Source: Sipunculus nudus (taxonomy: Eukaryota > Annelida > Sipuncula > Golfingiida > Sipunculidae). From it: 64,000 nt of DNA. The stretch is taken from assembly GCA_026874595.1 (NCBI GenBank), contig CM049319.1:16085601-16149600 (forward strand). The letters run 5' to 3'. The notes under the pieces were generated by a model. The model did no database searches. It worked only from the letters and a program-made list of their open reading frames with translations, and had not been told where the DNA came from. Shown one piece after another: positions 1 to 64,000 of the stretch (positions are counted from its first letter, which is position 1; each line of letters begins with the position of its first letter). A program made the translations under genes and the position numbers.

Positions 1-525
1 TGTGTGGGCAGATAATGACCAGTTACAGGTCGAGTTCTCGTTTCATCCTGGTTGACCTAATTTTGATCGTTTTACGGCTCCTGAACATAGAAAATTTCAT
101 GAAAAATAGAAATTTTCATGACAAATACACATGTACGAACTTTTTTTTCGCAATGCCTGCAGATATTCGCCTGATTTTGTACGTGTTGGCAGAAAATAAC
201 CAGTTACAGATCGAGTTCACGTTTCAACTCAGTTGACCTATTTTTGACCATATGACAGATCCTGAACATAGAAAATTTCATGAAAAATAGAAATTTTTAT
301 GAAAAATGCATATGTATGGACATTTTTTCACAATGCCTCCAGATACTGGCCTGATTTTTGGTGTGTTGCTTGATAATGACTGTTACAGATCGAGTTGGCA
401 TTTTGTCCTGGTTGATCTACTTTTGACTCTTTGACAGCTCCTGAATTTAAAAAAAATAACAAAATTTAACAAATATTTCTATTTTGCTCCAGGCGGGGGC
501 ATTTGTGTCGTTCTGACACATCTAG
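1..525 (+). mobile_element. Truncated rolling-circle-like element with about 180-bp tandem repeats
   Basis: Repeated blocks contain 'ttacagatcgagtt', 'gctcctgaacatagaaaatt' and 'gcaatgcctgcagata' at about 183-bp spacing. The right end, after 'ccaggcgggggcat', forms the hairpin TGTGTCG-TTC-TGACACA and closes with TCTAG at 521-525, like the hairpin-plus-CTRR 3' terminus of Helitrons. The left part is outside the window. The same family occurs at 32259-33805. Confidence 0.7.
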
Positions 526-1459
526 TTTTAGTCTAAAACTAGTCAATGCAAATTTATTTGGAAAGTGTGGGCTTATGACTTGAAATTAAGAAACAGTATT
601 AGTGTAGTTGGTGATTCAATGAGTAAAGTAAAGAAATGGAACCTTTCTGCAAACAATATGGTGGAACATCTGCCCGTTACACGTACTGAATAAAGTAATA
701 TAGCAACTCCTCTGAGGATGGAGAAGTGGTGTGAGGTTTTCAGTTGTATGATGTTTTAGTTGTTTGATAACACTTCACCAGGCTTGGGTCAAGTATATAT
801 TCATGTACTCAAGTTCAGTATTTGTAGTTACTGCTTTGTACATGCACTTGTCACACAGGTAATTGAAAAATAATCAAGTACATTTCAAATAATGGTCAAG
901 TATATTATCAACTCTTACCTTAATCCCCACTCAAAGAAATCATGTATATTTCAATGCAAAATTCTGTTTCATACAGGTATCATATAAAAACAATTGAACA
1001 TTGTGTCACCTTAGTGCAGTATTTCAAGAATTGGTGCACATTTGTATCTTTGCAGCCATTTTCCTAGCCATAAATGGTCCCAGAGTTGGAGGTATACTAG
1101 TTAAAATGTTACATGCAATAAAACCTGGTATTCAACTGAGTAGTTCTCTGTAGCCAATATTTACTTGCTATGGCCTTCAGTCTTTATGACGGACACTTGA
1201 ATGTAAACTTGAACTTCACAGATGTGACTTCTGATATTTGATCACAGATACGTTCTTACTCCTGAAACCTTCATTTCTGAGGATACTTTTTGTAGGATGA
1301 TACTCTCAGTCCATTTTCAGGACAACTCCTGTTACAGGAATTTACTCTTCTGTTGTAGGATTGTAATCATATGCAGATCCTAAAGGAGAAATAATGGGCA
1401 TATATCAGAATATGATTGTATGGATGTAATCATTTATTTTGATGTATTTTCTATTGTAG
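526..1459. other. Intron (or upstream) sequence of harmonin
   Basis: AT-rich. I see no coding exon and no clear repeat. It ends in the acceptor used at 1459/1460. Confidence 0.5.
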
Positions 1460-4400
1460 GATTGGAACATAGCACAGGGGTTTATGTGTCACATGTCAAA
1501 CCTGGCTCACAGGCCCAGAGACAAGGACTAAAGGTACTCACACTTCCTGTTTTGTCAAATTTGATATAAAAAACCTTAAAGAAGCATGTGCACTTATATA
1601 ATTAGGAAGTCATAATAAAATGTTTCCATGATGAGTATTAAGAAAATTGTAAAAATGTAAAACTAAAATTAACTGTTTATATTAAGTACTTTGACCCCTG
1701 CCAGTGTGCATACCACGTGTGGGGCCATTCTTTCTGAGCCTGTGGTCTGTTCAAACGGTTTCCGGGGCGATGAGCTGTCACTCAAAATGAAATTAACAAC
1801 ATTGGCTCTATGTATTCTTCGCTTGGCTGGTAAACCTTTTTGCTTGCAACACTTCCTGATAATTATGTAGATTCCTTGTCGCATCAGTTGTGTATCACAT
1901 ATCAGGCATTGTTTACACGCAGTCAAGGGGACCACAAATATTTATGGAATCAGTTTGTGGTCTATCTCATACACAGTGGTCTCTTCAACCCCTAAAAAGA
2001 TTTTGCGAACATCATTTATGTTTGCTATTTATTAATCATGTGACCATTTCAGCCAATCATAGAGGTTGTGTCTTCCAGCACTGGGTCTCATCTGATTGGA
2101 CCAAAATACAGTGCTCCCCTCTTGTGTAGCAATTCAGGATACAAAGTCAAAACAAACAGCGCTTACAATATAGGTATAGCAGGCCTATAGGTAAAGCGCT
2201 GTGTAAAGAGCATAGGTTCCCTGCATAAAATTGAAATTTTATGATATCACATCTTGTTTTGGAGTGGTGTTTGACTCAGTGTATGTCTCTCTCTCAGCAA
2301 CCTAAGTGACATGAGTTCAGATCCAGGCACAGTTGCTGCCACACAGTCTTTAAACAGTGTATTAACCTCTGGCAGTGAAGGTGGCAGAGGTCAGGTGTTC
2401 ACCTTGTGTTTGTCTGCTTGTCCACCAAATGTTCTGAGTGAATTTCCAGGAGGAAGTGACTCAATTTCAGAACAGGTCGGGTTCAAGTGTTCATTGCACT
2501 GGCTGCATTTACCTGATGGCCCATCAGAAATTACACATTCTTTGCTTTTATGGTCCCAGATCACCTCAAACATTGTTCTTCACTAATCATCCAAGCAGCA
2601 AGCATTGCTAGATAATTTATAATTATTTGAGGCTAAAAATTTATTATTAAACTCTTTGGAAGCATTCACAATTTAATGTAAAATTCACTAATTCAGCACT
2701 CACTTTAAGTGCACATGTAGCATTTGACTTTACTCTCAGCATATTGCTTCATTCAGTTCAAGCAGATGATAATGTCTTTAGCCATGAGTTAGTTCTGCTA
2801 GGAACATCTCTGCTAAATGCAACGCAGGAAGAATCCTTCCTCACTCGAGCTCAGATTATGTCTATATATCTGTGATGTATCACAATTCAGTACACTCCTG
2901 TTCAGGAAATTCCAGATGTGTAGGCTAACCTCTGTCCCAGCAATATCTGTTTCATAAACTTTTGCCTAGCAGTGTTTTCTTCCTGCATTAATACATCTCT
3001 TCAGCAAAAATTATAAGGCTGATGGTGATATCATGTTAACATATCATTGGCCATGGTAAGTTCACTTTCAGTCTTTGAATGAGCTAACAGAATAATGAAC
3101 TTATCAACTTGCCACAAAGTGTGAAATATACACTTGTACCATCTGCTACCTGTGCAGTTTAATGACAGCTTTGAAATTGACACGTATCAAAGTTTGACAG
3201 GATGCACATTCTGTTCATCTGTAGTAATCACTGATCATAGAGGCAACATAAAAAAAATGGTTAAATAAACTTGGACTAAACTGAACTTATGCTTCAGTAC
3301 TTTATAAAATCTTAGATAAAACTACTTCTCTATACCAATACAAATATTAAAAATTAAAAATAGATACATTAAGCACTTCAAGTTGTCTCATGAGGGCATC
3401 CAGATTTTGGTTTAAGTATACAGTCTCTCAGTGTTCTAAATGCTTTGATTGTACATATTTATCTGATTTTTCTAGATGCTCATTAAAAATAATCCACTTT
3501 TATTTTTCTTTACTTTGCCTATACAACAGACTGCTAAATGTCAAATCTTGGTGTGTGTAGTTCTTTGCATTGGCCTATAATGCATACTTTTCTAGCTGTG
3601 CTGTTTTCTGTCAATATATTCTGCAGGATGTAAAATTGGTAATCTAGGAACAATGATAAGGACATAAAAACACTATATACATGATCATAAGTAGAATATA
3701 TTACAGTGTTAGAATATTGATATATTCACTTATATTAGACTATTGTGTATAATCAGCTAACATATATCATTAGTCATGTTCCTATATGATGAATATATGT
3801 TGCATAAATAATTATATACATGCACTTCAGTATATTACAGTATGACTAAAATAAATGACCCAATCAAAATTAATGTTTCACATGGCAGAAACATATAATA
3901 TATTGCTGAACTAAAAAGAATCTTTTTATTCCTCTTTCCTTCTCTGACATTTCAATCTCTCTGTCTCTGTTTGAGAATGCAGAAAATGGAAATAGCTGAT
4001 GAGCAAATAGGCATATATGCCTGTATTATGAAAAAAGTATTAAAAAGTATTATTTGAAAATCACAGTTTAAATTTATTCAGGTGTTTCATTTCTTTCAAG
4101 TTTCTCTTTCTGGTAAGACATTGCCTATTGGTTAAGGCATTTACTTCAGAGTGGAATGTCCTTGAACCCTCAGTGCCGGTACTTTAAAAGCAAAACAGTT
4201 AGATCTTTATAGAACCTCAGAGATTCACTCCATTGTCTTAATGACTGGTTATGACTTTTATTGATTATTCCTAGCCCCATGCATATAATAACTGATATCA
4301 AGAAGGCTTAATTTGAATAAATTATTGTGATTATGTGATTGAGTTTTTTTTTTTTTTTCAAAAGGCAATGCTGTTAAAGGGCCATTGATCTACCCTTATA

Positions 4401-7400
4401 AAAACATGTTTTTCTTCAAGATCCACATTCTGCAAGTTAGACTAGCTAGCATTATACCCTTAATTCCAGCATCTACCTGCAACATATGGGTTTTAGTCAA
4501 TATAGAAAATGGCAGCCCCAATGAGTAGGTTCAAGAAATATGGCCGAAATGTACTCTTAGGACAGTAATGTGTTAATATATCTACAGAGACATTATGGTG
4601 GCTACTAGACACATATCTTCCAAATGGAAGCCAGAGGAAAACTTTGGGGCTGATCATACCCTCATCCACAAATTACAGTAGGATAAGTTTCGGAAATATT
4701 TTATACAAAATCAGGTGACAGATATATATGAACAGATGAACAAAATGATATTGCATCTGTATCTTGATAAACTCTAAGAATTAATTCTTTCTTAACTAAG
4801 GGCTTAATTGCTCAGGAGCGTTTCATTGATTCCATGTCACGACATGATGAGAGACCTTTTTGAAAAGATAGGTCCATGCCATGTAGGTAGCACTGTATAT
4901 TGAATGAGGATGACAGCAACTACATGCTAAGAATGTTATATGATTTTTAAATCTGTTGGATTTCAGTTTTTGTATGCACATGAGTAAAATATGGTCTGGG
5001 CAATCAACTTAAAAAAAGAAAGTTCCGGTTTCTTTTGTCCTAAATACTGTAAGCATGCAAAATACAGTCCCAGTCTTTTCCCATTTGAACCTTCAGAAAA
5101 AAGAATATTTTCCTGTTCTTTTCCTGTCAGATCCATCAAGAAAAAAAATGTTTGTTCTTCCTGTATGAGATCCTCAACCAAACCATCCAGATGAGAGATT
5201 CCTTTTTTCCCCATCTGGAAGTTCCTTTGTATTCCCTGCAGATCCTTCTGGCAAAGAATGTTCCGTACTCTCACTCCAACAAGATCATCCAGACAAAAAA
5301 GATCCCCAAGAAAACACTCTTTCCCACCTGATCCTTCAGACAAAAAGACCCTGGCTCTTTTCCACCTAACATAGTCATTCAAGCAAAAAATGTCTGGTTT
5401 CTTAACTACTCGATCCCTCAAGCAAAGGATGTTCTAGGGAGCTTTCCACACCAGATCCTACCTGTAAAGAACAGTCCTTGGTACTTCCCCTAACAAATTC
5501 TCCCGACATTTGGCGACAAAAGGTCTCTTGTTCTTTCTCTACTAGACCTTCTGACCAAAGAATAGGTCCCTCAAGTTTTGGAATATTCCTGGGTTTTCCC
5601 ACTGAACCCCTCAAGTAAATGAATAACATTTATCAGAGATTTGGAGTTCCAAGTTTACCCTAAAATAAGACTTAAGGAGTTTGTTGGATATATTGCACCC
5701 CTGATTATAGAAGCCTTAAAATTTGAAGGCTTGAAAAAAAGTATACAATGGACCATACCAACTGCATTTCAGTTAATGGTTCAGTTTGTGAAAAGTATTA
5801 AATTTAAAAAGGAATGATAAAGATCAGTAAAGATTTTTAAATTATCTTTGAAAGAATCCACAGGTTGTACCCTGAAGAGAATTAATAAACCAGGACCTAA
5901 ACAAACAAAAGAAAAGTGTCACAAATCATGGATTAAATGGGTTGGTTAAGAATGGAATTTTCAGAGTGGTAAAGGTCAGATAGGGATTAAAAATAAGGAA
6001 AGAAGGTCAGAAAGATGTTTTGAATATACTTTACAAACAAAGAAAATGGCACTCACAAAATACAAAGAAAGACAGTTTCATGGGATGACAGAGCATAGGC
6101 TTGACATGTGATTTCCAGTAATAAAATTATGGCTCTTCTCAGAATTATTTCTAACCCCATGTGCCCAAAATCCAGAAGGACTTATAGTTGTTGTGGACCC
6201 AAGGGAAGTGAATGATACTCCTGGTACAGGACATAAGTGAAGATGAAGACAACCACTTCAGTAGGTCTCCAATATTAGTCCAAACTGGTAATGTCACATT
6301 GCACAGAATCAGATTCACAGTAGTATGACTCTGCCCGTTAGGGTTTATGGGCATTGAAATTAAAACCCCACAATACACTGGGGGCTCTTAATACACCAGC
6401 AGCCTGGGTATAAATGTAGGGAAGGAGGTAATGTAGTCCCTTCAAATTTGTTAGTTAAAAATTATTTCTAGGCAAATTACATAAATATTGGTGTTTTTGT
6501 AGTAAGGACTTCATGGTTTTAGTAATATTTTGTGAGCATGGGTGTGTGAAATGTAAACAAAAGGTGTTTCCTTGAAATACTATAACAAATTTCAATTTAA
6601 AAATTTGACAGTTAAGACAGTTAAATTGTCTGACAGTGCTGTACAAGAAGAGGTTGTTTTGAGTCATAACAACTTCTAAAAGATGGATGCTGGTAACGGT
6701 AGGAGGAGTAAACTGTAGGCTTGTATCAAAAGGCTTAACAACAGGTATGTTCCAAATTTTATAATGTCACTACCGTCTGTCTTGGTTTACTCCAGGTGGG
6801 GGATGAGATAGTTCGACTGAATGGCTTTGCTGTTAATCAGGCCATACATGAAGAAGTACTAAACTTGATCAAGGCCAGGGATGAGCTGGTCCTCAAGGTC
6901 AGATGTGAGTACACATTATACATCATAACCTGTCATCAAGGTCACAAAGTATTTTCATTGTCTTTAATATATTCAATTTCAAACAATCATATTAAATTGT
7001 TTGGATATTTTGGATGATTCAAGTCATTGAAATTTTAGGTCCTAACAAATTGATATATTCTTTTCATCAGCTCTGCTTATTGAAATAATCACCATATACA
7101 GTGATGCAACATAAAAAAAACTTTTTTTTCAAAGAATTCTGCATTTTGGGGTCAAAAATAAGATTTCTTCTATTTTCAAAATGTTTATGTGTTACTTGGG
7201 TTGAACATGTGCTTTTGGGATTTAGATTTATTTCCATAACAGAGAGAGGTATCTAAATATTGAATATATTAACAATATCTGAGTTTAATTTTCAAGGAAG
7301 AGCCCCAGTGTTTGTAATTACTGTACCTATGAATATAATGATGAAATCAAATCCTGAAGTTTTGTATTTTAGCTTCCTTGATATTCTCAGTCATATAGAT

Positions 7401-10400
7401 AATGTATAATAATAAACATTGGAGAAATATCAATGGTCACAGGGAAAACCAGCTACTAGCTAGAGCCACTGCTCCTTCTGTGTGACACCAGGGCACTGGA
7501 TATGACACTCCAAGGAATGTCAAGGGTTTAACAGGGTTTGAGATTAGAGATGGTTTGAGATTAAGTGTACTTTCTGTGATAGTGGCTCTGGGTTGGGCTG
7601 CCCTATATGTAGGTCAGATCAGCCTTTATCACCAATGAGTGAGTGAGAAACTTAATGTGGGTATAGCCCAGTCTTCATATTATGATCAGTGATGTGAAAT
7701 TATGAATTTTATAACATACGTTTTATTAGATGATTAATACATCATGGCAAAAGCTACTGAATGTATGTTTTCTTTATTTCCAGATATAGGGATGCTTCCA
7801 GTGAAAGAGTAAGTATTTCAATATTAATTTACCTATAAAAGTATATCAATACTTGTTGTTATTAAATGGTATATTGATGTTTAAAAAGAGAATTAAATAA
7901 GTTTCCCCATCCATAAATATCGGGTCATCTCCTCCCTTTACTATTCAGTGTTTTCAGGATATCTTTCCCGTTTCCCTTTTAATGATTAATCCTGCCCTTT
8001 AATGTTAAAACTGGCATCTTTCCATTTGAAGCATCATATTGGCTTTCTATTGTTATAATGTTAAGACCAAAAACAGTTTTCCTGAAAGGTCACAGGTGGC
8101 ACCACTTGTGGGCCTTCTTTTTGCAGAGGCAAGTCTGCATGTTAAACTCTTTTTGTCAAATGGTCACTTCTTGCCGTCATATGACTTCAACTGTGCTGTT
8201 CCAAGTCACATTTTCCACATGAAATAAAAGACAAAAAATATTAGATGATAAGCATGTCTGCATGGTGATGGCATAGAGAAACTCCTTTTGTCAAATGGTC
8301 ACTTTTCATGTGAGTCCAACAGTGCTGTTCCAAGTCATATTTTCACATGAAATAAAAGACAAAATATTAAATGATAACAAGATTTTTTGCAGTCAAACTA
8401 GTGTAGAGAGTTTATAATGACACCCCTAGGATCTTGGTACTGGACACAGTGAAAAGGCAGCTGTTCCCCCCCCCCCCCTTGAGATATGAGCATTCTTAGG
8501 AAAAAAAAAATGTTGGTAGTATTGGCAAGAAGGTTCAATTTGATAGGTGACTATCACTCAGTTACCCTTAGGCCACGTAAATAAAAGCAAGCAATTATGT
8601 TCTGTGATAAGGGCTTATATTATAAGAATAATACCCACAGAAATGCCTATTTATAGCATGTGTTTTGAAAAATTTTGCCAGATGGGAGTAGGATTCCCCC
8701 TCCCACATCCTATTTCCTCGGGGGCAATGCCTTCTCATTATGCCTCAATCTGACAAAGCATTTACTTCCCCAACCCCCCCCCCCCCCCTCTCAAATTTTT
8801 TGCTCAGGCTTTGGCCCTGATAAGGGTACCAAAATAAAGAATCATAGGTGTGATTCAGGTACAGGAATAGGCCCCTTTAAATATAAAAACTGCCTTCATT
8901 ATTGTTTTACTTTTTTTATTGTAGGCATATTACAGAGAAGTTATCATGGAAGTATATAGAAAGCATGGATCCAGAAAAAGCTCTGGTAAGTAGACAGATG
9001 AAAACTTATGTAAATATAGTGGTTACTGATTACTGTTATTATTACTTTACCAGATGATCATAAGAAAAGGCCACTTTGGGTAAAAGTTGGTAAAATATGT
9101 TACTGTTAAAAAATATATAATAAAATGACACAGTAATGTGTCATGATATTTCAAAACTTTCAGTACATCTCTGCTTGTTATTAGTCTTTATGTGTGTGAA
9201 AATAACACATGAGGACATTATATAATATTGTTAAGAATAGATCGAAACCTGTAAAAATATTTGATCAATAAAATTGATTGATTAAATTTGAAATCTCATA
9301 TAGAATTGGAGCCAGATGGAGAAGAAAATATAAAGGTGACTATAATTTCCTAAAAATAGTATCTCACATGTTATGATATTTGTATAGTGTATCTTTAAAT
9401 CTGACCTTTTACCTCTTGCAGCAGCAGATTTTAGATGGGGATGACAAAGGGACAAAGAAAGATGAGAACAAGGTGATGAAGGTGTTCATTAATGTGGGGA
9501 TGGCAGCTGGTTTGGGTTGCAGGTGAGGAATATTGTTATAGTGTGTTCTCAAACCATGAATTCATTTTTATCACGATAAATATGAAAAAGAATTTATACA
9601 GAACAAAGAGTAAAATGAGAAGATGACCTAATTTTGTGATGTGATGTGTCATATACCTGAGATGAATAGCTTGTAATGAACAAAAATCAACTTTCACAAT
9701 ATTTTGTGCCTTGTCAGCTGACAAAATTCAGTCTCACAAGCATGTGATGTTACGGTTTAGTCATTCCATTATGATGGCAAATGTTTACAAATATTTACAG
9801 TCAGCATGAGTGAGCCATGCATTTCTCACATAAAGAAAAACAACACTTCCCCAGTGTGAAGTTGTTTTAAATATATGTTTGCTAACTTCATACAAAATTT
9901 GGCCAATTTCTTGGCGTTCATCATACTGCTGTGAAAACGAATCAGTTTGCTAACTTCATGCAAAATTTGGCCATTTTCTTGGCATTCATCATACCGCTGT
10001 GAAAACAAATCAGAAAAACTGGTAGAGAGGAAAACTTAAAAAATACTGATAGGTTCATAGTCAGTGGAAGAGACTATAAGTCTATAATTAATAAAAAAGT
10101 GAATGTCTTCTGATAAATACTATATATCTTATGATATTACTACCTTTGATAAGACATGCATGCACAGTCAATAAGATTCACCATTATACTGTTTGTTAAT
10201 TGCATGAGCCACACTCTTTTACTGATCAAGCTATAATTTTTCTTAATGGCTCACTTTAGAAATGTCCAAACTCCATCACCTTATGCCCACCTGTATTTTG
10301 CTATGAAAATACCATTTCAAGTGAAGAAATAATAATACAGGGTAGAAGTTTAATGGGCCTAATTTTCAGCAAGGGATATAAACACCCACTTAATGCATTA

Positions 10401-13400
10401 TTTAAGAAACATAATTATTTTGAAATATGAGAAATCAAAATGTACATTATTCATCAGCTCCACTCACTGCAGTCAGGGTCATTGGTCACCTTTAAAAACA
10501 ATAAAAGACATCAGATCTAGAACTTTGAGTCCGAAATGGGCACAACCTTAAAACTATCTGTCACTCTTTAAACTTTTGAGACTCTCGTAAAATATTTATA
10601 ACATGTTTCTGGGTATATTTTCCCTAATTGTGCAGTTATAAATGGAAAATGTTTAGTTGTTGTGCAGTTCTAAAATTCACAGTTATAGGCCTGTCATAGA
10701 CTGAAAGCCAATTTTTATGTTCATACATAAATAATTAATTTCATCCATTATTCAGTGATATTTTATTTATATAGCTGGCAACTGCTTCATTAAGTTAAAT
10801 TTCCTTAAAATATTCCCTGTTCATATAAAAGTAAAGACAGTATGTTCAGATATACATATAAGTTCATCCGCAGATAATGCACTTATTACAATAGTGAATT
10901 TAAAAAATGCAGAAAAAAATAGCTTTGAATACTGTTATCTTTCAGTATCTGTAGTGGCCCTAGTGCTTTACAAGGTATCTTTCTGCAGTCCATAAAACTT
11001 GGCAGTCTTGCCCAGGAGGTCGGGTTAGAGGTCGGAGATCAAATTTTGGAGGTCAATGGAGTATCATTTGAGGACGTTGATCATACAGAGGTCAGTTAAT
11101 TATCCAGTCTTGGATTTTAGTGGATTATGATTTGAGGACATTGAACTTGCAGTGGTTGATTATTCAGTGAACACTTTTACACTTTTAGTATGTATGTATA
11201 AAAATAAAAATACATGAAAGAAATATAAAAGGACTTGCGGAGAATTGAGGGTATTTTTTTTTCTTCTGAGCAACTCGTAGTGGTGACCTCTGGTAGCCAT
11301 TTTGGATACTAACTCAAAATGAGTCAGCTGAATTGAATTTATTTTGCCTTTTTTAATTTAAAAAAGACTAAAAAAATAGCATAAAGCAGTGCATTGATAC
11401 TGGCAAGAATTAAAAGACTTAAGATAAATTTTTATTTGAATATATATATATATTTTTATAGATTAATCATGTAATGTCATTCCCATTTTGTTTTCCTTGT
11501 GATGCAGGCAGTGGTTACAATGAAATCAACAAAGCAGCTGCATTTAACAATCAAGAAAGGAGCTGTAAGTCACTAATTACTAAAACTAGAGATAGTTAAG
11601 TATATATTTATATATTGCTTTATTGATCTATTGTAAAGGGATCTATTAAGTTACTGATAACCACCATAAGAATCATTTCAGTAATCAATAGAGTTATCGA
11701 TGACTGAAAAGAATCAATTTGTAAAACAAAATGTCATAATCTGGATTGGCAAACCAAATTTTTTATTATCCTTGATCTGTATGGAACAGAAAAAATTGCA
11801 ATTGCAAGTAAATTTTTATCAGGGACAATCAGTTTAAAGTAATCACTCTGTTGTCTCCATCAAGACATTTGTTGTCATTGCTTAACTGTATCTATATGAT
11901 ATACTGCCACATGTGGTTATTTAAAAAAAAATTACAGTTGTTTGTCCTGGAAACGTTGAAAACTAGATGTGTGTGTAGCTGTACAATTACCTGATCCGCC
12001 TGCCAGGAGCCTTTAGTAACACAGGGTCACCTGGGTCAACACTAGCCCTAATAGCTATGAATGGAGCAGTCTCTCTGTGGACAAAGGGATCACCCTGTGT
12101 CATAATGATATATAGTTCTTTGTATTAAACATTTATTATGGTGATTCAGATAACCTCCAAAATGTTATTGCTTATTCCTTGGAGATTACCCTAACCCTTC
12201 ATAAAATTTCATTATAATCTGTGTGTAACTTTTTGTGTAAAGTTGCTAACGAACAATCCAACCAACCAGTGTACCAAGGGGAAAACATAATAGTTTTAAA
12301 AACACCCTTGGCAGGGGTATATAATAAAAGTTGATTGTCAGTAGTAATGTTTCACCAACATTCATCCTTAATTTTGTTGAAATAACCTGGTTTGATAATC
12401 AGTATTAACATTTTTGCTGATAGCTGGCCCTGCCTGCTAAAACTTACCTCCATTGTAAAAATAACAAAATACCAATACAGCAGGCACCTGGTTGCTATAT
12501 AATTTAAAGCTCATAAATTTATGTATAAGAAGTGACATCTAAAAGATTGACTGCATTTGCTCTTTGTTGCTATAAGTATCACATCATGATTAATTTTTAA
12601 TATGAAGTGACAACTAAAAATGTGACTACACTTGTATCTGTTTGCTATAAATTTCATTTAACACTTTGATAAATTATGCATATGTAGCAACAGTTAAATA
12701 TTTAACTAAATTGCAACTTATCTCTAAAATTTATACATAATGATAAATGATGTATATGTAGTGATTGTGGCATATTTAACTACTCTTTTATGCCTTTTTT
12801 ATTAATTTCACATACATGGAAATGATAAAATATGTATGTGTAGTTGAAGCTAAAATATTTAAGTGCATTGTCATCTCAGTGCTATAAATGTTCCATACTC
12901 ATAAATGATGTATGAGAACAGGAACACATGTACATACCAGTATTAGTTTTAACTGGGCAAAAGTTTCCATATAGTTATACATGCAATATAATCATATCAA
13001 TTTTTCTGGTGAGATATTTATATTGAAAATAATGTCCCATGCCCAGATCTATATCATTTCTGTTCACTTGCACATAGGTGGAGGGTATTTATTGTTACTG
13101 CCACCTTATTGAAAGAACATTCTGTTCAGTGCCACATTTGTCAAAGAGTATTCTTATCAGTTCAACATATATGGGAAAGGAAATTCTATCGACTGCTACA
13201 TTTTGGAAGGATGCCTGTAATTCTGTTTGGTGCCATATTTTTAAACTTCATCTAGGTAGTGAGAGGCAAAATAGTTGACCCTTCATGTGTCTGTGATTTT
13301 ATGCCAAAAATTCTTAACAGATTTTGTTGAAATTTTGTGAATGATTGGAATAAAATCCAATGAACAATCCTTAAAAGTTTGCAGGAAATATGGATTACCA

Positions 13401-16400
13401 TAAGTTTTTCCATTCAAAGGTCTATTCTTTACTGTTAAATTCAGCTTTTTCTTTTGTCTGCTTTGAGGCCAGGAGCCATTGTTGTAGAGCTAACCAGTAT
13501 ACTGAGTTGTTAAACTGTGACAAACATTTGTTTTGCTGTGTAGTTTGATTAACATCCTGGCAGATGTTGCGACCTATGAGTACTTTCCTGTTAGAAGATA
13601 CTTCTGTTTCATTGCCACATTTGTAAAAATAAATTATCGTCAGTGCAGCTTTTGAAAAAATGATAATTTTCTTCAGTTATATACACATGTGAACAGGAGA
13701 TGATAAGGGATTTATATGCTTTAATATATTGTATCTGTTTAGGTCATTATCAGTTTAAAATAATTTCTTTCTATGTCAATTTCTTAGCAACAGATTGACA
13801 GCTTAATTAGTGTATAGCCCCCATTGAATCTTTTATGATCTTTTTGTTGGCACCTTTCAGGGTCTGGAACTATTCCAAAATAAAGGTGTGTCAAAGACAG
13901 CTCTTGAGGAACAGGAGGAAGAAAAAGCTCTGCAGCTGAGAAAGTTGTTAATTGAGAGAGAACAAGAGAAATTCAAGGTCACTGACCCAGAAGGGTGAGA
14001 TCTTTTGAAAAATTATATTCAGATATAAGGTCATACTGTGATACAGTGATTCAGGGATTTCATGATAATCATAACCAGACTTCTTTGTAACGGTTGAAAA
14101 CGATCTTTGCAAAACTCTGATTTGTCAGAATTGCCTCCAGATGTCCATGTTGAGTGTGTTTGGAATAGTTTGGTGGCCCCCCACATGATATAAACATGTA
14201 GATATAAACAAATGAACAGCCTGTGTGGGATTACACTCTTTACACAGTGCTTTAACTATATAGGCCTACTCCCTATATCGTAAGTGCTGTTTGTTATGAC
14301 CTCGTATCCTGAATTGCTACACCAGAGGGGAGCTGAGACCTTGTTCTCAGGTCAAGACACAACCAAGCAAGTAATACACGGAGCCAATCATGTTCATTTC
14401 ATTTTGAGTGACAGCTTATTGCCCCGGTAACAGTCTGAATAGGCCACAGGCTCAGAGAGAATTGCCCCAGACGTGGTTTGCTTAGGGCCTTGGGCACAAT
14501 TAGGATCCCCGGCCGGTGAGTTGTAATTCAAACGAAACATAACAACAAAGGCTGCATGCACACCTCGCTGGCTGGTTTCAGTTGTGCAGACAACGGATAC
14601 ATGGCTACGCTAACACAGTCAAAATGTCATAATCGAATTGGTCAATGATGCGAGTATACAGAGGGAGCAATTAAAATTCGACCGCAAACTCTCATCAAGT
14701 GCTGCTTGAAGCGCAGCTATGGGCCGAGCCAGGATGCCTGTCGAGTGTTTGTTTATTTGCATCTGGTTGGCTGCTTGTCACATCATACGCATGTTTTTTT
14801 CAGGGGACAACAAACCGCCATCTGGTGTCTAAATATATCATAAATGGTCAAACTGGCAGCATGAAAATCAGGTGCTTCTTTAGAAGCGCAAGATTTCCGC
14901 TGCCTCGGGAGCGTAGTGTGTGATGAGAACTGCATTTTCTGGTATATTTTTATATAAGGTACATTGGATTATCTTTAGTTAATAAACATCAAATATCAGA
15001 ATAGTCCCCTTTCAGAAATTCTATCCTTTAATAGTTTTGTTTATACATATCATTAAATATTTCATTAAATTCCATTTAACATGCTCAGGAAAGTTTTGTT
15101 TCCCAGCTGTGATATTCATGGGTAACTCTAGTTGGGGTTATATTCTGTTCATTTTATGTCATATTGTTAAATAACAGGTTTGGGAACTAATATTTATAAT
15201 TTAGCAATTTAACATATTATATATTGATTCGTTTAGTATATATTTTGTTGCACAGGGAGGAGATCAGAAGGTAGGTGGGGCAAGCTTTGTGGGTACTGCA
15301 GTGCTGCCACCTAGGCAGGTGTTAGCACATCATTTTCTGTCATTCATTGAAGACAACTGTAAACTTATAAATACAAAACTTCCAGGAATAATAAGAGAGC
15401 CTATCAGTGGACTGTGTAGATATAAATACTTATTTTCTGCATGTTGTTATGATTTATTTAACTTCTTTTCTGAGTTAACTCTCATAATGGAAACTTATAG
15501 TGCTGCCCAGTGCTGCTCATCTTTGTATATAGTTTTTTGTATGTTTTCAGCAGTGTGCTTTGCTTACCTTTTCATTCTTAACTTGCTTGTTTTAAATTCT
15601 CAGTTATTTTATGTGCAGTTTAACTGTCCTCCTCATACTGTAAAACCAAAGATATTGTAGAGTAAAAATTGCAACTTAAAACCTTGCCTAAGGGTGCAGA
15701 TGGCATGCGATTCACCTAGTGCTGTAAGTCTGTGAGTTTGTGAACTGACCAAAGCCTAAAAGTTAATAAAAATAATGAAAATTAAGTAGCCGCAAGTTTC
15801 CTCTGATTATAATTTGTTTGTTTTCATGTCTGGATATATTATGGGAGAATAATGGGTAAAAATAGGGAAGGGATGGGTACATTGCAAAGTCCATTATACA
15901 AATATTTATGCTTGAATTAGGAGTGTCTAAAAAATAATGGCAGTGTTTTGAGCTGTAAGATTATTAAGTTTTATTCTGTAAAATTAAAATTTTTTAAATT
16001 TAAACAAATAATTAAAACATATGTAATTTATTTCCAGAAGAAATGGTCAAAATATTCTCATTTTACTAGCAACTCATAACCGGTATTTTCATTCCTAGTA
16101 TCCATTATTGGGATCCAAATCAATTAATCTGATTTCAAAAAGAGATTTTTACTCATTAAATTAAATTTAAATATCTAGATTTTACATATATTACACATGC
16201 ATAGGAAAATCTAGAATGCATGGGATTTCATAAGCTGTCAAAGCAGTGTTGCTAGAATGGGTGACTATGATGACACATGCAAACAGCTTGCTGGTATGAA
16301 CCAGTCCTTATGTTTGAGTGGTTAGGTTGGCTGACCACAGAGCTGGTACTCATATAGGGGTTCAAATCTGAAAAGTGCAGATGATATTGGCCCATGCTGG

Positions 16401-19400
16401 ACTTTCATCCATAGTCATGAATAAAAATTTGGGAGAGTATAAGTTCCCATGTGCTTTCTTGTACTTAGGCCTCCCCTGCCTATTTAGGGAGGCAGTTGGT
16501 ACCAGTAGTTGCAACAGGAATAGAGATTACTAGCCGTGTGAGTTGCAAAAGTGGTCTTACTAGGAGGAATCAGTGGCATGCCAGTGGGTATGTAAACAAG
16601 TGCTGGTTGGCTCAGGGTGTCACTTCAGACATTCACATTCTGTAGAATTTGAAAAAAAAAGTTTGAGACTATAGCCAACAAGAGAGGCCACATACACACT
16701 GTCTATCTTAAGCCTGGGTCACAACCAGCCATATTGCTCCTATGGCATCAAAATTTTGTGAAGAATCTCACATGCAACGCAAGTCTGTCTTGCAAAATTT
16801 TGAGGTCGTAGACAGCCTGTTAGCATGTACGGAGGATTTTAGACATGTCCAACAGATTCTACGCATTTTCTGCAAACAGCGAGGTGCAAGTGTTACTTGC
16901 TCCACCTGCAAGGAGTCGTAAGAAGTTTGCAAGTAAAACATGCAATTTTTAAGATACCATGGGAAGAACATTTGTGGTCTAAGACCCAACGAGGGTGCAA
17001 GTGCAACTTGCCTGCTGAGTACGGCTGTCCAATGTCCTCCGTACATGCTTATAAGCTGTCTACAACCTCGAAATTTTGCAAGACCAACTTGCGTTGCACA
17101 TGAGATTCTTCACAAAATTTTGATGCAAACATGCCATAGGAGCCTGTCGGCCGAGTGTGACTTGGGCTTATCCTCAACCACCACGGCCTCCTTGGCACCC
17201 AAAATTTGCAGTGGATGTATGATCCCAAAATTTTTGCTTTCAGTTGGAATCAAGGCTTTATGTATAATTGCAGTATATAAACATGTGGAGATGTTTTTCT
17301 CATTGAAATGTTTAAGGAAGGGATGCATGGGATGGCTTAGTTCAGTAACAAAAAGCATGGTAATGGATGTAATTGTTGGGAATAGACAATCTAATCCAGC
17401 AATATCACATGCAAATCAGTTTTGTCCAAAAGGCAGTTCTGATTTTCCTGACAATTCTTCTGATCCTCAGCTCATCATGTAAAGCATTATACATGGCGTT
17501 ATTATAGACTGGTCACTTGATGTCATTAAAGAATGGTCACAAGATGTCATCATAGACCAGCTTCTGTGATCTAGCGGTAGAGCTTAGGACTCAAAGCCAG
17601 GAAATCATGAATATTCAAATATTTGATTTTTCACTTTTGGCCCATACTCAGGGGGAGTGCTCTGCAGGCTAAATGGGGAAGCCATGCCCCATGGCCATAT
17701 TTCACTCACAAACCTTTTCACCTGATCACCAGGATCCCCTGTAACATAGTCCAAAACTAGAATGTTATCCTGCAGATGTACATACTTAAAATATAAATTT
17801 TATTTATTTTACATGGATTGTACAACTAGTTAAAGTATCTTATATGAGGCAGTCTCTAAGCTAGGATGTTGGCGCTCAGTAGTCAGTAAGGGTGAAGGAA
17901 ACTGGAGGACCCAGAGAAAACCACCAACCTTGGACTGGCCACTACAACCCACTCTCATAGACCACCAGGAATCGAACCCAGGTCACCAACGGAGTTAGAC
18001 TAGCATTAAAAATTGGAGGCACTTACCTCCAAGAAAAATAATTAAAAAGAAAAGAAAAGAAACTGGTCACATGATGTCATTCAAGACTGGTCACATGATA
18101 CCATTATAGAAGGGTTAATTTGTTCACAGAAAAATTTTGGAGGAAGACAAGGAAGCCCAGAGGAAGGAAGAGGAAGAAGAATGGACCAAACTGGAGCAGA
18201 AGGTCTCACAGATAGAGAGAAAGCAGGACAAGAATGGGACGAATACTCAGCAACCATCCATGTCAGCATTACCAGCAGGTATTCCTGTAATTTAAGGTGA
18301 TACAGAGAAGGGATAAGTTGATGGCAACTCAAGGCAGAAATATTGTTTAACATCTGATGGATTCGTATATGATCTAATGTTAAAAAGTATGAAAGTGTGT
18401 ATTATGTCATCTGGTTTGCTAGTGCAGATATTGAAACATCATGAAATCCATGTATTTAAAAATATGAAATGCATTGATTCTGTTTTTCTGCAAGTTTTTA
18501 GAAATATAAAAAATTGGATTATGTCATTCAAATGTTTGAAATATGGAAAATATGGATAATTTTCTTTCCATTATGAAAACAGGATTATGTAATCTTTATA
18601 TTTAAAAGTATGGAAACATTGATTATTCAATCATGTCCCATATATGTTTAAAATTAAAATATCAAAACTAACGATTGCATTTTCATTTTAATCTATTAAA
18701 AAAACTTAAGTGTTGATTTTATCACTAGATTTTATTTGTATTACCATCTTGTTTAAATATATTAATCATAATAGAAATTTAAGCTTTTTCAATACCAAAC
18801 AGGCGAAATACAAGTTAGTACCAATGGTGTCCACCAGATAGCAGTAGGGGGCACAACCACAAATGGCAGAAGTAATCAGGAACCAAAGGAGGACGTAAAG
18901 TCAACAGAACATGAATTGTTTAGGTCTGAAGTTCCTAAAAACCATGCTAAACAGGTAAGGGTAGACAGTTTGAACATTATCAGAAGTTTGGTAATTGAAA
19001 CCCTGTGTGCCACAGTGGTAGTGTATACTGCATATATATTACTGGATGTTAACAGCACTTTTTTTTTAGCTCAGCTGACTGTAAGTCAACTGAGGTATAG
19101 GAATAGCGCTTTGTCCGTTGTCCATCTGGGCGTCAGGCTGTCTGGGTGTCCGGCCGTCCGTTAGCAGGGCACAAATCGTAACTGCTGGTCCTATAAATTT
19201 CTAAGTGAACTTCCAGGGAGGTAAATAAAAAATCTCCTTGGACACCTGAAATTAGGTCACTGCGACCTATATTCTCCAAGCTATGGGGCTTGAAAGTACC
19301 CCCCAGAATAATCAAAAATTTGATTCAAAACCTCTAATATCTTGATAATTAATGCATGGATTGTCATGAATCTTGCCTTAAATATATACCATGACTAGTT

Positions 19401-22400
19401 TTGTCAGTTCCCGCAAAGTGGTGTGCCACCTGTATTTTTTATATTTTAACTAATATTTTTATATTTATTTTACTATAAAATGACAACAATCACCCTGTCT
19501 GTCTGTCTGTTTGTCTAGCTGTCTGTCTGTCCATGCGTCCATCCACACAAATTTGTTTCCAAATGATAACTCTAGGTATGATTGACATACAGATTTCAAA
19601 CTTGACTTACATATGCAAGAACCTATATGATTTTGGGGTCACAGGGTCAAAGGTCAAGGTCACAGGACTCACTTATTTAAAAAGATTTTGGCTGCATTTT
19701 AAGCCAAGCTTTTCATCCCAAACTTTCCATTTTGCACATTTAGCTGACTTGCCAGTATGGGGAGAGAATAAATAAATTTTGGATCACAAGGTCAAAGGTC
19801 AAGGTCAGAGGGGCCATCTGTTTCCAGATGATAACTCCAGTTTAGTTTGACATCTTGGTTTCAAACTTAACTTATATATGACTCACAATAAAGTCAGAAC
19901 TGTGTCGTTTTCGGGTCCAATGGTCAAAGGTCATGGTCACAGGACTCATTTCTTTAAAAAGAATGCATATGCATTTGAAGCCAAACTTTTCATCGCAAAC
20001 CTTCCATCTTCACGATATTTTTAACCTGCGAATAGGGGAAGATTCTGGTCGATTTTGGGGTCATGAGGTCAAAGTTCAAGGTCATAGTACCCACTTATTT
20101 AGAAAGATTGTGGATGCATTTTAAGCCAAACTTTTCATCCCAACCCTTCCATCTTGCACATATAGCTGAACTGCCAATAGGGGAAGAACTTGATTGATTT
20201 GGGTGTCACAAGGTCAAAGGTCATGTTCACAGGGGCCCATCTGTCCACATTTTTGTTTCTGTATGATAACTCCAGTTTGGATTGAAATATTGGTTTCAAT
20301 TTTGACTTATATATGACCCACCAATAATGTAAGATATGACCCGCCAATAATGTAAGAACCCTTTTGATTTTAGGGTCATAAGTCCAAAGGTCAAGATCAC
20401 AGGACCCACTTCTTTACAAAGATTGTTGATGTATTTTAAGCCAAATTTTATGTCTTAAACCTTCTATCTTCCAGATGTTGCTCACCTGCCAATAGTGGAA
20501 GTAACTTATGGATTTTGGGGTCACAAGGTCAAGGTCATGGGGGCAATCAATCCACATATTAGTTTCCAGATGATAACACCAGTTTGGTTTGAAATATTGG
20601 TTTCAAAATTGACTTATATATGGCCCACCACTAAAGTAAGAACTGTTGATTCTGGGGTCATGAGATCAAAGGTCAAGGTCACAGGACCCACTACTTTAGA
20701 AAGATTGTGGATACACTTTAAGCCAAACTTTTCATCTCAATCCTTCCATCATCAACATGTGGTGCACCTGCCAATAGGGGAAGTTTCCTTTTGATTTTGG
20801 GGTCACAAGGTCAAATGTTAAGGCCACAGGGCCCGTCCATTCACAAATTAGTTTATGGATGATAACTCCAGTTTGGGTAGACAGGTTGGCTTCAAACTGA
20901 TCACATGACCAATATTTTGGAAAACCTCATAAACATATATCCTTTTATAAAAATGCAGCTGAGCGTCGAGACCCATGGGTCCCTAGTTGTCTTCTCCAGG
21001 AGGATTCGTGTTCATCCCTGTTCTTGTGTGTTTGTATGTTTTCTCACAACATAACTCATACAATCATGAACAGAATCTCATGAAATTTTCAGGAATGGGC
21101 CAATTGAGAATCAGTTGTTGTGGGTCTGGCACATATACATATAATCTGGATTCAGTAACATCATGAAGGAATATTCACAAATGTGCAATCAGTTATGCAA
21201 GAATGAACCTGGGAATATGGGCCAATAAAGTGAATGCCAGCATGGTTATTTTAATGTTTTGGTAAATTTACTTGGTCTGCTTCATCTTGGTCCCCATGCT
21301 GGACCATTACAGAAATAGGATTTGTAAATTTCCATGCTAAACTTGGTGTGTGTCTGGATAAGATGTAATACTGTGTATATGCACGAGTTATGTTGTGAAC
21401 AAACACACACACAAACACACACACAGATGGAGATTAACACATTCCCTCCTGGCACAGGCATTTAACAGAATATCTTATTAGAATTTAAAACCTTTCAGAT
21501 AAAGCTATCAGGAAGCTACAATATACAGATTAAATGGTAAAACATATTTACAGAAAACATGACTCTGTGTTTTCACAGCAAAAGGAGCACCAGGTTGTGT
21601 CAGTGTTGATGAAACAGCAGGACAACTCTACACAGAGGGAAAATGAGTTGAAAGAGGCGCGATATCAACAGGAACGAGCTGAAATCCAGCGAGAACAGGA
21701 CCAGCAGACTGGCTCCTCAGGACCATCCAGGGTAAGTGAGACCTTCCAATGATAATCTGGTACCAAGGACCTGCCCAGTCTCCTACAGAGGTCGCCACTG
21801 CTTTACTCTGTCAGCAATTGTAGTCTATGAATGTTAAGGCCTGAAATGTTGGCAAGAATTCAAGCATAAAGTGGAGTTTTCTAACTGCAAATTTTGTAAT
21901 TGTACATGAATGAGATGATTATCTGAATGATCTACATTCTTATGAGTCAATGTTATTATAAGGATACATGACAAATTGATGCTTTTATCATATATACTAA
22001 AATTTGTATGGGCTGTAACTATTCACTGGTGCATTAGTGCATCACTAAACAATGGCAAATATTTTATCAGTATCATCAGGTGTACCTGTATTGACATGTT
22101 GAGCTGTTTACAATACATGACCATCAAACAGAAAGTCTGTCATTTAACTAGAGACATCAGGCATTTAATAATGGTCTGTGGCCCATCGCATGTAAGACAA
22201 AACATCATTGGTCAGAAATCAGTTAATCAGCATATGATTTGCTGTTTGTTGTAAAATCAAATAAATATGAGGAACTATTTCATTATTTGTTAAGCATGGT
22301 GGCAATGGCATGGGGAATGATCAGCTTCAAGAAGAAAGAGGCAGTGAAATCTTAACTCTGATATATTAGTGTATCGTATCATGTATCAAACAGTTAGTTG

Positions 22401-25400
22401 ACAGCATAATAATAAGGCCATCCTTCCTACAATGGGAGGGGGTCACAGGAAGAAGATATACTGTGGATCACACACAGGAAAACTAATTCAAAAAAATTTT
22501 GCAGATGTACAGAGTACTTTGTTAAGTTTATATTTAAAAAATGGAGATGGTTACCTCTGAAGAATATTTTTTTTAATGTACTTAAAACACGATATGCTGT
22601 TGCACTAAGCCAAGGACTTGTAAAAATAATTAATGACCCCCACACCATCACTAGACAAACAGGGAGAGTCCATTGCCTTTACCAGATGAAATTGTTCTGT
22701 TCTGAACATAGTTTGGTCCTAATTGTGCCAAGTTCTTATTTTTCTCTGTTCAAGTTTAGGACATTAACTTCTGTCATAAGTTCTGCTTATTAACTTTTGC
22801 ACAACTAATAAATAGACAGTATTACAATCTTGCCTATCCTGTATTGGACATAGCTTCTGTTTTAAGATCTGACCACAGAAATTAGGAAAGGACTTTTGTT
22901 GCAAGAGCTCTCCTTCTAGTTTCTTAACATAACAAACTCAAAATTACCAAAATAATCACTCACAGCTAGCAAATCACATTATATTGTGTTGATGACAGAA
23001 GCCTGTTTGACATAGTTATATTTCTGTGTTTATGATGTAGTGTGTCTGGGAGCCCCCAGCAGTCCACCATTACCACAGAAACCTTAGCCCTGTCACCTCC
23101 AAGGTATAAGTCTGTATATACAGGCAGTACTCCTTATGTACATACTTGTGCATGGAAAGTATAAATGTGTGGTGATGAACAGCTTCACTGATTAAACTTT
23201 CTGGATTGTGGAGTTTACTGGTGTAATTTTTAGCTCAGCATTTTGTGGCCTAGTGTGAGTTTTTTTTTCTAAGTCTAAATAAAAGCAGAGTTTGTGCTGC
23301 TGTTAGCTTCAAATAAAGGATTACTAGATCAACTGAATAATTCTAAATTAAGTTGTAGGCTGCGATGTTACACCTGCACTCACAAATTATACCATGCCAT
23401 TTCCTTTGTTCTAAGTTTATGTATGTATATCAAAAGAAACTTGAGGTAAAAGATTAACTTGATGTCCAAACCAAGCCTGTAGTGTTCAAGTAATACAAGT
23501 ATGTGTTAAATATAATACACCTGGGAAAGATTTGGATGAAGGAAGCTCCAGCACCTAACACTAATGTGCCTGTAGGGTTTACTCTGTTCATGCAGTGATC
23601 AGTTTACCTTCTTTCTAAATCATTCCATCTACCAGATGCTTGTTGGCCATCTTTGCTGTATATGGCAACCAGGGCACTGGCTCAGGGCCATGCATGTTCA
23701 GAAGAATAAGAGGAGAGCTTTGCAGGTTTTGAGTAAAAAGAAATTTGATCAAAACAACCAGTGCAATCTCATTATATGGAACAAAAACATATATAAAGCA
23801 TTAAAAATTGGAGACTCATCTTATCTACAAAAATAATAATTATAAAGCAACAGAACAAAATAAAACCCAAGGTTGGTCAAATATAAGTTTAAAGAAAAGG
23901 GAATTGGCATGTTGCAATAACAACTATGTTGATAAAAATTCTTTCATACATTGGGTTGAATTTCTGGAATGATATTTTCTCATTTTGCTTCATCATGTTG
24001 TCATTAATTTTATGAATAGATTTATCAATCAGAAGAGGTAAGAGCTGTTGTTCAGGGAAAGGTTATTATATCCTTACCTATCCTTGTACTCCTCAGACCA
24101 AATAAATGATAGAGCTAAAATTTTTGGGTATGGGAGCTTAGTCTTTAAAGTTTCTTATCACTTACTTCATCTGGTATATAGAAGTCTAACACCTCTGTAA
24201 CATGGTAGACTGTGGAGTTAACTGTGTGTTTGAAATGGGCTCTGGAATCTATGTTCTCAAGAGAATCAACTAACAGAACTAATAAAATACTGTTAATCTG
24301 TTCTAAATGTTTATGTATATATGCATTCATACGTGTGGCCTGTTTTTATCGTAGTACTCATGTGTGTGTACATTACTTTATCAGAAATGACTTTTTGTAA
24401 AAATTTGCTATACCTGTCCTTATTCAAGTTAATTAGGATGTGTGTGCAGCATGTGATTTCTTTTCTCTTTGGGTGGTGATTATCTATATAAATTTACAAC
24501 TGATAATAAATGTTGTAATGGTTAGCCATTGCATATGGTGGAAGGATGATAGGCCAAGAGTTTTAATTATATATGTTTTACTGTAATATCCAGTGCTACA
24601 AATACAGGACAATTTTCAATTCTCCAAACCCTTCCCAAATGGGAAATAGCACTTTATTTTAAAGTTAAATTAAGCTGCCAAATATCAGTTATATCTACAT
24701 ACATAGTATGCATTGTCACAATTAAATTACAGATTAATTTTCATATTGATTGATATCCAACACATTAGTATACCTTTTTATAATAAAAATTATTTATAGC
24801 ATCATTTATATCACATTACATAAATTTAATTAATAAGTATGGTAGGTGAGTAATGCTTAAGAAATATTGAGATGTTTGACAAGAAGCATTTTGTCTACTG
24901 TATCAGATTATTGTTGATTTTAAAATAAAATGCTAACATATGATAATTAAAGAACAAATATTCAGAGGTAGAATAACTTCCAGGACAACTCCTTTTTCTA
25001 CACAAGCTGAAGCTCATGCACATTTTGCCAGGACTCTAGTGTTCTTGTTGATATTGCAGGGTTTGACCTACATGAGTGCTGAACGCACTCCTAGCTTCCG
25101 CATCCAGAAACCTGTACTACTGTGTCCGTACCCGAGAGCAGGGCATGATGGGACAGGTCCCACTACAAAGGAACCGGGCAGCCCCCTCGAAAAAGAGGAC
25201 GGGTAGGTGTCAGATGATCAGGTATAGAGGATCTTTATGACAACCTTAAATTATTGCAGGTGTGCAAACTAGAAATTACCTGTGAACTCCTATACACATT
25301 GTGCCAAGTCTAGAAGTTTGCATGGTTGTCGTACAAGAATGTGTGTGTAAATAAGTACATATACCTAAATTCACCATTATTGTAACTGACTTATACATGT

Positions 25401-28400
25401 ACGCAATAGCAGTCGAAACATATATTAATGTAGGGTATATATATTTATAAGACTTTGAATATCATCCATCAACCCAGTGACCCAAATACTCCTTGAATCG
25501 TTTGTTTAAGATTAGCTTAGGTACACAAGTATATTTGGTATGGCAGGAATATTTATAGCACCAGTACACAGGCTACAAACAGAATAATCCCTGAAGTTTA
25601 CTAATTATGTGACTGGATCATTTTTACCCATCGCACATGCAACCACTGTTGCTTGTGTGTTAAATACTTCAAATTAACTTAAAACTAAACTGTAAATTGA
25701 CCATTTTCATTCTAGTATAAACATTGCCCACTTACCTTTGTAATTCATATTGAAGGATCCACAAAGGAATTATCTAGTATGGACAATATCTTCAGAGTTA
25801 CTTTGTTTCTCTGATTTAACACAAGAAGGCACTTAGGAGCAAAATTGGTATTACCATAAATAACATTCAAGACATTTATGATTAACCTCATTAATATGCA
25901 GTGTCAGGACTGATGGGTTCCAAGTTACATTATATACTGACTTCCATTCAGGTGCTAATGCTTCATTGTTGTGCCTAAATATTTCCCCACAGGTAGAAAA
26001 ACCCACTGGTAGAAAAACCCAGGTAGAAAAACAGATAGAAAAACAGGTAGAAAAGCAAGATTGAATCAATGAATCTCCACCTTGATACATGTTAAGTTTT
26101 CAAATTGATCATCCCTGGAAGAGACCAGAGATTACAGGTACTTCCTCTCAATGTGCTTTTATTTTTTTTTCTACAGAATGGCTATATTTGAGGAAGAAGA
26201 AGCTGAAGAGAACATTTATATGGACATTGATGATGTCAACCCGAACAGAATGGTTAGTGTCCAGATGGCTGAGGTGTAAAAAATTAAAAATAAAAAGATT
26301 TAGTGAAAGAGACAAAGAAAAGATTTAGAAGAACAATAAATGAAAAAATTAAGATTTAGGATAAGAAGACAAGTCATAGGTGAACTCTCATTGTTACAGT
26401 ACAGTCATTGAAGTCAGCTAAAAACTGCAGGATGAAGATTCTGTTAATTTTCTAAATCCAATAGACAGCTCTTTTATAAGTACAGAAAGTTCAGAGCTAA
26501 GGTCCTTCATGTGGTCCTGCAAAGTCTTTCATTGAGGTTTTCTTGTGAAGATGTCTGGTTATATCTTACTACATATATGTTTGTAATGCTGTATGTATTT
26601 TAATTTTCAGTTTACTAATGAAGAAATAGCAGGACGACATCTCCAAGTTGTCCACCTGAAAAAGGTAATAAAGATTGTGCTTATACATCCATAGATAGGC
26701 ATATGTATTAATAGAATCACTCCAAGAAATTATATTGGGTACAGTGCCGAGGGGCATATGTATATGTACTGCATTCATACATCATACACATATATGTAAT
26801 AACACCATTAGTCAGATGTGGCTGATGTTTTTAGCTCAGCTGACTTCAATTCATCTGAGCTATAGTCGTGGTCCTTTGTCTGGTGTCAGTCTTGCCATCT
26901 GGCCGTCCGTTTACAGGGCACCTTTTGAAACCATTGAACCTATGAATCTGAAATTTTGCATACAGTTAGATGTTCCCAGAATCTCCCACCATACCGAAAA
27001 TTGGGTCACTAGGACTTGGTTCCTTTGAGATATTAAGGAAAAACCTCCATTTTCCATTAAAAACCCATTGTTACACTTCAAGACTGCCTAATATCAAAAC
27101 CACTTGGTCTGTTTTTGATCATATTTAGTGTGCCTATTCTTCCAAATTTTTTTCCATGAATATACCAAAAAATAGGTCAGTATTGCGTAATTTGTTGAAG
27201 TAACGGGCCTTTTTATAATCAAGATTCAATTGTATTACCAAAATTAGATCTGAAATTTGCCAATCTTAGCTCAGTTGACTGCAAGTCATCTGAGCTATAG
27301 CAATCACCCTTTGTCCATCTGTTTGTCCGTCTGTCTGTTAACCAGGCACAAATCTTAACTGCTGGTCCCGGAATCTTCTTACTTGACATCCAGAGAGGTC
27401 CATGAAAAATCTCCTTGGAAACTAAAAATTAAGTCTCTGTTACCCATATTATTCAAGCTATGGGGCTCCGAAGTACCCCTCAGAATAATGGAAAATTTGA
27501 TGCATAAGCACAAGTATCTAGATTATAGATTTTTTCCTCTATTCTTGAGACCTTTAAAGATGTAGTCTTCTGTTAACAGGGTACAGATCGTAATCACTGG
27601 ACCTCGAATCTTCAAACTTGACATCAAGGGAGGTCCATGAAAAGTCTCGAAAGAAACCAGACCCTAGGTCTCTGTTACACATATCCTCGAAGCTATGGGG
27701 CTCAGAATTATCAGCAAAAATTAAGAATTTTATACAAAAGCTCACTTATCTGAACAACTAATTCATTGATCACCATCATTCTTTGCATGCATATTGATCA
27801 TGGAGTTTTTCATAATTTTCTGCAGACTTAAGGCTCCAGCTGGATTTTTGAATGAACTTGAGCTTATATGCATGAACTATGATGCCACCTACATTATCTT
27901 AATATGTTGCCTGTGCAAGGACATATTGTCAACATGTCAGTTGGCTGAGCATCATGACCCATTGGTCACTTGTTTAAGTTATTAGCATGAACATAAATTC
28001 AGTACCTTAAATTTTTTCCAACTTTGTACATGGCACTTTTATTTCTGTATGCACTGTTAATTTTCACTGCATGTTTACATATTGATTTAATCTTTAAAAA
28101 TCTGAAATTTCAAAGGAATTGATTGAAAAGGGTAGCTTTTATTCAAGTTTTTAGACACCATGGTCAAGTGTTGTTTACATCAGGCCACTGGCCAGTACAG
28201 TGAGTTATGCAGCCCTTATCTGTGTCATGTAACCCACTCCAGGTAAGTGGCTTGGCTCAGCTTGGGTTATCTTCCGCTCAGCCCTGCAAGAGTAAAAACT
28301 TTGCATTCTTTTCACAAGGTGTGAAATTGAATATTAATTTCAGTATTATATTAAAGCTGAGATACTAATTTGGATAATTATATTGTTTCTCCCTCATCCA

Positions 28401-31400
28401 ACCAACAGTGTTAACACTTGATTTAAACATGGGATTTTTTTTATCAAATTTACTGAATCTTTTATTCTAGTTAATAAAATTAAGCATGTACTGAAAACTC
28501 CAATGTACAATACTTTTTTGAATAGCAATTCGAGGATCTTGAAGATGCCATGATGTGGCATTATGTTCTTTTAAGTGATATTAACTTATAAAAATAATTT
28601 TCTTTTAATTTCATTTTAAACATTTTGTGATATAAAAAATTATAAAATATTTATGTGTATGCATAATTTGACAAGATGTGAGCCAAACTATGGATAATTA
28701 AGATGCAACTTACAATTCTGAATGAACATATATTTTCAGATTTTTTATTTAAATTAAAAAAATTAAATTAAAAACTTGAATCTGATAAAAACTATCTGCC
28801 AAAATAGATATTTTGAAAAATAGGGTTTAAAATAAACTTAAAAGCATTATTCCCCTGAAAGTGAAGTAAAGGTATTGGTCCTTTCTGTCATCCTGTCTGT
28901 CCAAATATAAATATTTCATACGCAACACAGTATCTCAGTTTTTTTTTATGGCAGTCTTGTGTAGAACATTAGTTATGCAATCATATATTAAGAACTTTTT
29001 GCATTTGCTTAAATTTTTCAAATTTTGGCTGAGCGCCGTGACCCACGGGTCCCTTGTTTGTCCTATGCATACTGTGGTTGCCTTTTTATTTGCGAGGGTT
29101 TTTATTTCGCAGTATTCATGAATGTGAAATAATTGTGAACATGAAACCCCTCCAGAATAAGATGTCCAATCAACTAAGATGACCTCTGAAAACAATCTCA
29201 TCAGCAACATTATCTGTGCCTGGTTTCAAAACTGGCCCATGCATTAGCCATACACACGGACTGTGATACATATCGACTCTTCTAATTTCTAATTTAATGA
29301 CTGAACCAGAAATAATTTAGGTATTTTAGGATTTTTTTTCTAAACTTTAAATCAATACACATCCTGCTATACATAGATTTTGAAGGTTATGGTGCAATCT
29401 CGAAAATGAACCCCTCTTGAATTGAAACATTCAAAATGAAGAAATCGTGAAATTTCAGCCTCATGAAAATAAAACCAACCATAGTATACAGTATGTCAGG
29501 TCCACATACTATGCATGTGGTTGTGATATTTGCTTATATCTGGTCCACATTTGCATCATATGACGATCAGCTACTGCCTTAAGCATCAAGATTTTCTTTG
29601 GCAAATAGCTTTTATTTATTTGAACCTACAGATGGCATTCTATGATTTATATCTGCACCTGCCCCCAGTGGTATGTGGGAGTGGGAATTTGGCATGTTGG
29701 TATTGTAAACATTTTGCACTCACATGTAGCCTTGTGGTTAAAGTATGAGCCTCCAGAAATGATGACACTCATCCCCCTTTGTGTTGTAGGGCGGGCCATT
29801 AGGTATGGTTATTGAGGGAGAAAAAAAATACTCATCATAAAGGAAACATTGCCTCTGAGGTCATCCCAGGGGGATCTGTACACCATATTATTCCTGTCAC
29901 ATGTTATCCCTGTCAGCTGAGCATCATGACCCATGGGTCGCTTGTAGCATTTGAAGCTGCTCATGGTATGACTTTGTGTTGTAGGACGGGCCTTTAGGTA
30001 TGGTTATTGAAGGAGGAAAAGATACTCATCATAAAGGAGTCACTGTCTCTGAGATCATCCCAGGGGGATCTGTACATAAACAAGGTAAACTGTGCAATAC
30101 ACAAGTCTAATTTCATTATATTCATTATTCATTAGATGATGCTATGAGGATTCAAATGAGGACAGCCTATTTTCAAGTAATGGAATAGCTAGGGTCTTGA
30201 GTAGAGCAGGAAGGATTCACTAGGCACCATTACAGCATGATACAAAGTCAAATATGATATCAGTATCACTAGAAGTCCTTGTGTTGATATATTGACAGTA
30301 TATTACCATCCAGAAGAAAATCAAACATTTAACTAGCAACACCTGTCATTTTGTAATATTCAGTGACCCAGCACATTTAAGGCAAAATATCATTGGCTAG
30401 GGTTGGGATAATATCACTTTTCTGTATCATGATAATGAAATAGAATTTATCGCAATATATCATGGTATCATAATATAAGTATCTTGCAAGAGTTCTCCAG
30501 CTTTTGTCCCATATCACAAATGTCAGTGCCATCTGCCATGTCCGACTACTTATAGGTGGGCAAATCGCCAGTTTTCAGAGAATGTAATTCTGTCAGTTTG
30601 TCCACCACTGTCATTTTGAACATACCCATATTAATATAAATGTTACCCTTGAAAATATATGATTTTCTGAACACAAAAAGTCCCTGGTGATGTCATAATC
30701 TTTCGGTATTCACCCTAAAAGGGCATGTGTGTGTTCCAAAACTGTGGACAAATAAGCATATCATGATATCACAATAACAGGGAAGTTGACGATACAATTA
30801 TCGCAGCTGTCAGATATTGTGAAAATCCCAGATATCAGTCATCGTCCCATCCCTATCATTGGCCTAAAGTTAATCTGTATCTGATTGGTTGACCACAGCA
30901 TAGTCAGAAGAATGGTAGGGGTGTTTCATTATTCATTATTTCTGAAGCATGGAGGCAACAGCATGGCATACTAAAAACACTATTTAACTTTAGAAACGGA
31001 GAAAAGCATCTTTTAGCAAGTATTAAAACTAATCTTCAGTGTGACCTTGACCTTTATGACCTCTTCCCTCAGGTACAATACACTGCGGGGATCAGATTCT
31101 TATGATTGAGGATATCCACCTGACTGATGTCACCCTCACTGAAGCTCAGAGAATTCTCAAGGATACACTAGAATCATCCAAGGTCAGGGAGTATACAGAG
31201 TTTAAATTGAAAGCTTTTGCCATAATTTTAGGACTCAGTGAGTCTAAGTGTTAGGCATGCATGCTCACACAATATCTGTAGCTCAGCTGACTTTCAGCTG
31301 TCTGGCCATCTGTCCATCTTTTAGCAGGGCACAAAACATAACCATTGGACTTATTGCTGAACATCTGGACAAGTGAAATCACTGTGTAAACCTGAAATTA

Positions 31401-34400
31401 GGTCACTGTGACCTATACTCACAGCAGCACAGCAAAAATATTTGTTTTCAGCTTTTAAAGAATCAGATCTTCTGATTGTTTAAAGTTGTTAAACAAAAAT
31501 TCTCTATTAAACCTTAAAATTGAATTAATGTATCTCATGTAAACATAAACACCTGTCAGCATGTAAAATTTTAATGAAGTTATTAGTAAATGCAAAATGT
31601 CACTTACAGAATTGATACTGATATTATACTACAATGAACCCATTTTGAGTTACAAATTCTGGTTTCTCAATTAGTTCTTTAAAAATTATGACTGACAGTC
31701 ATGAATATTAAGCCAATGTGTCAACACTAGTCGGCTTAAAGGCATGACCCATTGGGCACAAAGAGGTCTGTTATGTCAATACAAAGTAAGAAAATGTTTA
31801 GTTCATAGTATCATGTGTGTTTGCACAGTGTTCATTCTGTATGTCTAATTTTCTGTTTAAAATGCAGTTTTTGCTTGACATGTATGTAGATACACCATGT
31901 ACCCTTTTTATTGCATTTTGGTATATTACTTCACCTTATACTTTTTAGATAGTTGGTGATTAGATATTTATATACAAGTAATGTTGTTGATCTTTTTCAG
32001 CCAACAATAAAACTGGTCCTTGCAGAAGCTCTGCCACCTGGGCAGGAACTCATGTAAGTCTGAGGATTGATCATCATCTCTTCACATTTCCATCACACTA
32101 ATTTAGATATTACACCTTTTTGTCTCTGGCTTAAGAAAACAAAACTACTTTTCACACACTTCACACGTTCATTGTATTATTCCATTTCATGCACATTTAC
32201 AACTGTATTGATTCGTCAAGTTAAGAAAAATATGGCTATTTCACACACTTTACATTTTTATGCCCCCGCCACAAAGTGGCCTGGGCATATAGTTTTACCC
32301 ATGTCCGTCATTCCGTCCTTCCGTCATTCCGTCATTCTGAAATCAAACAGTTGTACAGTTTTTTTCGCAATACCTGCAGATATTGGCCTGATTTTTGGTG
32401 TGTGGGCAGATAATGACCAGTTACAGATCGAGTTCGCATTTCGTCCCAGTTGACCTACTTTTGAATGTTTTACACCTCCTTAACTTAGAAAATTTCATGA
32501 AAAATATAAATTTTCATGACAAATACACATGTACAGACTTTTTTTCGCAATGCCTGCAGATATTGGCCTGATTTTTGGTGTGTTGGCAGATAGAGACCAA
32601 TTAGAGATCAGGTTCGCATTTCGTCCCGGTTGACCCACTTTTGACCGTTTTACTGCTCCTGAACATCAAAAATTTCATGAAAAATATTAACTTTCATGAC
32701 AAATACACATGTACGGACTTTTTTTCGCAATGCCTGCATATATCGGCCTGATTTTTGGTGTGTGGGCAGATATTTACCAGTTACAGATGGAGTTCGCGTT
32801 TTGTCCCAGTTGACCTATTTTGACCGTTTTTACGGCTCCTGAACATAGAAAATTTCATGAAAAATATTAACTTTCATGACAAATACACATGTACAGACTT
32901 TTTTTTGCAATCCCTGCAGATATTGGCCTGATTTTTGTTGTGTGGGCAGATATTTACCAGTTACAGATCGAGTTCGCGTTTCGTCCCAGTTGACCTACTT
33001 TTGACCGTTTTACAGCTCCTGAACATAGAAAATTTCATGAAAAATATAAATTTTCATGACAAATACACATGTACAGACTTTTTTTCACAATACCTGCAGA
33101 TATTGGCCTGAGTTTTGGTGTGTGGGCAGATAATGACCAGTTACAGATTGAGTTCATGTTTTGTCCCAGTTGACCTACTTTTGACCGTTTGAGGGTTTTC
33201 TAACATAGAAAATTTCATAAAAAGGTGCACATGTACGGACTTTTTTTCGCAGTGCCTGCAGATATTGGCCTGATTTTTGGTGTGTGGGCAGAAAATGACC
33301 AGTTACAGATGGAGTTCTTGTTTTGTCCCAGTTGACCTACTTTTGACCATTTAACTGCTCCTGAACATAGAAAGTTTCGTGAAAAATAGAAATTTTCATA
33401 ACAAATGCATATGTACGGACTTTTTTTCCTCAATGCCTGCAGATACCACCCTGATTTTTTATGTGTGGGCAGATAATGACAGTTACAGATCGGGTTCGCG
33501 TTTTGTCCCGGTTGACCTACTTTTGATTGTTTTACAGCTCCTAAACGTAGAAAATTTCATGAAAGTCAGAAATTTTTATGGAAAATGCACATGCATGGAC
33601 TGTTTTACACAATGCCTGCAGATACTGGCCTGATTTTTGGTGTGTTTCTTGATAATGACCCGTTACAGATCGAGTTTGCATTTTGCCCTTGTTCACAAAC
33701 TTTTGACCATACGACACCTCCTGAACTGAAAAATTTTTTCAAAATTTAACAAATGTTTCTAATTTGCCCCAGGCGGGGGCATTTGTGTCGTTCCGACACA
33801 TCTAGTGTTATTTCCATTTTATCAGTTCATATTATAAATAATTTGTCTCCATCTGTACATATATTTTTATGATCATTTAATTTTCCATATAACCATTGGT
33901 GCATACATTTTTCACAAACCAGAATCACCTTCCAAAAATGAAATATGTTGATGATTTTCACAATCTCTACTTTGACAAATATTCTGATACAGGCATGTGA
34001 GATTTGACCAGGAAAGTAAGTGTCAGTAATTATAAAAAAAAATCACATCTCATATTTATTAGGGCTGGCTGTCAAGAGGAATATAGATCCATAATCATGG
34101 AAGGGCAATCAATTATAAGTAAAATTATATGGCTAGAAATGTCAAAATTAAATACTGATTACTGGTTTGGCTATCAATTATTGAGAGAGAGAATGTGATG
34201 AAGTCAACATATATAAGTGTTTCAGTGAAGTGATTTTGCCTTGAAATATTTTTTTCTGACTCCATTACTTTATTCTTATCAAATTATCAATAAACTTATC
34301 AGTCTGTCACAGCTATAGATAACAGTACCTTTTCTTGTCAGAGCCATTGAAAATCGCTTAATTGGTCCTCTTATATCAGTCAGTATATGCCAGCCCTAAT

Positions 34401-36963
34401 ATCTTTAGTTAAAACAGTAGCTGACCTGTCCCGGTATAAGGTCCAGTTTATTTTCTTTTTCTGTCCTTGAGATGACGGATCAAGGACATCATGCATCTGA
34501 ACCAAAGCCAAGAGAAGAAATGGGTTTAAGTTTCTGTAGTTAGTTGTTGTGGGCTTAGGAAATTTCACTGTGATCCACAGTGGCCATGTATGTATATTAC
34601 CAAGCCTCATATGAATTTTTTTTAAATCTACAAAATGTAGGAGTACCTTAGATAAATCATTTAATTATAAATGTTTGGGATGGTTGTTGAGATAAAAAAT
34701 GCCATACAAACAAACAAACTTGTAATTTCTTTTCCCTGGAGCTGTTCATTTTGCATTAATAGTATTTGTGTCAATAGAAACGTGAACATGCATACTTATG
34801 TTTATTCATTTTATTCTGTGAATCCTAGTAGTGCAGGAATCCTTACAGTGCTTTAGTGCTCTTTATAAACTGCGGGTTCAGATTCCTGTCAACTGTCTCC
34901 ATTTCCTACTCTAGTTTTGCTATGGTATGGTCGAGTTAAAGCTTTGTTTTATGTAAACAAAGTAGGAATATGTTACCTTTATTGTGTTTTAAATACCAGA
35001 AACAAAGGCAGCACAGGTACATACACAGCTCTTGGAATTTAATGCTTGGTTGATCACCTGAGTTAGTGTCACCTGAGTTTGCATGACACCAACTCAAGAT
35101 ATTATTTAAAAAAAACAGTCGGTCATTTGGCTTTAGGCTTGCACATCATGTGAGACTTAGCACTTATTATTTAACATTGGGTAGTTCGCCCTACCCGCCA
35201 ACCCTGGAAGATTATTTTTTGCCGTTTTATCCGGATATGACACGTGTTTATGTTTTGATAACTATGCAACTGATTGGTGTTATTTTATGATTCTTGCATT
35301 GCATCCCACTAATTCACAGATTCAGTTTGTATATTATTTAACAATCAACCAATTATTCCCCAAAGAATTTCAGTAATTTATTATTAAAATTATTCCATAT
35401 TAACTCTAGGAACAGGATTAAGTTTGCTCAAAGGTAAGGTCCTTCATCACGATCAGATGTAAAAATAAAATTTTTCAGCTGTTATTGACAATGACCATGT
35501 ATATACAGACTTACAATTTGTTAATTATTTATCCATATACAGCTTGCTGTATAATTTCAGCTTCTCTTTTGCATATATTTTGTACATATATTTTGTCCCA
35601 TTGTAGATTTTAATATATTGTAAGTGCTTTAAGGCATGTAACTAATAATGTTGTTAGCATTGACATATTTATTTGTCTCTACCATAAGGAGGGAGGACTA
35701 CTAAAATGGGATGGTTGTTGCCCATCTGTACCGCCCCATCACCAATGCCACACTTTCATAGTTAAACGTATGGTGTTGGACTATTTGTGCCTCTAGGCCC
35801 TTGTTATTAATACAGTAAATTTTTGCTAGAGGATAATTTTTCCTTCTTATTATAACAGTAAATAATTCTCATATTTACTGCGAAATGCTGAGTGACTGCG
35901 AATTGCATTATGACAGTTATCTTATAACAGTTCATAATCAAGTTTAAGGCCTCTTGATACAGGATACTTACATTATACATGTATTAAAGACACCCATGTA
36001 AAAATTTATGTACATCAGTCTTAAAATTTTATATACTTTCTAATAATAGATGATTGTTTTACCAAAATATCCCTTTGACCCCCCCCCCCCCCCTTCCAAA
36101 AAAATTTGTTTATATATTTTAGCTGTAAATACTTTACCTCAAAAGTGATTTTCAAGATTATGAATCATTTGACATTATGAAAAACTGAGGCTTTTGTGAC
36201 ATTATTTCTTCCCATCATGCTACATTTCTTGTGCTGCATAGTGTGCCTCCTTATTAAGAGATCAGTTCCCTGAAACAAATACAATTTCTATTTTTTTTTT
36301 CAAATCATACAAAGTAATTTTTTATCTTCATTCTTTTATTCTAAAATGAAAGATGCTAGTGAATATTAAAATAACCTTGTGTACAAAAAGCGATAATCAG
36401 TTTCAGCCTGTTGTCTAATAAGTTTTCTTTTCAGTTTATCTGCATTCTTCTAGTTAAAAAAAAAAAAGAGTTCTTCAATAATCTTAACTCATTGTTCAGT
36501 TTAAGTGAATCCATTTTACTGTTAATACAAACCCAAGAATAACTGATTGTGAAGAATTTGTTATAATTTGACTATGGACACTTTGGCATGATCATACAAA
36601 AATTATTTGAATCTCATGTATCCAACTGAAAAAAAATTGGATTTCAGTGTTAAATCTTTTTTACTGTAAAGATAAGGATTCTGGACAGGTTGTTACATAC
36701 TGCTCCCATATGTTGCACCTCATATAGCATTGTCTGTGGTAATATTGAAACAAGAACCCAAATTTTGTTAATAGTACTGAATATGGTCCCATATGTGTAT
36801 TGTAGGAGTGATTTACAGTCACTTTATTTTCAGTGCTCTTCTGCATTTTGCAGGTTTCTGTTTTTGTATTTCAGTACCTATCTCTAACCTGGATGAAGAC
36901 TTTGAAACAGAAGAATGGGGAACCAGTGATTTCATGCAAGCAATTCCAGTAACATTCATTTAA
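1460..36963 (+). CDS. USH1C: Harmonin (USH1C-like) PDZ scaffold protein, 3' part of gene, about 20-21 exons
   Basis: Scaffold protein that in vertebrates links cadherin, myosin and actin at stereocilia and microvilli. Exons: 1460-1533, 6796-6904, 7784-7808, 8925-8985, 9422-9522, 10946-11090, 11508-11564, 13861-13994, 18130-18278, 18803-18954, 21579-21731, 23041-23103, 25060-25202, 26177-26252, 26611-26664, 29985-30084, 31073-31182, 32001-32053, 33993-34015, 35410-35433 (optional), 36875-36963. All have AG/GT borders, and the phases chain without a break over 630 residues to a TAA. Order: end of PDZ1 (about residues 1-62), PDZ2 (105-188), coiled coil (205-285), second coiled coil (340-380), linker, PDZ3 (485-580), C-terminus ending T-F-I. 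This order and pieces such as VGDEIVRLNG and GDQILEVNG match harmonin, with a second coiled coil as in isoform b. The N-terminal domain and the PDZ1 GLGF strand lie left of the window. Least certain are exon 23041-23103 and the 24-nt exon. Confidence 0.92.
1690..2230. repeat. Interspersed repeat, copy 1
   Basis: Reads in inverse orientation relative to 14215-14480. Shared blocks include the CCACGTGTGGGGC-like start, 'agctgtcactcaaaatgaaa', 'gcaattcaggatac' and 'gtaaagcgctgtgtaaagag'. No coding capacity was seen; the family is not named. Confidence 0.6.
2260..2600 (+). repeat. Possible tRNA-derived SINE remnant
   Basis: A stretch with a B-box-like GAGTTCAGATCC near 2313 and a GC content above its surroundings. 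The overlapping open frames on both strands are not gene-like. Weak evidence. Confidence 0.3.
2601..5080. other. Harmonin intron sequence
   Basis: AT-rich intron with no exon evidence. Near 4125-4190 there is a tRNA-like stretch (A-box-like 'tggttaaggca', B-box-like 'ccttgaaccctc') that may be a SINE head; otherwise nothing was recognised. Confidence 0.4.
5087..5625. repeat. Degenerate minisatellite, unit about 40 bp
   Basis: About 12 imperfect units of the form 'agatccttcaagcaaaaaat' followed by 'gttcctggttctttcccac'. Strong purine/pyrimidine strand bias leaves long open frames on the - strand (4963-5421 and 5402-5629) that repeat the same weak motif; they are a by-product of the repeat, not a gene. 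Confidence 0.75.
5626..6795. other. Harmonin intron sequence
   Basis: AT-rich, with no exon or repeat recognised before the acceptor at 6794-6795. Confidence 0.4.
8140..8375. repeat. Two-copy direct repeat, period about 130 bp
   Basis: 'ttttgtcaaatggtcactt', 'gtgctgttccaagtca' and 'cacatgaaataaaagacaaa' each occur twice in the same order. Lies in the intron between exons 7784-7808 and 8925-8985. Poly-C runs follow at about 8466-8478 and 8774-8788. Confidence 0.7.
9422..11564 (+). other. USH1C: Harmonin PDZ2 exons
   Basis: Exon 9422-9522 ends with KVFINVGMAAGLGCR, where G-L-G-C is the peptide-carboxylate loop. Exon 10946-11090 carries GIFLQSIKLGSLAQEVGLEV and GDQILEVNG. Exon 11508-11564 (AVVTMKSTKQLHLTIKKGA) closes the domain. 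The acceptor at 9421 lies in a CAG-CAG-CAG run, so alternative acceptors could add or remove one or two glutamines without a frame change. Confidence 0.9.
9877..10012. repeat. Two-copy 68-bp tandem repeat
   Basis: 'gtttgctaacttcat' and 'ggccattttcttggcattca' recur at 68-bp spacing with only a few mismatches. Intronic. Confidence 0.75.
12525..12920. repeat. Degenerate tandem repeat, unit about 77 bp, about 5 copies
   Basis: Units start near 12529, 12604, 12684, 12760 and 12840. They share a '(g)tagtgacaactaaa'-like start, a '-ctataaattt-' middle and an 'aaatgatgtatatgt'-like end. Divergence is high, so the array is old. Intronic. Confidence 0.55.
14215..14480. repeat. Interspersed repeat, copy 2 (inverted relative to 1690-2230)
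   Basis: Contains 'ctctttacacagtgcttta', 'tgaattgctacac', 'tcattttgagtgacagct' and 'ccacaggctcagagagaa', the reverse complements of blocks in 1690-2230. Sequence to about 14900 is also GC-richer than the surrounding intron and may belong to the same insertion. Confidence 0.6.
14900..16290. other. Harmonin intron sequence
   Basis: AT-rich intron. An open frame at 15289-15660 has a composition like its surroundings, no recognisable domain, and no splice fit to the harmonin frame; I do not call it a gene. Confidence 0.4.
16300..16640 (+). repeat. tRNA-derived SINE candidate
   Basis: Starts with an A-box-like 'gagtggttaggttggctgac' and, about 35 bp on, a B-box-like GGGGTTCAAATCTG. The spacing is that of a tRNA-derived RNA polymerase III promoter. 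A GC-richer body follows. The tail and target duplication are not clear. Confidence 0.45.
16711..17168. mobile_element. MITE with long terminal inverted repeats, TA-flanked
   Basis: 458 bp. Left arm (AGCCTGGGTCACAACCAGCC...) and right arm pair over roughly 150 bp; both hold 'catcaaaattttgtgaagaa' (right arm inverted), the inverse-matched 'tagacagc' and 'gcatgtacggagga'. TA lies immediately outside each end (16709-16710 and 17169-17170), consistent with a TA target duplication. The palindrome explains the mirror-image open frames here. No transposase. Confidence 0.8.
17510..18111. repeat. 24-bp minisatellite split by a SINE-like insertion
   Basis: Two 24-bp units (17510-17557) and two more (18064-18111) share 'tggtcacatgatgtcatt'. 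Between them, about 17558-18060, lies a tRNA-like head ('gatctagcggtagagctta'), a body with an inverse B-box-like 'gaatcgaacccaggtcacc', and an A-rich end ('aaaaagaaaagaaaagaaac'). That layout is what a SINE inserted into a small tandem array would leave. Confidence 0.55.
19067..20990 (+). mobile_element. Hairpin-ended element with tandem arrays (family T)
   Basis: Begins TTAGCTCAGCTGACT within a hairpin (left stem AGCTCAGCTGACT, right stem AGTCAACTGAGG), continues with (CTGT)n-rich tracts, and carries about five 280-300-bp units containing 'ggtcaaaggtcaaggtcac'. It ends with 'cagctgagcgtcgagaccca' and the palindrome-like GACCCATGGGTC, then CCTAGTTG. Non-coding. Intronic. Confidence 0.7.
20991..21430. 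repeat. Inverted-repeat element of about 400 bp
   Basis: 'tctcacaacataactcat' near 21050 faces 'acgagttatgttgtgaacaa' near 21386, both next to (GT)n/(CA)n-type tracts. A small terminal-inverted-repeat element, or a module attached to the adjacent hairpin-ended element. Confidence 0.5.
22050..22320 (+). repeat. Interspersed repeat without MITE insertion
   Basis: Parallels 30220-30397 plus 30856-30970: 'atttaactag', 'acatcattgg', 'ttcattat' and 'gcatggaggcaac'-like blocks in the same order. It has a single TCATTGG where the other copy carries a 458-bp insertion. Confidence 0.6.
22321..24930. other. Harmonin intron sequence
   Basis: Apart from the proposed exon 23041-23103, AT-rich sequence without recognised repeats or genes. 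Short open frames here have no homology that I recognise. Confidence 0.4.
23041..25202 (+). other. USH1C: Harmonin linker exons between coiled coil and PDZ3
   Basis: Exon 25060-25202 is open only in the frame used (starts GLTYMSAERTPSFRIQKP, ends in phase 2) and is Pro/Gly/Lys-rich. The 63-nt exon 23041-23103 is symmetric and could be a cassette. In the frame imposed by its neighbours it reads CVWEPPAVHHYHRNLSPVTS. A second open frame (VSGSPQQSTITTETLALSPP) looks more like a typical linker but does not fit the neighbouring phases. The long Pro/Ser/Thr region of vertebrate isoform b is not seen. Confidence 0.6.
26831..29060 (+). mobile_element. Nested copies of hairpin-ended family T
   Basis: A start TTAGCTCAGCTGACTT at 26831 and another at 27266 are followed by family-typical 'caggcacaaatc' and 'aagctatggggctc' blocks. 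Right-end signatures (GGCTGAGC... then GACCCA-GGTC) occur at about 27940-27973 and 29028-29058. The simplest reading is a 708-bp copy (27266-27973) nested inside an older one. Intronic. Confidence 0.5.
29779..29945 (+). pseudogene. Decayed tandem duplicate of the harmonin PDZ3 exon
   Basis: From the acceptor ('tttgtgttgtag') through 'ggggatctgtaca', 29779-29890 matches the functional exon at 29985-30084 and its acceptor. One extra A in an A-run after the E-G codons shifts the frame, so G-P-L-G-M-V-I-E-G is followed by a stop. The end of the exon and its GT donor are missing. The sequence then runs into a family-T right end (29911-29945: GTCAGCTGAGCATCATGACC..). Confidence 0.8.
30398..30855. 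mobile_element. hAT-like MITE with 8-bp target duplication
   Basis: 458 bp between two exact copies of TCATTGGC (30390-30397 and 30856-30863). The ends pair as TAGGGTTGGGA / TCCCATCCCTA. Rich in 'atatcatgatat'-type sequence. No open frame. It sits inside an older repeat whose uninterrupted relative is at 22050-22320. Confidence 0.85.
31279..31760 (+). mobile_element. Short copy of hairpin-ended family T
   Basis: Begins TAGCTCAGCTGACTTTCAGC with a (CTGTCTGGCCATC)-type tract and 'agcagggcacaa'. It ends near 'ggcatgacccattgggcac'. Intronic, downstream of exon 31073-31182. Confidence 0.5.
32259..33805 (+). mobile_element. Rolling-circle-like element with about eight 180-bp tandem repeats
   Basis: The 5' end is a hairpin, 32259-32289 (TATGCCC..GCCAC-AAA-GTGGC..GGGCATA). 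Then comes a CCGTC/ATTCCGTC tract and about eight units repeating 'ttacagatcgagttcgc' at about 160-185 bp spacing (near 32420, 32600, 32780, 32960, 33140, 33300, 33480, 33660). The 3' end is GGCGGGGGCAT, then the hairpin TGTGTCG-TTC-CGACACA and TCTAG at 33801-33805. No transposase, so non-autonomous. Lies in the intron before exon 33993-34015. Confidence 0.75.
33993..36963 (+). other. USH1C: Harmonin C-terminal exons with PDZ-ligand tail
   Basis: Exon 33993-34015 (23 nt, phase 2 to 1) encodes HVRFDQE. Exon 36875-36963 encodes NLDEDFETEEWGTSDFMQAI and ends P-V-T-F-I before TAA, a class I PDZ ligand (T-x-hydrophobic) comparable with L-T-F-F at the end of human harmonin a. Between them, 35410-35433 is a possible 24-nt exon with AG/GT borders (donor AAG|GTAAGG). 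Included after 33993-34015 it inserts RTGLSLLK and keeps the frame. Confidence 0.75.
34016..36874. other. Last harmonin introns
   Basis: AT-rich. Contains the possible 24-nt exon (35410-35433), a poly-C run near 36079-36092, and no recognised transposon. Confidence 0.4.
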
Positions 36964-38400
36964 CCAACAGGAGCCCAGGGGAGTTTATTTTGTAAAAAGG
37001 GTTCCTGTCCAGTGGTGACTTCAGTTCAGAGGAGGATCTTGCATATTCAGTCCTGATTGGCCGAAGGTTATTTAAACTGGTCCATGCTCAGCCACCTGAA
37101 ATCCAAAGTGAAATCCATGGGTTGTGCAAGTGGACAAGTGAAGAATACATAGACGATGCAGAAAAATGAATTCATATAAAACATGCGGATATGCAGATGT
37201 AAAAGTGATTGAATTACATAAAAGTATTAGTTGGTTAGCTCTTATGCAGATGCTGCTTCAAACTAATACTCACTTTTATCACAAGAGGTCAAAACAGTCC
37301 AGATGGATGGGTGATTAATTAAATTAGCCCACATATTCAAAACAACAGACAATGTATGCAACAGTAAGCAAATGTTTGAATATTTTGTGGGATAAAATGA
37401 CTTCATTTGTTTTTATGATTTGCCAGTGGTTGAGATTATTATGAAATCTTCCACCAGGCCAGGTGTACCTTTGACACTGATGTCAGATTGAATTGAAAAA
37501 GATTTTTACATCATGTATTCAGGATTATAAGTATTTGGACAAATATCAAATGTTTTTATATCAGACATTCTAGTCTATTCATGCTATATTAATTCTGTTT
37601 GTTGAGATAAATAGAAAAGGTCAAAGATTAATTATATGTGGTACTGTGTGGCAATTACATTGAAAGAAAATATTGCCACGTGGTTATCTGCCTAAGACAG
37701 TCTCCTTAATGTTGCAGTTATGGTTTTGCTAAGGAGAAAACATTTATCCCCCAGTTCACCGAAATGATATATTTTTGTACAATACAAGGGAATCCAAAAC
37801 AGAATCAAAATCTGTTAATAGGTCACAAAATGCCCCACAGGGGTTTGAACTCCTGAATGAAATGTGGGTTGAAATGTGTACCCACATTTCAGATGCTACA
37901 TTCTTGCCTATTTTGGTTTTAAAGAGGGGAGAGAGAATTTTGATCGTCAAATTGGTGGTTTGAAAAAGTTAATATATATGTACTTATGTTTTAGATGTGG
38001 GTTTCTGTTGTGGTTCCCTTTGTTTTAGTGATTTTTTGTTATAGATTTGTTCCAGTTTTAGGAACGGTGATTATTTTAATATAGTTGGATTACAAGTATA
38101 TTCAGTTTTGTTGTTGAATATTAACTTTGCATATTTGAATGCACATTTTATGACAATAAATTTCTCACATTTGTGTACGAAATCCACAAATACATTCCAT
38201 GATTGAAGTGTCAGAATAATCTTGCATTATATTTCAAAGATTTGTAATTATTTCCGTAAATTATTGTCATATTCGTTCATTATATGTTACTTGCGGACTA
38301 TATGAAATGTTTGTTTTTTGACCTGTGTAAAAGCTTTGCACCCCTTTGGTTGATTTATGAGGGATTTTACATTGGTAATAAAGAAATGAATATACAGATC
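36964..38400 (+). other. USH1C: Harmonin 3' UTR
   Basis: AT-rich sequence after the TAA at 36961-36963 with no further coding signal. It ends near a canonical AATAAA at 38377-38382 followed by a T/GT-rich stretch from about 38400, a standard cleavage context. An earlier AATAAA at 38155-38160 could be an alternative signal. Confidence 0.65.
38377..38382 (+). terminator. Polyadenylation signal of harmonin
   Basis: AATAAA followed about 20 nt later by a T-rich and GT-rich tract. It is the last strong signal before the intergenic repeats. Confidence 0.6.
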
Positions 38401-39308
38401 ATCTTTTGTTGTGTCCTTTTTAAGGCACTCTTGCATGCATCAGTGTAAGAGGATTGCCAGTGATTAGTGCCAGCAGGTAGTCTCTCAAGTCCAGCCTCTA
38501 GTCAAAAGTTCATTATAAAATTAAATATTGTTTAAAAAAGCACATTGGGCCTCCTTTGTCTGGTTAACAATTTTTATGTCCTCTTCCCTGATGATCAAGA
38601 AATGCAATGCAACATTAACACACTAATTCTGTACAATTCAGTACCTTGGACCCTGTTTTCTGAAAGCCATCAACTAATTCCACCAATCTGAACATCAGGA
38701 TTTTCTTGAATATATAGCTTTTTTTTTGTCTGCAGGACTCTGCATTATTTCTCAACTCTTGAACATGACGGGAGAAAAAGTAAAGAAAAGGTAATTCACA
38801 TGAAAATAGGGTAAAATTAGTCTTTCCCGAATGTTGTATTACCAAGTGCTTTGCAACTTACTGGAACTCCAATCAGTGTTCTTTCTAGATGTGTCTGCGA
38901 ATATTTTCTTCCGGGGTGAATGTAGACAGCTGTCTGGTGGGTAACTATTAAACATATTCTATCTGCCCTGGTATATACTGAGAAATCAACATATATTGTC
39001 ATGAAGAAATTGCAAGAATTGTAGTTATTAAATAGCCATCATACTATTCCAACAGCCCTCTTTAGTGGATTAACCCACTAGCACCCCTATGACTAATGGG
39101 CTGCCCTAAGGGGCAGGCAGCCAATCAGAACCCTCTCTGACTTCATCACCCATGGGTCAAGTGACAGATGGATCACTTGGGTTTCAATTGTGCTCAAGGC
39201 GAGTGTGGCCCCTTTCAAGCCTTTGGTGAAAATGTTGGTATCTTCGAAACATGCCTACTCCTCAATGATGGCTCATAGGCAAGTCATAGTTGCATTATTG
39301 CAGCATTA
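38401..39308. other. Intergenic, harmonin to repeat element
   Basis: No gene found. Open frames of 60-76 codons have no recognisable domain. Confidence 0.4.
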
Positions 39309-42300
39309 AACAAGTGACCCATGGGTCATGACGCTCAGCTGACTGGGAAGAGATTAGCTAAAGGAAATTTTATCATCAGAATGGTAGTATATACCCATTC
39401 AACTGAAGCATCCAACAGATTAACCAACAGGCCAAGATTTAGTCTGTATTTATATATCTCAAAAATAGAGAAAAAATGTGTAAACTTTAAAAACTAGAAT
39501 ACGGGTAGCCGACAAGTGACTACGTGTATCCGCCAAAATCAGAGTGGAACGGTTGAAGTGAGGCATGGATTGAGTGGCAAGGGGAAATAGAGTAAGGTAT
39601 GCTGCATATTAGCATGGATGTCTGCAGCCTAAATGTGAATGTAGGTTGTGCCACCTACCACAAATCCAGAAAGCTGTCCAAGTTGTATACATATGCAAAA
39701 TTTTAGGCAGAAAAGTCAAACCACTACATGTATATGAGTGATTTTAGCCGACGGCAGACAAACAGACAGACGCTGTGCAAAAATGGTTGCAGGTGGCCCC
39801 TCCAGTTTTGTGTAAAATAAAGACCTATGTGAGATCTATACACATGGAAAATTTTGGCCCAATCTTTCAATTCCCGAGATATGAGCTCGGATGTCTGCAG
39901 CATAAACTAGAATGTAGGTGGCGCCACCTGTCATTAAATCAAGAAAGCTATCCAGGATGTATAAAACTGCAAAATTTTAGGCAGATATGTCAAACCACTG
40001 CCGAGATATGAGTGACATTATCCCACAGCAGAAAACAGACAGACGCTGTGCAAAAATGGTTGCAGGTGGCGCCACCAGTTTTGCGTATGATACAGAGCTA
40101 TGTGATATCTATACACATGCAAAATTTTGGCCCAATCGGTCAAACGGTTCCTGAGATATGAGCTTGGATGTGATCAGCGTGAACGTGAATGTAGGTGGCG
40201 CCATCTGTCATAAAATCAAGAAAGCTATCCTGGATGTATATGCATGCCGAATTTCAGGTGAATTAGTCAATTCACTGCAGAGATATGTGTGATTTTAACC
40301 CAAGGCAGATGAACAGATGGACACTGTGCAAACATGGTTACAGGTGGCGCCACCATTTTTGTGTATGTTATAAAGCAATCCAAGGGCTACATTTGTATAA
40401 ATTTTATTTCCTGATTGGTCAAACGGTTCCCGAGATATGAGGGTTTATGTGTGGATCAGATGCACAAATGGACGCTGGATAGAGGGGAAAGGTCAGAGGT
40501 CAACACAAATTGGTTAGGCACTAGTTCACATGTGACTAGATAATTAGTGTAAGTTTCGGAAAAATCCGTCCATTTTTCTCAGAGGAGCTCTCTGGAAACA
40601 AACATGGCGGCGGCGGAGGAACCCGGTCAAAAACATAGTGTCTGCAAAACTTCGTTTTGGAGGATACAAAAATACAGGTGGCTCCACCAGTCTGCAGAAA
40701 CTAATAAAAACACTTAATGGTCAATATCCATGCAAAGAATCATGGTGATCTCTGCATTAGTTAATTGTTCAGATACTTCAGCTTTTGTATCAAATTGTCC
40801 ATTATTCTGAGGGATACTTCAGAGTCCTATAGCTTGAAGGATATGGGTAACAGAGACCTAGTTTCCACAGGCACTCTTCATGGGCCTCCTTGTATGACAA
40901 GAATGAAGTTTCTAGGTCCAGTTGTTGCAATTTGTACCCTGTTGACAGATAACCACATCTTTAAAGGTCTCAAAAAGAGAGAAAAAAAAATTCGTAAAAA
41001 TTTGAAAAAAATAGAGGTGGCGCACCCAGTCTGCAGAAACTGATGGAACAGCTCATGATCCATATGTATGCCGAAAATCATGACCATCAGTGTTGTAGTT
41101 AATGAGATATTGAAGATTTTGTATTAAATTTTTTACTACTCTGGGGGGTACTTTGGGGCCCCATAGCTCTAAGGTTGGGTAACAAAGACCTAATTTCTGG
41201 TTTCCATGGAGACTTTTCATAGGTCTCTCAGTGTTTCGAGAATGAAGATTCTAGGTCCAGTTGTTACGATTTGTGCCACGCTAACAGATGACAGCATCCT
41301 TAAAGGTCTCAAAAATAGAGGAAAAAATCGTAAAAAAAAACCCCGAACAAATACAGGTTGTGCCACCAGTCTGCAAGAACTGATGAAACACCTCTTGATC
41401 AATATGTATGCCAAAAATCATGACCATCAGTGATGTAGTTAATGAGATATTGAAGTTTTTGTATGAAATTTTTGACTACTCTGGGGGGTACTTTGGGGCC
41501 CCAAATCTCGATGGATATGGGTAACAGAGACCTAATTTTTGGTTTCCATGGAGACTTTCCATAGGTCTCTCAGTGTGTCAAGAATGAAGATTCTAGGTCC
41601 AGTCGTTACGATTTGTGCCACGCTAACAGATGACAGCATCCTTAAAGGTCTCAAAAATAGAGGAAAAAAACCGTGAAAAATAGAATAATACAGGTGGCGC
41701 CACCAGTCTGCAGGAACTGATGGAACATCTCATAAACAATATGTATGCCAAAAATCATGACCATCAGTGATGTAGTTATTGAGATATTGAAGTTTTTGTA
41801 TGAAATTTTTGACTTTTCTGGGGGGTACTTTGGGGCCCCATAGCTGCAAGGATATGGGTAACAGAGACCTAATTTCTGGTTTCCAAGGATATTTTTCATG
41901 GACCTCTCAACGTGTCAAGAATTAAGATTCTAGGTCCAGTCTTTACGATTTGTGCCTTGTTAACAGATGACAGCATCCTTAAAGGTCTCAAAAATAGAGA
42001 AAAAAATTCGTAAAAAATCGAAAAATACAGGTGGCGCCACCAGTCTGCAGAAACTGATGGAACAGCTCATGATCCATATGTATGCCAAAAATCATGACCA
42101 TCAGTCAGGTAGTTAATGAGATATTGAAGTTTTTTGTATGAAATTTTTTACTTTTCTGGGGGGTACTTTGGGGCCCCATAGCTGGAAGGATATGGGTAAC
42201 AGAGACCTAATTTCTGATTTCCAAGGAGATTTTTCATTGACCTCTCAGAATGTAAAGTTACAAGATTCTAAGTCCAGCGGTTACGATTTGTGCCAGGTTA

Positions 42301-42402
42301 ACGGACAGACGGACAGACAGACAGACAGACGGACGGACAGACGGACAACGGACAAAGAGTGATTGCTATAGCTCAGCATGACTGAAAGTCAGCTGAGCTA
42401 AA
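39309..42402 (-). mobile_element. Large composite element of hairpin-ended family T, 3.1 kb
   Basis: Inverse orientation. The left border is ACAAGTGACCCATGGGTC then GCTCAGCTGAC. The right border is a hairpin at 42369-42400 (TAGCTCAG-CATGACT / AGTCAGCTGAGCTA) preceded by a (GGACAGAC)n tract at 42300-42352. It holds two array types: about 277-bp units ('atggttgcaggtggcgccac' near 39782, 40056 and 40336), then about 340-bp units ('ccagtctgcagaaactgatg' near 40689, 41026, 41368, 41704 and 42040). Open frames of about 70 codons recur with the unit and are not genes. Confidence 0.75.
42300..42352. repeat. (GGACAGAC)n microsatellite in family-T element
   Basis: Repeated GACAGACGGACAGAC directly inside the terminal hairpin. 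A matching tract lies at 52260-52306 in the second large copy, with (CTGT)n on the opposite strand at 19495-19532. Confidence 0.9.
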
Positions 42403-42553
42403 AATTGATGATGATGTGTACCAGATAAGCACCTACAGCAGCTGTGTCTTTAGAAAATGTGCGTATCCAGGGACGTAGCTTCATTCACCATCCTAGTACA
42501 ATTTTCTTTAATTTGACAAATAATTCTATTGCATCACCCATTTGACACCATAA

Positions 42554-42559
42554 TTTATT
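42554..42559 (-). terminator. Candidate polyadenylation signal of H2B
   Basis: TTTATT on + (AATAAA on -), about 380 nt after the H2B stop. It is the first exact signal found downstream, and no histone stem-loop precedes it. Confidence 0.45.
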
Positions 42560-42939
42560 CATACAAACAAAGGATATCAAATAAATACAAACAATATTTG
42601 GGACATTGAGTTACTTGTTATGCAGAGTCCACACATTTGATAATGAACTTCGTTTCCACTCACAATAAACATGAACACCGATGAGCACAAAATCTATCAT
42701 GTCATTCAAAAATAAACTTACAAAAGTAACAATCCTCCCATTGTGACCAGTGTGTTATTTTAATGGAATGGAGGATTTAAACTAGCCAGCCAGTTTCACA
42801 GTTGCATTGTTTTCGACTTCTGGAAAGTTCATGATGCAAGCAGATGGAGGCTTATAAGCTTGTCTTCTTTGATGAACTGGCCTGTTATGACCTTGACCCA
42901 GAATGTCTGACCTTGACATTCCAAATTTTTACCTTGACC

Positions 42940-45688
42940 TCACTTTGAGCCTGTGTATTTGGTGACAGCCTTTGTGCCCTCACTGACAGCATGTTTGGCA
43001 AGTTCACCAGGGAGTAGCAGACGAACTGCAGTCTGTACCTCTCGGCTGGTGATGGTTGATCGCTTGTTGTAGTGAGCAAGTCTGGAGGCTTCGGCAGCTA
43101 TTCTTTCAAAGATATCATTCACAAATGAGTTCATGATGCTCATGGCCTTGCTGGAGATCCCAGTGTCTGGATGGACTTGTTTCAGTACCTGTAGAATGCA
43201 AAATGAAACCAAGAATACAGAATTACTGGAGTTACTGATGAAAAGATTTAGGGCTGAAAGGAGTACTCGAGTACTCGAGTCTGGGTAATACTTACCGAGT
43301 ACTCGAGTCCAAAATTTGGACTCGAGTACTCGTGTTTTTATATGCACATTTGAATATACTGCAAATTTACTGTAGGTCTATTTATTCATTATCTTAGCCT
43401 GGCATATGGCTCGAAATATATGCTATTCAAATTAACAAAGGTCTTGTTATGACATATCTGTTTCTTCGTTTGGATAAAGTTAAATCGTCACAAAGTCAAA
43501 TATATGCATATTTTGCATATTTTGCATCGGTAAACAGATGTCCGTTTTATCTTTACAGCGTTGCCATGGTAATGAGTACTGGAGTCCGAGTCGGGTAATG
43601 CCTATGGGGTACTCGAGTTCAAAAATTTGTACCCGTTTCAGCCCTAAAAAGATTGACTCTGCAATATCTGTGCTCCCCTCCCAACAGAATTACACCAAGT
43701 TTCCACTGTCATCAATTTGGACAAAGTTAGTAAATGGTGCTAAAATGCACCTTGTCCCATGTGTCCATGTTTTTATGATAGTATGCATGTGAACTTCCAC
43801 TCAACTGGTCACTTACTTTTAGCAACAGATAAACAACATGACAAAATAAAAAAGTCAGAACACCTCTAAACCCTGTTCATCTTAACATTTTTCTGCTTAA
43901 AATGAAATGCCAGAAAACAGGTGGCCCATGGGCGAAGATGCTCAGTTGAAGTGGCACATACAAACAAACAGTTAATTGAGACATTCATAACTAAGCATGC
44001 ATTTCTGAGTCTGAATGACTGTCAGTAAACCTCAACTGTTTGAAATATGGAAACTCGATCTTTTGGCCAGTGCTCAAAATGATTATACATCTATCTTTGC
44101 TCTATTTGAAGGTGGAAATGACTGTCAAGCACATCATTGCAAAAATGCAGGAGAAAAGTAGGGAAACAGAAGGAAAAAGGACAAAAGCATGACTAAAAGT
44201 ACACAAAATTACAAAATAAATTCATGCTTATTCTTGTTGAACAAAAGTGAAAATGCAAAAGTGATACGAGTACACATTAACCAATTTTCAGGCAATCAGT
44301 TTTTACCTCTAGTTTTGAGATCACACTGTGCTCAAAATTGCAAAGAATATTTACTTTTAACAATTCAAGGACAATTTCACAGTAATTCACAGAAATTGGA
44401 CACCATGTAACAGTGCAAAAGAAATGTGTAGGAATTTTCAGGAAAAAAATAGGAAAAAAAGGACACCAAAAAAGTATGAAAAATTAGGATCACTTGACAG
44501 CCAGAAATGACTGCACAGCTAGAGTAAGGGAACTGCTTGTGTTACAGTCATAGATGCCAATACTGATATCAGCGCATGTTTTAACACATAATAAAGACCA
44601 TTGGTGACATTGCAAATGCAAAGTCAGAATTTCAAACAGAAATACTCAAAACCTAACAAGGCAAGGAAAAACAGGACAAAAAATAATATCTGATTAACTG
44701 AATACATGATAACTTCTAAATAACAAACTGATCTTTTTTTTACATTTTTAAACAAGTTATTTCCTTTGAATACGTAAATCCCTACAAAAGTATCCTGAAT
44801 TGGGCAAATTAAACACAAGTGTTCAAGCACACACAAACTGGGTTCTCTCATCCCTTAACAAAGCCTTGATATATGTGCAACCTTCCTGCCAAATTGCATC
44901 ATATTGAAATCATGGTATACATCACCATAGTTGGAACCAGTTGTGGCTCTATATATAAGGTCCAGGTATATGTAGCAAATATGTTTTTAATCAGTGTGGC
45001 ATATATAGCAAATGCTATCGGAGTGATTTTAGAATGAAGGCTATACATGCTGGTTGAAGGAACTTAGTAAAGGATATGGAACAATAAGGTGCAAGTAGAT
45101 GAAATATACTGGTAACGAATAGGAATGACATTTTTGGTATGGTATATCCTGGTGTGGCTGAATGAAAACAATAATCATACAGTTTGACTCTGATGAGGCC
45201 TGGGTTGAAATCTAGCATGGATTCCAAAGTCGAGCCAATTTGAGTCAGTGAAACAAGGAACTTAGTCAGGAGAAACCGACATTGTTTCTGAAAAAAGGGA
45301 GGTAAATCGGGGATTTCAAATTTCGACTCAACCAAAGGTGTTTTTTTTCTAAATAAGTTAATACACAGTTAGGAAGTCAAAACATACATTTAAGATATGA
45401 AAAACAATACACCTGCAGGACTCCAAAGATTTAAGAATCAGCTTAAGAAATGTCACAATTTTAGCACGTGGAACAAGTAGTGACTGAATGTGCCTTAACC
45501 ATGTTAATGCTGAAAAACAAATGGTGGAAAACCACGGAATGGCCACCATGTGACAGGCGCGTTACCTTGTATATATAAATACTGTAACTCTCCTTCCTTC
45601 GCTTCTTCCGTTTCTTATCACCAACACGCGCTGCTTTGGCCTTTGTGGCAGCTTTCTTGGCTCCTTTGGCGCTGATTTTTGGTGGCAT
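42940..45688 (-). CDS. H2B: Histone H2B, one intron, replication-independent type
   Basis: Core histone that pairs with H2A in the nucleosome. Exon 1 is 45688-45566 (41 codons, [12 protein letters not shown]..., ending YSIYIYK). Exon 2 is 43188-42940 (82 residues, [20 protein letters not shown]... to TKYTGSK, TGA). Total 123 aa, normal for H2B. The histone fold, the [20 protein letters not shown] helix and the C-terminal lysine of AVTKYT (the ubiquitination site in other animals) are present. I start at MPPK; an in-frame ATG eight codons upstream (45712) is not typical of the family. The phase-0 intron of 2.4 kb and the lack of a histone 3' stem-loop after the stop point to a polyadenylated, replication-independent copy. 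Divergently oriented to H2A at 47001. Confidence 0.95.
43249..43646. mobile_element. hAT-like MITE in H2B intron with 8-bp target duplication
   Basis: 398 bp between two exact copies of AAAAGATT (43241-43248 and 43647-43654). The ends pair as TAGGGCTGAAA / TTTCAGCCCTA. Subterminal GAGTACTCGAGTACTCGAGT palindromes occur at both sides. No coding capacity. Confidence 0.9.
43655..45565. other. Rest of H2B intron
   Basis: AT-rich, with small open frames of no recognised family. A relic of family T (GCCCATGGGCGAAGATGCTC) lies near 43923-43955. No other exon seen. Confidence 0.4.
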
Positions 45689-46706
45689 GTTGGTGTCCTG
45701 TCGTCTGCCCAACCTTCACGAATCGTCCACCTGTCGTGGCCGGTCGGCTTCGTCTGTATGAAAATGCTGACGAACTTGGGTTTTACAGTAAAATGTGCCG
45801 GCCTATGCAAATGTCATGTCACACAACGTGGTACGAGCTGTCATTTAACATGTGACTTTGTTTACATACGTAATTTCCGGTGTATAATAATCACCCATTG
45901 GTCAGCTTCAGAGACTGCTAAAACGTGATTGGTTGAATGGTTTGTTTACATCATCAAGCAAACACGTGTTTTGATTTACCAGTCCGGCATGGTTCAAGGT
46001 CTTTCCCTTTAACATAATTATACCAAGTGCTCGGAATAAATTCTGAATATGCATTTAACCTTTCTTGGCGGAAGTCAGGACTGAAAGCCAGATCGCACAA
46101 ACTGGCCACAGCCAAGTGTACGCGGATACTATTGTCCTGAGCTTGCCGGAATTGCTATTCAACTTGTCAGTTTATATACAGGTGTGTTAGCTGGAATGTT
46201 CTATTAACTACAGGTGCTTCTATTGGCTGAATTGTGGCCTCTGTTATATAGCTTCACACTGCCTTATGGTTTAAATCCAGTACTTCAGAATGTTTACCGA
46301 TTTATACTTAAAGCTCTTTACTGTTTCTTTTAAATAATGTGTTCATGGATGGCATGAAACCTTGTTTATATAGTTTACACATAAATGATTTGTAAAGGAA
46401 ATTTTCAGTCCAAACTTGCTTTAGCTAGTTGCTCAGTTTGTCAAATCAGTGGTCTAGTGATATTTTATTTTATTCAGATTTGAAAACATTGGTCCAAATA
46501 TAATTATACAATTCATTTAATTTGTAAAGAACTTTGTCCAAACTTCTTATTTTGTATTTCAAATGAAAGTGTTAATTTCACATGAAAATCATATAAATGA
46601 AAAAGTAATTGAAATAAACTGTACACCATATAACTATAAAAGCTTCATGGTGAGCAAATGATTATTGTTAGGAGGTTCAGTAAATGTAAACAGGTATCAA
46701 TATCCA

Positions 46707-46747
<41 letters not shown>

Positions 46748-47000
46748 AATTCAAGATCAGCAGAGTGAACATTAATTTATATCTGAAAGAATTCACCTGG
46801 TATTGAAACTTGCTTAACTTGTGCTTATTATTCCATACATGGGCTTATCTGTTTACCTAAAGGGGTTATTACTTCACCCATTGGTTTAATATTAGCAATA
46901 ATATGATATTAATATATAACTATTTAATTCAAAGTTACCCGTCTATCAAGGTTTAATTATTGTTTGGCTTCAGGAAGAGAAAACCAAACTCAATAGGACC
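45689..47000. promoter_or_regulatory. Shared upstream region of divergent H2B and H2A genes
   Basis: 1312 bp separate the two start codons. CCAAT boxes lie on the - strand (ATTGG on +) at 45897-45901 and 45928-45932, 31 bp apart and about 210-245 bp from the H2B start; another ATTGG is at 46222-46226. TATAAAAG at 46635-46642 could serve H2A. A good acceptor (AG at 46972-46973 after a T-rich tract) suggests a 5'-UTR intron for H2A. CCAAT pairs are usual in animal histone promoters; their use here is inferred. Confidence 0.5.
46711..46744. repeat. (GA)n microsatellite
   Basis: 17 uninterrupted GA dinucleotides between the putative TATA box and the H2A coding region. Confidence 0.95.
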
Positions 47001-47378
47001 ATGTCAGGCAGAGGAAAAGGAGGAAAAACGAAGGGAAAATCAAAGACCCGGTCATCCAGAGCCGGGCTTCAGTTTCCCGTGGGCAGAATCCACAGGTTGC
47101 TGAGGAAAGGTAATTATGCTGAGCGTATTGGAGCAGGGGCACCAGTCTATTTGGCTGCCGTTATGGAGTACCTGGCAGCTGAGGTGCTGGAGCTGGCTGG
47201 TAACGCTGCTCGAGACAACAAAAAAACAAGGATAATCCCAAGACACCTGCAGCTTGCCATCCGCAATGATGAGGAACTGAACAAATTGCTGTCCGGTGTC
47301 ACCATCGCCCAGGGTGGTGTCCTGCCAAATATCCAAGCAGTTCTGCTTCCAAAGAAGGCACAAAAGACAAATAAATGA
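47001..47378 (+). CDS. H2A: Histone H2A, canonical-like, uninterrupted
   Basis: 125 aa core histone. The N-tail [20 protein letters not shown] is followed by the histone fold AGLQFPVGR..., the acidic-patch glutamates ([14 protein letters not shown] and [10 protein letters not shown]) and the docking segment [20 protein letters not shown]. The C-terminus is short, KKAQKTNK. There is no S-Q-(E/D) motif, so it is not H2A.X, and it lacks the features of H2A.Z. The lysines after QAVLLP (ubiquitination site in other animals) are kept. The CDS has no intron. No histone stem-loop follows the TGA; an AATAAA lies at 48246-48251, suggesting a polyadenylated message. Head-to-head with H2B. Confidence 0.96.
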
Positions 47379-48245
47379 TTGGATACACTAGATATTTTGT
47401 GAGAGTGAAAAACAAATTTTTCTCAGACCATTTAATGTGATGAGACAATATTGATATTAAAACACCTATACGGTTGTACAGCCTGCACAAATTCAACAGA
47501 GCTTCTCATAATTCAAACAAAGGAAATGGGTTGCATTCCCTTATTAATATATTATCACATATGTAAACTATATATTGGCATAGATTCTGCAGCAACTGGA
47601 AGGTCTCCTTTTCCTGATGAAATGAACATTTTTTCATATATTGTTGATTGAAAGTTGTGTGATCGTTTTTATGCCAGTTTATAAAACCAGACTAGCCATA
47701 ACAAAAACTGTGTGAAATTCTAGATCTTAGTGGAAATTTTTTTTTCTGTAAAGGATAGGCCCATGGCTGGTCAGGGGCAATGTGTATTGTATGATGAAGA
47801 AGGCAATCATAAGATGATATTATTAAGACATCTTGATTTTAGGTTTTATTCTCATGGACTTAGGAATAATAAAAAAGTCAGAATATATAGTAAAGAAATT
47901 AAAGTGTATCTCCAAGATTCTTTTGAGATGTTCACCCTTTAACCTTAACACACTAGCTGGGTTTGAACTTTGGGAGCAGGGACCAGGTCTATAGTTTAAT
48001 GCCTTAATTAGAAATATTGCTGAGATGACATTTTCTGTTTTTCCATCAATGACGTGAGATAAGTGTTTGCCCTGGCTTTACATACACCAAGGTGAGACCA
48101 CCAAGAGACATATACTGTGTGGCAATGTAGAGCTTAGTTTAAACATGATGAAACAAGATTTTTCCATTTATCTATGATCTATTTTAGTGCTAGTTTTATG
48201 TACATGTGTAGACTCCAGATATTTGTGTAACCAACATGAATAGAC

Positions 48246-48251
48246 AATAAA
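48246..48251 (+). terminator. Candidate polyadenylation signal of H2A
   Basis: AATAAA followed by 'ggaagttggtagtattttt', a GT-rich then T-rich downstream element. It implies a 3' UTR of about 870 nt. Confidence 0.45.
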
Positions 48252-48269
48252 TGGAAGTTGGTAGTATTT

Positions 48270-50437
48270 TTTTCTTAAACTACATTTGAACCTGTGATGA
48301 AGGGCCACCTGTCTAATAGGACCACACTTCTATCAAGACAACCCTTGAGTGAACTAAAAGCATTTGTACTGGTTATAACTGACCTATCTAATAAGACCAT
48401 TTGTGAATTAAAGACCACATTTGGCCAGTCCCATGGGTAGTCTTATTACACAGGTTTCACTGTACTACCAATAACAGGGGCATATACAGGATTTAGGAAA
48501 AGGAGGGTTCCAACAAGGAGGACTTATGACAAAACCTAAAAAAGGCCCTATAGTCTGAAAACAGGGGGGTCCATACCCCCTAGATCCTCCCCCTGCATCT
48601 GCTTCTGAATAAGCATTTCAGGACATGAAAACAAGAACATCTGTCTCCAGATTTTATCTAGTCCTTAATGATGTCACTTTCAGGGGCCAGTCACAACATA
48701 TATTCATACTTTTACTATTTATATGCTATATATGTAGTTTTTAATTCTCTACCAGAAGGTATCATGTTTTTATCTTTATTTGTTGGTTGGTGTGTCTGTC
48801 AGAAGGGTATTAACTGACTTTCATGAAATTTATTTGAGAGTTAGGGAAACACTCCACATTTTTTTAAAAATGTCCATAATTTTTTTAAGGATGCTTCACC
48901 ATTTTGAGATAGGGTAGTTTATTCTGGCTGGCAGATGCTCACCTGTGATCCAGCCATGTAGCACAAATCACATGTGTGACTGTAGGATTCTGTGGAGGTA
49001 AAATGTAGTCTCAGACTACTTTTTTAGTTTAAAAATGTGCAGGGACCCTGCAAAACATTAGAGTTAAACAAGCCCAGATGGTGAAATGTTGTGAAAAAGT
49101 GGTATTTGTGTATTTTAGTGCTGTTTTTTCAAAGGCCTTTTTTACAGTTTACAAACTATAAACAAAGGTAATATTCTGTAATATGCACATTTACCAAACA
49201 ACTTGCCACTCTGTGTTCTCGTTTAAGGTGGTGGTCAAACTGAAATTAACATGAATATTTACCAAGGCAGAAAAGGAATCCATTGTCATTTTAATGCTAT
49301 TTTTGCATTTGCATGTACCTTGTGAATAAATTTACCATTTGTCTTGCACATTTGATGTGACTGAAGAATAATTCATTTGTGTATTGGAAAAAATGTTTTT
49401 CATCACAGGTAAGCCTTGGAATTCTCCAAACCTCTCAGGTTTTTTGGATTTTGAAAACCAAATGATATTCAGCTTGGTACAATGTTCAGAATATTAAAAT
49501 TTTGCATGTTAATCTGAGGGGTGACTAATTATTTGAAATTCTCAGAATAATTAGCACAGAGACATACATATGATCAGCACAAAACAAATATATTTGCTTG
49601 CATACTTAGCCATTGCTACGTCAAAAGCTATTCATCCCTCGTGTTATACATGTATCACAGTTCTTAATAGGGCAGCATGAACATTAAAACTTTAGTTTGT
49701 GCACTTAGTTAAAAGTTAAATAATTAAATTAAAACCTTTCTCATTATAAATGTACTGGTTTTCTGAATTACAACATAAGATATTCATATAAAACAGTGAA
49801 TTGTTTGATATATTAAACTGCAACCCCACAATTTAATTGTAATAGTTTCTTAACTTCCCAGTCTATTCATTTCAATTATTATTTTTGTTTTTGCATGTAC
49901 CACTCAGAAGCCCTCTGAGAGCTACGAAAGTTAATTGTGCAAACTTAAATGTGGAGGCTGTTTAACTTGTATGTGCACTTGAGTTTCAACGTTCGCATGT
50001 TGACCCCTCAGCTTTCATAGAAACAAAATAATTATGGGAGAGCTGCTTAGTTCTTTCACTTGATAAAACTAAGATAGTGGTAAAATATTTGATTTTATTT
50101 AAAAGAAAGTCTGAAATGTACAATGACAGTTATCAACTTCAATCAAGAATTGAATTGAAGGAAAGAATTGATTATGAAATCAATCCGAAGGTCCCTCACA
50201 ATTCATCAGCAGATAAAATGCTGCTCAGTTAGGACTGTACAGACAAAGCAGCCATAGAAGTACCAGTACAATGTTCAAAACTTATTTTTGATGAAGGGTC
50301 AGTCTGTGACTTGTGGTTTTTGGAATATTATTTTTAAGTGATCTATTTAGCTGCCTGTTTCTGTTCAGGGAGATAGGCATAAGAGAACTTGTTTTGGAAC
50401 AAATGTTCAGGAAAATTTTAAATAAAGGTTATTAAAA
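48270..50437. other. Intergenic sequence
   Basis: AT-rich, no gene or clear repeat recognised. Confidence 0.4.
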
Positions 50438-52352
50438 ACAAGGGACCCATGGGTCATGATGCTCAGCTGACTGGGAAGAGATTCGCCAAAGGAAATTTTA
50501 TCATCTGAATGGTAGTATATACCCATTCAACTGAAGCATCAAACAGATTAACCAACAGGCCAAGATTGTGACTGTATTTATATTTCTCAAAAATAGAGAA
50601 AAATATTCATAAAAAAACCCGAACAAATACAGGTGGTGCCACCAGTCTGCAGAAACTGATAAAACACCCCTTGATCAGGATCCATACAAACAATTATAGT
50701 GATCTCTGCATTAGTTGTTCAGATACTTCAGCTTTTTTATCAAATTGTCCATTATTCTGAGGGATACTTTGGAGTCCTATAGCTTGATGGATATGGGTAA
50801 CAGAGACCTAATTTCAGGTTTCCATGGAGACTTTTCGTGGGTCTCCCAGTGTGTCAAGAATGAAGATTCTAGGTACATTTGCTATGATTAATGCCCTGTA
50901 AACAGATGTTCATATCTTTAAAGGTCTCAAAAATAGAGAAAAATATTTGTAAAAAAACCCGAACAAATACAGGTGGTGCCACCAGTCTGCAGAAACTGAT
51001 GAAACACTCCATGATCAATATCCATACAAACAATTATGGTGATCTCTGCATTAGTTGTTCAGATACTTCAGCTTTTGTATCAAATTGTCCATTATTCTGA
51101 GGGATACTTCGGAGTCCTATAGCTTGATGGATATGGGTAACAGAGACCTAATTTCAGGTTTCCACGGAGACCTTTCATGGGTCTCCCAGTGTGTCAAGAA
51201 TGAAGATTCTAGGTCCAGTTGTTATGATTTGTGCCCTGTAAACAGATGTTCATATCTTTAAAGGTCTCAAAAATAGACAAAGTAATTCGTAAAAAAACCC
51301 GAACAAATATGGTTGGTGCCACCAGTCTGCAGAAACTGATTAAACACTCCATGATCAATATCCATACAAACAATTATGGTGATCTCTGCATTAGTTGTTC
51401 AGATACTTTAGCTTTTGTATCAATTTTTCCATTATTCTGAGCTGTACTTTGGAGTGCCATAGCTCAAAGGATATGGGTAACAGAGACCTAATATCCTATT
51501 TCCATGAAGACTTTTCATTAGTCTCCCTGTGTATCAAGAATGAAGATTCCAGGTCCAGTTGTTACGATTTGTACCCTGTTGACAGATAACTACATCCTTT
51601 AAGGTCTCAAAAATAGAGAGAAAAAAAAAATGTAAAAATTTGAAAAAATACAGGTGGCACCACCAGTCTGCAGGAACTGATGGAACACCTCTTGATCAAT
51701 ATGTATGCCAAAAATCATGACCATCAGTGTTGTAGTTATTGTGATGTTGCTGTTTGTTTTTATAAAATTTTCATTATTCTGGGGGGTAATTGGGAGCCCC
51801 ACAGCTCAAAGGATATGGGTAACAGAGACCTTATTTCAGGTTTCCATGGAGACTTTTCATAGGTCTCTCACTATGTGAGGAATGAAGATTCTAGGTCCAG
51901 TCTTTACAATTTGTGCCCTGTCGACAGATGTTCACATTTTAAAAGGTCTCAAAAATTGGGAAAACAATTCATAAAAAATCGAAAAATACAGGTGGTGCCA
52001 CCAGTCTGCAGAAACTGATGAAACATCTCATGGTCAATATGTATGCAAAAAATAATGACCATCAGTGATGTATTTAATGAGATATTGAAGTTATTGTATG
52101 AAATTTTTGACTATTCTGGGGGGTACTTTGGGGCCCCATAGCTCGAAGGATATGGGTAACAGAGACCTAATTTCTGGTTTCCGAGGAGATTTTTCATGGA
52201 CCTCTCAGAATGTAAAGTTACAAGATTCTAGGTCCAGCGGTTACGATTTGTGCCAGGTTAACGGACAGACGGACGGACAGATGGACGGACAGACAGATGA
52301 CAGACAAAGAGTGATCGCTATAGCTAAGATGACTTACAGTCAGCTTAGCTAA
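50438..52352 (-). mobile_element. Second large copy of hairpin-ended family T, 1.9 kb
   Basis: Inverse orientation. Left border ACAAGGGACCCATGGGTC then GCTCAGCTGAC; its first 160 bp match 39309-39480 closely. Then five units of about 340 bp ('ccagtctgcagaaactgat' near 50642, 50982, 51322, 51661 and 52000). Right border: (GGACAGAC)n at 52260-52306 and the hairpin 52321-52351 (TAGCTAAGATGACTT / CAGTCAGCTTAGCTA). It lacks the 277-bp array of the 39-kb copy. Repeated open frames are shadows of the unit. Confidence 0.75.
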
Positions 52353-52980
52353 AAAACTGGTCCACAGCTGGTCGAGTCAATTGGATAAGGGTAACCATAA
52401 CTACATAATTCAGCTTCCTGAGATTCCTAGATAGCTAGGAATTACCTTTCATTAAGCTAAGTGAGCAGTGTGTGCAACCTGTTAGGATTGAGTGAAAATG
52501 TGGTTCTCAAAAGATAAATCTACAAATAGAACTATATATTGGCAGTCCTAAAGTATGTTGAAATTCCAATATTGGATGTCCATTAACTAAAGATAATCTC
52601 TTCAACCTTTTATAAAAAAAGGCCAGAAAATGCCAAAAAGATCACAAACAGGTTGCTTGTTTTGTATATGTCAACATGTTTATAACGTGGGGGACCACCA
52701 AAATAATCAAAACACATTCAACAAGATCTGGTGCTATAGTTTTGAGCCAGAGTTTTGCAAAGGGTGTTTTGCAACAAGTGAAATTTTAAATTCTGAAACC
52801 ACATGGCTTATTTGTTTATCAGCGTTGCTGTGTTCACCCAAAGCTTCTATTAACAAGCTCATAAATCAGTTGCAGATGCATTAGAACTTAAAAAGAAATT
52901 CATTAATATGTCACTGAGTAAGCAAAAAATCAAATATTAAAGAAGTATGGCAGATGAATAGATGGAACACACTCTATCCC
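52353..52980. other. Intergenic, left flank of DIRS element
   Basis: AT-rich. An 84-codon open frame at 52630-52884 has no family that I recognise. Ends with CCC immediately before the AAAA at the DIRS border. Confidence 0.4.
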
Positions 52981-52984
52981 AAAA

Positions 52985-53192
52985 CCCCCCCATTCCCTCC
53001 CTGTGAATGGTGGTTTTGTTAGTAAACTGTTGTGAGCTTTTCTGTATTAATGAGAGAATTTTCTCTGTTAAAGTTTATACGCCAGAGTAAGCCAACCGAA
53101 AATTTTCCCTTATTGAGCCTATTATCGCCCATCCCGCCTCGTTCCCATGTATCTAGGTCACACTTCCGTTACCCATAATCACATTTTCGAAG
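52985..53192 (-). repeat. DIRS right inverted terminal repeat (3' end of element)
   Basis: The outer tip CCCCCCCATTCCCTCCCTG... is unique to this end. From 'ctgtattaatgagagaattt' to 'taatcacattttc' it equals, inverted, the other terminal repeat at 57690-57840, with only a few substitutions (for example GAGCC/GGGCC and CCTCG/CCTCA). Confidence 0.88.
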
Positions 53193-53228
53193 GCGTAAGG
53201 AAGAGGACTGGGAGGGAGCGATGTTTGT

Positions 53229-53340
53229 AATACAGAAAAGCTCACAACAGTTTACTAACAAAACCACCATTCACAGGGAGGGAATGGGGGGGTTTTATTA
53301 CGTAAACATAATTGTGAGCTGTTTCTGTATTAATGAGAAA
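53229..53340. repeat. DIRS internal complementary region (circle-junction copy)
   Basis: The first part (53229-53292) is the reverse complement of the right-end tip 52985-53044. The second part (53293-53340) is the reverse complement of the left-end tip 57818-57866. They join at GGGGGGG|TTTT, exactly as the two ends of a circularised element would meet. Confidence 0.88.
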
Positions 53341-53369
53341 AAAACAGACATGCCTTGGGGAGGGAGCAC

Positions 53370-54184
53370 CTACCTGTAACGCTGGAACGAGGAATCACAG
53401 TGCTGTGAAGGAGCAGCGGACGACGTCGGTGGCGGAACCGACGGAGAGGAAGAAGATGGCCTGGAAAATTGTAGGACCTCACCCGACGCAGACACAGGGC
53501 CCATGGAGGAGAGGCCTGAAGCCTGGAGCGGAACAACAGTCAGATAGAAGCGTGAGAACGGAGATGGGGATATCCAGTATCCCATCTGGACCAACTGATT
53601 AGGTGAGATCCTGGAGAAATGGGCCAAGGAAGTCGAAATAGCTCGAATGTCATGGGCCTTGAAGGGAAGTTGGTCTAATGTGGAATGAGAAGCTGATTCA
53701 TATGCGGCGACGATAGTAGCTTGAGTCACGCACTAATGGTGAAAGGGCTAATCACCGAATTGGAAGATGTGACTTTTGTAGAAATAAACAACTTCTTGCG
53801 CCCCCCCCCCCCCCCCCCCCCCGTAAAGAAGGAGGAGCGTGGGGATAATAACGCAACACACGAACCGGGCAATTCGGAGCCCCATAACGGTACTGACCGT
53901 TAGGGAGGGCCGGAACGTGCCAAGCAGACCTGGGTCATCGAAACTGTGATATTTCCTATAAAAAACCGGCGGAAAATGGAGAGTGGCCGACGAACTGTCG
54001 GCCGCAATTTGCGTGAATTACGAATCAGCCACGAGGGCATGAAGCTCAGAACGGAGACCGGACGGCGGCCTGTCGGGGAGACGGTCGCGAGGGTGACGTA
54101 GACGCGTCTCGGAAGGCACGAGAGCGGGGGGGAACGCAAAATCGTACAGATCGAATTCCGGCCGCCCCAGGCGAGCGAAAACAC
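53370..54184 (-). pseudogene. DIRS tyrosine recombinase, frameshifted
   Basis: The C-terminal catalytic part is on 53729-53370: FKAHDIRAISTSLAHFSRI gives the H-x-x-R motif (His at 53654-53652), then GYW and FSRFYL with the tyrosine at 53546-53544. The first catalytic arginine is probably in GLRSELHALVADS at 54053-54018, in another frame. A 20+-base poly-C/poly-G run near 53801-53823 and frame changes separate the two. In an intact element this integrase substitute inserts the circle without a target duplication. The tail to 53370 is low complexity. The N-terminal half appears deleted. Confidence 0.7.
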
Positions 54185-54926
54185 TCCGAATAAGGAGTGG
54201 AAGGAGTGGTGGGGAAGGAAGAGACGCCGGGTGACGGGAAAGGGCGTCCGCTAGGACGGTCGACACGCCCAGAAGATGGGATGCACGAACTGAAGCCCGG
54301 AGAGAGAGGCATAGATCGAACAAAAGGTAAGTCTCCTGCATGAGCGAGGGAGACTGAGTACCGCCCTGCTTGTAGATATAGGCCACAACCGTGGTATGGT
54401 CGGTCCGGATGAGAATGTGACGTCCGATCAAGCGGGGAGACCAGTGGGAGATCGCGCGACGGACGGCACGCAGTTCGAGGAGATTGATATGGAGCAGACG
54501 TTCCGACAAGGACCATATCCCGGAAGCGCGAAGATCGGCGAGATGGGCCCCCCAACCGAGGAGAGACGCATCGGTATAGACGGTGCAATCGACACCCCTG
54601 GAAAAAGGAACGCCGCGCAGGAGACAGGAAAGGTCCATCCAGGGACGAAGGGACCGCCAGGTGCGCCGAAACAGGAGGATCGTAGGACGAACCGAGGTGA
54701 ACCGGAGAAGGCCGTGACGGCGCAAGATAGACTGAATCGGACGCAGGCACAGGCGGCCGAACGGGATGAAAGACGCGGCCCGGTTGAGAGCACCGTGGAG
54801 AGAAGCCGCAGGGCGCGAGTCTACACGGCGCCTCGGGAGAAAGGAACGAATCAGGCGGCAGAGCCGGAGAGTAAAAGCGCGCGGGAGCGACGCTGTGCGG
54901 GACGCCAAAACGAGCGTGACACCCAA
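54018..54926 (-). pseudogene. DIRS reverse transcriptase C-terminus plus RNase H
   Basis: 302-codon open frame. Residues 1-30 continue the reverse transcriptase thumb side. The RNase H domain spans about residues 110-235: VYTDASLLGWGAHL (D119), HINLLELRAV (E151), LIRTDHTTVVAYIYKQGG (D176) and STVLADALSR (D227). All four catalytic acidic residues are in place. The KQGGT-S and ADALSR patterns are typical of DIRS/Ngaro elements. Downstream residues run straight into the recombinase arginine region, much closer than in intact elements, so an internal deletion is likely. Confidence 0.82.
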
Positions 54927-55892
54927 AAATTGGAGGGACTGGGTGGGAGTGAGAAGAGATTACGCCGCAATGACCAGGAAGCCGAGGTTCCGAAGTAAGA
55001 TGAGAACCTGGGAGCGATGCGATGCGATGCGGCCGCATGGACAAGCCAGCGTCCATATAAGGGAGCACAGAAATGCCAGGTGAACGGAGAAAACACGGGA
55101 CTGCGGGAACAAGTATGGTAAAATCCAGGGGGCCACGTGGATCCCGAACGGATGGACCCGGAATGGAAACGTGAATGAGGCATCCGTAAGGTCTAGTTTG
55201 GAACGCCCAAACCATCCGCCGAACAATGCGGAGCACAGCATGGATAATGAACATCCGAAACGGGGGCGGACGGATGAACGAAAGGAGGCGCTACAGGTCT
55301 ATGATCGGGCGCCAACGGTCGTGCGGTTTGGGAACAAGAAAAGGCGAGAGTGAAACCCAACGGAGGATGGGAAACCTCGAAATTGCCTGTTTGTCGAACA
55401 TAGATGGAATGGCCTCCGCCAAGCGAGGCGTTATGCCGGAGCGGGCTAAACGTAAGACGGAACCCGAACTGTAGGGCGCCGAGAATGAACCGCTGTGAGG
55501 TGAAACCCGCCCACGCGGGAAAACGGTCGCTGAGCCGAGAGCCGATCGGAGCTAGAGAGGCAATTCTTGGTCGAACCTCGGATGGAGGATCGACCACGAA
55601 AAGGCGGAGAACGGCTGGAACGTCCGGAAGGACGTGAAGAGAGAGCAGACGCGCGACGCGGCTGAGCGGAAGCCGCAACCTGCTCCGAATCGGGAGGATC
55701 GTGGAAGGAAGGCCGAGGCGCAAGAGAGGTCGAGCGGAAGCGGGCCAGACGATCCGAGCGCGCCAAGGTGTGGGCAAAGAGAGGCCGGAATGGCCGCCAA
55801 ACAGCAGGGAACCGGGAAAGGCGGAGAATAAAGCTCGGTCAACTCCGCCTGAGAAGCTTCGGCTGTAAGTGCTTAAATGACAGAATGCATTT
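54927..55892 (-). pseudogene. DIRS reverse transcriptase, frameshifted and internally deleted
   Basis: Motif A LDLTDA (55196-55179) is followed directly by FTFPFRVHPFGIHVAP, which resembles motif B (FRVLPFG.S.AP); the roughly 20 residues normally between them are missing. In a neighbouring frame GISVLPYMDAGLS (Y at 55059) stands where the Y-x-D-D catalytic motif belongs, with the second Asp replaced by Ala. At least three frames must be combined to follow the domain. The call rests on motif order and the adjacent RNase H. Confidence 0.7.
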
Positions 55893-56939
55893 TTACAACC
55901 GGGAGCCAACGACCTGAACAAACTCAGCGCCAGTATGGGCAGAAGCCTGGCAGAAGGCGTGGAGAGTGAGCGTGTCCGGAGAAACGGCGAGCAAGCTAGT
56001 GACAGCCTGCAAGTTGTTAACCATACCGGCCGCACGCCAGCCGAGCCCCTCCAGATCCGACAGGTGACGATCGGAAAACTGGACAGAGGATGGTAATAAA
56101 GACTTACCGTCCGCAAACGGCTGAGCCAGGCCGGACACGAGGCGCAGCGGAGCAGACTGAACATCTGGGAGCTCAGGAGAAGGGAGCAAGCGAACGAACA
56201 GGTAGCCTGGAACCGAGGGGAATTCCCGAGGGTACCGGGGGACCCAGGTGTAACCGAACCCGGCGGAAGCGGGGCCCCAGTAGAGCGAGAACCCGAGACC
56301 ACCGCTTGGGGCCCACGGAAGAGATCCCCCGTGTGGTCTGTAATTCCAGACACACGGCGGGCGCTGCGGAGGGCGATGGAAGGGGCCAGGATTCAATGAA
56401 GAACCGGCCGCCGACGCCGAGGAAGTCCGAGGTTGTACCAACGGAACTTCGGACCACTAGGGTTAGCCTCCTGTGTGGAGGTAGCCCCTAGGTCCATAAG
56501 CGCAGATTTGCGCGTACGCCAAGCCTGGCGGTGCAGCGCGATTGCCGACCACTGGTCTGGTGCCAGGGTGGGATCGGCTGACTGAGCTGATATGCGCGGA
56601 CGCCAATCCTGGCGGCGCAGCGCGATCGCCGACCACTGGTCTGATGCCGGGGCGGGATCGGCTGACCCAGCAGGCGGGGACCCTGGAGAACCCCGTGTAA
56701 GGGGAGCCAGAGAGACCCGCTGAGCCGGAGCCACCGGAGGCTGGAAACAGGAAGCCGGGGAACGAGCAGCAGCAGGAACCATCCGGGAAGGCACAGGAAC
56801 CGGAGTTGCAGGCCGCACAGCAGATTGGCACTGAAAGAAGAGCCGGCCGGCCGGTCAGTAACGACGGCAGACGGAGGAACCGGAGGCGAGGCCTGCAGGC
56901 CCGAATGGAGGCAGGAGGGACCGACTCACTTACCTGCAC
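55893..56939 (-). pseudogene. DIRS gag-like region
   Basis: Position (5' of the reverse transcriptase on the coding strand) and Pro/Arg/Ser-rich composition suggest the gag of the element. The clearest stretch is 56441-55893, with LSDLEGLGWRAAGMVNNLQA near its end. No zinc knuckle was seen. Contains an internal 84-bp tandem duplication at 56513-56667. Confidence 0.5.
56513..56667. repeat. 84-bp tandem duplication inside the DIRS gag-like region
   Basis: 'ttgccgaccactggtctg' and 'gggatcggctgac' occur twice at 84-bp spacing with about 10% divergence. 84 is a multiple of three, so it adds 28 codons in frame. Confidence 0.85.
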
Positions 56940-57689
56940 ACCAGGAAGGTCCGGGCGATCCAGCGGGACGGCTCCAGCCGGCCACGGGGATAAGGAAGGA
57001 ATCCGGCGAGGAGCTGGGCGACGAGAACGGCCGGGGAGAAATTACCGGGGCGCCGGCGAGGGCGCCGGGCGGACTGAATCGGGTCTAGACAAATCGTCGA
57101 GATCCGCGTAAGTGATTAACAAGCCCTGGACAAAATATGTAATATGGAATAGGCAGATGTGCTGGCAGAACGGGAGGCCGCGGGAACGGGTGAAGAATGC
57201 CGGTTCCTTGAATGAGAATTCAACGATGTAACTGTCTAAACCACTGGAGAGGTGACAGGACCGGCGGGAACGGACGGTGAACGCAGCACGGCCGTGGTGC
57301 GGTCAACCAGGGTAGGCTCCCCCCCCCCACCCCCTCGGAGACAACCACGGGGCCAGACAATGGAATATAGGAGGGTGAACCCCCAAGTACCGGGGAATGA
57401 GCCCAAACCTGGAAGGGCCCACTGGTCAGACGTCCAAGTCTGGCAGGGAAAACAAGGATCAGCCGGAACACGGCAGGAGTCATTGTTGGAGCGGCAACGA
57501 AAACAAGTGGGGGGTGAGACCCAACCGGGATTAAGAAGACAAGAGCCACAATAAGTGGGGTTCTCAATGGCGGGCAAGGGAAAAAGAAGACAACTTACAG
57601 TTCAGTTGGCAAACTCATTAGTACAAACCCAACAGTGGACGAATCTCGCAGAGCGGGATCACACATCCATCAAGGCGTACGCCAGAAGA

Positions 57690-57866
57690 AAATGTGATTA
57701 TGGGTAACGGAAGTGTGACCTAGATACATGGGAATGAGGCGGGATGGGCGATAATAGGCCCAATAAGGGAAAATTTTCGGTTGGCTTACTCTGGCGTATA
57801 AACTTTAACAGAGAAAATTCTCTCATTAATACAGAAACAGCTCACAATTATGTTTACGTAATAAAA
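57690..57866 (-). repeat. DIRS left inverted terminal repeat (5' end of element)
   Basis: Inverted match to 53040-53192 over 'gaaaatgtgattatgggtaa' to 'ctctcattaatacag'. Its own tip is CAGCTCACAATTATGTTTAC followed by GTAATAAAA, then host sequence CATAAAATTAACG. Confidence 0.88.
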
Positions 57867-59622
57867 CATAAAATTAACGACTCTATGAAATACATCCATA
57901 AAAAACTGAATCCCTAGTAATTATTAGTTCATTGTAAATCAGAAATGCAAATATCTAGTTCCATGTGTAGTGACAAAATAAACCAAAGAACTAGTAACAT
58001 TGAGAAGACTCATAAAAATCAACTAAAAAGTTAGGGGCCTAAAAAGTACATGAATTTTAAACTGACACTACCTGTTGGACACAAGAGGAGGAGCAACTTT
58101 TATTTTTTTCTGAACCCCCCAGTTTCTATTTTCAGTAACAAAACAGAAGCTATTTTCCCTATTACTAAATAACTAGACAAGCAGTAATTGAGGTACCTGG
58201 GCATTATATATTTCTTTTAAATCATGTAATACTCTTGCAGACCAAGTAATACACACAATTTATTTCAACCATTAAAAATGTACACATTATCTCAATTACT
58301 GAGAAAGTTTATTACATAAATACATACACATGTGTACAACAGGTTGATAACACAATAAGCAAATGAGCATGGATTATGGATGGAAACTAAAATTGTTTGC
58401 CCCAATAAACAGTGGTTAGGTTAATGCATTATATAACATTTGAAAGAACGCTGAATTTTACCAGCATTCATATTTAAGCATGATGATCATCAAAGTAAGT
58501 TAACAGAGTATTCTTTATGTGCTGGATGTAAGTGTAATTTAATTCTTTTCTCATGTCTAAAAGCATGAATTTAAACAAAAAGAAATCAGCTGTGAAACTT
58601 CAAATGCAATAATAAAACACTTCATGTAAACTGTGTACAAACTGTTGTAGCTTAGTCACAATTTTAAGTAAACAGTAATGCACTATTTAGGACTAATATC
58701 AAAACCAGGAACTACAAAGCTCATTTTTTTATATTTGATTAAAGGCTTTCTTACTGAAGATTTCAAAAGCCTGAAATCTCTTGCTTTATTTGTCTTCCGA
58801 AAAATGGGAGGTGTTTAAGGCTTTTAAACTAATATTTTCCTGTTTCAACAACACATTTGTATATTTTTTTCTGGTTCTCCCTCACTTCTTTGTCACAAAA
58901 AAAAAACCAATGAATTCAACTAGTGTTGCCAAGCAATGAGTGCCAGACAGAGTAGAAAACAGGCATTTAAAGTTTTACATAACTCAATGACAAACAGTCT
59001 GTTTATTAATTATAGAAGATGACTCCGACAGATATGAGTGGACAAACATATCTTTTCTGGTCACAGCACAGGATTAAGCATGTAAATTCTGAGAATGTGA
59101 TGCATATATCCTGAATATATTCAGTCCAGTAAAAATATACCCCAGTATATGAAATATGGCATTCCATCACCTGTGGTACAGCTGGATTTTAATAGTATTT
59201 CCATCCATTGGTGGTTCGAAGTGCCAGCAGGTTTTATATCTGTTAAACGTAGGTTTACACCCATCAGCTGACTAAGTACCACTGCTTTTTAATGGTGTAC
59301 AGCTCAGGGGTCCATCTGTATGATGACATTAAATGGATCACCCAATATTCTGTTATTATACCAGTAATACAGAATTATACTATATATACACTTCCTCATA
59401 TACTGATGTCTAGTTCATACACAGGTGGGTTTAAAATTGTCAGCTCTGAAATTCCAATGCAAGAGAGCAAGAAAGTCATATTACATATAGTATGTCATGT
59501 CACGGTATAAACCTGTGTTCTGTTGGCCGTATGGCACTTTATTTTCACTCCACGCCAGTAAAAAATGGTACAGTGTTGGGTATGGTACATGGTTAAATCA
59601 AAAGTCCTCATAGATTCTGTGT
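57867..59622. other. Intergenic and SKP1 3' UTR
   Basis: AT-rich. No gene found. Several TTTATT (AATAAA on -) candidates could end the SKP1 message: 59539-59544 is nearest the stop, others are near 58306 and 58258. The true end cannot be chosen from sequence alone. Confidence 0.4.
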
Positions 59623-63980
<4,358 letters not shown>

Positions 63981-64000
63981 CTTGGGATTGGCAGCCTTGG
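63981..64000 (-). other. Possible SKP1 5'-UTR exon, cut by window edge
   Basis: On the - strand 'ctgccaatcccaag' meets GTAGGA, a good donor, in locally GC-richer sequence. As the SKP1 ATG exon begins at an acceptor, this is a plausible end of its leader exon. Only 20 bases are visible, so a different gene is not excluded. Confidence 0.35.

Follow-up and report, generated by a model that had tools for sequence, protein, structure and literature searches.

DIRS1-like retrotransposons are described as recombining at an identical 3-bp sequence, and almost all of them as carrying this junction trinucleotide at both borders; the relevant section of that account makes no mention of where the border letters come from (PMC3266345). 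Mechanisms of DIRS integration have been proposed and, according to the part of the literature cited here, are still to be shown by experiment (PMC5941688), the integration of a circle having so far been deduced from structure. Circular DIRS-1 cDNA is reported from a laboratory strain of Dictyostelium discoideum that lacks agnA (PMC5633606). Two other groups invite comparison. In bacterial SE/Tn554 elements, insertion leaves the spacer of the circle at one end and that of the target at the other (PMC10214605, in the part cited); unlike DIRS, these are DNA elements with a 6-bp spacer, lacking reverse transcription, inverted terminal repeats (ITRs) and an internal region of joined tip complements (ICR), and we claim no homology. 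Cryptons, as partly described in PMC3212892, resemble DIRS in being eukaryotic tyrosine-recombinase elements that have short matching ends and are proposed to form a circle, but they are DNA transposons with 4–6 bp direct repeats and have neither ITRs nor an ICR.

The family described here resembles the GTT...AAC class of DIRS1-like elements, such as GaDIRS1, SkoDIRS2 and TnDIRS1a. With this class, as far as the cited sections of PMC3266345 describe it, the family shares ITRs, an ICR joining the tip complements, a 3-bp junction AAC, an extension at one end, insertion with no target duplication, RNase H with a recombinase region and a length near 5 kb. It differs from the published elements in that its borders can be resolved copy by copy against empty sites, the left core coming from the target and the right core from the element. 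Hundreds of young copies together with readable empty sites yield a measurable footprint of integration: the origin of each border, the place of the crossover and the target letters needed. One-sided DIRS borders find no mention in the literature surveyed, which is mostly non-subscription, the founding DIRS papers lying outside it; in other DIRS families, too, each copy's two borders can be checked against its ICR.

A DIRS1-like copy and its family

The window, a stretch of 64,000 nucleotides from Sipunculus nudus, holds at 52985–57866 a young, non-autonomous copy of a DIRS1-like retrotransposon, a kind of element already known. It is identified by its ITRs, ICR, RNase H and sister copies, and its coding strand is the minus strand. 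An earlier note, made from the letters of the window, had described ITRs, unequal tips and an ICR in which the complements of the tips join at GGGGGGG|TTTT; all of this is confirmed, with complementarities of 98–100%. The conserved part of the left ITR (53039–53188, plus strand) pairs with that of the right (57688–57837, minus strand) over 150 nt at 99%. The ICR (53228–53341) consists of two minus-strand stretches, one complementary to the left tip and core (53228–53296 against 52981–53049; 69 nt, 100%) and one to the right tip (53292–53341 against 57818–57867; 50 nt, 98%), which meet at GGGGGGG|TTTT (53286–53296), a string also present in the ICRs of sister copies. AAAA stands at 52981–52984 and 57863–57866 and, as TTTT, at 53293–53296. 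The C at 57867 belongs with AAAA, so the element boundary is ambiguous by one base (52985–57866 or 52986–57867). A terminal extension is found at one end only: the left tip with its run of seven C, at 52985–53012, which is the 3′ end in the coding sense and spans 27–28 nt up to GTTTT (53013–53017, plus strand). Membership of the Ngaro/PAT class, with its split direct repeats, is ruled out by the inverted terminal repeats and the ICR.

This architecture is not a product of chance, since the left 359 bases recur at 98–100% identity in the 40 places scored out of 1,245 candidates, and patterns made from the tips match many times (834 left-tip and 871 right-tip matches, ends and ICRs together) where a reversed control matches 0 times. 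The genome search for further copies also supports the earlier reading that the tips are constant among copies.

The minus strand carries an RNase H reading frame at 54018–54959 (PF17917, E 4.3e-07; the Pfam match recurs in a sister copy, E 1.4e-05), which together with the ITRs and ICR supports the assignment to DIRS. With the frames of sister copy L159 as queries, tblastn finds minus-strand remnants, in shifted frames, of the recombinase C-terminal region (53485–54062) and of a long upstream frame (54478–57493) that by position is the gag/RT region. Relative to the sister copy, about 228 codons of the recombinase region are missing from the window copy, at a gap near 54060 (tblastn). The long upstream frame of L159 has no Pfam match, and neither a reverse transcriptase nor a methyltransferase-like domain was matched in Pfam in the frames tested from the window and sister copies. 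A tyrosine recombinase is present at the family level, judging from profile matches, in the sister copy, the window copy keeping remnants only. The sister frame matches the phrog_1 integrase (E 4.5e-05), a match found in 3 of 11 members, and PF00589 gives a weak match (E 0.022) in 1 of the 11. The recombinase profile had 0 matches to solved structures and the recombinase 0 to NCBIfam; a single recombinase sequence matched only retroelement polyproteins (E 0.24–0.97), and a predicted recombinase structure was discarded for its mean pLDDT of 39.8.

Origin of the border letters

We compared both borders in 59 copies with intact tips, the first listed on contigs C1–C4; 22 copies in these counts came from a pattern that excludes C at position +6, and the right core of the copy at L067 was taken from the list of right ends. 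The right border reads AAAAC in 57/59 copies and the left reads AAAA in 18/59. The left core departs from AAAA beside a right AAAAC in 39 copies, the reverse pattern occurs in 0/59, and both borders deviate in two. Copy c8 has TAAA at the left and AAAGC at the right and may have arisen by the opposite resolution; copy c15 has AAATC on both sides. Among 97 right ends (100 of the 250 counted, minus 3 ICRs), two deviate, as TGAAC and AGAAC, and their left ends are decayed (L146) or were not found (L147). A further 100 left rows, of 322 counted, included 26 filtered as ICR-like, at least one of them wrongly, and the remaining 74 lie outside the main border counts. Within the ICR the core is AAAAC in 38/50 copies; it is not AAAAC in 9/50, 8 of which nevertheless have AAAAC at the right border, and is unreadable in 3/50. 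A second subfamily behaves alike, with AAAA at the left in 0 and AAAAC at the right in 7 of 8 copies. Its left-tip pattern was too narrow (2 matches) and was replaced by fetched stretches, in 3/10 of which (L174, L175 and L179) string search did not find the left end. AAAA at both borders and at the internal junction, as the earlier note had it, thus describes the window copy but not the family.

Empty sites were found for nine other copies, and in eight of these they differ from AAAAC. The exception is c10 (L019/L020), whose empty site reads AAAAC (39963–39967, plus strand). Copy c20 (L039/L040) has GAATC (26944–26948, plus strand), c23 TAAAC, L062/L063 ATAAC and L073/L074 TAAAC. The empty site of n13 (L128/L129), CAAAC (33674–33678, minus strand), lies in a tandem array whose other seven printed units read CCAAC, CGAAC or AGAAC, and that of c17 (L033/L034) is a diverged AAATC (20051–20055, minus strand), with a second at 20196–20200. 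For L055/L056, where 40 places span the site, 11 of the 12 stretches read have AAATC and one AGATC; this copy carries A after its core, a place occupied by C in its best empty relatives. For c24, likewise with 40 spanning places, all 4 read have AGAAC. Two weaker candidates, c9 (whose relative has a 1-bp indel) and c12, were left out of the nine. For the window copy itself the joined flanks had no spanning match in the genome, and gave back only the flanks themselves plus six partial matches, all weak.

In all nine, the empty site carries the core once, which bears out insertion without target duplication. In the eight copies with other empty sites, the target letters are kept at the left and AAAAC stands at the right. 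Where empty sites are available, then, the left core is target-derived and the right AAAAC element-derived. By analogy with these nine copies the left AAAA of the window copy (52981–52984) would come from the target. Its right AAAAC (57863–57867; 57/59 copies) is element-derived, the C being common to the target. The empty sites share a register, A-W-C. Targets show a preference over background, with A in position 3, A/T in position 4, C in position 5 and, in most cases, A/T in position 6; copy c13, with a tract of six C, was mis-anchored in this tally and is correct in the 59-copy border count.

The earlier note had proposed symmetric recombination at AAAA shared by target and circle, and had named an empty site without AAAA as evidence against it. 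Symmetric recombination fits the window copy and 18/59 copies, and by the published 3-bp convention AAC is present at 44/59 left borders. As a strict rule it fails for the eight other copies whose empty sites differ at the core (GAATC, two AAATC, two TAAAC, ATAAC, CAAAC and AGAAC), and 41/59 left borders are not AAAA; we regard it as highly improbable. As read from the sequences, joining at one point, with host letters on one side and those of the element on the other, is not what a symmetric matching core predicts.

One strand or two at the crossover

We consider it probable that the window element is a young, non-autonomous DIRS1-like copy whose circular cDNA was integrated by a tyrosine recombinase through a one-point crossover. 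The circle, presumably the substrate, would read CGTAAT-AAAA-CCCCCCC at its junction, as the ICR dictates. The recombinase, presumably the agent, would join it to a target of the preferred sequence given above, with a single-point net crossover lying somewhere from position 4 to position 6 of AAAAC|W. Such a crossover would leave the target letters at the left and the element's AAAAC at the right, with no duplication.

Do both strands take part? The 39 left–right differences were at one stage taken together as proof of strand bias, a use that was dropped: differences at positions 1–2 need no such bias. The case rests on position 4, since positions 1–2 fall outside the published 3-bp junction AAC. 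Position 4 is other than A at 15/59 left and 2/59 right borders (Fisher p 0.001), and discordant left/right pairs split 14 to 1 (p 0.001). Random resolution of two exchanged strands does not account for this asymmetry, and one strand probably decides both junctions. A conventional two-strand exchange would have to be joined by biased correction of mismatches in the core, or have an unusually short stagger of 0–1 bp, which at the shared C would yield the observed borders with no strand bias; c8 could then represent the reverse outcome, and c15 a corrected site. Tyrosine recombinases typically have 6–8 bp between their binding arms, however (PMC3212892, in the part cited), and biased correction would need to side with the target at one border but with the element at the opposite one. 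The 14-to-1 split at position 4 also speaks against such an exchange. We think a two-strand exchange unlikely.

The footprint, in border counts and empty sites alike, is of the SE/Tn554 type, the target's spacer staying at one end and the circle's at the other. In SE elements, as the cited parts of two reports describe, attR receives the spacer of the circle and attL retains that of the target (PMC10214605, PMC9345347). It is conceivable, if still short of an even chance, that the recombinase exchanges one strand of a double-stranded DIRS circle and that the second strand is completed by replication or repair, a scheme proposed for SE/Tn554. Such an exchange agrees with the 59-copy counts and with the position-4 split; applied to DIRS it is argued from analogy, and it leaves unexplained the one-sided extension and a correlation among published elements described below.

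A folded circle as candidate substrate

Strand-biased exchange, to which the footprint points, could also take place on a cDNA circle that is single-stranded and folds at its junction, with exchange of one strand that replication then copies, as in integron cassettes. Tentatively, the ITRs would pair, AAAAC would form a duplex with GTTTT (53013–53017) and the terminal extension would close the hairpin; the end that bears the extension would keep the target core, which would offer a reason for its one-sidedness. If so, DIRS recombination would parallel, among retrotransposons, that of integron cassettes or SE/Tn554 elements, sharing one-strand exchange with the folded single-stranded attC of integron cassettes (PMC2727003, in the part cited). 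Cassettes belong to another host domain and another kind of element, and a single-stranded substrate is for DIRS only hypothesised.

Several observations are consistent with a folded circle. First, the 124-nt junction strand has a predicted energy of −27.3 kcal/mol (z −8.35; 0/200 shuffles as good), its inner 55 nt reach z −3.14 (2/200 shuffles as good), and the predicted fold places AAAAC within a stem. Over the inner 55 nt the opposite strand folds as well, however (z −4.02). Much of the core pairing is a consequence of the ITRs, themselves a known feature, and it is no demonstration of use. Second, the string searched for is present in 16 of 27 ICR loci of sister copies, and 15 of these 16 have every base of the core paired; the second subfamily shows the same core pairing. 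Its changes fall in the outer ITR stem; it keeps the letters of the inner stem, and covariation of the inner hairpin therefore says little. Against a folded circle stand the published DIRS model, which in the cited part has a double-stranded circle (PMC5633606), and the bacterial SEs, described as leaving the same footprint from a double-stranded nicked circle (PMC10214605, in the part cited).

Third, among the published elements in Table 3 of PMC3266345, the part of that source used here, 10/28 have an unequal start and end, so the junction trinucleotide at both borders is not strictly defining. The junction equals the start in seven of these ten, all seven with a right extension as here, and the end in one, whose extension is at the left; two are undecidable.

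Element architecture and genomic family

The architecture described in the earlier note is confirmed. The element at 52985–57866 (minus strand) has inverted terminal repeats (ITRs; 53039–53188 and 57688–57837, 150 nt, 99% complementary), unequal tips and, at 53228–53341, an internal region (ICR). In the ICR a 69-nt complement of the left tip (100%) meets a 50-nt complement of the right tip (98%) at GGGGGGG|TTTT. Its assignment as a DIRS element, here DIRS1-like, is also borne out. RNase H was detected (PF17917, E = 4.3e-07); in the frames tested, reverse transcriptase and methyltransferase domains had no Pfam match. Compared with the sister copy L159, the window copy has frameshifts and, near 54060, lacks around 228 codons of the recombinase region; we therefore take it to be non-autonomous. 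The L159 frame resembles integrases of phages (phrog_1, E = 4.5e-05), and the recombinase-frame match to PF00589 is weak (E = 0.022, 1 of 11 members). An 84-bp unit lies in two tandem copies at 56502–56669, 87% alike.

The left 359 bases recur at 98–100% identity in the best 40 of 1,245 candidate places in the 1.43-Gb genome, where tip patterns matched 834 (left) and 871 (right) times, ends and ICRs pooled, against 0 for the control. In comparisons of the window copy with sister copies L159–L165, L165 set aside, the ends are far more alike (left 357–359 bases, 97.5–99.4%; right ITR, 96.5–99.4%) than the interior (86.8–95.9%); with L165, identity is 94–96% for the left and 76–80% for the interior. 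Either the ends are under constraint, or lineages may have exchanged them. A further stretch, L170 (C15:20701500–20709500), encodes an RNase H 70% identical to that of the window element; in the 8 kb fetched, the family tips were unmatched and no inverted repeat was found; L170 may have different ends or have lost its own.

Border letters and empty sites

The two borders could be compared in 59 copies (50 in a first table and nine more), taken from the first of the matches listed. The right border reads AAAAC in 57 of these, and the left core is AAAA in 18, TAAA in 13, AAAT in 10, AGAA in 7, CAAA in 3, GAAT in 2 and six other forms once each. A non-AAAA left core accompanies a right AAAAC in 39 copies; the reverse never occurs, and two copies deviate at both borders (left/right TAAA/AAAGC in c8 and AAAT/AAATC in c15). 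Among the matches listed, 97 right ends (the rows minus 3 ICR rows) read AAAAC 90 times, AAAAT twice, and AAATC, AAAGC, TGAAC, AGAAC and AAAAA once each. Since most ICR cores within copies also read AAAAC (38/50; 9 different, 3 unreadable), the right border carries the element's own letters. A second subfamily with a different right tip (CATCGATG...) behaves alike: none of eight two-ended copies has AAAA as its left core, and seven carry AAAAC on the right, as do 33 of 39 right ends listed.

Element-free relatives were read for nine copies, from window loci, tandem arrays in the copies' own flanks and joined-flank genome searches. Within the window, the empty sites read AAAAC for c10 (39963–39967), GAATC for c20 (26944–26948), AAATC for c17 (20051–20055 and 20196–20200, diverged) and CAAAC for n13 (33674–33678, in a tandem array of which seven other units read CCAAC, CGAAC or AGAAC). 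Arrays in the copies' own flanks gave TAAAC for c23, ATAAC for L062/L063 and TAAAC for L073/L074. Joined-flank searches, each with 40 spanning places, gave AAATC for L055/L056 (94–96% identity; 12 stretches in 8 loci, AAATC 11, AGATC 1) and AGAAC for c24 (96–97%; all 4 read). Position 5 is C in 9/9 sites, and in all eight unlike AAAAC the target letters are retained at the left border and AAAAC stands at the right. The earlier note placed AAAA at both borders as a short matching core; taken as a symmetric requirement, this is wrong, given both the left borders and these eight sites. Its claim of no target duplication stands, the comparisons revealing neither duplication nor loss. A genome search with joined flanks did not find the window copy's own empty site.

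Against flanking background (n = 50, one row, c13, mis-anchored), targets prefer A at −2 (49), A/T at −1 (49), and A at −3 (39) and −4 (34), with A/T at +6 (47) and T at +12 (39) on the right and little beyond +14. The +6 figure is biased in 22 copies, whose picking pattern excluded C there; 25 of the 28 others have A/T.

The base after the core is A in L055/L056 and C in its best empty relatives. The right flanks of L056, L058 and L059 are near-identical (AAAAC-AACAGT(G/A)CTTACAG, A after the core in all three); these three copies sit at one and the same point within a high-copy repeat. Tandem arrays in the window (32352–33685, 39616–40240 and 50585–52254) have periods of about 180, 273 and 340 bp; the first two are kinds of repeat hit by sister insertions. 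The left C-tract is 7 long in 45/59 copies and 10–18 in nine; within one copy it and the ICR tract are mostly not lengthened together, and expanded ICR tracts (c1, c3, n1, n10, n11) have AAA, not AAAA, ahead of the Cs.

Position and mode of the exchange

Target-derived letters occupy positions 1–4 on the left and 6 onward on the right, with C5 common to both; the net exchange therefore lies between positions 4 and 6. Positions 3–5, the 3-bp AAC, form the junction of this element as the literature defines it. The left border agrees with it in 44/59 copies, so differences at positions 1–2 need no special mechanism. Position 4, by contrast, calls for one: it is non-A in 15/59 left borders versus 2/59 right borders (Fisher p = 0.001) or 2/97 right ends among the matches listed (p = 9e-06). 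Discordant pairs run 14 to 1 (p = 0.001), and the lone opposite pair, c8, could be the product of opposite resolution. All three empty sites divergent at position 4 (c20, c17, L055/L056) show target letters left and element letters right.

Two-strand exchange would leave a heteroduplex that can be resolved in either direction. One-sided borders mean that both junctions are decided by one strand, or that the stagger is 0–1 bp; conventional tyrosine recombinases have arms 6–8 bp apart (PMC3212892). The footprint is common to this family and the bacterial SEs and Tn554, for which PMC10214605 and PMC9345347 describe it. In those elements a nicked, double-stranded circle was found, and one-sided borders are therefore no proof of a single-stranded circle. 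The copies and empty sites show the left core to be the target's and the right core the element's; the best explanation, which we consider probable, is that the recombinase joined a cDNA circle to the target through strand-biased exchange. The element itself is an ordinary DIRS, and the asymmetric footprint is the part deserving attention. In the literature searched, with most subscription papers outside its reach, no statement of one-sided DIRS borders was found.

Junction hairpin and terminal extension

The junction strand folds into a single long hairpin with AAAAC paired to GTTTT at 53013–53017 (124 nt, −27.3 kcal/mol, z = −8.35, 0/200 shuffles as good). Such a fold is largely expected from the ITRs; the inner 55 nt gave z = −3.14 (2/200 shuffles), and the opposite strand of this part also folds. 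A folded single-stranded substrate is thus possible, not proven.

The relevant section of PMC3266345 states only that, for almost all elements, the triplet and the junction are complementary. In its Table 3, where by our own reading 'start' is the coding 5′ end, start and end are unequal in 10 of 28 elements. Of these ten, two are undecidable, the junction equals the end in one (AcasDIRS1, extended on the left), and it equals the start in seven, every one right-extended, as here.
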